Positions 1 through 43,391 of a stretch of DNA of 43,391 bases are shown here, piece after piece. The number at the start of each line of letters is the position of its first letter. The stretch's first letter is position 1. The notes beneath the pieces are model-generated. The model did no database searches. It was not told the origin of the DNA and saw only the letters and a program-made list of their open reading frames with translations. Both the position numbers and the translations under genes were made by a program. This stretch comes from a virus, in the IMG/VR virus record IMGVR_UViG_3300020202_000035, positions 1-43,391 of that record; one strand, given 5' to 3'.

Positions 1-127
1 GATCCACCTTATGGGGTAAACCTAGATTACACAGAAGCAATAGATGACTCCTTTGAAAATTGGATGTCGCTTATGTGTTTTTTAATTCCAAGTGCGACAC
101 GCATGTCAAAGACGCTTTTATTAAGCA
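1..127. repeat. Terminal direct repeat, first copy (assembly overlap of a circular genome)
   Basis: These 127 bases are identical to 43265-43391. The length of exactly 127 is a common largest k-mer in short-read assemblers, and the repeat lies inside a methyltransferase gene that reads straight through when the ends are joined. The best reading is a circular contig with a duplicated k-mer end, not a biological terminal repeat. Confidence 0.93.
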
Positions 128-579
128 CATCAAAGCTAGAGGGAGAAATATTTCTTTTCCGAAATTTCCCCCCGCTATGGCGCGTATGTTGGTATAAAGG
201 AGCTTCCTGCACTCGCAGCGCAATCGGTTTCAAGGATTGGGAAACGGTTTTTGTCTATGGGGAAAGGCCGAAGATTGCAACGCATGACTATTTCGAGGCT
301 CACGCAAATTTCGTAAGAGATGAAGTTCCGGGTCATCCATGCCCGAAGCCTAATAAATGGGCATCATGGTTGATATCTAAATTCTCAACATCGGGGGAGT
401 CCATCCTCGACCCATTCATGGGCTCAGGAACCACGCTCCGAGCGGCCAAGGATCTAGGACGCAAGGCAATCGGAATTGAGATATGTGAAGCTTATTGTGA
501 AATTGCAGCTAAAAGGATGAGCCAAGAGGTATTCGACTTCAAAGCGACAGACAGCGCGAAAGCACAGACCAATGAATAA
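1..579 (+). CDS. Beta-class DNA methyltransferase (N4-cytosine or N6-adenine), C-terminal part; gene continues from 43169
   Basis: This is the larger part of a 224-residue methyltransferase whose first 32 codons lie at 43169-43264. Joined, the frame is continuous and the catalytic DPPY motif falls at residues 33-36, exactly on the junction. The AdoMet-binding motif DPFMGSGTT is at about residues 169-177. Catalytic motif first and FxGxG last is the beta arrangement, used by N4-cytosine and N6-adenine enzymes. No restriction endonuclease is adjacent, so it is probably an orphan enzyme that masks phage DNA or alters expression. The target sequence cannot be read. The stop overlaps the next start by 8 bases. 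Confidence 0.9.
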   Translation, partial: DPPYGVNLDYTEAIDDSFENWMSLMCFLIPSATRMSKTLLLSTSKLEGEIFLFRNFPPLWRVCWYKGASCTRSAIGFKDWETVFVYGERPKIATHDYFEAHANFVRDEVPGHPCPKPNKWASWLISKFSTSGESILDPFMGSGTTLRAAKDLGRKAIGIEICEAYCEIAAKRMSQEVFDFKATDSAKAQTNE

Positions 580-829
580 CACCCCCACAAATTCACCGAT
601 GAGAGACAACGCTGACAACTCCTCCTCCGATCCTTTAATGTTGGCAGTAGTAGAGGCAGCGAGGGGACTTGTTGGGAAGTTAGAAGCCATCCACGCAAAT
701 GAGGAATACAAGTCGGTTTGGACGCTCTCGCACATACACGGAAGCCCATACAAAGGCCCTACCTACGAGAAGGAGCTTAAAACCACTCTTGCCGCCCTTG
801 CTGCATTAGACGCTAAACAAAAATTATGA
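572..829 (+). CDS. Small conserved phage protein, unknown function
   Basis: An 85-residue protein whose ATG overlaps the methyltransferase stop, so translation is probably coupled. The first 17 residues are polar (Asn, Ser, Asp). The rest looks helical, with AAR, LEAIHANEEY and a closing ALAALDAKQKL. The style resembles small proteins common in phage accessory regions, but no function is recognised. It is the first of four genes joined by overlaps (572-1627), which suggests one mRNA. There is no transmembrane segment or cysteine pair. Confidence 0.72.
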   Translation: MNNTPTNSPMRDNADNSSSDPLMLAVVEAARGLVGKLEAIHANEEYKSVWTLSHIHGSPYKGPTYEKELKTTLAALAALDAKQKL

Positions 830-1011
830 GTATTGAATTAAATAATCCAAAGTCAGTTCTAGAAAAGATCGATGCAGCCGCCAATTTCGTTGCCCAAATG
901 CAGTTGGCTTACATGGTAAATGACGGACAAACGTTTCGGAACGCCTTCAAAAGAGCATCAGAGTTATTATTTGAAGCAGCGCAGCAAATTCAAGAGGAGA
1001 AGAATTTATGA
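826..1011 (+). CDS. Small helical protein, unknown function
   Basis: A 61-residue, mostly helical protein. Its ATG overlaps the previous stop (ATGA) and its own stop overlaps the next start. It contains the segment IDAAANFVAQMQLAYMV, then a charged C-terminal helix ending in QEEKNL. No known family is recognised. Tight coupling on both sides is the main reason to accept it as a gene. Confidence 0.68.
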   Translation: MSIELNNPKSVLEKIDAAANFVAQMQLAYMVNDGQTFRNAFKRASELLFEAAQQIQEEKNL

Positions 1012-1418
1012 GTGGGGATATAAGAAAGTCATCCGAAGAAGGGCGTCAATCGTCGGTTTGTACGATGTCCCCAGAAGCTCAGAGGATAGCGATAGCGAAG
1101 GCTTGTGGGTGGAAAGATGTGAAGAAAGCGGATAACGGAGCACCCATAGGCTTGGGGCCTCTGAATCATTGGTATGCCAATATTCCCGACTACCTAAACG
1201 ACCTCAACGCAATGCACGAGGCAGCCCTCACGCTTACGTTATGCGATAGGTCTAAATACACAATGGAGCTGAGGAGAATTGTTCTATTGGAAGCTAGGGA
1301 TGAAATGCGAGATTTAGACTCAGGCTTAATTTGCGATCTTTATTTCTACGAAGCCACCGCAGCCCAACGCGCAGAAGCCTTCTTACGCACCCTTGGTCTA
1401 TGGAAGGAGGGAGTATGA
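1008..1418 (+). CDS. Conserved phage protein of the CGW / YLNDLNAMHEA / QRAEAFLRTLGLW type
   Basis: A 136-residue protein with three short patterns that recur together in small phage proteins: ACGWKDV near residue 32, PDYLNDLNAMHEA near residue 60, and TAAQRAEAFLRTLGLW at the C-terminus. The last is typically the end of this family. The function is not known to me; a regulatory or host-takeover role would be guesswork. The start is an ATGA overlap with the preceding gene and the stop overlaps the next start. It lies in the accessory operon downstream of the methyltransferase. Confidence 0.78.
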   Translation: MSGDIRKSSEEGRQSSVCTMSPEAQRIAIAKACGWKDVKKADNGAPIGLGPLNHWYANIPDYLNDLNAMHEAALTLTLCDRSKYTMELRRIVLLEARDEMRDLDSGLICDLYFYEATAAQRAEAFLRTLGLWKEGV

Positions 1419-1627
1419 GCATCCTGACTACCAACGATGTTTTCTGTGACTGGTGCCGAGACTATGCGAGCGATTGCGGCGATGATACGGTGCAGAAAGC
1501 GAGAGAGAACGCAAATGATCGAGGATGGTCTGTGAGATATACCCGCTACGGTAAAGCCCTTGATATATGCCCGAACTGTATTGATAGAGCCTTAAAGGGA
1601 GAACCGCCACACGAGGCGTTCAAATGA
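1415..1627 (+). CDS. Small CxxC-type putative zinc protein
   Basis: A 70-residue protein with two cysteine pairs, C11-x2-C14 and C52-x2-C55, fitting a small zinc-binding fold. The start at 1415 is chosen over an upstream in-frame codon because a strong GGAGG lies just before it and the ATG overlaps the preceding stop (ATGA). It has no recognised family. Small treble-clef or ribbon proteins are common in phage accessory operons and may bind nucleic acid or host proteins, but that is inference. Confidence 0.75.
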   Translation: MSILTTNDVFCDWCRDYASDCGDDTVQKARENANDRGWSVRYTRYGKALDICPNCIDRALKGEPPHEAFK

Positions 1628-1679
1628 GGGACGGGCAACGACTGTAAGACACCGCCTGCAACTCCTCAATAATTGATTT

Positions 1680-2312
1680 ATGAGCAACTCAAACGAAGTG
1701 AAGCTACCAGACCTAAAACGCTGCCCTTGTGGAGGGGAGGCAATGCTCATGGAGCGTCGATCAATAGATGTTCCAAGCCTCTTTTTTGTACGCTGCGCTA
1801 AATGTCATGGCGAATGGAATAGGAGGTATGAAGTATCCCGCGCAATCGAAGAGTGGAACGCTCGAACCCCTCTCCCGACAAGCGATGCAGTAACACCTAG
1901 CGACTCCCAAGGCCATGCGGGAGATTGTACGGTTTATTCTGATCCGATTAACGGGCAACCTTTTGATGGTATTTGCACTTGTGGGTATGGCTTCAAATCC
2001 TTGCGCGAAGGAGATCCTACGAGAATGTGTTCCGAGGCTCGTCTTATCGCATCAAACGAAGGACAACCCCCTCTTGCGGAGAAGGCGGGAAACTCCCCCT
2101 CCGTATCTGCCCTCCTTTTGGCTTTAGAAGAGGCTAGGAAGGCATTGGAACCTTTCACTGAGTTGAAGTGCATCTGCCATGAGGCTTACAAAGCAAGAAA
2201 GCTATCAGATCCTCAATGCTATCCTTGCGATTTAGTCTACGAGATCAGGGACGCCATTTCCGCCCTCTCTTCTATTAATAAAGTACTCAAAAACAAGAAT
2301 TTGGGGGAGTAG
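1680..2312 (+). CDS. Lar-like restriction-alleviation zinc protein with a longer C-terminal region
   Basis: A 210-residue protein. Residues 13-62 match the Lar-type pattern: CPCGG (C15, C17), a beta strand with R-C-A-K-C (C39, C42), then AIEEWNAR. Lar of the Rac prophage reduces type I restriction, and many phage proteins share this small zinc domain. Here the first motif is CPC, not the usual CPxC, one residue short. A second cysteine-rich part follows (CTCGYGF near residue 100, CICHEAY near 163, YPCDLVYEIRDAISAL near 185). It may be a fusion. The stop lies inside the 5' arm of the hairpin described at 2303-2363. Confidence 0.68.
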   Translation: MSNSNEVKLPDLKRCPCGGEAMLMERRSIDVPSLFFVRCAKCHGEWNRRYEVSRAIEEWNARTPLPTSDAVTPSDSQGHAGDCTVYSDPINGQPFDGICTCGYGFKSLREGDPTRMCSEARLIASNEGQPPLAEKAGNSPSVSALLLALEEARKALEPFTELKCICHEAYKARKLSDPQCYPCDLVYEIRDAISALSSINKVLKNKNLGE

Positions 2313-2363
2313 CCAGCGTTTCCCCGCAACCAAGAATCATCCGTCATTTAACCAAATAAGATT
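2303..2363 (+). promoter_or_regulatory. Recurrent hairpin leader, copy A (upstream of the 72-aa gene)
   Basis: GGGGGA at 2303-2308 pairs with TTCCCC at 2320-2325. Downstream comes TCCCCGCA, ten bases, ATCC, GTC, then TTTAACCA, and the ATG at 2364. The same order occurs upstream of 41358 and 43169. There is no Shine-Dalgarno-like GGAGG at the usual distance in front of the ATG. Confidence 0.62.
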
Positions 2364-2582
2364 ATGGCAGGATCACTAAGTCACATTGTAGCTCATGACG
2401 GAACTTTCCGCATGGGGCTGATTGAAAACCTTGGAGATGCTCACGAGGCACTCGATGAGTGTTTCAAGATCATCATGGAACTCACTGGAGGCGATAAGGA
2501 AAAGGTGAACGAGGTTTGCCGACGATTGAGGCTTCCTAGAATAGAAGCAAACATGAAACCTGGAGGCAGCGATGCTTTATGA
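2364..2582 (+). CDS. Small conserved phage protein (SLSHIV / LIENLGDAHEALDEC type)
   Basis: A 72-residue protein with an N-terminal SLSHIVAHDGTFRMGLIENLG segment and helical ALDECFKIIMELTGG. This style recurs in small phage proteins, but I know no function. It follows leader copy A, which carries no Shine-Dalgarno sequence. Its stop (TGA) overlaps the next ATG, so the two are probably coupled. Confidence 0.72.
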   Translation: MAGSLSHIVAHDGTFRMGLIENLGDAHEALDECFKIIMELTGGDKEKVNEVCRRLRLPRIEANMKPGGSDAL

Positions 2583-2779
2583 TGAAAACGAAAAACACCC
2601 CTAAATTAAGTCGGCACGAAAAGAGACTAGTACGGATATGCTGTGAGAAGAGGGAGGAGCCTTACGCCATTGCGAAAGTGGCCGCAGGATGGGCAGACAT
2701 TACTTTTATTATGTATGGAGAGGCCATTCTTGAACTTGCTGCCCTTGTCCGCAAGCTCTCAAAGAAAGGGAAGGTATGA
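2579..2779 (+). CDS. Small basic helical protein, unknown function
   Basis: A 66-residue protein starting with a double ATG that overlaps the stop of 2364-2582. Residues 1-25 are basic (KTKNTPKLSRHEKRLVRI), with one close cysteine pair (ICCEK). The C-terminal half is helical (YGEAILELAALVRKLSKK). No family is recognised. It belongs to the same coupled set of small genes. Confidence 0.66.
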   Translation: MMKTKNTPKLSRHEKRLVRICCEKREEPYAIAKVAAGWADITFIMYGEAILELAALVRKLSKKGKV

Positions 2780-2856
2780 AACGCATAACAGACTGGCAGT
2801 CATTCCCATCCAAGCTTTACGTAGTTTCTCACGACTACCATAAAGACTCGACATGA
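2776..2856 (+). CDS. Very short ORF (26 aa), possible coupled micro-gene
   Basis: This 26-residue reading frame starts in an ATGA overlap with the preceding stop and follows a good AAGGGAAGG ribosome site. It encodes KRITDWQSFPSKLYVVSH and ends with TGA at 2854-2856. Coupling and the ribosome site argue for translation. The shortness and lack of any family argue for caution. Confidence 0.4.
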   Translation: MKRITDWQSFPSKLYVVSHDYHKDST

Positions 2857-2882
2857 GCAAGATTCAATGAGAAAGGCAAGGT

Positions 2883-3284
2883 ATGACCCACGAAGAAATT
2901 GATCAACTAGAAGCAGGCTTTGAGCTTAACGCCACGATTGCCGTAAAGGTTTTTGGATGGAAAAAAGTTGAAGTTACAGGACACAACTTCTCAGGATTTG
3001 GATATTTCAGAGAGTCTAGAATTTACGACATTTATGAACTTCCCAATTACAGCACCGACATTAGCGCAGCTTGGGAGGTTGTGGAGAAAATGAAAGAGCA
3101 CAAAGGCGAATGGTTCGCGTTAGAATATTACCCCGCCGAAGACTCATGGGAAGCTGGATGGAAATATGACGATTACGATACGGGTCCAAGTTGGTCTATT
3201 TTCAGGAATCACGCCACTGCTAAAACACTCCCACTTGCCATTTGCCGAGCCGCCTTGAAAGCTGTAATCTCAGAACGGAAATGA
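2883..3284 (+). CDS. Conserved phage protein, unknown function (aromatic-rich)
   Basis: A 133-residue acidic protein rich in Tyr and Trp. It contains ATIAVKVFGWKKVE near the start, a central pattern of YSTDISAAWEVVEKM, then WFALEYYP and a C-terminal AICRAALKAVIS. The arrangement 'VFGWK ... YSTDISAAWEVVEKM ... AICRAALKA' is one I associate with small conserved phage proteins, often listed as phage ABA-sandwich-type proteins. That fold assignment is tentative. A strong ribosome site (AAGGCAAGG) lies before the ATG. The stop overlaps the next start (ATGA). Confidence 0.74.
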   Translation: MTHEEIDQLEAGFELNATIAVKVFGWKKVEVTGHNFSGFGYFRESRIYDIYELPNYSTDISAAWEVVEKMKEHKGEWFALEYYPAEDSWEAGWKYDDYDTGPSWSIFRNHATAKTLPLAICRAALKAVISERK

Positions 3285-3577
3285 ATACAAGACCAGGAAC
3301 CCGATTTATTTGCGACGTAAAGGAAGGCACCAAGCTCATACCGCTTGGAGATGGCAGGATTCTCATAGCTCATCCCGACGAAATGCAACGCATCGTCTAT
3401 TTTGAAACCTGCGCCGATTGCGAAGGAGTAGGATTCTCCATCAAAGGGACATGCAAAACATGCGACGGCTTTGGCAAACAAAGGAAAATTAAAGAGATCA
3501 ACCCTGATACTCCCTCAGAAGATACGGCACCACCTTCTGCCCGTACCTCTGAAGCTGATCCTTCACCAGCGCCATAA
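3281..3577 (+). CDS. DnaJ-type zinc-finger-like small protein
   Basis: A 98-residue protein with CADCEGVGF (C44, C47) and CKTCDGFGK (C58, C61), two CxxCxGxG half-sites like those of the DnaJ zinc domain. No J domain is present. The last 30 residues are low-complexity (Pro, Ser, Thr, Ala) and overlap the end of the endolysin gene on the other strand by 80 bases. That tail may have arisen by read-through into antisense sequence. It is the last gene of the rightward accessory operon. Start chosen at the ATGA overlap with 2883-3284. Confidence 0.72.
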   Translation: MNTRPGTRFICDVKEGTKLIPLGDGRILIAHPDEMQRIVYFETCADCEGVGFSIKGTCKTCDGFGKQRKIKEINPDTPSEDTAPPSARTSEADPSPAP

Positions 3578-4043
3578 ACGCTTCCCATTGATCAGGATAG
3601 ATCGTTTGACACCCAAGACTCGACGTCGTTGATCGGCTCCCGCGATGGATGTTGATCCCGAACCAACCTTCCTGCATCGGTCCGTTGTCCCGATTCACAC
3701 AAACAGGCGCCGCTTGCACGAGCGCTTGGTATTGCAATACTTTGGGTTTACTCAACCCGTGGATCCCAAGCTTATAGAACCAAAGCCCTGGCTTTAAGAC
3801 CGCCACGTGATCGCGATAAATACTAGGATCGGTGTTCGCGTTAAACGCGACATGACACGACGGCGAGTTGAGAAAAATCGCATCGTCATAAATGCCACGG
3901 TCATTTTCTCCCACCTTGCCCATGCTGTCTCGGTAATATCCTCTTACGCCAAGCAGGCACACGGCGTCGCGCACGCCTGCGTCGAGGAGCATCTTTGCCG
4001 TCTTTTGCGATGGTTGAGCTGGACGTTTGCTCGGGATGATCAT
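3498..4043 (-). CDS. Putative endolysin with a YkuD/L,D-peptidase-like active-site pattern
   Basis: This 181-residue protein is the last gene of the late operon, directly after the candidate spanin genes. Near the C-terminus it has NIHRG (H133) followed by SSLGC (C145). The H...SxGC arrangement is the catalytic signature of YkuD-type L,D-transpeptidases and related phage peptidoglycan enzymes. No signal peptide is visible, which fits a holin-dependent lysin. The substrate would be the peptide part of peptidoglycan. Its ATG overlaps the stop of the preceding gene (ATGA). The enzyme class is inferred from the motif and from position, and other hydrolase folds are possible. Confidence 0.65.
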   Translation of the reverse strand: MIIPSKRPAQPSQKTAKMLLDAGVRDAVCLLGVRGYYRDSMGKVGENDRGIYDDAIFLNSPSCHVAFNANTDPSIYRDHVAVLKPGLWFYKLGIHGLSKPKVLQYQALVQAAPVCVNRDNGPMQEGWFGINIHRGSRSTTSSLGCQTIYPDQWEAFMALVKDQLQRYGQKVVPYLLREYQG

Positions 4044-4357
4044 GGTACATCTTTTCGAATCTTCAGTTCTTCGATGATCCTCAAAAGCTCAAGCTCGCGC
4101 TCATCGCGTTCAATCAAGTACGATTGGCTCACAATCGCCACATCACCCACCACAAGGCCGTCTTGAATCTCGTTCACGGCGGGAATGAGCTTACCTTGCT
4201 CTGTCTCGATCCGAGATCCTTTAGGTAAAGCAATCACCCAAGCATTGCCGCTTGGAGTCTCCATGAACACTGGCTTCGATCGACTAGACGTTGTCGCGCA
4301 TCCGCTCAGCAGCAGCGCGAATACGCAAACGACGAAGCATAGCTTCAGCGCCCGCAT
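4040..4357 (-). CDS. Candidate outer-membrane spanin lipoprotein (Rz1-like)
   Basis: A 105-residue protein beginning MRALKLCFVVCVFALLLSGC, a lipoprotein signal with lipobox LLSGC. The mature part is about 87 residues. The start at 4357 is chosen because it places this signal at the N-terminus; an upstream in-frame start would bury it. The start lies inside the preceding gene in a different frame, the usual Rz/Rz1 arrangement. An o-spanin anchors in the outer membrane and fuses it with the inner membrane at lysis. The mature chain is not proline-rich as in lambda Rz1, so the assignment rests on lipobox, overlap and location. Confidence 0.68.
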   Translation of the reverse strand: MRALKLCFVVCVFALLLSGCATTSSRSKPVFMETPSGNAWVIALPKGSRIETEQGKLIPAVNEIQDGLVVGDVAIVSQSYLIERDERELELLRIIEELKIRKDVP

Positions 4358-4526
4358 GATCGCCTTTTTTCCGCAGGCGATGAACTTCTTCGATGCTGTC
4401 AGAATATTCCTGTTTGAGATCATCAATCCTCTCTTGTTTCGATGGAGCTCGCTTCCGCTTCACCCACCACATCACAAGACCCATGATCGAGCCCAGGAGT
4501 GAAAGGATGGCCAGAGCGATGCTCAT
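4284..4526 (-). CDS. Candidate inner-membrane spanin (Rz-like)
   Basis: An 80-residue protein with one N-terminal membrane segment (about residues 2-22, ending MWWVKRKR) and a charged helical C-terminal domain rich in Glu, Arg and Lys. This is the layout of an i-spanin. The start is set at 4526, because the frame upstream runs into the tRNA gene. Only five bases separate the tRNA CCA end from the ATG, and no Shine-Dalgarno lies between. The last 74 bases overlap the lipoprotein gene in another frame. It is short for an i-spanin. Confidence 0.66.
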   Translation of the reverse strand: MSIALAILSLLGSIMGLVMWWVKRKRAPSKQERIDDLKQEYSDSIEEVHRLRKKGDHAGAEAMLRRLRIRAAAERMRDNV

Positions 4527-4531
4527 GAGAG

Positions 4532-4606
4532 TGGTTGCAGGGAGGGGATTCGAACCCCCGATCTCCACGTTATGAGCGTGGCGACTTGCCTCTTGTCCAC
4601 CCTGCT
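4532..4606 (-). tRNA. tRNA with anticodon CAU, initiator-like (fMet-type) features
   Basis: The minus strand folds into a full 75-nt tRNA with an encoded CCA end (4532-4534). Anticodon stem CCACG/CGUGG holds the loop CUCAUAA, giving anticodon CAU (Met). The T arm is GGGGG-UUCGAAU-CCCCU. Position 1 (A, 4606) faces A72, so the first pair is open, as in bacterial initiator tRNAs (C1xA72). The D stem has A11:U24, another initiator mark. The three G-C pairs at 29-31/39-41 expected of initiators are not complete: only 31-39 is G-C. It lies six bases after the holin stop and five before the spanin ATG. Confidence 0.9.
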
Positions 4607-4612
4607 TTCAGA

Positions 4613-4810
4613 TTACTTCGCACCAGCCGCTTCGCTGGAAACGTTGTTATCGCGTGCAAAGATCAAACCAAACCCCGACGTGACGGCCGCGATCGTGGTG
4701 GTCCAATCAGGATTCGTATTCACGTTTCCATCCAAGAGGAGAGAAACCACGTTGCACACTGCCGCGAGAATCGTTGAGATTCCGAGCACGGTTGTTTTCC
4801 AACTTTTCAT
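4613..4810 (-). CDS. Putative holin, small two-hydrophobic-segment protein
   Basis: A 65-residue protein beginning MKSWKTT, with hydrophobic segments at about residues 8-26 and 41-52 separated by a short polar turn (DGNVNTNPDW). It ends in a polar, Asn- and Ser-containing tail (DNNVSSEAAGAK). Size, two segments and position among lysis genes fit a class II holin, which would form inner-membrane lesions and let the endolysin out. A ribosome site AAGGAAA stands before the ATG. The second segment is weak, so membrane insertion is inferred. Confidence 0.62.
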   Translation of the reverse strand: MKSWKTTVLGISTILAAVCNVVSLLLDGNVNTNPDWTTTIAAVTSGFGLIFARDNNVSSEAAGAK

Positions 4811-4826
4811 ATATTTCCTTTAGTTT

Positions 4827-5114
4827 TTATTTTCCAAGTAGCTTCCAAAAAGCATTCACCACGAGTCCGATCAGAGTTGTGATCACGCCCATAATCACGA
4901 TCTTGCGCGTCTTCTCGGTTTCGACGAGGCGATCGAGCTTCGTTTTCATCCCAGGACTGTCATCATGCCCTTCGCCATAAAGCTCTGCGGAGTGTCTGTC
5001 TAAAGTTTTGCGCTGATTGATTAAGCGCTCTTCTGTAAGACTCACATGTTTTTCGATAAAGCCTTTTAGTTCCGTGAGCTTGTTGTTGATTTCAGATAAA
5101 TGCTGTTCGCTCAT
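4827..5114 (-). CDS. XhlA-like coiled-coil membrane protein, lysis accessory
   Basis: A 95-residue protein. Residues 1-60 are a charged helix, likely a coiled coil (SEINNKLTELKGFIEKHVSL). A single membrane segment follows near the C-terminus (IVIMGVITTLIGLVVNAFW). Coiled coil then tail anchor is the layout of XhlA-type holin partners. Start chosen at 5114, because GGAGG lies seven bases upstream and the ATG overlaps the stop of the preceding gene (ATGA). It sits directly before the holin. Confidence 0.65.
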   Translation of the reverse strand: MSEQHLSEINNKLTELKGFIEKHVSLTEERLINQRKTLDRHSAELYGEGHDDSPGMKTKLDRLVETEKTRKIVIMGVITTLIGLVVNAFWKLLGK

Positions 5115-5326
5115 ATCAAAAACCTCCATAAAGCATCTGCGGCCGCTCCGCTCGCCGCGCCGATACAAAACATTTTCCAGTTTTTCTTTTGCGGATTAAT
5201 TTGACTTGATCCCGTTGTGGGTTGTTCCACTACCCTCCAAGAGAAAGTTTCTGATGGATTTTTCACACAGATCTTTCCCGGATCGCGGACAGCATTGTAA
5301 TTTGGGTTGTTATAAACTTTTTTCAT
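5111..5326 (-). CDS. Small protein with C-terminal hydrophobic segment
   Basis: A 71-residue protein. It starts MKKVYNNPNYNAVRDPGK and ends in a hydrophobic, Ala- and Gly-rich stretch (about residues 52-71). The start overlaps the stop of the previous gene (ATGA), and the stop overlaps the next start. It lies between a tail or adhesin gene and the lysis genes, so it could be a lysis or envelope protein. No family is recognised. Confidence 0.62.
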   Translation of the reverse strand: MKKVYNNPNYNAVRDPGKICVKNPSETFSWRVVEQPTTGSSQINPQKKNWKMFCIGAASGAAADALWRFLI

Positions 5327-6438
5327 CCAACCCCCAATAGAGTTAAATTTGAATTAGACGCCACTGCGGCGGCTGGAGTGAAATCCACCATAAGCGTGAT
5401 CATCGTGCATCGGTGAGCCACCGCCGCGTTAGCTCTTACCCCAACTTCCGCAGAGTCTAAATCTGAGGTCGTCCAAGGTAAGCCCGATGTCGGGTTTACC
5501 GTGTGAACATTTTGGATCGCTTGATAAGTGCTGCCATGGTCTCGGTTTGTACTCGTGTCGTTATCTGTGCCATTAACTCGGAGACGCAATCTGAATGCAG
5601 AAGTTCCCCCTTCATCTCTACACACGATATAAGGCTGCACGGCGTTGATCGTGCCTGAAATTCCAGCGCTTGCGCAGGACTCGAACGTTACGGTCTCTGC
5701 ATTGCCACTCGTCGAAGTATTAATAATAGAGGTATCTCCATCATGAGGAATCTCATCAACGTTTAGGTAATCGTTCGTCCATGCCGTGTAAGCTCCATTT
5801 CCAGTGACTTGCATGCGCACAAGCTGTCCCGCTCCAGGAAAAGAGGTGTCATGCACTGCGACATCATCGTAGTAAAAATTGACCGTATTCCCGTTTCGAT
5901 TTGCGTGCTTGCCGATACGCATTTGACCATGTTGATTAGTTGAAAAATTAGACGTGCCAGAAATCTCACTCGTCCCATCGATTTTAATTTCGTAGGATGC
6001 ACTCGCTCCAGTCCCAACGGTAAACTCGATTAGATACCAGGTATCTTGAGATAAGACAGTCGCACCCGTAGCGACTAACGTGTTTGAGGCGTTGTAGGCC
6101 GACAAATTTCCGCTACTATCGATTCTCATTTCGAATTTCAAAGCGGCGGTTGAATCAAGTAATCCGAGAATTGGCTCACTGTTAGCAGAGGGTTTCGTCC
6201 CATAACGAAAATAAACTCGAAACCATAGCGTGTTTACCGCCCAATTAATTGCCTGAACACCAACGGACGTATTGATCCCGCGAATCATGTAGTAACCAGC
6301 CCCCGTGGTTGTAGGGTTAACCTGTAAAGCACGTGCTCCCGTTCGCACAGTTGTCCCCTGAACCGAGAATGTTCCAGAGGTAGAGTTTGCCTCCGTATTA
6401 TCCGCAGCTTCCCACCCGCATATATTCAGGTAAGGCAT
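5323..6438 (-). CDS. Adhesin-like virion protein with a LamG/concanavalin-like domain
   Basis: A 371-residue protein. Residues about 10-200 read as a jelly-roll lectin domain of the LamG/concanavalin type: TGARALQVNP, a strand-rich middle with WFRVYFRYG, DTWYLIEFTVG, then FYYDDVAV near residue 195. A second beta-rich domain follows. Such proteins sit at the tips or sides of phage tails and bind surface glycans. It ends the block of tail genes before lysis. Host binding is inferred from the fold and location. The C-terminus (NLTLLGVG) is a common ending of phage structural proteins of this kind. Confidence 0.7.
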   Translation of the reverse strand: MPYLNICGWEAADNTEANSTSGTFSVQGTTVRTGARALQVNPTTTGAGYYMIRGINTSVGVQAINWAVNTLWFRVYFRYGTKPSANSEPILGLLDSTAALKFEMRIDSSGNLSAYNASNTLVATGATVLSQDTWYLIEFTVGTGASASYEIKIDGTSEISGTSNFSTNQHGQMRIGKHANRNGNTVNFYYDDVAVHDTSFPGAGQLVRMQVTGNGAYTAWTNDYLNVDEIPHDGDTSIINTSTSGNAETVTFESCASAGISGTINAVQPYIVCRDEGGTSAFRLRLRVNGTDNDTSTNRDHGSTYQAIQNVHTVNPTSGLPWTTSDLDSAEVGVRANAAVAHRCTMITLMVDFTPAAAVASNSNLTLLGVG

Positions 6439-6439
6439 G

Positions 6440-6706
6440 TTAATGGGAGTAAGTCACTCCTTGAAATGTTCCTGTAGTATCGTCCCACTCCCAAATAAAG
6501 TTATCTCGATTGAGACGAGTAATTCCTAAATGAGTACTAACTTGATCTTTCAACCACGCAACGACCGCAGCACGCTTTTGAGTACGATTTCCAGACGCTA
6601 GTTGATACTGAGCAATTAGGTCGGCTCGTGTGACGGTGAGAGAACTCCCATCAGTGAGCTGTATGAACCATTCATCCTCAGTTACTCGTTGTGCTCGAAT
6701 ACTCAT
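6440..6706 (-). CDS. Small protein within the tail operon
   Basis: An 88-residue protein starting MSIRAQRVTEDEWFIQLTDGSS, with a helix containing RADLIAQYQLASGNRTQKRAAVVAWLKDQV. The start overlaps the upstream stop by one base (TAATG). It may be a small tail or assembly factor, but no family is recognised. Confidence 0.68.
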   Translation of the reverse strand: MSIRAQRVTEDEWFIQLTDGSSLTVTRADLIAQYQLASGNRTQKRAAVVAWLKDQVSTHLGITRLNRDNFIWEWDDTTGTFQGVTYSH

Positions 6707-8181
6707 TACGTCACCTTCGATTGGAAGCCAGTTACGTTGATGTAAACCGTGGTCGTAGCGGCAGATACGTCATAGGCTAATGCGGTATTTGCCGTGGTCT
6801 TAAAGTAGGGAGTTGCACCTGCTGGAAGCACAGAACCACCATTGGGAGGTAATGCAGCTCGATAGAGAACGCTTCCACCTGTACCGTCTCGGAAATCGAC
6901 ATAGATTGGAGTTGTGCCAGCATCGGTTCTGAATACATGAATTGCGGTAATACAATTTCTTGTCGAAGCAACCGCCGTAAACACCGTTGAAGCCGTACTC
7001 GCTCCATCTGTGTTTGAAGTCGCATCCGTCTTTAAGTCTGCTAGAGGAAATTGCGCTCGGACTAAAAGTGCACCATCAAGATCGGACTGAGCATCTGTGC
7101 GATCCGCACCAGCAACAATCGTTGTAGTTGCTAGAGAAGCGATTGCTTTAGCCCCAACCTTGACAGGATTGCCAGAATCCGCCGTGTCGTGAGCGATCCC
7201 TCCACCCGTGAGAGTCGAGACCGTTGTAACCGTTGCTAAAGTTTGTGAAGCCGCAAGCTCAACCGCGCCAATCGTGACGCCTGCATTCGCCGCAAGCTTT
7301 CCAATCGCATTCGTTCCAGCAGGTAAAGCCGCCGAGATCGTGACCGCGCCTGTATTGCAGGCAGTCACTTTACCATCTAAGGAGCTTAAAGTTGTCTCTA
7401 TCCCGTCGACATGACCAATGATCGTATCCTGTTTTGCTGAGGTGGATGCACCAGTTGGAAGCGGAAGCGAGGAAGCTGAAACAGGCTGCGTCGTCGTCCC
7501 TGTCGGATCTGTTCGTACAGGAGCTGAAGCGGTCCCAATTTCAGAGCCATCATTCGCTCGAAGATTGACGTGCATATCCCCCGTGGCCGTTCCTCTGGCC
7601 GCTCTTAATCCATTTTCAGAAGCGGTTGCAGGAGATACATCATCAAACTGGACATACATCGTCACGTCATCCGTGGACGCATCCAACACCTTGCTTACTA
7701 ACGATGTCAGCTTTTCTAAAACCCGCTTAACTAAAGCCACTACGCTAAACGTTCCAGTATCACTGGAGGCAGCAGCGTCTGCCTTAGCGCCAATCGTTTC
7801 ACTGTGTCCATCAGCTTGGGAAGATGCAGCATGCGCAACATACTGTTCTCCCTTCGAGGTTCCATTTGCTGCAATATTATCGCCGTCTGCCGAAACTTCT
7901 GATGCCGAAAGCGTGTCCTTTCGTCGGAGCATCGTCATCGGACCCACTGGATTTGCCGCCGCCGCCGCGTCCTCCGTATATTCAGTAACCGTTCCGCCAC
8001 CACCACCACCGCCCCCGTTTAAGTCGTAAACAAGTAGAGCGCCTGTGTCCTTATCGACCACCAATGGCGCCGCTTCCTCCGCACTATGGTTTGGAGAATA
8101 ACTCGCGCGATTGACGGCCTTAGTGACCGCAATCTCCGAAATCGGATTTGTTTGTACGTTGGACCAATCGGGATTAGGCAT
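6706..8181 (-). CDS. Tail-associated structural protein, Ala/Thr/Ser-rich, with polyglycine linker
   Basis: A 491-residue protein of low charge, dominated by Ala, Thr, Ser, Gly and Val, as in phage appendage proteins. Near residues 54-62 lies a run of Gly that looks like a flexible hinge between an N-terminal segment of about 50 residues and a long beta-rich body. The C-terminal 110 residues (from about DATSNTDGASTAS) form a distinct beta domain with RNCITAIHVFRTDAG and TVYINVTGFQSKVT. A GAGGAA ribosome site precedes the ATG. It is likely a tail or receptor-binding accessory protein; the exact role is unknown. Confidence 0.66.
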   Translation of the reverse strand: MPNPDWSNVQTNPISEIAVTKAVNRASYSPNHSAEEAAPLVVDKDTGALLVYDLNGGGGGGGGTVTEYTEDAAAAANPVGPMTMLRRKDTLSASEVSADGDNIAANGTSKGEQYVAHAASSQADGHSETIGAKADAAASSDTGTFSVVALVKRVLEKLTSLVSKVLDASTDDVTMYVQFDDVSPATASENGLRAARGTATGDMHVNLRANDGSEIGTASAPVRTDPTGTTTQPVSASSLPLPTGASTSAKQDTIIGHVDGIETTLSSLDGKVTACNTGAVTISAALPAGTNAIGKLAANAGVTIGAVELAASQTLATVTTVSTLTGGGIAHDTADSGNPVKVGAKAIASLATTTIVAGADRTDAQSDLDGALLVRAQFPLADLKTDATSNTDGASTASTVFTAVASTRNCITAIHVFRTDAGTTPIYVDFRDGTGGSVLYRAALPPNGGSVLPAGATPYFKTTANTALAYDVSAATTTVYINVTGFQSKVT

Positions 8182-8183
8182 GA

Positions 8184-8678
8184 TTATTCCTCGTAATTTC
8201 CAGAAACGCCAAAGAAGAAATTGGTAGCCGCCCCAAAAGAGATATTTTCAGTTCGTGTATGCCTGAGATATTGCGCTCCATTGAGCTCGCGTCGGATGCT
8301 CACCTGATTGGTTTCCGTCCCGTTGAGTGGCACGACGATCTTCAAGTCCGAGTTCGTCGCAGAGTCGAAATTCACGCCATCCCACGACCGAGAAAAATAA
8401 AAGGTCGCCGTCGCTGTGCCGTCGATGTTCGTGGCGGCCGCAGTTCCCGAGCAACGCGCGAAGATCGAGACATGATTCAAAATTGCGGCATTCCCATCGC
8501 TCCGAGCCCACACATCCAAAACCACTCCCTGCGTGGCGTTGGTCGTGTTCCCCGCGACCTGATTCACCGCATTGGAAATCGTGGCCTGATGATTTTTAGT
8601 CTTCGCATATACCAGCGTGACAAGGACGCAAAAAAATAAGACGGTTAGTTTTTTCATATATTTGTGGCTGTAACTCAT
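8184..8678 (-). CDS. Secreted-type protein with signal peptide inside the tail operon
   Basis: A 164-residue protein. Two starts are possible: 8678, in an ATGA overlap with the preceding stop, or 8657, which gives MKKLTVLFFCVLVTLVYA directly, a clear Sec signal. Neither has a strong ribosome site, so coupling at 8678 is preferred. The rest is beta-rich with ATFYFSRSWDGVNFDS and NFFFGVSGNYEE. A Sec signal on a gene among virion genes is unusual: the product may be periplasmic, or part of envelope or superinfection functions, not the particle. Confidence 0.68.
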   Translation of the reverse strand: MSYSHKYMKKLTVLFFCVLVTLVYAKTKNHQATISNAVNQVAGNTTNATQGVVLDVWARSDGNAAILNHVSIFARCSGTAAATNIDGTATATFYFSRSWDGVNFDSATNSDLKIVVPLNGTETNQVSIRRELNGAQYLRHTRTENISFGAATNFFFGVSGNYEE

Positions 8679-8977
8679 GGGTTCTGACTCTTAATTTCGT
8701 CGATCTTGGATTTGATCGCGTTCAACGCCGTATTGTCGTTGTAGAGAAGCTTTTGAAGAATCGCCCACTGGACGCGTGGACCGAGCAATGCCAGCTTTTG
8801 AGCCGCCCTAATTTGTCGCTCTTCTTGAGAAACCGCGGGCTCTTCCCACTGGCTACTGACCCATTTCGCTTTCGCGTCTTTCGGAGGATGAGGCACTTCA
8901 ATCGACCGAGCAGGCGGCTGAACGCCATCAAAACCGCCTAGGTAATTCCCAGATTCGTCGATATAATATTTCGTCAT
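8675..8977 (-). CDS. Putative tail-fibre assembly or chaperone-like small protein
   Basis: A 100-residue protein beginning [19 protein letters not shown]. Short proteins of this kind, which read '[15 protein letters not shown]', commonly follow phage tail-fibre genes and are thought to help fibre folding. The middle is proline-rich, and a helical part follows ([20 protein letters not shown]). Start chosen at 8977: its ATG overlaps the fibre stop (ATGA) and a GAGG lies eight bases upstream. The chaperone role is inferred from neighbours. Confidence 0.7.
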
Positions 8978-10569
8978 CGCCATGCCCTCACATAAAATTC
9001 CCAATTGCCATTCGTAAGCGCGCCGACCGCGCCCGAAGACTTCACGAGTGTGTAAAAGACGTTTGCTCCGTTGCTGTACCGAATATTCAAATTGGTTGCG
9101 TCAGGATTGATCGCCACTCCTTGACTTGCACCTGTATCCGCCGAGCTTGGAGAGATCAGAATTTCATCGCCGACCGAATAACCCTGATCGCCACTAGTGC
9201 ATTTCAATCGACATTGAACCAGTGTAGGCATTCCTCCTAAACCATGAGCTAACGTCAAAAGACCACCCGATGTAATGGTCTGTGCCGTGCTCGAATATGA
9301 TGCGGTAAATTGTCCGCCCGTCGGTGCCGCCCACGTTCCATCGCCCCGCCAGAACGTCGAAGCGCTCGCGCTCGTTCCACTGTTTAAGTTCGAAACAGGA
9401 AGGTTCCCTGTAACATCCGCCGCCAAATCCACATTCGCAGGTTTTCCGCGAGTGGTGAAATAATTCGAGCCATCCGAGAAGATGATGCCGCCCTGGTTCT
9501 GCTTGAAAACAATCGATGCCGCCCCATCCACAGTCGACGTCGTCGGAGTGATTGTGAGCGCACCCGCACCGCGATTTTGTACGAAAATAAACCATCCCGC
9601 AGGAAAAGAAGCTCCCGCTTGCGGCAAGGTTGCTGCAATGGCCGACGCATTCGTATGCGTGACAAGCTTGCCCCAATCCGAAGAGACATACGTGTAAGTC
9701 GTTCCTGTTTGAGCATTGACCGCCGATACCCCTTTGCCGCGTTGCGTAAAGTAGTTCGTGCCGTTCGAGAAAATTCGAATACCCTCATTCTGGCTGATGA
9801 CAATGCTTGAGGCTCCGTCGATGGTGGACGTTGTTGGAGTAATCGTGACCAGACCTGCACCCAGGTTTTGAATATCCACAAGCCAGCCGTTCGGGAAAGT
9901 CGCCGAAGCTTGGGGAAGCGTCACCGCTACCGCGCTCGCATTGTTGAACGTCACGAGCTTGCCGCCGTCGCCCGTCACTATGGTGTAGCTTGTCCCCGTC
10001 TGAGCATTCACTTCCGCAGCACGCCGAACCGTTGTCCCTGATAAATCAAGCCCTCGCCCAATGACTGCCGAAGAAAGATTTGCGAGAGCTGCTAAAGAAG
10101 GATTTCCATCCGCGTCGAATCCGAGATACTTATTCGCGCGATTCGTTGCCGTCGCTAGTGTCGCCGTGGGCGAAGCATCCGCCGCGGGATATTTCAGACA
10201 ACGATCGGTGATCTCTTTGATTTGCTGGACCAGCACCGTCAGGAAGTCAAACGAGTCTTCATGCGTATCAGCCAAGAAGCTTCCTTGGTTCTCGAAATCA
10301 GTAAGCTGTTTAAGAGGCAGATTCGGAACAATCGTCCACGTCTTTCCAGAAGCAGGCGCCGTGACAGCCGTAATTTTCCAGTTTGCAGAATTGTCATCCG
10401 ATATACCGCCGACCGTGTAATGCGTATCAACCGTTAAAACCGTGTCGACACCCGCAGATCGCTCCGTAACTTGGAGATAATTCTTATTCGAAATCGGGAA
10501 ACCGTAAGCAAACTCCGTCGTGACCCCGTTGCCATTGTATTGATGTCGAAAGGTTTCGGCAGTAATCAT
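8974..10569 (-). CDS. Tail fibre protein, T7 gp17-type N-terminus
   Basis: A 531-residue fibre. Residues 1-130 match the T7 gp17-type anchor: [18 protein letters not shown], a central [15 protein letters not shown] and a long helix before CLKYPA. This part attaches the fibre to the tail. Two tandem repeats of 97 residues follow (about 187-283 and 284-376), each starting VNAQTGTxYT and holding LPQAxAxFPxGW, ITPTTST and GTNYF or GSNYF. A C-terminal domain from about residue 410 (WRGDGTW then beta strands) probably contacts the host. A strong ribosome site is not obvious. Confidence 0.86.
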
Positions 10570-10611
10570 TCTTTCGAAAGATTAGCACCGAAGAAATCGA
10601 CGTCTTTCCCC

Positions 10612-13600
10612 TTACTCTTCTTCTTCTGTCACGTTCTCGACAAACCGATTCACGTCTTTAGCGGCGTTGGTTACGGGCACGCCTGAGACCGCACCCGCAG
10701 CGCGAGCTCCCGACCAAACCACATCATTCCAAGCAGCTTCTTCATCGAAGAGCGCTTTACCTGCTTTGGTAGATTCTCTTGAAAATTCCTTCAAAGCAGC
10801 GCCAGCAGGAGTAAGTTTATCGATGCTGTCCGCTAATCCATGCCCCTTCAATACAGAGGATGGTATATTTCCCAAGACGGGAATCCAAGATATCGGAGCT
10901 TCTAAAAGCTTTACAAGAAGATCCCACCAATCAGGCATTTCCCCTCGCAAGACGCCCCGCACAAGTTCCTCAACCAAAACGGCCAGAAGAATCGATTGCG
11001 CCAAATGACTGGCATACTCCTTGTTCGAAATCGCACCCTCTTGCCATGCCCGATGTTCTGTTTGCAGGATGGACCCGTATTTGAAACGCCAAGACATCAG
11101 CATCACGAATGAACGCAACAGTTTGTTCGGGCTTCGCTGAATCCAATTTCGATCAGACGTTAATCCCGTAGGCTGGGTTTCTTGCACAATGGCATCTGCG
11201 TATTTCACCGCTTCCGCAATCTGTTCGTCCTGAGTCGTATTCGCATCCGATTTCGTTGCCAGATACTTCTGGAAAGCACCCATCCATGTTGGACCAACCA
11301 CACCTCGATCTGACATTTGCATCATCTTGAATCCGAAATCCTGAGCATCTTTCAGCGTGATCGTTCGATTGCCGAGCGTGAGCTTAAATTTCTTCAACCC
11401 CTTCATTCCCTGAGCTGCTTCAAATGCATCTCGATCAATCGCCTCTTCACGAGTCCGAAGCACACTCGAAAGCTTCGTGATCTCATTCCATTTTTCAGTC
11501 TTAAATCCGAACGTCGTCGTGAGTTGTCCCGTAATCCCAAATGATTTGAAACCCTCCAACATCCACTTCCATCCGATACGCCGAGCCGCAATGATTAACC
11601 CCGTCTTTTGAACAGCAGCCGTCGAAACCTTATAACCCAAAAGCAAGTAGGTTGAGAGCTTTCGATTGAACTCGATGAATTTTTCAAGACCTTGCGTCGT
11701 ATCCGATTCGATAAAGTTTGGACCGCTATAAGGATTAGCTGTCTTAGAAACCCAATCCTTCAAATTCTTCCATTCTCGATTTCCAACCTTATCGATGAAA
11801 ACACTCTTCCATTGCGGATCATTGATGAGCTTGTTCATGTCTCGAAGCACTCGAGAATGCGTGATATATCGAGTAGTCTCCGAAACGTGCCGATAGAGCA
11901 CATCGAGACTCAATTTCGGAGCGTCTTTAGTTCCGCCAACGCGCCCCTTTGTCATTCGATCCGAAGGCTTGGCTGAGCGCAGCACAGCTTGCTTCTGCAT
12001 AATGTCTTCTTCTTCATGCCGCGCTGCCTTGTCTGAAAGTGTGGAGTCGTAGATCAGAGGAAAGTAACCGCCCGCCAACGTAACCGTTGATCCCTCCTTA
12101 GTTTTATAAACTCTTTCCGCAGGCTGAACCTTTCCAATGTGCCGATTATAGTTGGCAAAGTGAACCTGATCCAAAGGCTCATAAAATTCATTGATCGAAT
12201 CCCAGATTCCCTGGATCGCTTTCAATTCCTTTTCGGTAAAGAACTGAGAGACAATATCAATCTGCTCCTGAGAGATCAGCAAACCATCTGAGAGCGCCTT
12301 TGCATTCTGCAAGTTCCCTGTGTTCAGCAGCACCATCACCAACTTCTCAGGAGTCCACCGCGATTCACCCGTCGCCCTTGCTTTTTCAGGAAGAGGCAAG
12401 TCCTTGATATTAAAATGAGCGCCATTCTCTTTTCGGATTCTCGCAACCGCCTCAGAAATGGTGTCAAAGTGCCCGCGTGCCTTTTTATAGAACCCGCTTT
12501 CCATCTCAAGCTGTTCGGTATCGGCCTGCGCCACAAGCTGGTAGAGCTTTCGTTGAGGACCCATCTTTCCAGTGGTACGCATCTGAAAGGCATCCGCAGT
12601 CTCAAACATGAATTGCGCATGGATATTGCTCCCCAACAGAGCTTCAAGAGCAACACGTGGGTAATAAAGTTTGTCCCCTTTTTGCGTCACTTCACGCTTC
12701 TTGAGTCGATTCAACCTCTCGATCGCTTGCCGTTGAAAATCTGTAAACCGAACGAGTTCTTTCCCGCTCAGTGACGCCATCTGATCACGTCCGCTTGTAA
12801 ACATCGCCTCGACAAATCCATCGAGTTCGCGAAGTTCGTCCATTGTAAGCATGCGACGGTAATCCCCTTGCTTTTCACCGAGCCTCACGAAATCGGGCAT
12901 CATCGCAAATAGAATCTCATCCAGCTCCTTGATGTTATGCAGATCGTAAGTCTTCTGATTGGCTCTCTCTGCAAGCTTGTATCGGGAAACAACCTCGATA
13001 ATAGGCTCAAGGTACGAGTTCTCGACGCCCTTCAGCGTGGATTCAAACTTCTTATGGGCGTATCGGGTTTGAAGCTTTGTCAGTTCCTCACGCACCTTAA
13101 TCGATTCCGCGACCAAAGCATGATTGAGTAATTGCTTTTGACGAGCTCTGTATGCAGATTCCTTCATGCCTTTGTTCAGAAGGCGAATCACCTCTCGACC
13201 CCATTTCCGCTCCGTGCGCGCAAACACATCGTACCGCGTAGCTCGACCCACTTCCATTTGCCCGATCGCTTCTTTCGCGGCGTCCTTATAAACCTTTTCA
13301 AGCACCCTCACACTTCGTCCCGCCGTCTTCATCTTCAGCTCTGCCGCCAAGGCTTGGGCTTCCGCAATTAAATACGCAAGAGAAGCGTCGCTGTGAGTCG
13401 CCGCATCGGCACCCGTCGCAGCGTTTCGCACATCATGTCGGATTTTAACTTCTTCCTCTCGAATCCTTTCCTGTTTTCGTTGCGCAATCATTTGATCGCG
13501 AGTGAGCTCGTTCTGCATCGACTCGATCAAAGCCTCAGGAGATTCATACTCAAAACCAATAGCCAGAGTCTCGATACTCAGAATCCCATCTTCTCGGAAG

Positions 13601-16600
13601 ATAGAAGGAAACTTGGCATGAAGCTCCTTCGCAACATTCTCGCCATACTTCTCACGAAACTTATCTAAAGAAACGCCATCTTTTTCAGCACGCTTCAAAA
13701 GAGCGTAGAAAGGTTCGCTATCCACCTCCTTCATCGCTTCGCGAACGAGAGCTTCCTCGCCTCCAATGACCTTAAAATAGTTTTTCAGAATCCGCTCCAC
13801 GTGGCGATCCTCTTCCGATTTTTGATGCTTCTCGCGGGCATCCCTTAACTCGCGACGTTTCGCCTCATCATTCGTGATAAGGTCGATCACGTCTGACTTC
13901 GTCGCGTAGTATTCACGCGCCTCTTTGATTTCATTCTGGCTCGCTAGCATACGGTCAAAGATCGCGCTGAGCTCAGGCGTCACCGTTACAAAGCTTTTAA
14001 TCGATCGGTAAATTTCCAGGAGCCAATTTCTCAGATTGCGGAAAACCTCGACCAATTCCACACTCGGAGCTTTGCCCTCTTTCAAATAGCTTTCGAATGC
14101 ATCGGCTACCTTCTCCTCTTGAGCTCGGGAGAGCTCGCCGTTTTTCGATCCAGACCACTCCACCAGGCTTTGGTAATCGGCAATGACTTGCTGACTGGCA
14201 AGGCCGCTTTCGATGAGCTCCCTCATCATCTTCAATCGGAAATGAAGCACTTCATGGCTCAACGTCGAAAGATCCGCCTTTTCAAAAAGATGGATGATCG
14301 TTTTCGCACCCTGAAATTCAATCGCGCCGCGCGGATCCTCCTCGCCTTGAAGCATCGTTCCTTCATTGACACCAAGCATCCATTGAAGTAACTTATCTTT
14401 GGAGCCTCTTAGTCGGTCCCGCTTTGCAAGCGGGGTGCCCGCTTGGAGGCTTTCCACTTTCTGGACTTCAGTTGCCTCCGTTACGTGAGCATCATAGAAG
14501 AAATCAATGACCTGGACGCCCTCTTTCTCTTCATGAGCTGTCATCCTCACAAATAAATCTTCACCATCCAGTTTCGTTTTAACCGCATAATTATTCCACT
14601 TGATGGCGCGTCCTTCGACTGTGGACGTTTCCTGATAGATTGGAATCGCGTTTTCAACGAGTTGAGAGATTCCCGCAAAAAGCTTCAAATGCCGAACATC
14701 CGCGCTATGGTTTTTAACTTTCTTAAACCCTCCACGCACCAACCTCATCTTTCGACCGTTCGCCTTAACAACAAACTCTTCACCCTGCGGATAAATAGAT
14801 TTTGCCCACTTTGTAAGTTCTTCGAAATCACTTGGAGCGTTGGAGGTAATCTCCACTGCTGGCATTGCCAAAAGTTTCTCTTTAGCTTGCTTGAAAGGAT
14901 TACTCTGAAATCGAACGTCAGACTTCGAAGGCGTAAACGGCTCCCCGTTCTTATGCGTGATCTTGATTATAGAAGGATCGAAGACGACGAAGTTGCTTGT
15001 GCCTTTTCCCTCACCGCGTGACCCCTGATCCAGATAACGAATCCCTTTAATACCCAAGCTGGAAAGATATTCGGAAGCTCTCTTTCTCGCCTCGGAAATG
15101 ATAATCTCCTCAGTGTTTTGAAGGACATGCGTGATATCTCGATAAATTAACTCTCCAGTTGCATGTTCTGGGATATAAAAGACTTTTCCAACGCCTTCCT
15201 TATCTCTGTAATCTTGCTGGAGTTTGGATATGATTTCTTTAATTTCAGCGCTCTGCTCAGAGATCGGCTTATCCCAATCCAAGAAGGTCTTGATCGCTTG
15301 ATCGTCGATATCAACCGTATAAACATTTCCCAGATCTTTTTCTTTGTATTCAACTCTCTCTTTGAGGATTTTAACCTCATCAAGTAATTTTTGCGCTTCT
15401 TCACTGTCTCGATCCAGATCACGGGATTCAAGATAACCACCCACTGAGTACAGATCTGGTTTAGTGATAATTCGGATGGCCGCCGCTGTAAGAGGATCAA
15501 GAGATTTTATATCCACTTCCTTGCCATCCAACTTGTATGTTTGCTTTGTTCCACCGAGAACCAGCTTATAGTCTTCAGCGACCTCTGGATTTTCCGCAAA
15601 GTACAAACCCCATCCATATACTTGGTTGCCTTCGCCAGTCCCAATATTTTCCAGTTTGAACTGATCTTCAATTTCATGCGGCGTGCCATGATAAGCAGGC
15701 TGAAAGAATGTTTCGTCCTCTTCCAAATTCCTCTTCGTCACCTCGGATCGATTAACAGCCGCAGGAGTCTGAGAGATCCGTGCGATGTATGCTTTCCCAT
15801 CCTCGCCTGTTCGTAGTTCAATTGGATTATCGACAAGAAATTCCTCCACGGTTTGTCCACGCTCCCGCGCGGACATAAACAAAGCCGAATGAAGAAGCTT
15901 TAATTGAAGATCTGTTTCTTGAGCGCTAAACCCTGCACCTCCCTCTTCTTTCGGAAGAATCAATTTTTCTCGAATCCGTTTGATAGGCTCAGGAACCTCA
16001 GCTTCACGTGACACCTTTTGAAGCTCCGCTCGAAAATCCTCGACGTGTTGCTTCACCGAATCTTTTTCGTACTCCACGCCTTCTTCAAAATCCTTGCGAA
16101 TTGCATCAAACACTGGATGCTCACGATACTTCGCTATGAATTTGCCTGTACTAATCTGAACATCGCCACCCAAGCGAATCGCTTCTTCCAGGTTCTCTAC
16201 ACTGGACCCGACATCATTTAAGAATTGAGCCAAAGCTGTTTGCCCTTCTCCTTGAGTCTGAGCCCCTTGAAAGAAGACTTCTGCAAGCTGTTCAGCTCGC
16301 ACTTCTAAAGTTGTCGGATGGCCTGCCTCTTTCAAGGCTCCGTCAATAAACACCGCGACACTTTCAGGATCGCGTTTTGTCATCGGCACGCCATCGGCCA
16401 ATGCTTTTAGTTCATCTAAGCTCGACAGATCACCTTCAGATTTTCGCACATTCTGAAGCAGCTCGTTCGTTTTACGCAAATCCTCGTTCATCGAATCGAT
16501 CACTTCTTGGCTCACCACAGGATTTTCCTGCATAGAGGAAGCAGCAGGCGTTTCCTCTTTCGTTTCAACATCTGAAGCCAAGGGTGTCATCGCCACGTTG

Positions 16601-17856
16601 ATCGTTCCGCCCACTGCGCCGCCTAAAGTGAAAGATGCCATGTATCTCTGCCATGCATCTTTGAATCGCTCTGAATCATCCCGAATCCCGAGAGCCGCCA
16701 AGTCTGTCGCCACCTCTTGCCCTAGTTCTTCGAGCCCTTCTGAGGCAAACCCTGTCGCCCCGCGACGAAGGAAACGGTTGCGAATCGCCCTAGACAAAAC
16801 GCTCTTTAAGACGGGATTCTCGGTCAAAAACTCGTTGCCAGGGATCGCTTCGATTGCACCGCCAATCGTTCCTACAATCGACGCCTCCGTGATTGCAACC
16901 TGATTGGCCTCTTGCGGCGTGGCGCCTTTATTGATCAAATCTTGATAAGACTCGTTGTACGCATCACCTGCCATAAGAGCGCCGCTCGAAGTCATGAAGA
17001 TCCCAGATTGAGCCGCTAAAGATCCGCCGCGAGTTAAAGCTGCAAGACCAATTTGCCCAAGAACTTGAGGAACCAGTTCGCTGCCACGAGCGACCCACCA
17101 CGTCGGATTGCCAGGCTGGAAAACTCCTTTGCTCACCGATTCGCTTGGAGGATTCTCTTCAATCCCTCGCTGTGCTTGCAAAAGGTTAAACTCTCCGATC
17201 CGTGCCAAAGATGGATTGACCGTTCTTTGAAAGGCTAGATCCAGTCCTGCCGCAGACCCCATCACTCCGTAGGCTCCCCTTGCCAAACCGCGCTTGATCT
17301 CTTCGCCTTTTCCAAGCTCGCCTTGTGTTTTGCTCTTCCGTGCTCGAATCGCGTCCTCAAGCTTCTTTAATGCGTCGTAACTATCCCGCGACTTCGCCAT
17401 GTTCACAGGGTCAGCTAACCAACGCACCAGGTGCGGATTCTTAAACTTCCCAGACTCATCCCTCTCAACAAGGGATCGCAAAATCTTCTTCGCTTCATCC
17501 GCATCTTCAAAATCCTTTTGGTGTTCCAAGGCTAATTGGAAAGGCACCCCATGTTGATTGGCCAACTGAGCGACACGAGAAGCTGTCTCGGGATTCACCC
17601 CCCGAAAAGCTTCCAGAGCCCATTTAATATTACCGCCAGAAACTCGAACCGCTTGATCGAAAGCTTCGCTTGGAGTACTCGCTAACTCCGAGACAATGTC
17701 TTCAGGAAACACGCTTTGTTTGATCGAACTTGGCAATGGATGAGAAGAGTTCTCAACTGGATCACTTGTCTCCAATGGATTAAAACCAGGCTTCTCTGAA
17801 GCAAGAGAAAGAGGAGACTCGACTGGTTCACTTGTTTCCGTTGGATCGAAGGCCAT
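10612..17856 (-). CDS. Giant polyvalent internal virion protein (2414 aa) with ART, LPD3/PBECR-like, HExxH and LPD38-like parts
   Basis: The largest gene, 2414 residues. The start at 17856 is chosen for its AAGGA ribosome site and its fit after the 17859 stop. Features in order: acidic, proline-rich N-terminus; Gly/Ala-rich, hydrophobic stretches about 270-430 that might insert in membranes; an ADP-ribosyltransferase-like domain from about 722 (YHGTPHE, then GWGLYFAENPEVAEDY) to about 1000; an LPD3/PBECR-like region near 1020-1130; a zincin motif HEVLH at 1201-1205; long coiled coils; and a C-terminal polyvalent region with YFPLIYD. Such proteins are injected with phage DNA and act on the host. 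Which activities are live is not known. Confidence 0.85.
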   Translation of the reverse strand: MAFDPTETSEPVESPLSLASEKPGFNPLETSDPVENSSHPLPSSIKQSVFPEDIVSELASTPSEAFDQAVRVSGGNIKWALEAFRGVNPETASRVAQLANQHGVPFQLALEHQKDFEDADEAKKILRSLVERDESGKFKNPHLVRWLADPVNMAKSRDSYDALKKLEDAIRARKSKTQGELGKGEEIKRGLARGAYGVMGSAAGLDLAFQRTVNPSLARIGEFNLLQAQRGIEENPPSESVSKGVFQPGNPTWWVARGSELVPQVLGQIGLAALTRGGSLAAQSGIFMTSSGALMAGDAYNESYQDLINKGATPQEANQVAITEASIVGTIGGAIEAIPGNEFLTENPVLKSVLSRAIRNRFLRRGATGFASEGLEELGQEVATDLAALGIRDDSERFKDAWQRYMASFTLGGAVGGTINVAMTPLASDVETKEETPAASSMQENPVVSQEVIDSMNEDLRKTNELLQNVRKSEGDLSSLDELKALADGVPMTKRDPESVAVFIDGALKEAGHPTTLEVRAEQLAEVFFQGAQTQGEGQTALAQFLNDVGSSVENLEEAIRLGGDVQISTGKFIAKYREHPVFDAIRKDFEEGVEYEKDSVKQHVEDFRAELQKVSREAEVPEPIKRIREKLILPKEEGGAGFSAQETDLQLKLLHSALFMSARERGQTVEEFLVDNPIELRTGEDGKAYIARISQTPAAVNRSEVTKRNLEEDETFFQPAYHGTPHEIEDQFKLENIGTGEGNQVYGWGLYFAENPEVAEDYKLVLGGTKQTYKLDGKEVDIKSLDPLTAAAIRIITKPDLYSVGGYLESRDLDRDSEEAQKLLDEVKILKERVEYKEKDLGNVYTVDIDDQAIKTFLDWDKPISEQSAEIKEIISKLQQDYRDKEGVGKVFYIPEHATGELIYRDITHVLQNTEEIIISEARKRASEYLSSLGIKGIRYLDQGSRGEGKGTSNFVVFDPSIIKITHKNGEPFTPSKSDVRFQSNPFKQAKEKLLAMPAVEITSNAPSDFEELTKWAKSIYPQGEEFVVKANGRKMRLVRGGFKKVKNHSADVRHLKLFAGISQLVENAIPIYQETSTVEGRAIKWNNYAVKTKLDGEDLFVRMTAHEEKEGVQVIDFFYDAHVTEATEVQKVESLQAGTPLAKRDRLRGSKDKLLQWMLGVNEGTMLQGEEDPRGAIEFQGAKTIIHLFEKADLSTLSHEVLHFRLKMMRELIESGLASQQVIADYQSLVEWSGSKNGELSRAQEEKVADAFESYLKEGKAPSVELVEVFRNLRNWLLEIYRSIKSFVTVTPELSAIFDRMLASQNEIKEAREYYATKSDVIDLITNDEAKRRELRDAREKHQKSEEDRHVERILKNYFKVIGGEEALVREAMKEVDSEPFYALLKRAEKDGVSLDKFREKYGENVAKELHAKFPSIFREDGILSIETLAIGFEYESPEALIESMQNELTRDQMIAQRKQERIREEEVKIRHDVRNAATGADAATHSDASLAYLIAEAQALAAELKMKTAGRSVRVLEKVYKDAAKEAIGQMEVGRATRYDVFARTERKWGREVIRLLNKGMKESAYRARQKQLLNHALVAESIKVREELTKLQTRYAHKKFESTLKGVENSYLEPIIEVVSRYKLAERANQKTYDLHNIKELDEILFAMMPDFVRLGEKQGDYRRMLTMDELRELDGFVEAMFTSGRDQMASLSGKELVRFTDFQRQAIERLNRLKKREVTQKGDKLYYPRVALEALLGSNIHAQFMFETADAFQMRTTGKMGPQRKLYQLVAQADTEQLEMESGFYKKARGHFDTISEAVARIRKENGAHFNIKDLPLPEKARATGESRWTPEKLVMVLLNTGNLQNAKALSDGLLISQEQIDIVSQFFTEKELKAIQGIWDSINEFYEPLDQVHFANYNRHIGKVQPAERVYKTKEGSTVTLAGGYFPLIYDSTLSDKAARHEEEDIMQKQAVLRSAKPSDRMTKGRVGGTKDAPKLSLDVLYRHVSETTRYITHSRVLRDMNKLINDPQWKSVFIDKVGNREWKNLKDWVSKTANPYSGPNFIESDTTQGLEKFIEFNRKLSTYLLLGYKVSTAAVQKTGLIIAARRIGWKWMLEGFKSFGITGQLTTTFGFKTEKWNEITKLSSVLRTREEAIDRDAFEAAQGMKGLKKFKLTLGNRTITLKDAQDFGFKMMQMSDRGVVGPTWMGAFQKYLATKSDANTTQDEQIAEAVKYADAIVQETQPTGLTSDRNWIQRSPNKLLRSFVMLMSWRFKYGSILQTEHRAWQEGAISNKEYASHLAQSILLAVLVEELVRGVLRGEMPDWWDLLVKLLEAPISWIPVLGNIPSSVLKGHGLADSIDKLTPAGAALKEFSRESTKAGKALFDEEAAWNDVVWSGARAAGAVSGVPVTNAAKDVNRFVENVTEEEE

Positions 17857-17858
17857 GA

Positions 17859-19577
17859 TTATTTCTTCCTTCGAAGTTGACCGTTCCACATAAACAGAGC
17901 GCCTGAAGGAAGCTTATTATATTCTTCTTCTGTGATATTTCGGGACGTGTCCGCAAATTTCACTTGCTGAGGAGTCACGAAATTCACCCCTACATTTGTC
18001 GGATATGAAGCCGACCCATCATCAACGTCCACCGATCCTTCAACCGCTCCACTTTCGATCTCAAATTGTTTAGCAGTTCGCTCGTTAAACGGGATCCAGT
18101 CGTTACCAGTATTATCAAGAACAATCTCCTTTAGGAGCTCTCTACGAATATCCCGAGCCGTTTTCCAATCCGTTCGTTTTTCATCAGGGACGGCTCTCAA
18201 TCGATCAGCATAGACTGAAAGATATTGATTTAATGCATCGTGCTTTCTCTGAGCAACAGTATCGGAATCGCTCTCCTTGATTTGAAAAAAGCTGAGCGTT
18301 TTCGCCTCTTGTTTAGCATCGTCAAATGCCTTTTTGAATGCATCGGTTTCTTTGGTGCCGCCCTTCTTCAAATCATCCTGGAGCTTTTTCAAAAAAGAAT
18401 ACTGGTCCTGGGAAAGGTACGGGGCATGCTCGGGAAGCGACACGTTGCCTAGATTGTGGATATTAGAAATCAGCTTTCCGTAATGGGATTCTTGTTGTTC
18501 GCCCCTTGCTTTTTTCGCAGTGGCCTCCGTGTGCTTTGCCCACTTGATCTTGTCCTCATGCTTGAACCATTTCGGCGGCGGAAGCGTCGGGTCCTGCTCC
18601 TTCTTTGCCCATTCCGCCTCATAAGCTTGTTGATACTTTAAGGTTTCCGCTGTCTTCTTTTCCTCGAACCTAGCTTTCGATAGGCTCATGAATTGTTGAC
18701 GTTCCTGCGGATCCTTAAACGTTTCATCAGCAAACTTCGCCGCGTCTTCAATAGTTGCACCAGGTTTACTTGTGATCTCGAGAGAAGCCCCGTTAATAAC
18801 TTCGTCGCGAACCTGCTTCTGCAAACGATCTTGGAAGATTCGATACGCGCGCGGCTCAAAATGTTCTTTATGCTGGTCCAAGAAAATCAAAGCTTCCTTC
18901 GACGATGTTCCTTCGATGCTTTCCAGGATGTTCGAATAATAATCATTAAGCGCTTCTGCCGTCTTAGCTTTCACCGCTTCCGTTCCATATGGCGACCAAG
19001 TATTCCTAGTATTTTGTCGGATGGTAAACGCACCCTCTTCAATCTTCTGTGGATCGTTGCGATACGCGATCGCATCCTGGATCGCATTATAATTTTCGGC
19101 TGACTTCGTGATCTCTCTCGCGCGCTTGAGCTCTGAAAGCTGGAAGTTCTGCACCCGACCCATGTGATCGTCTTCGATTTCAAGCCAGAGATTCTTGAAC
19201 ATTTCTTTCTGAGCGCCGTTCTTCAATTTCGACATGGACGCGTCACGGATCGATGCCATCCGCTGCTTCACTTCGCCCTCCACGTTCATCGCGTTCAATC
19301 CCTGCCGTTGGAAAATATCTTTCGTGAGAAAGTCGCGTGCTTCTGTCTTACTCGCATTAAGCGCTTCGCGAACCAGCGTTTTATTCTCTTCCTCTTGAAT
19401 GTCTGTTCCAATCTGATGAAGAGTATTTCCAACCCTCGCTAAGCCTTGCGCCGCATCTCCCAAAGCCGCAGCTTGAGCCCCTCCAAAAGAAGCGCCCGTT
19501 GCGTTCGCGCTGAAACGCGATGCAGGAAGCGGAGAATTTTCAACCTGGCCAGGAGTGTATTTGGGTATCTTTGGCAT
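17859..19577 (-). CDS. Internal virion protein (helical, 572 aa)
   Basis: A 572-residue protein, mostly helical and charged, lying between the small internal protein and the giant polyvalent protein. This is the position of T7 gp15-like core proteins. The N-terminus (PKIPKYTPGQVENSPLPASRF) and an Ala- and Gln-rich stretch (GGAQAAALGDAAQGLARVGNTL) are typical of such proteins in BPP-1-like phages. No catalytic motif was found. It probably helps form the ejection conduit or is ejected with the DNA. Its ATG overlaps the previous stop by one base (TAATG). Confidence 0.72.
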   Translation of the reverse strand: MPKIPKYTPGQVENSPLPASRFSANATGASFGGAQAAALGDAAQGLARVGNTLHQIGTDIQEEENKTLVREALNASKTEARDFLTKDIFQRQGLNAMNVEGEVKQRMASIRDASMSKLKNGAQKEMFKNLWLEIEDDHMGRVQNFQLSELKRAREITKSAENYNAIQDAIAYRNDPQKIEEGAFTIRQNTRNTWSPYGTEAVKAKTAEALNDYYSNILESIEGTSSKEALIFLDQHKEHFEPRAYRIFQDRLQKQVRDEVINGASLEITSKPGATIEDAAKFADETFKDPQERQQFMSLSKARFEEKKTAETLKYQQAYEAEWAKKEQDPTLPPPKWFKHEDKIKWAKHTEATAKKARGEQQESHYGKLISNIHNLGNVSLPEHAPYLSQDQYSFLKKLQDDLKKGGTKETDAFKKAFDDAKQEAKTLSFFQIKESDSDTVAQRKHDALNQYLSVYADRLRAVPDEKRTDWKTARDIRRELLKEIVLDNTGNDWIPFNERTAKQFEIESGAVEGSVDVDDGSASYPTNVGVNFVTPQQVKFADTSRNITEEEYNKLPSGALFMWNGQLRRKK

Positions 19578-20107
19578 TAGGCCGCTTTCTTATACTGATA
19601 AAGCTGACTTCCGAGAGTCGATACGCCTGAGAGTAACGAACCGCTCGCACCGATCGCAGGATTGGCTTTTTTCATTCTGGAAAGGTTCGCTTGTGCAGAA
19701 AAATCGCTCGAACTATTTCGAACACCCCAAGCTTCCCTCGCGAAATTGCTTCGAATCGTGAGCGCATCAAGCTCCCCAAACCCTTCAATATCTTGCTGGT
19801 TTGCAAGAAATGTCCCGTCGTCGGCCAAAAGACCTGTCCCCGACGAAGCCGCCCGCGCCGACCCCTTTAATTGAGCTACCTTCAAGCGATGCTGTTTTTC
19901 TTCGACCGCACCTTGTTTGATGACATGCTCCGCTTGCATGTTCGCGATCTCTGCATTCCGCTCTAACATCTTCGCATTGTAATCAGCCGCTTGATTCGCC
20001 GATTTTTGCTGTTGATAAGTGGAATACGCGGCGATTGCCGTTGAACCAACAGTTGCAGCAATCGAAGCACCAAGAAGAACAGCGGGAGGAATAGCAGGTA
20101 AGCACAT
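19577..20107 (-). CDS. Internal virion protein, T7 gp14-like
   Basis: A 176-residue protein starting MCLPAIPPAVLLGASIAATVG. A hydrophobic segment (about 8-28) is followed by a long helix (TYQQQKSANQAADYNAKMLE) and Ala-, Gln- and Ser-rich sequence with GSARAASSGTGLLADDGTF near residue 84. This is the standard pattern of the small internal virion protein that follows the nozzle genes. Start chosen at 20107, because an upstream in-frame start would extend into the preceding gene. The protein probably inserts in the host membrane during ejection. Confidence 0.76.
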   Translation of the reverse strand: MCLPAIPPAVLLGASIAATVGSTAIAAYSTYQQQKSANQAADYNAKMLERNAEIANMQAEHVIKQGAVEEKQHRLKVAQLKGSARAASSGTGLLADDGTFLANQQDIEGFGELDALTIRSNFAREAWGVRNSSSDFSAQANLSRMKKANPAIGASGSLLSGVSTLGSQLYQYKKAA

Positions 20108-20111
20108 AAAT

Positions 20112-20576
20112 TTAATCCATAAAAAAACGATGAAACGGAAGCTGGAGAACACCCCAAGGCTGTGCAGGTTCGACCTGAAACCCCAACCACTTCAACCATC
20201 GAATCGATGTTTTTTGTCGCGCATCGATGTAATTTTCTAGGAGCGAGAATCGATTCTTCATTTCAAGGACATATTGCCTTGAGCGTTTGCCCACCTCAAG
20301 ACCCGCACCCGTAAGTTCTTCTGATCCTAGCATCCATGGCACCCCAATATCCGACAACATGGAAATCCGACCTGCCCCAAAGAGCGCAATCACACGGTCG
20401 TTTTGAAGCGCCGCCCACACCTGATCCGAAGCCCGCCAGGACAGCTCTAAAGCTTCATCAGGATCACGACCCGAACTTGCCTCAATCTCTAAAATATCCG
20501 ACGTCCTCAACCTGCCGCGCAGCGCATGGACGTGCTCCAAGGTCGCGGCAACAATGGTATAGCTATTTTTCGCCAT
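20112..20576 (-). CDS. GNAT-like virion-associated protein (T7 gp13-like)
   Basis: A 154-residue protein with a GNAT (acetyltransferase-like) pattern: an N-terminal AATLEHVHALRGRLR, a central beta strand VIALFGAGRIS and a C-terminal NYIDARQKTSIRWLKWLGF followed by PWG. In T7-like phages gp13 occupies this place between nozzle and internal proteins. Such proteins often have the fold without clear enzyme activity, and the acetyl-CoA loop (RxxGxG/A) is not evident here. A scaffolding or internal role is more likely than catalysis. Confidence 0.7.
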   Translation of the reverse strand: MAKNSYTIVAATLEHVHALRGRLRTSDILEIEASSGRDPDEALELSWRASDQVWAALQNDRVIALFGAGRISMLSDIGVPWMLGSEELTGAGLEVGKRSRQYVLEMKNRFSLLENYIDARQKTSIRWLKWLGFQVEPAQPWGVLQLPFHRFFMD

Positions 20577-23076
20577 GCCTCATTCGAGCAATCACCGATT
20601 GAACCGTGATCGGAAGCGGCTCTTTCACGCGGATGAACGCGCGTCCCGCTCGCGGATCGTCAGGCGGACTGAGAAACACCTCTTTGTCACCATTGAAGAG
20701 CGACGTAGGTTGCCCGTAGTTTTCTTCATCCCGAAACGCAATTTCATCCAAGTGATCTTCATCGGGACCAATCCATGCCGATCGCGTGTTTTGCAATCGC
20801 AGAATCACTGAGATAATCAGCCTCATCTTATCCTGAACCGTTCCCGTTCGCGTCGGATAATCAAAGCCGAGCGTCCCTAAATCGCACGTATAGCCGAGCC
20901 CCACATGGATCTTGCTCGCAGGCTTGGCGAGCGTGATCACTCCCACGCTGGAAACCGATACACCGCTTACCACGCTTCCGTTTGCCAAAATCGATACCGT
21001 CTTTCCTGCAAGGTGAGAATAGCCGCTGAGTGTTGTCACGCTCAGGCGCCATCCATTGGATGCAATCTGATCAGTCGATGGAAACACCGCTTTAATCGTT
21101 GCCGTCACTTCCGTCCCAGACGTGTAGCCCGTAATCAGAGCGATCGCCGTCAGATACTCAGGATTTCCAATCTCATCGAGATCGCCCGTCTCATATCGGT
21201 AATGAATCTCGCGTCCAACATCCCCAGACACAAACACGCTCGAACCTGCCGTAAAGACCACACCCGTCGTTCCGAGCACCGTTGCCCCAGAACCAGGCGT
21301 CAGCGTCGCAGCAACCGATCCATCATAGCTCAATCCAGAATCGACAAAGAACGCATTCTCAATGTCCGTAAATTTACGAGTATGGAACTTTTCAACATAG
21401 CGCACCGTTGCGCTGTTAACCGTTCGCTTCACGATAAAATAAACATCCACAGCGCCATCCGACGTCTCAATTGAGGCCACACTTTCAAAATCGCCATCCG
21501 TCTCATGATAATGCCAACCTGTGACTTGATGCTCTTTTTGGTAAGTCAACGCCGTGAGTGTCCCATCGTCGCGCACCGCCCAAATAATCGAGTCGGGATG
21601 CCGTTGATACGCCCATTCTTTGATCTTATGGGTTTCAAAGAGATGTTGAGCCAAGATCGTCAGATCGCTTCCGTCATACCCATCGCGCTCCAAGGCATAG
21701 AACATATCCCGAACCTTTTGCTTCGATCCTTCGACAAAGAGAATCGAATGCCCAATGATCAGTGGCGGAATGTCCGATGTTCCCCAACTCGATTGGCGCC
21801 GAAGCTTGACAGAGAGAGGCGTCACTGTGTCCGACTGGCTTCCAGGCGAGAGCTTATATTCACCGCCGCTTGTCCCGATGATCATGTCATCGCCGAGCTC
21901 CGCCATCCACCGAATCTCATTTACCTTCGAAGAGTTGATCGTGAAATTGAATGCGTCGTCATCTTTCAAAGGAGACGAAGTATTCATATTCTCGAAATCG
22001 CCCACCACCGAACCCCAAAAGCTTTGCGGCTTATTATTCGTTCGAGCAAAGAGTAGTCGCTGATCGAAGAACGCCGAACAACCAGGGTAATTGTTGGAAG
22101 AATTAAAGAGTGTTTGAGCCGAAGGCGCCGACACGTCAGGATCAGGCGTCACCGTCGAAGGCGCCGCCCATGAGTTCGTGGCCGTTCTTGCGACATACTG
22201 ATAGGTTCCATCCAAGACTTCATAAACCTTATATTCTACAGCGCCCGTTACAGCGCCCCATGAGAGCGTGTTACTAGGAGCGCCCTCTTCCGTCGCAGAA
22301 GGCACGCTCTCATTCCCATTGGAATCCACCGCCGTCACCGCAAAGAACCGTCCGCTTCCAGACATGCCCAAGCCAGTTGGAGCCGCCACGCTCGCTTGGA
22401 ACGTGATCGCGCTCAATGTCCAAGCTGTATGACCCGATCGCGTCAGCTTTCTTTGCTGATAGCTAGGATGCGTGATATAGAGCACATCCGCGGACTGCTC
22501 GAACTTGAGGAGCGCCAGATCCGCTTCCAAATAAGGAGTCGAGATCTCATAAATCTTGGCGACCGTCCCGCCCGAAGCATAGGTCGTGTAGCTCGATGTA
22601 TTCACCCCTGAAAGCTGAAAGGTATTCGCCGTAGCTCCCGCCACCGTAAATTCGCGGTTATTAACTTCCACCATTCCCAAAACGCCAGTGATCAGCACCC
22701 GATCGCCGTTGGTTAAACCGTGAGCATTTGACGTGACCACGCCAGGGTTTGCTTTCGTGATCCCTGTGATCGCCGTTCCTGTCAGTGTGATAATCCCACC
22801 GTCTTTGATGAATCGGCAATATTGATCGCCGAAAAGGATGATATAACCCTGAGTGATCGAAAATTGAAATGGCACCAACCGCGATTTCTGAGAATGCGTC
22901 TTTGTTCCGCAGACATAATCCAGACCAGGACGGTTCGACGTTCCACCGTGTGGATGCGGATAAAAGTTCCGCATCTTTTTGGCAGCCGTTGCATACTTCG
23001 CTAAATCAGTACGCGCATGTAGAGACGGAGCCCACTCCCCACCTGTGAAGGAGGATTGTGATACAGAAATACTCAT
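20563..23076 (-). CDS. Tail nozzle protein, T7 gp12-like (tail tubular protein B)
   Basis: An 837-residue protein. The N-terminus has the nozzle signature: SQSSFTGGEWAPSLHARTDL, then KMRNFYPHPHGGTSNRPG. Residues about 95-175 hold a beta domain of the FCCH type known from phage nozzles (ITKANPGVVTSNAHGLTNGD). A fibronectin-like part near 230-310 and a long beta-rich core follow. The protein closes the tail tube. Its start overlaps the stop of the adaptor gene (ATGA), and its stop overlaps the GNAT-like gene by 14 bases. Confidence 0.84.
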   Translation of the reverse strand: MSISVSQSSFTGGEWAPSLHARTDLAKYATAAKKMRNFYPHPHGGTSNRPGLDYVCGTKTHSQKSRLVPFQFSITQGYIILFGDQYCRFIKDGGIITLTGTAITGITKANPGVVTSNAHGLTNGDRVLITGVLGMVEVNNREFTVAGATANTFQLSGVNTSSYTTYASGGTVAKIYEISTPYLEADLALLKFEQSADVLYITHPSYQQRKLTRSGHTAWTLSAITFQASVAAPTGLGMSGSGRFFAVTAVDSNGNESVPSATEEGAPSNTLSWGAVTGAVEYKVYEVLDGTYQYVARTATNSWAAPSTVTPDPDVSAPSAQTLFNSSNNYPGCSAFFDQRLLFARTNNKPQSFWGSVVGDFENMNTSSPLKDDDAFNFTINSSKVNEIRWMAELGDDMIIGTSGGEYKLSPGSQSDTVTPLSVKLRRQSSWGTSDIPPLIIGHSILFVEGSKQKVRDMFYALERDGYDGSDLTILAQHLFETHKIKEWAYQRHPDSIIWAVRDDGTLTALTYQKEHQVTGWHYHETDGDFESVASIETSDGAVDVYFIVKRTVNSATVRYVEKFHTRKFTDIENAFFVDSGLSYDGSVAATLTPGSGATVLGTTGVVFTAGSSVFVSGDVGREIHYRYETGDLDEIGNPEYLTAIALITGYTSGTEVTATIKAVFPSTDQIASNGWRLSVTTLSGYSHLAGKTVSILANGSVVSGVSVSSVGVITLAKPASKIHVGLGYTCDLGTLGFDYPTRTGTVQDKMRLIISVILRLQNTRSAWIGPDEDHLDEIAFRDEENYGQPTSLFNGDKEVFLSPPDDPRAGRAFIRVKEPLPITVQSVIARMRHGEK

Positions 23077-23666
23077 GTTCTTGCATTCGTAAAGCTACTC
23101 GATTCACTTGGAACTTTATGGTGCTCGTTCGCAGAAACCTGAGCCGCTTTGCCGATCGATGCTAAGAACATCTGATAGAACCCGTTGAAGATACTTGTCT
23201 CACCGCGCAAAGGGACCGCAAGCTCCGCCGCTAAGCGCCAAGAAAGCGCATTCACAAACTTGATCGGGAAGACCGAGGCATTCGTGACTTGAGCCGTGTA
23301 AATCAGTTGAGCATCCTCTTCGTCCGTCAGAACAACCTTCTGATTTCCGTCACTACTCAAACCAACATCAAACTTGATCTTATCCTCATCATTCACCTTC
23401 GCCGAGTTATAGATCTCTCGCGCCACAAGACAGCCAGCAGGATACGCATACACATAATCCCACCCGTCGCGAGTTTCAGACAATTCCGCCAAGACCTTTT
23501 GTTGACGAGCAAAACCCCAATCAATTTCAGAAAGAGTATCGTCGCGCGCAATTTCGTAATGCGTATTGCACGCACGCGCTTCGCGAGTCGCTTCTGTTAG
23601 CGCCTGGATCTTGTTCGCTCCGACTCGAGAAAGAGCGATATTGCAAATCTCAATCTCATTGGCCAT
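23073..23666 (-). CDS. Tail adaptor protein, T7 gp11-like (tail tubular protein A)
   Basis: A 197-residue protein with the adaptor signature: EIEICNIALSRVGANKI, then TEATREARACNTHYEIARDD, WGFARQQKVLAEL and WDYVYAYPAGCLVAREI. This family forms the ring that links portal and tail nozzle in T7-like and BPP-1-like phages. The C-terminal 20 residues are polar and poorly ordered. The overlap with the nozzle gene (ATGA) supports one mRNA and paired synthesis. Confidence 0.84.
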   Translation of the reverse strand: MANEIEICNIALSRVGANKIQALTEATREARACNTHYEIARDDTLSEIDWGFARQQKVLAELSETRDGWDYVYAYPAGCLVAREIYNSAKVNDEDKIKFDVGLSSDGNQKVVLTDEEDAQLIYTAQVTNASVFPIKFVNALSWRLAAELAVPLRGETSIFNGFYQMFLASIGKAAQVSANEHHKVPSESSSFTNART

Positions 23667-23672
23667 GAGGCA

Positions 23673-24002
23673 TTATCGCTTGGCAACAGGTTTTGATTTT
23701 CCAAATTGACTCAAAGCAACAGGCTTATCGTGCGAGATATCGACAGGCGATCGATTCACCATTTGACTCATCGCCCGCGGCTCATCGCCCTCTTCGATAT
23801 CCCTTCTTTGGAGCTTTCCGTCTTCCGTCTCAAAGGCTTTCAACGAAACATGCGCTTCGGTCTTGATGATCGTTGCGAGCCCTTCTTCAGAATACGGTTT
23901 GAAGTGCCTGTTTACTTCTTCCGCCGCTTTGGCCTCCAGGGTTTCCCCTGGAAGCCAGAGACGGTTTTTGAAGAAACACTTGTTAATACAAATGAACTTC
24001 AT
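23673..24002 (-). CDS. Small head-tail region protein, unknown function
   Basis: A 109-residue protein starting MKFICINKCFFKNRLWLPGETLEA, the pattern of a small beta-barrel-like phage protein often found between capsid and tail genes. The C-terminal half is polar and probably disordered. It lies between the cement protein and the adaptor, so a head-completion role is possible. No motif proves it. Confidence 0.68.
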   Translation of the reverse strand: MKFICINKCFFKNRLWLPGETLEAKAAEEVNRHFKPYSEEGLATIIKTEAHVSLKAFETEDGKLQRRDIEEGDEPRAMSQMVNRSPVDISHDKPVALSQFGKSKPVAKR

Positions 24003-24007
24003 CTGTA

Positions 24008-24412
24008 TTAGTCAGTCGTTGCTACGTTCTTTTGGTCGTTCAGAACGAAACCAGAAGTGACTTTTCCGACGGTCGGATTGCTTCCGTTCACGTCGTAGTA
24101 GTAACGCAGGTAACGTTCCGCGCCCGAAGGAATCGGAGGCAGATCGATCTTCGCGTTGAGCGAGAGCCCCGCGAGAAGAACGTTCACTCTCCAGAGTTTC
24201 TTAGCCGAGGAGAAGCCAGAGTTGTCGTCCGTCTCCAGATAAATATCCAGAGAGGTCAACGCATCGAAGGCTTCGTCCACAACCAGGAAACACTCCAGTC
24301 GATTGCCAGTACCAGGATCACCAGCAGAGCCAGTGTCATAGATGTTCGTCGAAGCGGCGTCAGCAGTGATTGCTTGCGCGTCGCTCAATAATGTTTGCTT
24401 ATCGATATACAT
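24008..24412 (-). CDS. Bbp16-like capsid cement protein
   Basis: A 134-residue protein. The start MYIDKQTLLSDAQAITADAAST, followed by a GDPGTGNRLECFLVVDEAF segment and TSLDIYLETDDNSGFS, matches the Bbp16 capsid cement protein of BPP-1-like phages. That protein decorates the capsid surface. The start is set at 24412: the longer frame runs back over the capsid gene and lacks homology. It follows the capsid gene, as in BPP-1, although the virion work is known only for that phage. Confidence 0.78.
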   Translation of the reverse strand: MYIDKQTLLSDAQAITADAASTNIYDTGSAGDPGTGNRLECFLVVDEAFDALTSLDIYLETDDNSGFSSAKKLWRVNVLLAGLSLNAKIDLPPIPSGAERYLRYYYDVNGSNPTVGKVTSGFVLNDQKNVATTD

Positions 24413-24456
24413 ACAATTTTCCTTTTGTGATGTGATGTTGTTATTAAGCGCACGAC

Positions 24457-25446
24457 TTAGGAGACGGTCGCTTCCGTTTCGGTGAGCGCATCGCACTTCT
24501 TCACAGGGATGCCTCGGAAGTTGAGAACCTGTTTTCCAGCGTAGTCGCTGTAAGTCAGATAGATGTTCGATCGGTTCATGACTTGGCGATCCAAGAAGGA
24601 GAGAACCGTATTGTTGGCATAAAACACAGGACGGCCGCGTTTTGTGCTAGGCAATTTGTTGATTGCGCGAACCATCAAGTCGACGATGTCTGAACCCGTC
24701 GCAGCATTCTTAGTCAGATTGCTGATATCGATGTTGCAGATTCGCACGACATAGCGCCAATCACGGACAGTCAAACCGCAATCCCACTTGTAGTGAGAGC
24801 GATACCCTTGGTATTTGCCACCGTTGGCATCTTCCAGAGTGACTTCGCCGAGATCTTTGTGGTTCAAGCCAGCCGTAGAACCTTTTGGATAGATTCCATG
24901 GGCAGTCATGTCGCCCCATGAAACGAGCCAAATGGAGCTATTGTCAGAACCAGAGCCATCGCTCTTGATCACGTTGCCGCCGTTTTCAGCACTGGTCGAA
25001 TTGAATCGAGGAGCCAATCCCATGATCTTTTCGGGATCCACAGAACTGTTTCCGTAGAAGACCGCAGAGGCAAGTTCTTGACTCATCGCTTCGATGAATG
25101 CCTTGTCTTCCGAGAGACGAAACTCAGGCGCATTGCCGTTCAAATCCGCGAGCGATTTGTCGATTTCCGAATATGCTTCCAACATACCGCAAGCATCATC
25201 CACTTGGACGGTGCGGGATTTCGAAGGTTGAACCCCATAGTTCAGTTGACGCCAGGTCACGCTAGGGAGTCCCGAGCGAATCGTGGTACGATGACCAGTG
25301 GGAAGGTTTCCTTCCACCCACATCATGTCATCTAAGATTTCATTAGTGTCATTGAGGATCTCGATGATTTTCGAGATCTTATTGTCAGGTCCTAAACGCT
25401 TGGCGTAATCAGCCAGCGTCAGAGCCGTTGTTCCGAGTGTAGCCAT
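24457..25446 (-). CDS. Major capsid protein (BPP-1 Bbp17-like)
   Basis: A 329-residue protein in the place of the capsid gene, after the scaffold and before the cement protein. The N-terminus MATLGTTALTLADYAKRLGP, then LPTGHRTTIRSGLPSVTWRQLN and a helix-rich middle with DKAFIEAMSQELASAVFYGN, fits the HK97-fold capsid proteins of BPP-1-like podoviruses. No protease cleavage site is evident. The C-terminus (FRGIPVKKCDALTETEATVS) contains the 'GIPv...D' strand typical of this family. Confidence 0.84.
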   Translation of the reverse strand: MATLGTTALTLADYAKRLGPDNKISKIIEILNDTNEILDDMMWVEGNLPTGHRTTIRSGLPSVTWRQLNYGVQPSKSRTVQVDDACGMLEAYSEIDKSLADLNGNAPEFRLSEDKAFIEAMSQELASAVFYGNSSVDPEKIMGLAPRFNSTSAENGGNVIKSDGSGSDNSSIWLVSWGDMTAHGIYPKGSTAGLNHKDLGEVTLEDANGGKYQGYRSHYKWDCGLTVRDWRYVVRICNIDISNLTKNAATGSDIVDLMVRAINKLPSTKRGRPVFYANNTVLSFLDRQVMNRSNIYLTYSDYAGKQVLNFRGIPVKKCDALTETEATVS

Positions 25447-25472
25447 ATGATCTTTCCTTTATTTTTTAGTGG

Positions 25473-26159
25473 TTAGTTTGATTTCGGATAAAGAATCTCA
25501 GCAGCAGACTTCTGACTCACAGGCTCATTGCCATCGATGAGACGATCTTCTGACAGAGCTTTTCCGATGTTGACGAAAGTTCGAAACAGAGCAGGGTGAT
25601 CACCCCATCCCGAATCGAAGACTTCCTTGAGTCCAGGCACGCCGAACTTAGACACCGCACGCAGCGCGATCTCCCTCGATTGATCGAAGTTCGCACCGCC
25701 GACATCTTTATCGGCTTTGATTTCGGAAACCCAATTCTCGCGAGCTTTCGCCCATTGTTGTTCTTGGGCTTCTTTAATCTGAGTCGTGACTTTCTCCGTG
25801 TGCTTCGTCGCAAGGTCGACAAACTTCTGAGCCTTCTCATTGGAAAGATTCAGTTCTTTGGCGATCGACGAAAACTCCGTCACCGACTCTGGATCCAGCT
25901 TTACTCCTTCTGGAGTCTTGAAATCGTACTTCTCAGGCGCTCCCTCCGCTTTGTCATCCTTCTTAGAATCTTTTCCTTCTTCAGCTTTCTTTGCCTCTTC
26001 AGGCTTGGGAGCTTCAGCAGGTTTTTGATCCGAGGACTTCGTCGCATCAGGGTTCTGGGTAGATTTCGAAGTATCCAGCAAAGTGGTATTGCTAGATTTT
26101 GTGTCCGTCTTCGTATCTTCCACTTTGGTGATATCTTGTGTGGCTACGTTTTCGGGCAT
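25473..26159 (-). CDS. Scaffolding protein
   Basis: A 228-residue acidic protein between portal-region genes and capsid. Residues 1-80 are disordered, rich in Lys, Glu, Asp, Ser and Pro. From about residue 83 (YDFKTPEGVKLDPESV) comes a helical region that probably forms a coiled coil, with ELNLSNEKAQKFVDLATKH and QIKEAQEQQWAKARENW. It is the right size, charge and position for a capsid scaffold, which is removed after assembly. A BPP-1-like homologue is expected; none was verified. Confidence 0.78.
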   Translation of the reverse strand: MPENVATQDITKVEDTKTDTKSSNTTLLDTSKSTQNPDATKSSDQKPAEAPKPEEAKKAEEGKDSKKDDKAEGAPEKYDFKTPEGVKLDPESVTEFSSIAKELNLSNEKAQKFVDLATKHTEKVTTQIKEAQEQQWAKARENWVSEIKADKDVGGANFDQSREIALRAVSKFGVPGLKEVFDSGWGDHPALFRTFVNIGKALSEDRLIDGNEPVSQKSAAEILYPKSN

Positions 26160-26173
26160 AAAATTGGTTTCCT

Positions 26174-26506
26174 TTACAGATCCGTTCTATCAGGAAATGT
26201 TTCGACGTCTTTCCCCTCGCGAACGATTAGTTCAGGGATCTTTTCAGGCGCCGCGTGACAGATATCTTTGAAAAAGCTCAAAACGAAATTGCGCTGACCC
26301 TCTTTGAAGAACGTCCAACTATTCCCCGTCATCGACGTGGAAAACATCTGACCTTCATCGAAGAATCGCTTGAAGAACCTCACCCCTTCAGGCGTCGACA
26401 AAATCTTCTTCAAGTCATCCAAACGCTCCAGACGCTTTATCTCTTCGAGTTCTTTCCTCTTGGACTCTTCCCCTTCGTCCGATGTAATCCGAATCTTGGA
26501 GCTCAT
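26174..26506 (-). CDS. Bbp19-like small protein
   Basis: A 110-residue protein: a charged N-terminal 35 residues, then TPEGVRFFKRFFDEGQMFST, TFFKEGQRNFVLSFFKDI and APEKIPELI. This is the arrangement of Bbp19-like proteins, found next to the portal gene in BPP-1-like phages. It may help assembly; the biochemical role is unknown. Its ATG overlaps the portal stop (ATGA), so the two are probably coupled. Confidence 0.76.
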   Translation of the reverse strand: MSSKIRITSDEGEESKRKELEEIKRLERLDDLKKILSTPEGVRFFKRFFDEGQMFSTSMTGNSWTFFKEGQRNFVLSFFKDICHAAPEKIPELIVREGKDVETFPDRTDL

Positions 26507-28173
26507 TGACCAGTCAGCGCATCCAGCGCCGTCGACTCACCGCCGCGCACAGGCGTACTTCCGAGAGCCTTCACCGAGTTAGCAATCGGTTGAGCCGCTT
26601 CCGCCATCTGCATCGCGCGCTGCATCTGCATGCGTTGAGCGCGAACCTCTTGAACCTTATCGTCAGACCGAACAATCTTGGGAGGCACCCCGAGCATTTG
26701 ACCCATCTGATCGACCGTTTCATCGAAATCCACCTTATCGAGAACATCCTGATTCACCTTTGCCATCTCAGCCGTAAAGCCGACGAATTGTTGAATCGCT
26801 GTCGTTTCCACCATCTTTTGCGCTTGGGCGAGAAGTGAGATATATTCGACCTTCAGTTCCATTCCTGGAGGAAGTTCACGCGGAGGAGGCGGCAGCATCC
26901 CCATGTTGTTCATGATCGAAAACACCCGATCGATAATCGGATCCATCGCTTCGGACTGAAGACGTTCAAACACAGGACCCAACACCATCAGTTTTTCTTC
27001 GTAACGCTTAGCCACTTCCGTCGCAGTCATGTCCTTATCGGCCGACGTTACCGCAAGAAAAAGATCCACCGCAAAATCGCTTCGAATGCGATTCATCACA
27101 TTCTGGATCTCCGCCGAGATCTCTCCGATATTGGAGTCTGTTTGAAACGTTGGAGAAAACCCTTGTTGACCCTGGTTCACATCCACGAAATTCACACCGC
27201 CCGCGACGATCGTGCCGCCCGTGTGCTTCATGCTCGTCGGCGCGTTCATGGGAGGATCCACATTTTTATCGAGCTTCTTGAGCTTCTTTTGCTCCATCTT
27301 TTGGAGCATCTTTTCGTCGGCGAGCGCATCCATCGCAGGAGAGACGCCATACGTATCAATCCCGATCACGTCCCACCGCGGCGCTATGAAAGGAATCGAG
27401 TTGTAACCACTCCGCTTAAGAATGAAGTTTTCGTCCGATCCGTTGTACGGGAAATAAACTGAGGCATATTGCATGCCGCGATAATCCGCCTTGCTTGGGT
27501 TGACGTAATCCGAGCGCTCGATCACATTGACGACTTCAAACCTCTGATCAGGCTTATTGTTTTCAAGAGCGACTCGCACTTCGACAGGAAGATTTTCCTT
27601 CCCAAACTTCTGAAGCATCTGCATCGCCGTCATGGCAAATTGCCGATAAAGTGAATCGGGACGATAACGACAGTCGAGAGACAAGCAATATTCGCCGATC
27701 GTAAAAGGGCGACACCGAATCACGGTTTGATAATCTTCCTCGATCATCATCGCCGCCGTCCCGAAACCAGCGTCCTCGACGTAGACATGCTTCATCGATC
27801 CGTAAAAATTCGATCGCGAGAAAACCAGAAGCATTGCATTACGGACATCGTGAAGCCACCGACGCACAGGCTCATATTCCGCAAGTTCCTCATCGGGTAA
27901 TGACAACGTAAACCACGGACGCGATGGAGACGTGAGCCCGCCTTGCAAACCTGAAGCCATAATTCCGAGCGCCCACTTGCCCGAGCCATTGATGATCTTC
28001 TGATGTTTTTTGGAGCCGTCGTTATGCTGAGAAGAATTATCTCCCTGCAAATAGCGGCCGTACCGCGGCAAAAAATAGTCAACGATCTCTTTCCAATGAG
28101 CTCGCCAAGACGATTGATCGTCTCGCAAATCCTTCAGACGTTTACGCCATCGAGATGTTTTAGAATTTTCCAT
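26503..28173 (-). CDS. Portal (head-to-tail connecting protein)
   Basis: A 556-residue protein. It reads as the podoviral head-tail connector family: N-terminal SSWRAHWKEIVDYFLPRYGRY, IINGSGKWALGIMASGLQGGLTSPSRPWF, then a clip and wing region with EEDYQTVIRCRPFTIGEYCL and helix-rich C-terminus. It forms the twelve-subunit ring at one capsid vertex through which DNA passes. It starts one base after the end of the small 78-residue protein (TAATG overlap). It ends in DALTGQ. Confidence 0.9.
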   Translation of the reverse strand: MENSKTSRWRKRLKDLRDDQSSWRAHWKEIVDYFLPRYGRYLQGDNSSQHNDGSKKHQKIINGSGKWALGIMASGLQGGLTSPSRPWFTLSLPDEELAEYEPVRRWLHDVRNAMLLVFSRSNFYGSMKHVYVEDAGFGTAAMMIEEDYQTVIRCRPFTIGEYCLSLDCRYRPDSLYRQFAMTAMQMLQKFGKENLPVEVRVALENNKPDQRFEVVNVIERSDYVNPSKADYRGMQYASVYFPYNGSDENFILKRSGYNSIPFIAPRWDVIGIDTYGVSPAMDALADEKMLQKMEQKKLKKLDKNVDPPMNAPTSMKHTGGTIVAGGVNFVDVNQGQQGFSPTFQTDSNIGEISAEIQNVMNRIRSDFAVDLFLAVTSADKDMTATEVAKRYEEKLMVLGPVFERLQSEAMDPIIDRVFSIMNNMGMLPPPPRELPPGMELKVEYISLLAQAQKMVETTAIQQFVGFTAEMAKVNQDVLDKVDFDETVDQMGQMLGVPPKIVRSDDKVQEVRAQRMQMQRAMQMAEAAQPIANSVKALGSTPVRGGESTALDALTGQ

Positions 28174-28409
28174 TACTGAGCCGACGTGTATCCGAGCACC
28201 GTTGCCTTTTGGACAGGAGCCGCCTCTTGAATCCCAAGCGGCGACGTCAGAATCGTCGAGTTCCTACCCTTGGCAGCTTTCGCTCGACGCTCTTCATCCG
28301 ATCGCGCCTTTTTCGATTCCGCATTATCCTTAGTCGTATCGACAATCGGAGGAGGCGCAGACGGAGCAGCAGGAAGGCTTGGAGTCTTTGGAGATGAAAA
28401 CATGCACAT
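28173..28409 (-). CDS. Small proline- and alanine-rich protein between terL and portal
   Basis: A 78-residue protein: Pro- and Ala-rich N-terminus (MCMFSSPKTPSLPAAPSAP), a charged helix (ESKKARSDEERRAKAAKGRN), then STILTSPLGI. Proteins with this M-C-x-F-x-x-P-K-x-P start and a C-terminal TILTSPLG are frequent between terminase and portal genes of podoviruses. Two starts are possible (28409 and 28403). The ribosome site AAAGGA lies inside the hairpin at 28411-28435. Confidence 0.76.
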   Translation of the reverse strand: MCMFSSPKTPSLPAAPSAPPPIVDTTKDNAESKKARSDEERRAKAAKGRNSTILTSPLGIQEAAPVQKATVLGYTSAQ

Positions 28410-28410
28410 A

Positions 28411-28435
28411 AAAAAAGATCCTTTGACGGGATCTT
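28411..28435 (-). terminator. Hairpin with U-tract after terL (terminator or attenuator)
   Basis: On the minus strand, AAGATCC (28435-28429) pairs with GGATCTT (28421-28415) around loop CGTCAAA, followed by a T run to 28410. This has the form of an intrinsic terminator after terL (stop at 28469). The stem also contains AAGGAT, which is the likely ribosome site of the next gene starting at 28409. Since all structural genes lie downstream it may act partially. Confidence 0.58.
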
Positions 28436-28468
28436 CTCATGTTTTCTTTTGACGTCTTTCCCCAACAA

Positions 28469-29851
28469 TCAGGCGAGCACATCATACTCCGTTTGCACCT
28501 TGCCAGCCGTGTTCGAGTACTGATGCAGTTCAGACATCTTCTGAACAGGCGATGCAAACGTCAGCGCTAGACTATCCCCGATATCAGGCGATGACAGACC
28601 GCGCTTCTTCATATCCACCTTTTTCTCCAGAATCTTCTTTCCGTTGTTGAGAAAATAAATCTCAGGACTCACCAAATCCTCGATGAGATCCGCGTTGTCT
28701 TCCACGCTCCCACCGCTTTCCAGCCACTTCTTCATTTCACACCACATTTCCGTTCGCTTATTTGCATACTCGGGCGAGATCGGAGCGCCGCCGAAATTCA
28801 CAGGGATCGGATTGCGGCCAATGTTCCGCAGATAATCAATCACACCCGTTCCCCATCCAACGTCGACAAACACCGCATCGGCTTTATGTTGTGTCCAGAA
28901 TTGATTCACCAAGCCGCCGAGTCGCATATTGTCGATGTTCCGATACACGCCCAGGATCTTGGAATGAAGACCTTGCCTGAGACAAATACTCGATCGATCG
29001 TCTCCTTCCCACGCCACGTCCACGCCGAGAACCACAGGCGCATAATAAAAATCATGGGCATTAAGCTTCTTCGCGGCCGATGCTTCCGCAAGAGCTCGTG
29101 GGATCAATTGATTCACCGACGTACTAGGAAACTCCCCCAACACGCGCACCTTGAAGATATCCGAGTCTTCACCGTACTGAGAGCGCATATGATCGATATA
29201 TTCCTTCGAAACCAATGGACTTTGGAGACATGAAAACGTGAATGTCTTCCACAAGTGTTTGTTTCGGTGGAAAGCTTCAAACGCATAGCCTGAGGTCGCC
29301 GTCGGATTGCCGCACAAGATCACGCGAGAACCAGGAGTTGAAAGCGATCCAGCCGCCACTTCAAAAATCTTATCCGAAACACCAAACGCTTCGTCTATAA
29401 AGAACCCCATGTTTTCAGCGTGGAACCCTTGCAAAGCATCAGGCTTTTCGGGTCGAGCCGTTCGTGCCGATAAAAAGTTTGTCGCTTCCGCACCCTTCAC
29501 CGCTAATCGCATCGACGTCGGATCCAGTTGGTCGCGTACCCACGGATGGGCAATCGAAACGAGCCGACCGATTTCCGCCATGAACACGTCTTTGAGTTGC
29601 GGCGCACTATTAGCCGTTGCCGCGGCTTTCACATTGCGAAAGAGAACCAAAAGCCAAATCGCTAAGAGCGCCATCATCGTGGACTTGCCGACACCATGAC
29701 CTGATCGAACCGCCACGTGTGCCCCTGGTTGAGCAAAAGCCATCATGGCGGAGGCTTGTTGTTCGGTTGGTTGAAACCTAAAAATGCGATGAGCAAAGCT
29801 CACAGGATCCTTCCGCCAGCGCCGAATCTGTTCCTGCAAAAGATCCTTCAT
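28469..29851 (-). CDS. terL: Terminase large subunit (TerL)
   Basis: A 460-residue DNA-packaging motor and nuclease. Walker A GHGVGKST is at residues 51-58. Walker B FIDEA is at 151-155. The nuclease domain begins with GVDVAWEGDD at 276-285 (a catalytic acidic residue); further acidic positions occur in FVDVGWG and the C-terminal GDSLALTF. The order ATPase then nuclease is standard. The start (ATG at 29851) overlaps the terS stop (ATGA). Confidence 0.92.
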   Translation of the reverse strand: MKDLLQEQIRRWRKDPVSFAHRIFRFQPTEQQASAMMAFAQPGAHVAVRSGHGVGKSTMMALLAIWLLVLFRNVKAAATANSAPQLKDVFMAEIGRLVSIAHPWVRDQLDPTSMRLAVKGAEATNFLSARTARPEKPDALQGFHAENMGFFIDEAFGVSDKIFEVAAGSLSTPGSRVILCGNPTATSGYAFEAFHRNKHLWKTFTFSCLQSPLVSKEYIDHMRSQYGEDSDIFKVRVLGEFPSTSVNQLIPRALAEASAAKKLNAHDFYYAPVVLGVDVAWEGDDRSSICLRQGLHSKILGVYRNIDNMRLGGLVNQFWTQHKADAVFVDVGWGTGVIDYLRNIGRNPIPVNFGGAPISPEYANKRTEMWCEMKKWLESGGSVEDNADLIEDLVSPEIYFLNNGKKILEKKVDMKKRGLSSPDIGDSLALTFASPVQKMSELHQYSNTAGKVQTEYDVLA

Positions 29852-30333
29852 GACTCCGAAGCCTTTGCTTTCAGATCATCATCCAAAAGATCCACGAGCT
29901 TATAAGACACCTCGCCGCTATGCTCCACCTTCTGGGGAGAATCAGGGAGGCCGAACGCACGTCGCGCAATATCATCGGCCATGCTTTCCGCGTGAAGCAT
30001 CGTTCGGATATTCAACATATCCACCACAGGACGATTCTTTTCATCCGTCGCAAACTGATCGATGCTCGCGTCGATCATATCACGAGCGCGTACCGCTCTT
30101 TGAACCGTCATATTCACCCAAGCGATCGCACCAAGCGCCAACGCATCGACGACTTTTTCCTCAACTTTCTTGCTAATTTCTTGCTTTTGAACCTTCCATT
30201 TTTCACGGATCGACCGTTTTTCCAGTGTGCTTTGAGAAACCCCGAACCTGATCGCTAATTCTCGGATAGAACCCTCACCACTTTGGTAAGCCGTTTGAAT
30301 CTCGGTCCAGTTCGGTTTGCGTTTCTTACTCAT
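29848..30333 (-). CDS. terS: Terminase small subunit (TerS)
   Basis: A 161-residue protein. Residues about 15-40 form a helix-turn-helix (GSIRELAIRFGVSQSTLEKR), typical of the DNA-recognition domain of TerS. The C-terminal part is helical. It would bind the packaging site and deliver DNA to TerL. The stop overlaps terL (ATGA), and the start overlaps the previous gene by 8 bases. Confidence 0.82.
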   Translation of the reverse strand: MSKKRKPNWTEIQTAYQSGEGSIRELAIRFGVSQSTLEKRSIREKWKVQKQEISKKVEEKVVDALALGAIAWVNMTVQRAVRARDMIDASIDQFATDEKNRPVVDMLNIRTMLHAESMADDIARRAFGLPDSPQKVEHSGEVSYKLVDLLDDDLKAKASES

Positions 30334-30661
30334 GAATGGATTCTACTCGGTTTGAAAGCGACCTAAAGCGCCCATGCCAATTAAAAGCCCGATGACCAGA
30401 GGATTCCGTCATTTGCCGCAAGTATCGAAGATCCAGCAGAGAATCGATCCGCGCAAACCGCAACCAGACTGCGACGCCATTGGACTCGTAGAGAAACTTT
30501 TTTGCATCGAGCGCTTTGCTTTGGACCGCGTTATATTTCTTTCGATCCTTAATGCGACAACTCTTCCCGAGTCGATAATCATCCACCGCCTGCTTTATCA
30601 CGTGAACGGCGAGCTTTACGACTGGATCTTCCAGCATGTCATACTCGTGCCCTTCGGGCAT
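30326..30661 (-). CDS. Small protein upstream of terS, unknown function
   Basis: A 111-residue basic protein at the head of the late operon. The ATG at 30661 is preferred to a TTG at 30679, although neither has a good ribosome site. It has a helical pattern KLAVHVIKQAVDDYRLGKSC and a basic C-terminus (WHGRFRSLSNRVESIHE). Many phages have a small gene of this kind before terS. It could be DNA-binding or regulatory; no family is recognised. Confidence 0.64.
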   Translation of the reverse strand: MPEGHEYDMLEDPVVKLAVHVIKQAVDDYRLGKSCRIKDRKKYNAVQSKALDAKKFLYESNGVAVWLRFARIDSLLDLRYLRQMTESSGHRAFNWHGRFRSLSNRVESIHE

Positions 30662-30702
30662 AGTACGCGATTCGGTCAAATCGCAGACGAAGGCAAGCTT
30701 TT

Positions 30703-30721
30703 CAGACTAAATCAGACTAAA
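30703..30721. repeat. Paired CAGACTAAA repeats, left attP arm
   Basis: CAGACTAAA occurs at 30703-30711 and 30713-30721, one helical turn apart. Two more copies lie at 30914-30934, on the far side of the tRNA-derived core. Four directly repeated copies arranged as two pairs around the core fit arm-type binding sites of a tyrosine integrase. Confidence 0.66.
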
Positions 30722-30737
30722 ACGCACCTTAACTTGC

Positions 30738-30765
30738 TTGATCTCTCATTGTCCCGTTGTAATAT
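30738..30765 (+). promoter_or_regulatory. Possible sigma70 promoter upstream of the tRNA-derived core
   Basis: TTGATC (30738-30743) and TAATAT (30760-30765) are 16 bases apart on the plus strand. The start would be near 30772, upstream of the tRNA fragment (30844) and the integrase. It could drive integrase, or the restored host tRNA after integration. Confidence 0.42.
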
Positions 30766-30802
30766 TGTTGAACGTGGAACAAATAGTTTCGCGGTCGTTT
30801 CT

Positions 30803-30827
30803 CCTCTGAGAATTGCAGGCTCAGAGG
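30803..30827. other. Perfect 8-bp inverted repeat beside the attachment core
   Basis: CCTCTGAG (30803-30810) and CTCAGAGG (30820-30827) can form an 8-bp stem with a 9-base loop, 16 bases before the tRNA fragment. There is no U-tract on the plus strand. It may be a protein-binding site or a processing hairpin for the tRNA leader. Confidence 0.6.
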
Positions 30828-30843
30828 GTGGAAATCTAGAAAA

Positions 30844-30882
30844 GCGAGCGTAGCTCAGTCCGGTAGAGCTCCACCTTGCCAA
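30844..30882 (+). other. attP: attP core: 5' half of a tRNA-Gly(GCC) gene
   Basis: The sequence follows tRNA positions 1-38: acceptor strand GCGAGCG, U8, D arm GCUC...GAGC with GG in the loop, anticodon stem CCACC and anticodon loop UUGCCAA with anticodon GCC (Gly). Homology stops at the end of the anticodon loop; no 3' half follows. The integrase gene is directly downstream, so this is the likely attachment core, with crossover in the anticodon loop. The coordinates of the exact identity block need the host gene. Confidence 0.78.
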
Positions 30883-30913
30883 TTTATATTCCTACCTATG
30901 AGAGCGGAACTTT

Positions 30914-30934
30914 CAGACTAAATTTCAGACTAAA
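30914..30934. repeat. Paired CAGACTAAA repeats, right attP arm
   Basis: CAGACTAAA occurs at 30914-30922 and 30926-30934, just before the integrase start at 30942. It matches the pair at 30703-30721. The position over the integrase leader would let the integrase repress its own gene. Confidence 0.66.
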
Positions 30935-30941
30935 GCAGACC

Positions 30942-32099
30942 ATGAAGCGCAAAATTCCCAACGTTTTCGAGACTTCTATGCATGGAAGCAGCAGTTGGGT
31001 TGCGGATCTGCGTTATCATGGCGGGCAACGGGAGTATTTCAAAACTAAAGCTGAAGCGCAAGGACGAGCGGAAGAAGTCTTTAACAAGATTTTCAATCCA
31101 GGAGTAAAGGTCGACAACGTTCCGCCTGAGCTCATCCTCGACGCGAAACGAGGAATGGAAGTGCTTCAGCCTCTTGGAGGAAGCCTTCTCAAGGCCTGCG
31201 AGTTCTACGCCGATTATTTGAAGCAGAAAGCTAAGGGCAACGTCACACTCAGAAAGGCCGCGGACGATTGGCTTGAATACAAGAAAATGGAAAATGTCTC
31301 TTCGAGCACCATCACCAACCACACGACGCGACTAAATTCGCTATGCGCTCGATACGGAACCAGGTTGATTCACGAGATCGGCTTCAAGGAGATTCACGCC
31401 TGGCTCCACGGACTCGAGCTCTCCACTTATGGTAAAATCGATTACCGTAAGACAGCCAACGAGCTTTTCGAATGGGCGATTTTCCCTCAAGAGTGGATCG
31501 ACAAGAACCCATGCGCTCGGATCAAATTGAAGCTAAAGGGTGAAAAAGAAGTTTCCATCTTCTCGATTAAGGAAGCTCAGGCGCTCTTCCATGCCGCGAA
31601 AAAATCAGATCCTGATATTTTACGCTACGTCGTTCTATGCATGTTTGCAGGCCTTCGACCAACTGAAGCTTTCAAAACTACAAGGGAAGATATCCGAACC
31701 AAAACCAATGACATTCGCGTTCACTCAGGCAAGACAGGCCGCTTCCGTTATGTTCGCATGGAAGAAGGAGTTGCCAAGCTTTTAACGAAAGGCAAATGGA
31801 AGGGCGCTCTAATTCAGGACAACTTCGCGAGGCGATGGGATCTTTTGCGCTACAACCTTGGATACAAGGTTTGGATTGATCCGCGATACCTTATAGGGCG
31901 AGAGGACAAAGTGAAGCGTTCACCGTGGCCTCATGACGTCATGCGACATACGTATTGCAGCTACCATCTTGCCTATTTCGAGAACGAGGCTTTGACCGCA
32001 CACTTGGCAGGCCATGACGTGAAGGTTTTGCGGAAGCACTATCGACAATCAATACCAAAGGCAGAAGCGAAGAAGTTTTGGGATCTGCTTAAAGATTAG
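30942..32099 (+). CDS. int: Tyrosine recombinase (integrase)
   Basis: A 385-residue site-specific recombinase that integrates and excises the phage. An N-terminal arm-binding part (about 1-80) and a SAM-like core-binding domain (about 85-190) precede the catalytic domain. Active-site residues are visible: Arg239 (AGLRP), Lys264 (SGKTGR), His331 and Arg335 (HDVMR), His358 (LAGH) and Tyr367 (HYRQ). The start is set at the ATG at 30942, because the longer frame begins with TTG inside the tRNA fragment. It ends 11 bases inside the convergent hicA-like gene. Confidence 0.92.
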   Translation: MKRKIPNVFETSMHGSSSWVADLRYHGGQREYFKTKAEAQGRAEEVFNKIFNPGVKVDNVPPELILDAKRGMEVLQPLGGSLLKACEFYADYLKQKAKGNVTLRKAADDWLEYKKMENVSSSTITNHTTRLNSLCARYGTRLIHEIGFKEIHAWLHGLELSTYGKIDYRKTANELFEWAIFPQEWIDKNPCARIKLKLKGEKEVSIFSIKEAQALFHAAKKSDPDILRYVVLCMFAGLRPTEAFKTTREDIRTKTNDIRVHSGKTGRFRYVRMEEGVAKLLTKGKWKGALIQDNFARRWDLLRYNLGYKVWIDPRYLIGREDKVKRSPWPHDVMRHTYCSYHLAYFENEALTAHLAGHDVKVLRKHYRQSIPKAEAKKFWDLLKD

Positions 32100-32283
32100 G
32101 AGGAAGCGGGCAGTCCAAGTGTCTTAAAATTGTTCTCGCAGTAAAACGCTTAACTTCAACAGCTCTTGGAACCGAGCAGACACGCCCCGTTAACGGATTC
32201 TTCCAGATGGAATGCTTTGCACCCTCTCTTGCGAGAATGCACCCACAACTTTGAAGGATGCGAAGGAGCTCGCGCCGCTTCAA
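32089..32283 (-). CDS. hicA: HicA-like mRNA interferase toxin
   Basis: A 64-residue protein of the HicA type: KRRELLRILQSCGC, then REGAKHSIWKNP with the catalytic His at residue 24, and AVPRAVEV-like sequence near the C-terminus. HicA cleaves mRNA in cells and is blocked by HicB. Here the order is antitoxin first, toxin second (hicBA), with ATGA overlap, so synthesis is coupled to the antitoxin. The 3' end overlaps the integrase stop by 11 bases on the opposite strand. Confidence 0.84.
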   Translation of the reverse strand: MKRRELLRILQSCGCILAREGAKHSIWKNPLTGRVCSVPRAVEVKRFTARTILRHLDCPLPPNL

Positions 32284-32525
32284 GGAAGAGCTACTTCTTC
32301 AGTTTTCCTTACACCAAAAACGCGAGAGGCTTCCATCCGATTAACCTCAAGGACGTCTTCTAGAGCAGAGACCAAGTTTTCCATTAGTTCTTCTCTCGTG
32401 TTTCCTTCAGAAATAACACCAGGAACTTCCTCTACTATTCCAATCCAGCCACCCTCTTCTTGACGGATTCTGGCTGTAAAACCATGTCGTACCAAGGGAT
32501 TTGGACGCCGTGTAAGACGATTCAT
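32280..32525 (-). CDS. hicB: HicB-like antitoxin
   Basis: An 81-residue protein with the HicB partial RNase H-like fold: FTARIRQEEGGWIGIVEEVPG, EGNTREELMENLVSALEDVL. It would bind and neutralise HicA. The ATG at 32525 is chosen over a TTG at 32543, because AGGTG stands six bases before it. No separate DNA-binding domain is long enough to be obvious; the short C-terminus may carry one. A sigma70 promoter with a palindromic spacer lies upstream (32577-32604). Confidence 0.82.
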   Translation of the reverse strand: MNRLTRRPNPLVRHGFTARIRQEEGGWIGIVEEVPGVISEGNTREELMENLVSALEDVLEVNRMEASRVFGVRKTEEVALP

Positions 32526-32576
32526 AACAAACACCTTATTCAATCTTTAACTCCACGCAACTCCAAAATATACCAA

Positions 32577-32604
32577 ATTATACTAAAATAGCTCGCTATA
32601 TCAA
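32577..32604 (-). promoter_or_regulatory. Promoter of hicBA with operator-like palindrome
   Basis: On the minus strand, TTGATA (32604-32599) and TATAAT (32582-32577) are 16 bases apart. Between them lies ATAGC-GA-GCTAT (32599-32588), an inverted repeat. Beside the -10 are two near-identical ten-base direct repeats, TATAATTTGG and TATATTTTGG. HicB or another local repressor probably binds here. Confidence 0.68.
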
Positions 32605-32686
32605 AAACCATACAACCCCTAGTGTCTGGTCAGAATTTGTGAACAAATAAATCGTCGTGCCTTTAATTGTCAGTAGTGAGCTCATG

Positions 32687-33025
32687 TCATTTCTTGCGAC
32701 CAAATATCATGATCCTTCCGATATTTATAGCACCCGTAATAACCAAAGCTGCCATACCAGCAGGAAAGAACACCCCTGCTAGCGCTCTTCCAAATTCAGA
32801 CAAATTTAGATGGTTGACCCAAATGGCGATTAATACGAATGATACGCCGACCAGAAGAAACAATAGTCCAGCTTTCATGGAAAGTTTTATTCTTTGATCA
32901 AAGCTCAATAATTCGACACGGTGTGAAAATGCTTTGCCGCATTTCGCACACTGAATCACTTTTCCGCAGTCTTCGCTCGATATCTCAAGTGTTTCGCCAC
33001 AATGTGGGCAGATTGCCTTATTCAT
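32687..33025 (-). CDS. Zinc-ribbon membrane protein, unknown function
   Basis: A 112-residue protein. The N-terminus is a zinc ribbon (C6-x2-C9 and C26-x2-C29). Two membrane segments follow (about 50-70 and 82-102). Small zinc-ribbon membrane proteins of this kind are common in bacteria and phages without a fixed function. The start at 33025 is preferred since AAGGA stands eight bases before it. It lies downstream of a ribbon-helix-helix gene on the same strand; a superinfection-exclusion or lysogenic-conversion role is possible. Confidence 0.72.
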   Translation of the reverse strand: MNKAICPHCGETLEISSEDCGKVIQCAKCGKAFSHRVELLSFDQRIKLSMKAGLLFLLVGVSFVLIAIWVNHLNLSEFGRALAGVFFPAGMAALVITGAINIGRIMIFGRKK

Positions 33026-33045
33026 TCTCATTATCCTTGTGGCTT

Positions 33046-33324
33046 TTATTGTGAAGAACATGTTTTCTTTGAAAGAGCATCGACCTTAATCTGCTCCTCG
33101 AGAGCCTTCCTTCTAAAATAAAGAGCGATCCACTCCCCATCTCCTACTCTGGCAAAAATCGCTATTCCATTGATGGTTGCCGCAGCAAAAAGGACAAAGC
33201 ACTCGAACGAGTCTATAGAATATGAGTTCCAGTTATTTTTATTAAAGGCTTGGTATGCTATAGCTAGAAGAGATAGGTTCGCCCAAACAGCCAGCACCCT
33301 GCACGCGATAATTAACTTGTTCAT
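33046..33324 (-). CDS. Small two-segment membrane protein
   Basis: A 92-residue protein with membrane segments near residues 6-26 and 40-58, followed by a charged cytoplasmic tail (YFRRKALEEQIKVDALSKK). Its ATG overlaps the stop of the ribbon-helix-helix gene (ATGA). It is likely expressed in lysogens with its neighbours. No family is recognised. Confidence 0.7.
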   Translation of the reverse strand: MNKLIIACRVLAVWANLSLLAIAYQAFNKNNWNSYSIDSFECFVLFAAATINGIAIFARVGDGEWIALYFRRKALEEQIKVDALSKKTCSSQ

Positions 33325-33533
33325 TTCTTTTTCCTTTTCTTTTGCTTCATCGCTTTATCAAAATCCACAGGCATAATGGCCTTGATTCCGTTTTTTTGCA
33401 CGTAGCGTATCACGCCGTCCACAGCCTTTCGAACAATGCTGGCCACACTCATCTCTGATTCTTTCGCTATTTTTTCTAATGCTTCTTTTTGATCCTCAGA
33501 GATTCTAAACCCAATCCAGCCGTGCTTTTTCAT
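33321..33533 (-). CDS. Ribbon-helix-helix DNA-binding protein (leftward)
   Basis: A 70-residue protein beginning MKKHGWIGFRISEDQKEALE, with the second part KESEMSVASIVRKAVDGVI, the strand-helix-helix layout of Arc/CopG-type repressors. A very basic C-terminal tail (KQKKRKKK) may add DNA contacts. It is divergent from the rightward ribbon-helix-helix gene at 33742, as repressor pairs in phage switches often are. It probably regulates this region. The ribosome site is weak. Confidence 0.78.
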   Translation of the reverse strand: MKKHGWIGFRISEDQKEALEKIAKESEMSVASIVRKAVDGVIRYVQKNGIKAIMPVDFDKAMKQKKRKKK

Positions 33534-33700
33534 CCTATCTGCTATAGCGAGCTGATTGCAAGCCTGCTTGTTTATTTTTGTTGATCATTGATTATATTTT
33601 TAATCTTTTCACTTGCTCCGCCGATGAACATGGAGTAATGGAAACCCCGCATCAATTTCTAGGGCAGCCCCTATTCCCAAATGAACTCAGAAATAATATG

Positions 33701-33729
33701 TTGACACGTTTCTCGTCACGGTGTAAATA
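33701..33729 (+). promoter_or_regulatory. Early rightward promoter (sigma70-like)
   Basis: A perfect -35 TTGACA (33701-33706) is 17 bases from TAAATA (33724-33729). The palindrome at 33720-33733 covers the -10, so bound repressor would block it. It would drive the ribbon-helix-helix, excisionase-like and probably downstream early genes. Confidence 0.66.
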
Positions 33730-33733
33730 CACC
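33720..33733. promoter_or_regulatory. Operator-like palindrome, copy 1
   Basis: GGTGTA-AA-TACACC, two perfect six-base arms with a two-base centre, overlaps the -10 of the rightward promoter. The same palindrome with centre TA occurs at 34045-34058. Two copies in front of two successive regulatory genes point to one shared repressor. Confidence 0.75.
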
Positions 33734-33741
33734 TTCAACAT

Positions 33742-33933
33742 ATGCCAAACCAACGCAAAAAAGGCAAAAAGTTCTTGGGCACCTGGTTCTCACCAGAGGA
33801 GCTGGAAACTCTACGCCTTCTCGCAAAGCGCGAAGGCAAAACAATGTCACAAGTGTTGAAGGATCGTATTCATGAATATCTTAAAAAAAACCAAGACGCG
33901 AAAAACAAAACTGGTAGGAATCTGGATAAATAA
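33742..33933 (+). CDS. Ribbon-helix-helix DNA-binding protein (rightward, first)
   Basis: A 63-residue protein with KKFLGTWFSPEELETLRLLA then GKTMSQVLKDRIHEYL, the fold pattern of a CopG/Arc-type repressor: a beta strand containing 'GTWFS', helix A and helix B. A basic C-terminal tail ends it. It is the first gene after the operator-controlled promoter, so it may be the autorepressor. Its 3' end overlaps the next ribbon-helix-helix gene by 62 bases in another frame. Confidence 0.78.
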   Translation: MPNQRKKGKKFLGTWFSPEELETLRLLAKREGKTMSQVLKDRIHEYLKKNQDAKNKTGRNLDK

Positions 33934-34045
33934 GGAAGAGAAAGATCGCCTTGTTAAAATGGCGCAGAAAGACGGTCGAAGTCTTTCTAATTTCATCAAG
34001 AGAGAAATTCTTCGAATCCCTTCGAAGAAAACTTTTTGCCAATAG
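33872..34045 (+). CDS. Ribbon-helix-helix DNA-binding protein (rightward, second; overlapping)
   Basis: A 57-residue protein in a frame different from its neighbour: KTKLVGIWINKEEKDRLVKMA, then GRSLSNFIKREILRI. The strand-helix-helix pattern, with 'VGIWINKEE', is similar to the preceding protein, so the two look like tandem paralogues or partners of a heterodimer. It overlaps the first gene by 62 bases and ends at the second operator. Confidence 0.72.
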   Translation: MNILKKTKTRKTKLVGIWINKEEKDRLVKMAQKDGRSLSNFIKREILRIPSKKTFCQ

Positions 34046-34058
34046 GTGTATATACACC
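34045..34058. promoter_or_regulatory. Operator-like palindrome, copy 2
   Basis: GGTGTATATACACC is a perfect 14-bp palindrome directly before the ATG at 34060 of the excisionase-like gene. It shares both arms with 33720-33733. Binding here would block the start site, and could also stop transcription from upstream. Confidence 0.76.
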
Positions 34059-34059
34059 C

Positions 34060-34266
34060 ATGCGATTCGATAAATCCATTCTGACTCTGAAAGAGTTTGC
34101 GGCCGAAGTCGGCCAGCATCGCGACACCGTGATACGCTACATCATCCTTAAAGGAAAATGTCGTTTCACGCGAAATGGTCCGCGTGGCCAGTACCGCATC
34201 CGCCGAGAATGGGCGGATGAATATCACAACCATCACACCTTTGGCGGAAACGCGTACGGCAAATGA
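34060..34266 (+). CDS. Excisionase-like or MerR-type helix-turn-helix protein
   Basis: A 68-residue protein with SILTLKEFAAEVGQHRDTVI (helix-turn-helix) followed by a wing and GQYRIRREWADEYHNHH, the order of small excisionase-family (DNA-binding, winged HTH) proteins. Such a protein could steer the integrase toward excision or act as a Cro-like regulator. The ATG at 34060 is chosen over a TTG upstream at 34036. The operator ends one base before the ATG, and no ribosome site is left, so initiation may be leaderless. Confidence 0.76.
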   Translation: MRFDKSILTLKEFAAEVGQHRDTVIRYIILKGKCRFTRNGPRGQYRIRREWADEYHNHHTFGGNAYGK

Positions 34267-34445
34267 CCCACGATCGCAAATGCTTTGTCTGTGGAACACC
34301 ACACGGATCCAAGGACGCTTCTGGCAACGATATTAAATTTCACGCCTACCTCATCGGCACAAAGGCATACGTCAAATGCGATGTATGTGAGACCACCGAA
34401 ATCAAAGCACGAAAATATGAACCTTACCAAAACCGAAATCGTTAA
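34263..34445 (+). CDS. Small putative zinc protein
   Basis: A 60-residue protein with two CxxC pairs (C7/C10 and C39/C42), a likely zinc ribbon. The ATG overlaps the excisionase-like stop (ATGA). It may be a nucleic-acid-binding partner of the early operon. No family is recognised. Confidence 0.7.
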   Translation: MTHDRKCFVCGTPHGSKDASGNDIKFHAYLIGTKAYVKCDVCETTEIKARKYEPYQNRNR

Positions 34446-34509
34446 ATCGATCGCAGGAGCTTTAGGGATCGCCGTGATCACCTACCTCATGCTTCTCGTC
34501 CTCCAATAA
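34417..34509 (+). CDS. Single-segment membrane micro-protein (30 aa)
   Basis: A 30-residue protein with a polar start (MNLTKTEIVK) and one hydrophobic helix (SIAGALGIAVITYLMLLVLQ). It starts inside the preceding gene, overlapping by 29 bases in another frame. It resembles other 26-32 residue membrane ORFs in this genome (41074, 41223). Translation is plausible but not proven. Confidence 0.48.
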   Translation: MNLTKTEIVKSIAGALGIAVITYLMLLVLQ

Positions 34510-34510
34510 A

Positions 34511-34540
34511 AAAGGCTCAACGCGCCAACGTCGAGCCTTT
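34511..34540. terminator. Imperfect hairpin between control and recombination genes
   Basis: AAAGGCTC and GAGCCTTT enclose a loop with a further short ACG/CGT pairing. In the plus direction the following T run is only three long, so termination would be weak. In the minus direction six T follow, which is a better terminator. Early transcription into recT probably reads through. Confidence 0.5.
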
Positions 34541-34557
34541 GCTAACAAAAACAAACC

Positions 34558-35526
34558 ATGAATCAAGTAATCGATAAACCGCAAGAAGTCAACCTTGCTA
34601 AACAAAGCAATGGAACCATCCGCGATTTGCTTCAAAAACAAAAGCAGCAGATCGCCCTAGCGCTTCCAGGACATCTCAATGCCGACCGTATGATGCGAGT
34701 CGCGCTCACCACGATCAATAAGAACCCCAAGCTGGCCAGTTGCACGCAAGCAAGTCTGCTTGCCTGCATCATGGATTGCGCCGCTCTTGGATTAGAACCT
34801 GATAACCGACGAGCGCATCTGATTCCATACGGCGACAAATGCACGCTCATCATCGATTACAAGGGTTTGGTCGAACTCATGATGAGAACAGGCCAGGTTT
34901 CATCGATCCACTCTGACGTCGTTTGCGAAAACGATGTGTTCTCCTACAACCTTGGAATTGTTGAGACGCACAAGATCGACTTCAGACAGCCTCGCGGAGA
35001 AATGTACGCGGCATATGTCATCATCACCTTCAAGGATGGATCGAAAAAATGCGAGGTGATGACACGCGAAGAAATCGATTCCATCCGCAAGCGATCGCGG
35101 GCTGGCAAGGATGGACCCTGGGTAACCGACTATCATGAGATGGCCAAGAAGACTGTCTTTCGCCGTGCTTCCAAATGGGTGCCGCTTTCGGCCGAGCTAC
35201 AAGAAACCCTCGAACGCGACGGCGATGTTTTAGACGTCCACGCCGAGAAGATCGTCGATATCAAAAAACCGCTCTTCTCTAAGCCCGACGAAGCGATTGA
35301 CCTTCCTAATGAAGCCACCGAGGAATCTCCGCTTCCCTCTTCCGACGGAATGAAGACCCGCGAGTTTAATCGCATTTGCCAGGATCAGAAGCTCGGACTC
35401 GGGGAAGTCCTCAACCATCTTGGCGAGCTCGGATATCCTTCCTTCGAAGAAGTTCCCGACAACGTCTTTGAAGCCATCAGGAAGAATCCCGCGGCATTCG
35501 CCAAGAAGATCCAAGCAACGAAGTAG
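34558..35526 (+). CDS. recT: RecT-family single-strand annealing protein
   Basis: A 322-residue protein. RecT motifs are clear: RMMRVALTTINKNPKLASCT, SLLACIMDCAALGLEPD, AHLIPYG and CTLIIDYKGLVELMMRTG. The core is residues about 20-215, and a variable acidic C-terminal tail follows. The protein anneals homologous strands in phage recombination. It works with an exonuclease, here probably the nuclease at 36581. The order RecT, small genes, nuclease is a common module. No strong ribosome site precedes the ATG. Confidence 0.9.
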   Translation: MNQVIDKPQEVNLAKQSNGTIRDLLQKQKQQIALALPGHLNADRMMRVALTTINKNPKLASCTQASLLACIMDCAALGLEPDNRRAHLIPYGDKCTLIIDYKGLVELMMRTGQVSSIHSDVVCENDVFSYNLGIVETHKIDFRQPRGEMYAAYVIITFKDGSKKCEVMTREEIDSIRKRSRAGKDGPWVTDYHEMAKKTVFRRASKWVPLSAELQETLERDGDVLDVHAEKIVDIKKPLFSKPDEAIDLPNEATEESPLPSSDGMKTREFNRICQDQKLGLGEVLNHLGELGYPSFEEVPDNVFEAIRKNPAAFAKKIQATK

Positions 35527-35528
35527 CC

Positions 35529-35642
35529 ATGGCCAATAAGAACCAGAAACAAATCCGTCGCGCCCACCAGCGCCAACAAAAAATCCTCAACCGCAAACCG
35601 TTCCCAAAACAACCAGGGAGCCGAAAAGCCAAAACCCAATGA
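35529..35642 (+). CDS. Very basic 37-aa protein
   Basis: A 37-residue protein, about one third Lys and Arg (NKNQKQIRRAHQRQQKILNR). It starts two bases after recT ends and its stop overlaps the next ATG (ATGA). Its charge suggests nucleic-acid binding. Tight coupling supports translation. Confidence 0.56.
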   Translation: MANKNQKQIRRAHQRQQKILNRKPFPKQPGSRKAKTQ

Positions 35643-35944
35643 AACCCACTCTTGTTGAAGAACCTATGAACCTAGATGACCTATTCGCGACCCACGCGAT
35701 TACCGAAGTTACCGACGCCGTCAAAGACCTTTGCTTTCAAAACTGGCCACATATCTCGCGAATCCTGAGCACTTCCGAGACGGCTAAAATCGGCCTTAGC
35801 TTCTCCGTTGAGATCGACCGTTCAGGAGCACAGCCGAAAATTACCACGCGCATCAGTTACGCTGAAAAGCACAAAGACGAGCGCGAGTCGTATATTCGCG
35901 ATCCACGCCAACGCGACTTCATCGAGGAAGGAGGCAAGCAATGA
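35639..35944 (+). CDS. Early-operon protein, unknown function (101 aa)
   Basis: A 101-residue protein with LATHAITEVTDAVKDLCF-like helices, then a beta-rich part with AKIGLSFSVEIDRSGAQPKI. The start overlaps the micro-gene stop and the stop overlaps the next ATG (ATGA). It is a small member of the recombination operon; no family is recognised. Confidence 0.7.
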   Translation: MKPTLVEEPMNLDDLFATHAITEVTDAVKDLCFQNWPHISRILSTSETAKIGLSFSVEIDRSGAQPKITTRISYAEKHKDERESYIRDPRQRDFIEEGGKQ

Positions 35945-36216
35945 GCCGTGTCCGACTATCCCTTGAAGACGCTGAATCCGTCATTCCGAAGACCGAGTTT
36001 GTCCATACCTTTGTAAACCCGCAGGGAGGCATCTTGATCGGTACCGAGCTCAAGCGAGAAGAAATCATGGAGCGCATCGCCGAGCACGGTTGCGAGATTG
36101 GTGGTCCTGAATCAATCCGCATGGAGCATGGCCTGGTCGTGATTGAAGACGGCCGAGCCATGTTCGTGGCTACCACCAAAGAAATCGAACGATTTGAAAG
36201 GTTGGTGGAATCATGA
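35941..36216 (+). CDS. Early-operon protein, unknown function (91 aa)
   Basis: A 91-residue protein with HTFVNPQGGILIGTELKREE then MEHGLVVIEDGRAMFVATTK. No known motif appears. Both ends overlap neighbours by ATGA, so it is translated with them. Confidence 0.7.
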   Translation: MSRVRLSLEDAESVIPKTEFVHTFVNPQGGILIGTELKREEIMERIAEHGCEIGGPESIRMEHGLVVIEDGRAMFVATTKEIERFERLVES

Positions 36217-36584
36217 ACCCATTCTCCGACACCCTTCGCACCGTCGCTGACTTTTTCGACGATCATCCTGAGCTCGAACACCCTGGAAGTTACCAGTCAT
36301 TCCATGTTTTTGTATCCAAAAAGGATCTTCCAAGGATCGCCCGCATCCTTGGCACGTTCGAGAAAAGAGTCTGCGACAACTGGTTCTTTTTAATCAAACG
36401 CATCGGAAGCGCTGAGATTCATTTCAACTGCTCACGAAAGGAGTCGTGCACGCAAGTCGTTGTGGGCAAGAAAACCATCAAAGTTCCCAAAGTTGTTGTG
36501 GAAGAAGAGAAGGTCGTTGACGACATCCAGTGGGTTTGTCCTGACAGTGTCTTCAGCCTTGAGACAGAAGGAGCCGCTAAATGA
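36213..36584 (+). CDS. Early-operon protein, unknown function (123 aa)
   Basis: A 123-residue protein with HVFVSKKDLPRIARILGTFE and a beta segment with SAEIHFNCSRKESCTQVV. The C-terminus is acidic with VVEEEKVVDDIQWVCPDSV. No family is recognised. It precedes the nuclease gene with an ATGA overlap, and might be its partner. Confidence 0.72.
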   Translation: MNPFSDTLRTVADFFDDHPELEHPGSYQSFHVFVSKKDLPRIARILGTFEKRVCDNWFFLIKRIGSAEIHFNCSRKESCTQVVVGKKTIKVPKVVVEEEKVVDDIQWVCPDSVFSLETEGAAK

Positions 36585-37648
36585 TCCGTCCACTCACGAG
36601 CGCGTCCAATCTACACCGTCGCAAGCTTTGCCCAGGCTCCGCACGACTGGAAGCGCAATGCGACCCTGAGAAAGAAAGCGGCGAATCAGCCGAAGGGACA
36701 CTCATGCACGCCTATATGGCTGGAACAGCCTCTTATTCTCCATTCTTAGATGAAGAGAAGTGGTGTCTCGATTTCTGCCAAGGCCATATCGATCGAATAA
36801 CCGACGAGATCTTCCCCAACAACGAGTTTCAAACCGAAAAAGAAGTCACTTTGTCATTCGACGACAAAGAGTTTGGGCACGCCGACTTTATCCGATACGG
36901 CAACACCAAAGCCATGGTGGTTGATTATAAGTTTGGACGACTTCCCGTCGATCCCGCGGAAGCTAACATGCAGCTTCGCGCTTACGCCGTCATGGTCGCC
37001 GACACCTACCTTTGCCGATACGTGTATTGCTTCATTCTGCAACCCCGTGCCGAAGAAGACGATCGCATCACCGCCACGGTTTACGGCACCGACGATATCG
37101 AGAAAGCTCGCGCGGAGATCCGAGAGATCCTCAAAACCTGCGACAAACCCGACGCACCGCTCAATCCTGGCATGGAACAATGCCGATACTGCCGCGCCAA
37201 GTCCACTTGTCCCGCTCTGAATCAGCAACTCGAAGAGATCACGATTGTTGATCAAAACGCCATCACCTCCCAGAACGCCGCAGATCTTTACCGACGCGCC
37301 AAGCTTGTTGAGAAACACATCGACGCGATCAAATCCAAGATTTTTCTCATGGTTCAAAATGCTGAGGCTGAGAACCGAAAGATTCCAGGACTCACCCTAA
37401 AACCTGGAACCAAAAGGAGGATCGTCAATGACACTAGCCAAGCTTATCAATCACTCGCGCACGTCCTCACACCGCAAGCTTTTGCTTCATGCTGTACTGT
37501 CAAAATCTCTGATCTCGATGCCGCTTACAAAAGCGCAACGGGCAAGACAGCGAAAGAAGCAAAAGCCGAACTGGAAGCCATCCTGGCATCCGTCGGATGT
37601 TTAGAAATGAAACACTCTGAACCGTCGCTCGTTCTCACCAAAGAATAG
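36581..37648 (+). CDS. Cas4/RecB-like PD-(D/E)XK nuclease with likely Fe-S cluster (DUF2800-type)
   Basis: A 355-residue protein. Catalytic order: His43 (EGTLMHAYMAG), Asp102 (GHADFIRYG), Asp115 and Lys117 (VVDYKFG), Gln131 (QLRAYA). Cys17 near the N-terminus and Cys201, Cys204 and Cys210 near the C-terminus of the core give the four cysteines expected of a Cas4/AddB-type iron-sulfur cluster. Proteins of this type accompany RecT in many phages and probably resect DNA ends. The C-terminal region from about 240 is less clear. It starts with an ATGA overlap and ends 18 bases before the O-like gene. Confidence 0.84.
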   Translation: MIRPLTSASNLHRRKLCPGSARLEAQCDPEKESGESAEGTLMHAYMAGTASYSPFLDEEKWCLDFCQGHIDRITDEIFPNNEFQTEKEVTLSFDDKEFGHADFIRYGNTKAMVVDYKFGRLPVDPAEANMQLRAYAVMVADTYLCRYVYCFILQPRAEEDDRITATVYGTDDIEKARAEIREILKTCDKPDAPLNPGMEQCRYCRAKSTCPALNQQLEEITIVDQNAITSQNAADLYRRAKLVEKHIDAIKSKIFLMVQNAEAENRKIPGLTLKPGTKRRIVNDTSQAYQSLAHVLTPQAFASCCTVKISDLDAAYKSATGKTAKEAKAELEAILASVGCLEMKHSEPSLVLTKE

Positions 37649-37666
37649 TGCGAATCACCAACCAAA

Positions 37667-38422
37667 ATGTCGAAGTTACCTTTCCTGCAACTCTACATTG
37701 GAGACTGGAAAAAGGATCCAGCACTGAGAATGTGCTCACCTTCCACACGCGGAATCTGGTTTGACTGGCTTTTAGATATGCACGAGCTCGATCGATGCGG
37801 GCAATTATCTGGTAGCGTCGCGCAATTAGCGCGAGCAGGAAATTGCACATGCGATGAAGTCGTTAGCACTCTGGCCGAATTAAAGTCCACCAACGCCGCC
37901 GATGTAACAGAGTGTAACGGAATTGTAACAGTCACCAACCGACGCATGTTACGCGAGTACCAAAGGAGGCTTTCGAACCTTGAAAGAGTCCAAAAACACC
38001 GCGTTCAAAGCGTCAAAAAACCTCCGAAAGAACGTGCCTGTAACAATCCTGTAACGGGGGATATATCATATATCAGAGATCATATTTCAGATAATACCCC
38101 AAACCCCAAAAATTGGTTTGATGGGAAATCTGAGAAGTTTGTCTCGTGGATCGTTCGGATCAATCAGCTTTTCGGAAGGAAGCCGAGCACCGCTTGGAGC
38201 CCCAAAGAGCTGTCGAAACTCTCCGAAGTCATGAACCGCCCCGATGCCGACTCAGAGATGAAGGAGATCGAAGACTACTACGCATCAGGCGACAAGTACG
38301 TCCGAAGAGACATCATCACCCTACTCAACAATTGGTCAGGAGAACTCGATCGATGGAGATCGAAGAAGAAATCAAAACCCGATGACCCGCGATTCCAATC
38401 ACCCACCCAAGGAGGATTTTAA
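37667..38422 (+). CDS. Phage replication initiator-like protein (O-like, DUF1376-type N-terminus)
   Basis: A 251-residue protein. The N-terminus, PFLQLYIGDWKKDPALRMCS, then GIWFDWLLDMHELDRCGQL, follows the DUF1376/initiator pattern. A winged-helix (about 30-110) and a linker with NPVTGDISYIRD precede a C-terminal helical domain. A DnaC-like loader follows by only one base, which is typical of an initiator and its partner. The gene contains origin-like iterons (37903-38055), as lambda O does. It would bind them and recruit the loader. Confidence 0.76.
   Translation: MSKLPFLQLYIGDWKKDPALRMCSPSTRGIWFDWLLDMHELDRCGQLSGSVAQLARAGNCTCDEVVSTLAELKSTNAADVTECNGIVTVTNRRMLREYQRRLSNLERVQKHRVQSVKKPPKERACNNPVTGDISYIRDHISDNTPNPKNWFDGKSEKFVSWIVRINQLFGRKPSTAWSPKELSKLSEVMNRPDADSEMKEIEDYYASGDKYVRRDIITLLNNWSGELDRWRSKKKSKPDDPRFQSPTQGGF
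37903..38099 (+). other. Candidate replication origin: TGTAAC iterons plus AT-rich tract
   Basis: TGTAAC occurs at 37903, 37913 and 37924, then at 38039 and 38050, always spaced 10-11 bases within a group. Immediately after comes an AT-rich tract (38061-38099) with repeated ATATCA-like words, a likely unwinding element. Iterons inside the initiator gene followed by an AT-rich tract is the lambda ori arrangement. Confidence 0.68.
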
Positions 38423-38423
38423 C

Positions 38424-39032
38424 ATGAACGAAGACCGCCCCTCGATCGAAGAGATCGACGCATTGCAAAACAACCAACAGAACGAAGCCTATCAGTTCGC
38501 GCTAGAACGAACCAAGAGACGTTATTTCGAGCTTTGCCCAGAACTTTACCGAAACACCCACGGAAACTTTCCTGGAGTCAACCGCGACGCGATGCGCAAG
38601 GTTTTAAGCTTCGATCCCAACTCCACCAAGGGCCTCTTACTTATCGGAGACACAGGGAAAGGAAAAACCACCGCCGCCTGGATGCTTTTGCAGAAGTTGT
38701 CTCACGTCGACTGCAAGATGATCCAAGCCGTTCGCGACCCTGAATTTTCACGCGAATATTCTAAGCGACTCGGAAACGGATCCGCCGATGCCTGGATCGA
38801 TCGCTTATGCCGCGTCGACATCCTCTTCATCGATGACCTTGGCAAAGCCGCCATCACCCCGCGCTACAAAGAACAGCTTTACGACGTCATCGACTCCCGA
38901 ATCAACAACCGCAAACCCACCATTGTGACCTCTCAATATAACCGAACCAAGCTCATTGAGCGCTTTGGAGATGAAGACGGCAAAGCCCTTGTAAGACGCT
39001 TCATCGAGTGGAGTGAAATCATCAATTTCTAA
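38424..39032 (+). CDS. DnaC-like helicase loader ATPase
   Basis: A 202-residue AAA+ ATPase. Walker A GDTGKGKT is at residues 75-82 and Walker B VDILFIDDLG at 131-140. The N-terminal 60 residues are helical. It would load the host replicative helicase at the phage origin. The start at 38424 has a GGAGG eight bases upstream; a longer in-frame start at 38382 is less likely. It begins one base after the initiator gene stop. Confidence 0.88.
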   Translation: MNEDRPSIEEIDALQNNQQNEAYQFALERTKRRYFELCPELYRNTHGNFPGVNRDAMRKVLSFDPNSTKGLLLIGDTGKGKTTAAWMLLQKLSHVDCKMIQAVRDPEFSREYSKRLGNGSADAWIDRLCRVDILFIDDLGKAAITPRYKEQLYDVIDSRINNRKPTIVTSQYNRTKLIERFGDEDGKALVRRFIEWSEIINF

Positions 39033-39033
39033 T

Positions 39034-39558
39034 ATGGATCTCAACCTTACCGATCGACCCCAAGTTTACGAACTTTCATCGCTCGCTTGCCGCTTGCGCT
39101 CAGACTCCGATCTTCGCAACCACATGCGACGATGCCCAACTTGCAACTCCAATATCGAAGATCGCTTCGTCACGTTGTACCGAGGACTCATCGATGCGCT
39201 CTATCGCGTTTATCGGTGGTGCGCTCAAAGCAGGCGCAACACCTTCGAGACTAGGGAAATCAAACACCTCCTTGGAAAAAATGAATACGCTCGCTTTGGC
39301 GATCTCGTCCGTTTCGGAGGCATTGTCTACAAACCCAAAGACGAAGACGGCAAAAGCAGGAAAGCGCTTTTCGGAATCAACATGGAGCGCGCGCGCGAGT
39401 TTTTCGCAGGCACGCGACAGATCCCGATCCAGATCGTTCTCAATCAGATCACCAACCAGATCGAAGAATCGCGCTATGTCACGGTCGACGACTTCCCAGA
39501 ACTGAAAGACCTGTTGCGTGAAGACGGACTGTTTGACCACCAGAAATCTCTTTTATGA
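39034..39558 (+). CDS. Early protein with HxxxCxxC motif, unknown function
   Basis: A 174-residue protein. N-terminal His30-x3-Cys34-x2-Cys37 (HMRRCPTC) could bind zinc. The middle contains WCAQSRRNTFETREIKHLL and a wing-like strand, a possible winged-helix domain; the C-terminus includes ESRYVTVDDFPELKDLLR. The start at 39034 follows the loader stop by one base. It may act in replication; no named family is recognised. Confidence 0.7.
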   Translation: MDLNLTDRPQVYELSSLACRLRSDSDLRNHMRRCPTCNSNIEDRFVTLYRGLIDALYRVYRWCAQSRRNTFETREIKHLLGKNEYARFGDLVRFGGIVYKPKDEDGKSRKALFGINMERAREFFAGTRQIPIQIVLNQITNQIEESRYVTVDDFPELKDLLREDGLFDHQKSLL

Positions 39559-39758
39559 ATCGACGACAACCCAAGCAGAAAACCCCGATCCTTTCCATTC
39601 ACATCCCTGGATATTGCAAATGCTGTATCTGCCAAGAGTGGAAAAAGAAAAAAGCATGGGACCATGAAATCCAAGGCTTCCTCTGCATCGACTGCCTGGA
39701 TCACGACATAGCCGCTCAAAGCTTTCTGGACCAGCTTCACAACGAGGGGAGCCTATGA
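39555..39758 (+). CDS. Small cysteine-rich zinc protein
   Basis: A 67-residue protein with a Cys cluster (C21, C23, C24, C26) and a second CxxC (C44, C47), suggesting a zinc fold. It is joined by ATGA overlaps to both neighbours. It probably binds nucleic acid or protein; no family is recognised. Confidence 0.7.
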   Translation: MNRRQPKQKTPILSIHIPGYCKCCICQEWKKKKAWDHEIQGFLCIDCLDHDIAAQSFLDQLHNEGSL

Positions 39759-40177
39759 GCGAGATCCAGTTCACCCTTCAAGTTTGCCCCAAGTCCACGC
39801 AGTTCGGAAACCGCGGCTTTGTTCGCAACGGCAAGCTCATGTTCTTTACCGATAAGGAAAAGAAGAACTATCAGGCCACCGTGTCCCTGCATGCTGCCGC
39901 CCACAAACCGCACACCCCGCTCTCAGGACCCGTCGAGCTTGAAATGATCTTTGTCGTTCCAAGACCGAAATACTTACAAGCACGTAAGTTTGCCGACGGC
40001 CTCATCCCTTGTCCCAAGAAACCTGACTACGACAACCTCGCCAAAGGCACCCAGGACGCTTTAAGCACCACAGGCTTTTGGCTGAACGACAGTCAAATCT
40101 TCGATGCTCGCATCCGCAAGTTTTACGCCGAGCGCTCAGGCGCTCCGCGCATCGAAGTTCGCATCAAAGAAATCTAA
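39755..40177 (+). CDS. rusA: RusA-family Holliday-junction resolvase
   Basis: A 140-residue protein with RusA motifs: KKPDYDNLAKGTQDAL carries Asp91, Asp93 and Asp101, the likely metal-binding acidic residues, and NDSQI (111-115) follows. RusA cuts four-way DNA junctions produced by recombination. It fits the recT and nuclease module. Its start overlaps the preceding stop (ATGA). Confidence 0.9.
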   Translation: MSEIQFTLQVCPKSTQFGNRGFVRNGKLMFFTDKEKKNYQATVSLHAAAHKPHTPLSGPVELEMIFVVPRPKYLQARKFADGLIPCPKKPDYDNLAKGTQDALSTTGFWLNDSQIFDARIRKFYAERSGAPRIEVRIKEI

Positions 40178-40190
40178 CCCCAAAGGAAAT

Positions 40191-40649
40191 ATGCAAAATG
40201 CTGCTACAGGAGAAATCGAAAAAGTTGAAGACCCCAAAGTTGCCCAGGAACTAAAAGCCGACGGCCATTGTGTCCTTCACGTCGGAGAAGCCGTTGACAT
40301 CAAAGGAGGCAAATTTCGAGTCAGTTCGCTCGGAAAGAAAATGATCGTGCTCGAAGGCTTGCCCAAAACCAGCATCGTCGAAGAAGACCTATCCAAAAGC
40401 CTACGCGACACCCGAACCGTCCTATTCAACACCATGGTTCAACGCGACAAGCTGCGACAAGTTCTCATCCATCTTCTTTTGGAAGCAGGCGGATCGAAAA
40501 CCATTTCCGTCGCCGAACTCGAGAAGATCCCGCTCACGCGGAAATTCAAAGCCGATGCCAACGAAGAAGCCAGGACCGTCACCTTCACCGTGGTTGAATC
40601 TCAACCTGAGCTAAAAATTGTAGAACCACAAACCGATGAAAAGAAATAA
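40191..40649 (+). CDS. Early protein, unknown function (152 aa)
   Basis: A 152-residue protein. The start at 40191 is preferred to an upstream in-frame ATG inside rusA, because AAAGGAAAT stands directly before it. Contains HCVLHVGEAVDIKGGKFRVS and GKKMIVLEGLP, a compact beta domain, then a helix rich in Arg and Leu. The C-terminus is acidic. The ORF overlaps the MazG-like start by 14 bases. No family is recognised. Confidence 0.7.
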   Translation: MQNAATGEIEKVEDPKVAQELKADGHCVLHVGEAVDIKGGKFRVSSLGKKMIVLEGLPKTSIVEEDLSKSLRDTRTVLFNTMVQRDKLRQVLIHLLLEAGGSKTISVAELEKIPLTRKFKADANEEARTVTFTVVESQPELKIVEPQTDEKK

Positions 40650-41070
40650 AGACAATACTTCGGTATGTCCGAAGAGACTTATTCTGAAAAACGAGCACGG
40701 ACAGGTCACGCTCTTTTGGACGGACGGAGATCTGTTCGAGAACTGCTTTGTCCAGGCATTCAATTCAATGGCTGAAAGCGTCCACGCAACCGCGAAGTCA
40801 AAGGGATGGTGGAATAACAAGCGCAACGATGGAGAGCTGATCGCCCTGATTCACTCCGAGCTTTCGGAGGCTCTTGAAGCATTGCGCCACGGAAATCCTC
40901 CCGACGACAAGGTTCCTCAATTCACAGGAGCCGAAGCCGAACTTGCTGATGTCGTTATCCGAATCATGGATATGGCACAAGCTAGAGGATGGCGAGTCGC
41001 CGAAGCGATCGAACACAAAGCCAACTTCAACAAAACCCGCGCCAAGATGCATGGAGGAAAGAAGTTCTAA
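40636..41070 (+). CDS. MazG-like nucleotide pyrophosphohydrolase
   Basis: A 144-residue protein with the MazG-type metal-binding helices: LIHSELSEALEALRHG (Glu75, Glu78) and GAEAELADVVIRIMDMA (Glu102, Asp105). The family removes pyrophosphate from nucleoside triphosphates, including house-cleaning of non-canonical nucleotides and possibly alarmones in phages. An extra N-terminal part of 45 residues is unusual. It may adjust nucleotide pools for replication. Confidence 0.82.
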   Translation: MKRNKDNTSVCPKRLILKNEHGQVTLFWTDGDLFENCFVQAFNSMAESVHATAKSKGWWNNKRNDGELIALIHSELSEALEALRHGNPPDDKVPQFTGAEAELADVVIRIMDMAQARGWRVAEAIEHKANFNKTRAKMHGGKKF

Positions 41071-41073
41071 GTT

Positions 41074-41172
41074 ATGAACATCATCGGATTAGCCATCGCG
41101 TTCGCTCTTGGATTCGTCACAGGCATCGCCCTGCTTATCATCCTCATCGCGCGCGCCATGAACCGAAACTAA
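41074..41172 (+). CDS. Single-segment membrane micro-protein (32 aa)
   Basis: A 32-residue protein that is almost wholly one hydrophobic helix (NIIGLAIAFALGFVTGIALL). It starts three bases after the MazG-like stop. Similar micro-proteins end other operons here. Translation is plausible; no function is known. Confidence 0.5.
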   Translation: MNIIGLAIAFALGFVTGIALLIILIARAMNRN

Positions 41173-41222
41173 TATGACCATGAAACCCCGCAAATCTAAG
41201 TCTGATAAACAGAGAAAAATTT

Positions 41223-41303
41223 ATGGATGAGAATACAGCACTAACAATTTTAGGGTGCGTTTTTATCATCTGCACAACGCTAATGACTTTGAAAAAGAAT
41301 TAA
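41223..41303 (+). CDS. Single-segment membrane micro-protein (26 aa)
   Basis: A 26-residue ORF with one hydrophobic stretch (TALTILGCVFIICTTLMTL). A still shorter 18-residue ORF (41174-41230) overlaps its start by 8 bases and could couple its translation. It ends just before the second hairpin leader. Evidence is weak. Confidence 0.34.
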   Translation: MDENTALTILGCVFIICTTLMTLKKN

Positions 41304-41305
41304 GA

Positions 41306-41357
41306 GGGGGAGGTTGTAACATCTTCCCCGCAAGAAACACGATCCATCGTTTAACCA
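41306..41357 (+). promoter_or_regulatory. Recurrent hairpin leader, copy B (upstream of the C5 methyltransferase)
   Basis: GGGGGAG (41306-41312) pairs with CTTCCCC (41323-41329). Then TCCCCGCA, nine bases, ATCC, ATC, TTTAACCA and the GTG start at 41358. The same arrangement is at 2303-2363 and 43117-43168. No Shine-Dalgarno is at the normal position. Confidence 0.62.
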
Positions 41358-42122
41358 GTGAATGAAACAAAGCCAACACACCTCGATCTCTTTAGCGGCA
41401 TCGGCGGCTTTAGCCTCGCAGCCGAGCGTTGCGGATTCCGCACAATCGGATTCTCAGAGATCGACCCCTACGCCTCCGCCGTCCTCAAAAAACACTGGCC
41501 AGACGTCCCTAATTACGGAGACATCCGAAACATCCCATGCGAAGAACTCCGAGGAACTATTGCTCTCCTTACAGGTGGGTTTCCGTGCCAGCCTTTTAGC
41601 GTTGCCGGGTCGAAACGTGGAGATCGAGACGAGCGCCACCTATGGCCGCTCCTTGCCGAAATCATTGGCAAAGTTCGACCCCGTTTCTGCCTGTTGGAAA
41701 ACGTTTCAGGGTTGCTTTCAATTTCTAACGGAAGGGTCTTTGGAGCCATTCTCGGAGACTTGGCCTCGCTCGGGTATGATGCTCTCTGGAATTGCGTACC
41801 AGCCTCAGCCGTTGGTGCGAATCACCAAAGAGACCGAGTCTGGATTGTTGCCTACAATGCGGAAGGCTTTAACGGGAAGCCTGTCACCGCATCGATGCAA
41901 GGACAAGTTCAACAATCTGGAAAGCGTTCTATCGCGCCAGATGTGGCCGACACCAGACGCGAGTCAAGCCCCACCTTGGAGCAAGTAATTGGTGGGCAGT
42001 TGAACCCTCAATTTGTCGAGTGGTTAATGGGCTACCCAATAGATCACACCGCCTTAGATGCCTCGGAAATAGTATCGTCCCGCAAGTCGCGGAGATCTTC
42101 TTCAAAGAAATTAGAAAGCTAG
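41358..42122 (+). pseudogene. C5-cytosine DNA methyltransferase, frameshifted before its C-terminal motifs
   Basis: The 254-residue frame carries motif I DLFSGIGGF (10-18), motif IV GGFPCQPFS with catalytic Cys77, motif VI ENV (114-116) and motif VIII QRDRVW (157-162). The expected C-terminal part is in another frame: NWWAVEPSICRVVNGLP and RLRCLGNSIVPQVAEIFF (motif X) at about 41987-42127. One extra base, for example in the C run at 41969-41972, would join both into one 256-residue enzyme. Thus the gene is probably broken, or the base is an assembly error or is bypassed by frameshifting. GTG start after leader B. Confidence 0.82.
41362..41988 (+). CDS. Long second reading frame inside the methyltransferase gene
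   Basis: An ATG four bases after the methyltransferase GTG opens a 208-residue frame that overlaps the enzyme almost completely. It encodes TWPRSGMMLSGIAY where the enzyme frame encodes LASLGYDA and onward, then LLPT and WPTPDAS. Proteins with such patterns occur as annotated phage proteins. The same single base that would repair the enzyme would join this frame to GGQLNPQFVEWLMGYP, giving 253 residues. It may be a true overprinted gene, or only a shadow of a highly conserved enzyme. Confidence 0.38.
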   Translation: MKQSQHTSISLAASAALASQPSVADSAQSDSQRSTPTPPPSSKNTGQTSLITETSETSHAKNSEELLLSLQVGFRASLLALPGRNVEIETSATYGRSLPKSLAKFDPVSACWKTFQGCFQFLTEGSLEPFSETWPRSGMMLSGIAYQPQPLVRITKETESGLLPTMRKALTGSLSPHRCKDKFNNLESVLSRQMWPTPDASQAPPWSK

Positions 42123-42145
42123 TCTAACACCTAAATGAATTATTT

Positions 42146-43126
42146 ATGAGCACCAACAAATCAGAGGGAGAGCATCACGGCTCCACCGCAGTAGACGCCG
42201 TTAAATCTCGTGCGCTTTGGGATATAAGAGCCCTTCAAAGTGAGAATAAGTCTCTCAAGGCTCAAGTCTCCTCTCTACAAAAAGAGCGAGACGAGGCCAG
42301 AGGTTGTCTAGACCGTGCCAATAAGCTCACAGGAGCCCAAGCAGATGAAAATGCAGAGATCGTAAGGAAGTTGGAGGCTCAAGTCTCCTCCCTTCAATCC
42401 TCCCTAAAAAAAGCAGAGGAGAAGATAAAGGAGTTAGAGGAAGCATTGAGCGAAGATCCCACTGAACCCCCTCCGTTCACCGTGACAGATATATTCATGG
42501 AGAAAGCTCGTAAGGAAGGAACGCTTAAAACATATAAGCTGGTGCCTGTCAGCCCATCCCCACAGAAGGAAGTCGCTCCCCTGTCCGCTGTAGCCTCGGC
42601 GAAAGAGGATCGCTCCAAACCGTCAGAGGTGGAGGAACTAAGAGGTATTAAATGGCTGATCTGGTCTAATGAACATGAATTATGGTGGAGTCCTGACTCT
42701 AAAGGTTACACACCCCACATCAAGGAGGCTGGAAGATATTCTCTCGATGAGGCGTTGGATATTTGCCAAGACAAGCTTTACCGTCGAAAGCTCCATAATA
42801 TCGGAACGGAGATTCCAGCCGAAGTCATGGTTCCATCCCCTGAATTGATCGAAGTGCTGCAAGCCGAGGGAAAAGCTAATTCCACGGATGACGTGAAACT
42901 CCCCACAGTAGAAGACGTTCAGGCCATATATGCCGAGGGAAACGCCACACCCACGGAGAAGACGGATAACTCCCAAAACAATTCCTTGGACGTCCCCTTA
43001 GAGATTGCAGAGGGGCTATATAAGGCATTGAACGATGCTTGGGAGACTGGGTGTCTTACAAAAGCTCAAGATGTTGCCCTAGCAGCTTATGACAAATGGA
43101 AAGAGCAACAGAATTTGGGGAAGTAA
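42146..43126 (+). CDS. Coiled-coil phage cargo protein with KWLIWSNEH / GYTPHIKEAGRYS domain
   Basis: A 326-residue protein. Residues about 25-100 form a coiled coil with two similar stretches (KAQVSSLQKE and EAQVSSLQSS). After a Pro-rich linker comes RGIKWLIWSNEHELWWSPDS, then GYTPHIKEAGRYSLDEALDIC (about 166-212), a pattern I associate with small conserved phage proteins. The C-terminus is a helical domain (about 280-326). No enzymatic motif is seen. The end NLGK and the hairpin that follows resemble the end of the gene at 1680-2312. Confidence 0.72.
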   Translation: MSTNKSEGEHHGSTAVDAVKSRALWDIRALQSENKSLKAQVSSLQKERDEARGCLDRANKLTGAQADENAEIVRKLEAQVSSLQSSLKKAEEKIKELEEALSEDPTEPPPFTVTDIFMEKARKEGTLKTYKLVPVSPSPQKEVAPLSAVASAKEDRSKPSEVEELRGIKWLIWSNEHELWWSPDSKGYTPHIKEAGRYSLDEALDICQDKLYRRKLHNIGTEIPAEVMVPSPELIEVLQAEGKANSTDDVKLPTVEDVQAIYAEGNATPTEKTDNSQNNSLDVPLEIAEGLYKALNDAWETGCLTKAQDVALAAYDKWKEQQNLGK

Positions 43127-43168
43127 TACGTTGTCCCCGCATTACCCCTTATCCCTCGATTTGAACCA
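43117..43168 (+). promoter_or_regulatory. Recurrent hairpin leader, copy C (upstream of the N4/N6 methyltransferase)
   Basis: GGGGA (43117-43121) pairs with TCCCC (43134-43138). The TCCCCGCA motif, nine bases, ATCC, CTCG, ATTTGAACCA and the ATG at 43169 follow. It matches copies A and B. The stop codon of the preceding gene (43126) lies in the loop. No Shine-Dalgarno is present. Confidence 0.62.
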
Positions 43169-43391
43169 ATGAAGCCCTATTACCAAGATAACGCAGTTAC
43201 AATCTATCATGGGGATTGTCGCGCCATCTTACCGACATTGTCACCCGTCGACTTGGTGCTTACAGATCCACCTTATGGGGTAAACCTAGATTACACAGAA
43301 GCAATAGATGACTCCTTTGAAAATTGGATGTCGCTTATGTGTTTTTTAATTCCAAGTGCGACACGCATGTCAAAGACGCTTTTATTAAGCA
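43169..43391 (+). CDS. Beta-class DNA methyltransferase, N-terminal part; gene continues at 1
   Basis: The ATG at 43169 opens the frame that continues at base 1 after circularisation: YQDNAVTIYHGDCRAILPTL then LVLTDPPYG. The segment from 43265 onward repeats 1-127. The start follows leader C. The whole gene is 675 bases including the stop, coding for 224 residues. Its domains are described under 1-579. Confidence 0.9.
   Translation, partial: MKPYYQDNAVTIYHGDCRAILPTLSPVDLVLTDPPYGVNLDYTEAIDDSFENWMSLMCFLIPSATRMSKTLLLS
43265..43391. repeat. Terminal direct repeat, second copy (assembly overlap)
   Basis: Identical to 1-127. It should be removed to obtain the unique 43,264-bp circle. Confidence 0.93.

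Follow-up and report, generated by a model that had tools for sequence, protein, structure and literature searches.

Why are three accessory genes of one phage genome, unrelated to one another, preceded by the same segment of about 60 nt, which runs up to or close to their start codons? The window analysed here, a stretch of 43,391 nt, appears from a 127-bp repeat at its ends to represent the entire circular genome of a phage, and matches of its portal and terminase proteins give it the appearance of an epsilon15-like podovirus. An integrase gene occupies positions 30876–32099, the late genes are read leftward, and a rightward early region, which contains RecT and exonuclease genes, extends from 34.5 kb across the junction to 3.5 kb. 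All three copies of the repeated segment lie within this early region.

Several other features of the genome may be recorded beside this outline. The 5′ half of a tRNA-Gly-like gene (GCGAGCGTAGCTCAGTCCGGTAGAGCTCCACCTTGCC) is found at 30846–30934, next to the integrase gene, and repeats of TTTAGTCTGAAA occur at 30922–30934 and 30700–30711; together, they probably represent attP and the integrase arm sites. The palindromes GGTGTAAATACACC (33720–33735) and GGTGTATATACACC (34045–34060), located next to genes for a ribbon-helix-helix protein (33742) and an HTH protein (34060), are probable operators of a lysogeny/early switch. A late polyvalent protein of 2425 amino acids, encoded on the minus strand at 10612–17889, carries LPD3 and LPD22 domains as well as a weak match, below the cut-off, to an ADP-ribosyltransferase domain.

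A repeat at three gene starts

The genes downstream of the copies are accessory, and two of the three encode DNA methyltransferases (Table 1). The third product, an orphan protein, has no Pfam or PHROGs match and a single weak phage match (E 0.03). In the N6/N4 methyltransferase, the PF01555 match falls on the part encoded at 64–579. The ORF upstream of copy 1 is Lar-like (restriction alleviation). A 27-nt repeat of 81% identity (1660–1686 and 42126–42152), ending in ATTTATGAGCA, marks the starts of the ORFs upstream of copies 1 and 3.

Table 1. Positions of the repeat copies, their putative hairpins and the genes downstream of them
Feature	Coordinates	Strand	Remarks
Copy 1 (AGAATT to AACCA)	2296–2354	+	precedes the 72-aa orphan gene at 2364
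Copy 2	41296–41357	+	abuts the GTG start at 41358 (C5 methyltransferase)
Copy 3	43110–43168	+	abuts the ATG start at 43169 (N6/N4 methyltransferase)
Block TCCCCGCA, copy 1	2321–2328	+	
Blocks ATCCGTC and TTTAACCA, copy 1	2339–2354	+	
Putative hairpin, copy 1 (GGGGGAG...TTTCCCC)	2303–2325	+	contains the stop codon of the Lar-like ORF
Putative hairpin, copy 2 (GGGGGAG...CTTCCCC)	41306–41329	+	
Putative hairpin, copy 3 (GGGGAAG...TGTCCCC)	43117–43138	+	one broken pair
72-aa orphan	2364–2582	+	downstream of copy 1; putatively controlled by it
C5 cytosine methyltransferase	41358–42122	+	GTG start; PF00145, 4e-45; putatively controlled by copy 2
N6/N4 methyltransferase	43169–43391, continuing across the circle junction to 579	+	putatively controlled by copy 3

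Comparison of the three regions yields the consensus AGAATT, 1–6 nt, GGGG(R)AG, 10–12 nt, TCCCCGCA, 9 or 10 nt, ATCCNTC, 1–3 nt, TTKAACCA. The order described in the initial annotation, in which a G-rich arm (GGGGRAG), a loop, TCCCCGCA, 9 or 10 nt, ATCCNTC and an AACCA block precede a start codon, is thus present three times on the plus strand, and conservation reaches about 7 nt farther upstream, as far as AGAATT. Two details required correction. The last block, given there as TTTRAACCA, has this form in copy 3 only (TTTGAACCA) and reads TTTAACCA in copies 1 and 2; it directly precedes the start codon in copies 2 and 3 (0 nt), as had been claimed, but ends 9 nt before the ATG in copy 1. The spacers between the blocks are dissimilar in sequence and differ in length by 1–3 nt. 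Conserved blocks set between diverged spacers suggest that selection has acted on the blocks.

The copies are also placed in a constant manner relative to the genes upstream. The hairpins of copies 1 and 3 contain the stop codon of the preceding ORF (2310–2312 and 43124–43126), and the repeat unit takes in the last codons of that ORF. In copy 2, a 26-aa ORF terminates just upstream of the hairpin, the last base of its stop codon being 41303, two nt 5′ of the G arm. Placement is strictly start-associated rather than random: a pattern with flexible gaps matches the genome three times, each time at one of the copies and in the forward direction, the reversed control gives no match, and all three copies are in sense orientation, no further copy being present on either strand.

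The repeat is real and well beyond chance. When the whole genome was scanned by leave-one-out alignment, the best non-self match of each copy was another copy, with scores of 25 and 22 for copy 1, 23 for copy 2 and 24 for copy 3, as against best scores of 15–17 in shuffled genomes; the pair of copies 2 and 3 taken by itself scores 17, which is borderline. Composite patterns point the same way, with three plus-strand occurrences each of GGGG-N10..20-CCCCGCA (shuffle mean 0.02) and ATCC.TC.{0,4}TT.AACC (shuffle mean 0.025), although these null values somewhat overstate the case since the patterns were derived from the copies themselves. The leave-one-out scan is free of this problem and is therefore the fairer test. 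The pair GGGG-N10..18-CCCC alone is not significantly enriched (3 against 1.1, p about 0.1).

Start context, predicted structure and signals

The initial annotation had regarded the leader as standing in place of a Shine-Dalgarno sequence. None of the starts at 2364, 41358 and 43169 indeed has a Shine-Dalgarno core (GGAG, GAGG or AGGA), but the accompanying statement that most other genes possess one was not borne out: among 49 hand-called genes, the core precedes 13, or 18 if AAGG is also allowed, compared with 11% and 17%, respectively, of internal ATGs. As the majority of genes in this genome lack such a core, its absence is not a special feature of the three. Moreover, AACCA occurs near the starts of six genes, three of them the copies, where 0.6 are expected, and AACC precedes ten starts (the copies included) where 2.2 are expected. 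The last block is therefore in part ordinary start context.

The stem of the presumed hairpin is short and weak. It would consist of four invariant G-C pairs, a G-U/A-U pair, a pair broken in copy 3 and a G-U/G-C pair, that is, four G-C pairs and one to three weaker ones, in arms of 5–7 pairs. The minimum free energies equal those of shuffled sequences (z = 0.05, -1.19 and -0.08). In native context, the predicted pairing probability of the G and C arms amounts to 0.28 in copy 1 and 0.8–0.97 in copies 2 and 3 (0.8 in copy 2). No compensatory, double-sided change of the stem is found across the copies, which are too few for covariation, and the accessibility of the start codons is average rather than unusually high. 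A search of the whole window against Rfam 15 at the gathering threshold returned tRNA only, and at relaxed E-values no match overlapped the elements; the cis-regulatory leader RNAs of that collection resemble the present element in their position before start codons.

Neither a sigma-70-like hexamer pair, by a consensus that may not be the host's, nor an intrinsic terminator (a G+C-rich hairpin followed by a T run) was called at the three sites. The arms can be written as inverted half-sites, namely GGGGGAG/GGGGAAA, GGGGGAG/GGGGAAG and GGGGAAG/GGGGACA. Several known classes of element were considered and set aside. For hairpin promoters used by an N4-like phage RNA polymerase, no RNA polymerase match was obtained among the larger late proteins searched. 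Integron attC sites do not fit, with RYYYAAC present in copies 1 and 2 only and GTTRRRY in none. As to REP/RAYT systems, the phage genome has no PF01797 Y1 (TnpA-type) transposase, although the host might supply one.

A second repeat occurs among the late genes. The 13-mer GGGGAAAGACGTC is found in three exact minus-strand copies (28463–28451, 26216–26204 and 10611–10599), 42–57 nt upstream of the late-gene starts at 28409, 26159 and 10569; it is the sole 13-mer occurring three times in the genome, a case also met in one of ten shuffles. A role as late promoter or operator is possible.

Relatives and comparable repeats in other phages

Recurrence of the motif in related phages, which the initial annotation had proposed to look for, was not found among portal relatives, in a profile search or in database scans, although very near records may be missing from these sets. 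No match with the full set of blocks emerged when IMG/VR viral contigs were scanned with exact and relaxed patterns, or when GTDB genomes were scanned with a pattern; seven matches of one IMG/VR scan proved to be a single unrelated repeat family. The profile search, covering 1.4 Mb of loci, returned only pattern-selected matches, the best of which (E 4e-4) is an Aquificaceae contig devoid of the G arm. No close relatives were retrieved via the exonuclease, the closest relative in the portal protein alignment has 51% identity, and 50 of these portal records contain no match to the element.

Two phages with a related portal protein nevertheless carry repeated leaders of their own. In G010 (IMGVR_UViG_3300042691_026652; L166), a leader of about 95 nt without a Shine-Dalgarno sequence occurs twice (6239–6349 and 8488–8598), each time reaching the start codon of an early gene, and the two gene products are little alike; one of the copies has the promoter-like spacing TTGCAC-N17-TATTGT. 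In G032, two unrelated genes are each preceded, at a distance of about 42 nt, by the 14-mer TTAGGTGCGCGTGA. As in the present phage, the repeated leaders precede genes that are not evidently paralogous. In contrast to it, they have other sequences, no GGGG/CCCC hairpin and two copies each, and the pair in G032 stands before late-type genes. Repeated start-associated leaders of phage-specific sequence could be a habit of this phage group, an idea for which two copies per relative are only suggestive.

Start-codon-linked repeats are best described from cluster K mycobacteriophages (PMC3203893, PMC11373665), where the role of the SAS repeats has been open since 2011 (PMC3203893, PMC11373665); in the mycobacteriophage Adephagia, the ESAS repeat is taken to combine a putative promoter with an inverted repeat (PMC11373665). 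The present element resembles SAS/ESAS in arrangement. Like them, it is a short repeat within one phage, held in one orientation, confined to the non-structural half and situated a few nt upstream of the start codons of several unrelated genes (here 0, 0 and 9 nt). About half of the SAS sites have an imperfect inverted repeat upstream of them, with a spacer that varies, and the upstream stop codon can fall within the SAS element, as it does here. It is not a member of the family, whose defining sequence features it lacks. SAS has an AGGAG Shine-Dalgarno core and 11–19 copies per genome, whereas three copies without a core are found here; the imperfect inverted repeat of ESAS has 17-bp arms and a SigA-like promoter, compared with 5–7 pairs and no recognisable promoter in the present case. 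The SAS consensus GGGATAGGAGCCC, with up to two departures allowed, has no match in the genome at fewer than three mismatches; with three mismatches, there are five matches (chance mean 7.3), none of them at the elements. Sequence and phage group thus both differ.

Possible modes of action

Judged from its sequence, the leader of about 60 nt probably coordinates the expression of the three accessory genes. The initial annotation had offered a translation or mRNA-stability element, a protein-binding site or a recombination boundary. A functional regulatory leader agrees with the conserved blocks, the variable spacers and the strict placement at starts, and a special role as Shine-Dalgarno replacement is not supported. 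The explanation ranked first, though adopted tentatively, is a phage-specific, start-associated leader by which the three genes are co-regulated at the mRNA level. The segment lies between the end of the upstream gene and the start of each accessory gene and may form, in the mRNA, a short GGGG/CCCC hairpin followed by the single-stranded blocks GCA, ATCCNTC and TTTAACCA up to the start codon. An RNA-binding factor of phage or host, or a terminating upstream ribosome, could act on this structure, whereby the three genes would be translated or stabilised together. With the upstream stop codon inside the G arm or next to it, a ribosome that terminates there would occupy the arm, and translational coupling is possible.

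Action on mRNA is favoured by several features. All three copies are in sense orientation 0–9 nt before a start and occur nowhere else, conservation continues to the start codon, and the upstream stop is in or beside the 5′ arm in three of three cases. Blocks are kept while spacers differ in sequence and length, as is expected for RNA loops and linkers. For copies 2 and 3, the hairpin is predicted with high probability. Neither a sigma-70-like promoter nor an intrinsic terminator was called at the sites, and in the relative G010, two early genes are likewise preceded by a repeated leader, of another sequence, that extends to their start codons. Against it stand the shuffle-like folding energies, the low pairing of copy 1, the average start accessibility, the broken pair and missing compensatory change, the lack of an Rfam match, and the restriction to three copies in one genome, with no relative carrying the element. 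A stronger version, in which an undescribed cis-acting mRNA element composed of a short hairpin and a conserved single-stranded tail is bound by a dedicated factor of phage or host and switches on a small anti-restriction regulon, in a phage where only a minority of genes have Shine-Dalgarno sites, is considered doubtful.

Ranked second, and rather unlikely, is control at the DNA level. Here, GGGGRAG...CTTCCCC would be an operator, possibly joined to an unconventional promoter, from which the three genes are transcribed separately, on the model put forward for the inverted repeats of ESAS in cluster K mycobacteriophages. The arms do read as inverted half-sites, their position 51–61 nt before the starts and just past the upstream stops suits a promoter, and other repeats stand upstream of starts, GGGGAAAGACGTC before late genes of this phage and the 14-mer in G032; ESAS repeats, too, are now taken as promoter plus inverted repeat (PMC11373665). 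However, no sigma-70-like hexamer pair is apparent at the sites (the host and its promoters may differ), the spacing of the arms varies by 1 bp, and an operator would not require the conservation that continues for 30 nt past the palindrome, as far as the start codon.

Still less probable is a recombination joint, in which the repeats are seams of accessory-gene exchange between phages and the blocks the remnant of an ancestral intergenic segment. The genes bordering the copies are of typically exchangeable kinds (two methyltransferases and the Lar-like ORF), in copies 1 and 3 the unit extends over the final codons of the preceding ORF, and the two ORFs upstream of these copies share a short start region. 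Yet the spacers have diverged too far for the copies to be recent, and the blocks beside them are near-invariant, which implies that something maintains the blocks, and neither an attC-like pair of ends nor a Y1 transposase is present. Chance, that is, three A/C-rich starts that look alike in an AACC-favouring genome with a coincidental G/C pair upstream, would be in keeping with the AACCA enrichment near starts, the unremarkable frequency of the GGGG...CCCC pair and the ordinary folding, but is very improbable in view of the composite patterns, the leave-one-out matches and the location of all copies at gene starts.

The phage offers a small system of three genes in which action on RNA and on DNA could be told apart by a simple reporter assay. 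As an independent, epsilon15-like case lacking a Shine-Dalgarno core, and together with the other repeated leaders in related podoviruses, it suggests that elements of this start-associated, phage-specific kind may have a wider distribution.

Follow-up and report, generated by a model that had tools for sequence, protein, structure and literature searches.

Small ribbon-helix-helix (RHH) proteins that repress their own synthesis are an already known kind of regulator. CopG, the copy-control repressor of plasmid pMV158/pLS1, is a very small RHH protein which acts as an autorepressor on its own core promoter and on a downstream gene, and Arc and Mnt of phage P22 are likewise small RHH repressors acting at promoters. 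Other arrangements are established for the control of lysogeny: the lambda CI/Cro switch couples an HTH_3 repressor with an S24 part to a divergent cro gene; L5-type mycobacteriophages carry up to about 30 repressor stoperators per genome, mostly in one orientation (PMC6550527); and MrpR, reported as the master repressor of prophage SPbeta, provides a precedent for lysogeny control without lambda CI (PMC10516654).

The window analysed here is the whole of a viral record, 43,391 bases in length, in which a tyrosine integrase precedes a cluster of small regulatory genes, pointing to a temperate phage. The features considered are as follows.

30921-32099, + strand: tyrosine integrase (Pfam Phage_integrase and phrog_1)
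32089-32543, - strand: HicA/HicB-like toxin-antitoxin pair, HicA overlapping the integrase 3' end
33321-33533, - strand: RHH3, 70 aa, divergent from RHH1 (Pfam RHH_1, 20.9 against a cut-off of 20.5; Arc-like PHROGs)
33701-33729, + strand: putative early promoter with TTGACA (33701-33706) and TAAATA (33724-33729) 17 nt apart, the latter lying under operator 1
33720-33733, no strand: proposed operator 1, GGTGTAAATACACC, an exact palindrome in the putative RHH1 promoter
33742-33933, + strand: RHH1, 63 aa, N-terminus MPNQRKKG, proposed autorepressor (Pfam above cut-off)
33872-34045, + strand: RHH2, 57 aa, overlapping RHH1 (Pfam RHH_7, 30.8 against 27)
34045-34058, no strand: proposed operator 2, GGTGTATATACACC, an exact palindrome at the junction of RHH2 and the HTH gene
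34060-34266, + strand: excisionase-like HTH protein, 68 aa (phrog_66, 'excisionase and transcriptional regulator', E 1.3e-4)
34558-35526, + strand: RecT-like annealing protein (Pfam RecT, E 8.7e-52), a downstream gene of the proposed operon

Small leftward ORFs and RHH3 lie between HicA/HicB and the divergent region, where 208 nt separate RHH3 from RHH1; the rightward order is RHH1, RHH2, the excisionase-like HTH gene, small ORFs and RecT, and the HicAB pair forms a separate leftward unit, apart from this operon. The structural genes of the window bear a low-identity resemblance to those of three IMG/VR phages (G001, G002, and G004), and a phage nucleotide search with the window returned no match. 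DNA methyltransferase genes lie close to both window ends (1-579 and 41358-43391), which suggests that the phage genome is nearly complete and circularly permuted, and a terminator-like 13-bp stem with a minus-strand T-run (34511-34540) stands between the small ORFs and RecT.

We consider it highly likely that RHH1 is an MPNQ-type RHH repressor, acting through operator 1 on its own early operon and through operator 2 on the excisionase-like gene. The half-site spacing of its proposed operators, about 9 bp from centre to centre, is similar to that of CopG, and CopG structures (2cpg and 1ea4) are among the Foldseek matches to its model, none of which reaches E<=0.001. Unlike CopG, which controls a plasmid rep gene, RHH1 precedes temperate-phage xis and recombination genes, and has the MPNQ N-terminus and GGTGT half-sites. 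Arc is also among the best structural matches, but the operator differs from that of P22, RHH1 is tied to the int/xis/early region, and neither an antirepressor gene nor an arc-mnt-ant layout was found among the local genes examined. The sequence-only reading, which had placed this locus closer in spirit to Arc and Mnt than to lambda, is supported as to the Arc/CopG-like action predicted of the protein. It had also reported the lack of a CI-like repressor, which holds for the HTH_3 and Peptidase_S24 families searched in the window, neither of which was detected; the divergent lambda arrangement is accordingly not found there. MrpR is comparable with RHH1, a 63-aa RHH protein, as an instance of lysogeny control by a repressor other than CI.

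All three small RHH proteins proposed from the sequence score above Pfam cut-offs, and RHH1 and RHH2 overlap by 62 nt, as had been described. RHH1 matches Antitox_RHH (28.4 bits; cut-off 27.2) and RHH_1 (21.8; cut-off 20.5), and reaches the curated cut-off of the RHH superfamily as a sequence match. Its monomer model, of moderate confidence (pLDDT 74), comprises helices at residues 18-31 and 35-57, and the structures returned on top by Foldseek, ParG, Arc, ORF56, and CopG (none at E<=0.001), agree with an RHH repressor. RHH2 is possibly a partner or an antirepressor, and RHH3 possibly an opposing regulator of, or partner to, RHH1. The HTH protein matches Pfam HTH_17 below cut-off (E 1e-3), and its start is most likely the ATG at 34060.

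Perfect GGTGTA-NN-TACACC palindromes occur exactly twice in the 43,391 bases, so that the two matching 14-bp sites noticed previously are both exact and the only two in the window. No exact match arose in 60 Markov shuffles of the window, and two 6+2+6 palindromes sharing a common arm within 400 bp arose in none of 100 shuffles. The palindromes lie 1-8 nt before an ATG: operator 2 ends 1 nt before ATG 34060, ahead of the excisionase-like gene as had been claimed, and operator 1 overlaps TAAATA. The further claim that operator 1 sits on the -10 of a rightward promoter thus stands as to the overlap, while the promoter itself is putative, if plausible, because its -10 is weak (three of six consensus positions) and was missed by a consensus promoter scan. 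The predicted RHH1 mRNA leader is about 6 nt.

Of the local regulators, RHH1 alone is represented in six further IMG/VR phage contigs (L003-L008), which encode proteins about 33-45% identical to it; in these, the first eight residues, MPNQRKKG, are invariant though the codons differ synonymously. GGTGT-Nx-ACACC palindromes occur in all six, and upstream of the RHH1 relative in five (L003-L006 and L008). In L003 and L004, GGTGTGTACAC is present three times, before the RHH1 relative, an HTH domain and a small TM gene, the site of L003 itself being imperfect; L005 and L006 have GGTGTGAGTACACC before the RHH1 relative and GGTGGGAGTACACC before an HTH gene; and L008 has GGTGTGGCACACC ahead of the relative. 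In L007, GGTGTAGACACC is found twice, downstream, neither copy preceding the RHH1 relative. The second site in L003-L006, before an HTH gene or domain, occupies the same relative place as operator 2. No relative of RHH2, RHH3 or the HTH protein was detectable in the palindrome-bearing phages, and none of the HTH protein among viral contigs. The expectation that the palindrome would recur in related phages beside the same proteins is therefore realized for RHH1 and not for RHH2 or RHH3, and a conserved switch comprising all three RHH proteins is not upheld.

The sequence of the half-site further varies with the protein subfamily. MPNQRKK and MPGQRK proteins are accompanied by GGTGT half-sites, MPSQRKIDK and MPNQRSKDKV proteins by GGTGG, MANQRRKDKR proteins by GGTGA or GGTGT, MPNQPKT proteins of Hedwig-type phages by GGTGC, and MPNQL/MPNQI proteins by AGGTTG-N3-CAACCT. 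Such tracking is the pattern to be expected of a protein and the site that it binds. Each phage also has one dominant spacer, of 4 (the window, G001, G002, and G004), 2 (G005) or 3 (G006), and the dominance of a single spacer exceeds Markov expectation, most clearly among exact copies; that the length is not the same in all phages counts against the proposal.

Searches led by the operator and by the protein extend this pairing beyond viral contigs. Among 84,980 genomes, GGTGT-N4-ACACC followed within 30 nt by an ATG-MPNQ start was found 17 times, and nine of these hits encode RHH-like MPNQ proteins, in Streptomyces (L174, L179, L181, L184, L185, and L186), Saccharothrix (L176), Amycolatopsis (L190) and an Opitutales MAG (L187). 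The eight actinobacterial loci have 3-4 tandem or nearby palindrome copies, whereas the palindrome occurs just once in the 2.2-Mb Opitutales MAG, ahead of the MPNQ-RHH gene. Pfam finds nothing in the actinobacterial chromosomal proteins, so that these, those of Streptomyces included, are assigned to the RHH family by their alignment with L107. This IMG/VR contig, retrieved by the palindrome search alone, carries palindromes at distances of 12 and 45 nt ahead of an MPNQPKT-RHH gene; exact GGTGTAWATACACC near an ATG occurs in at least 120 stretches of viral contigs, about chance level by a rough estimate, and among the matches listed L107 is the sole informative contig, because its neighbour is an RHH gene. 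The MPNQRKKG pattern gave four hits across genome contigs, and no relative. In L187 (7208-7562), another small RHH-like ORF overlaps the MPNQ-RHH gene, an arrangement shared with the window, and this further ORF contains GGTGTTAGTCACC.

An RHH1 profile was then applied to 387 genomes of the phylum of the Opitutales MAG, counting palindromes no more than 110 nt upstream whose arm contains AGGT or GGTG, a rule written after many of the sites in this first test had been viewed, against dinucleotide shuffles. Such a palindrome precedes 19 of 23 MPxQ genes (five being phage genes, the window's included), against 0.15 expected, and none of ten other RHH genes; an operator-like site in the gene's own core promoter, several times between -35 and -10, is conserved across homologues. 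With the same rule over 150 nt in annotated phages and plasmids, sites accompany five of six MP[N/D]Q genes and none of eight others; eight of these 14 loci were obtained after the rule was set and six had been viewed before, and Hedwig and Ecliptus are related, thus not independent. MPxQ genes lacking a site, a point against the pairing, include those of L203, L217 and an M. paragordonae plasmid, and the phylum of the Streptomyces genome offered too few MPNQ genes for a test. The predicted pairing of an RHH1-type protein with its palindrome is found again in phages and plasmids and in the genomes of two or more bacterial phyla.

Together, these comparisons strongly support the palindromes as operators with a local RHH protein as partner. 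Since only RHH1 co-occurs with the palindromes, and half-sites vary with its subfamily, it is very probable that RHH1 represses its own promoter and, via the second site, the excisionase-like gene. RHH1 would bind GGTGT-N4-ACACC in dimeric form, probably with two dimers across the pair of half-sites; at operator 1 these would cover the core promoter of the RHH1-RHH2-HTH/xis-small ORFs-RecT operon, and RHH1 is therefore proposed to repress itself and the early genes. The palindrome overlies the -10 region in the window and in L205, and fills -35-like/-10-like spacing in L187, L210, L206, Rathayibacter and Hedwig, the -35 being TTGACA-like in L187, L210, L206 and Hedwig. As the palindromes lie inside core promoters, the simplest reading of repression is that RNA polymerase is blocked. 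Bound at operator 2, RHH1 would either block a promoter located there or keep transcription from running on into the excisionase-like gene; since no good -35 stands near this site, its role may be at a weak promoter or as a roadblock.

Repression of the operon would hold the prophage quiet. Whether RHH1 does so as the main lysogeny repressor bears on this step only, and not on the claim of autorepression. RHH1 heads the operon which it would repress, a position that by itself gives homeostasis, as with Cro or CopG, and not bistability. It is close to an even prospect that RHH1 is a Cro-like early damper, with lysogeny held by another regulator, whether RHH3 or a protein of unknown family. Along with the position of RHH1, this account draws on the divergent transcription of RHH3 across the intergenic region, and on the separate repressors annotated in two actinophages, close to the RHH gene in Mbo4 (Rhodococcus) and close to the int/RHH region in Hedwig (Gordonia); against it stand the missing relatives of RHH3 in other palindrome-bearing phages, the lack of HTH_3 and S24 repressors in the window and the lack of HTH_3 matches in G001, G002, and G004. 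The reading of RHH1 as the main repressor of lysogeny, and not such a damper, is tentative, and we give it somewhat less than an even chance; the integrase and the missing HTH_3 and S24 repressors speak for it. The compact lysis-lysogeny switch of the sequence-only reading is likewise a candidate role. G001 and G002, which are 80-91% identical to one another over long stretches, each contain ten sites at one mismatch or fewer over their whole records, where 1.0 and 1.5 are expected; some ten dispersed operators with no HTH_3 match are what a phage with a genome-wide repressor would have. Most of the G001 sites are intergenic or just ahead of a gene, and in G001/G002 as in G003/G004 one site falls some 30 nt into a gene that is perhaps the same in both pairs. 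Like L5 stoperators, these are a dispersed operator at about ten places, many between genes; unlike those of L5, they are symmetric and their candidate binder is an RHH protein, and the window itself has two sites only.

More broadly, it may be, though it is less likely than not, that in widespread temperate phages a ~60-residue MPNQ-type RHH protein is the only immunity repressor, acting via dispersed GGTGT-Nx-ACACC operators. If true, operators would stand at the starts of many transcription units, as a symmetric-operator RHH counterpart of the L5 stoperators, and subfamily half-sites would define distinct immunity groups. None of the operator sequences was found in the open-access papers searched, nothing matching an RHH lysogeny repressor of this kind in the open-access literature (most subscription papers lie outside it), and no description there of the MPNQ signature with its half-site family, its spread over at least two phyla or the dispersed sites of G001 and G002. 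The present analysis provides a concrete protein-operator pair for small RHH proteins of phages and plasmids whose annotation so far goes no further than 'Arc-like repressor' or hypothetical, makes it possible to predict an operator from an N-terminus, and renders CI-free lysogeny control directly testable.

The remaining alternatives concern the nature of the pairing itself. It is very unlikely that the palindromes are bound by another protein, be it RHH2, RHH3, the HTH/xis-like protein or a regulator of the host: the HTH gene is next to operator 2, and excisionases can be autoregulators, but RHH1 alone accompanies the site from phage to phage and across phyla, and the one palindrome of the Opitutales genome stands beside an MPNQ-RHH gene. 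Still lower is the probability that RHH1 is an antitoxin or mobilisation-type RHH protein, autoregulating incidentally to a toxin-antitoxin or relaxosome role, as its Antitox_RHH match and the weak matches of RHH1 or its relatives to RelB, NikA, and MobA profiles might indicate; RHH2 and then the HTH gene follow RHH1, with no toxin or relaxase gene downstream. Least credible are RNA hairpins controlling translation, for while GGTG resembles a Shine-Dalgarno sequence and sites lie close to start codons in the window and, at 0-1 nt ahead of an ATG, in some cases in G005, in many relatives the sites either occupy the spacer separating -35 from -10 or form tandem arrays of 2-4 copies at 30-130 nt upstream, and most copies would then fall outside the mRNA. 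A conserved in-frame peptide (GVxT) was also considered as the source of the palindrome and discarded, as frame and coding status differ between sites.

Several further observations accompany the autorepressor proposed here. In G001 and G002, many dispersed GGTGT-N4-ACACC sites stand at the starts of structural gene blocks, and several in G001 (L165/L166) and G002 (L167/L168) are preceded by AACAGATTG, at a variable distance of 1-5 nt. GGTGTATTGACACC of G001, examined as a -35 or a phage-RNAP promoter, has no consistent -10, and its spacing to AACAGATTG varies. In the window, a perfect 9-bp inverted repeat, TTCTTCGAA-TCCC-TTCGAAGAA followed by AACTTTTTG (34008-34029), lies just ahead of operator 2, and is possibly a weak terminator or attenuator inside RHH2. 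Lastly, a direct repeat, TGCTATAGC(T/G)AG, occurs at 33256-33267 and 33540-33551, with some 6 nt separating one of the copies from RHH3 downstream, and could be an RHH3 site or chance.
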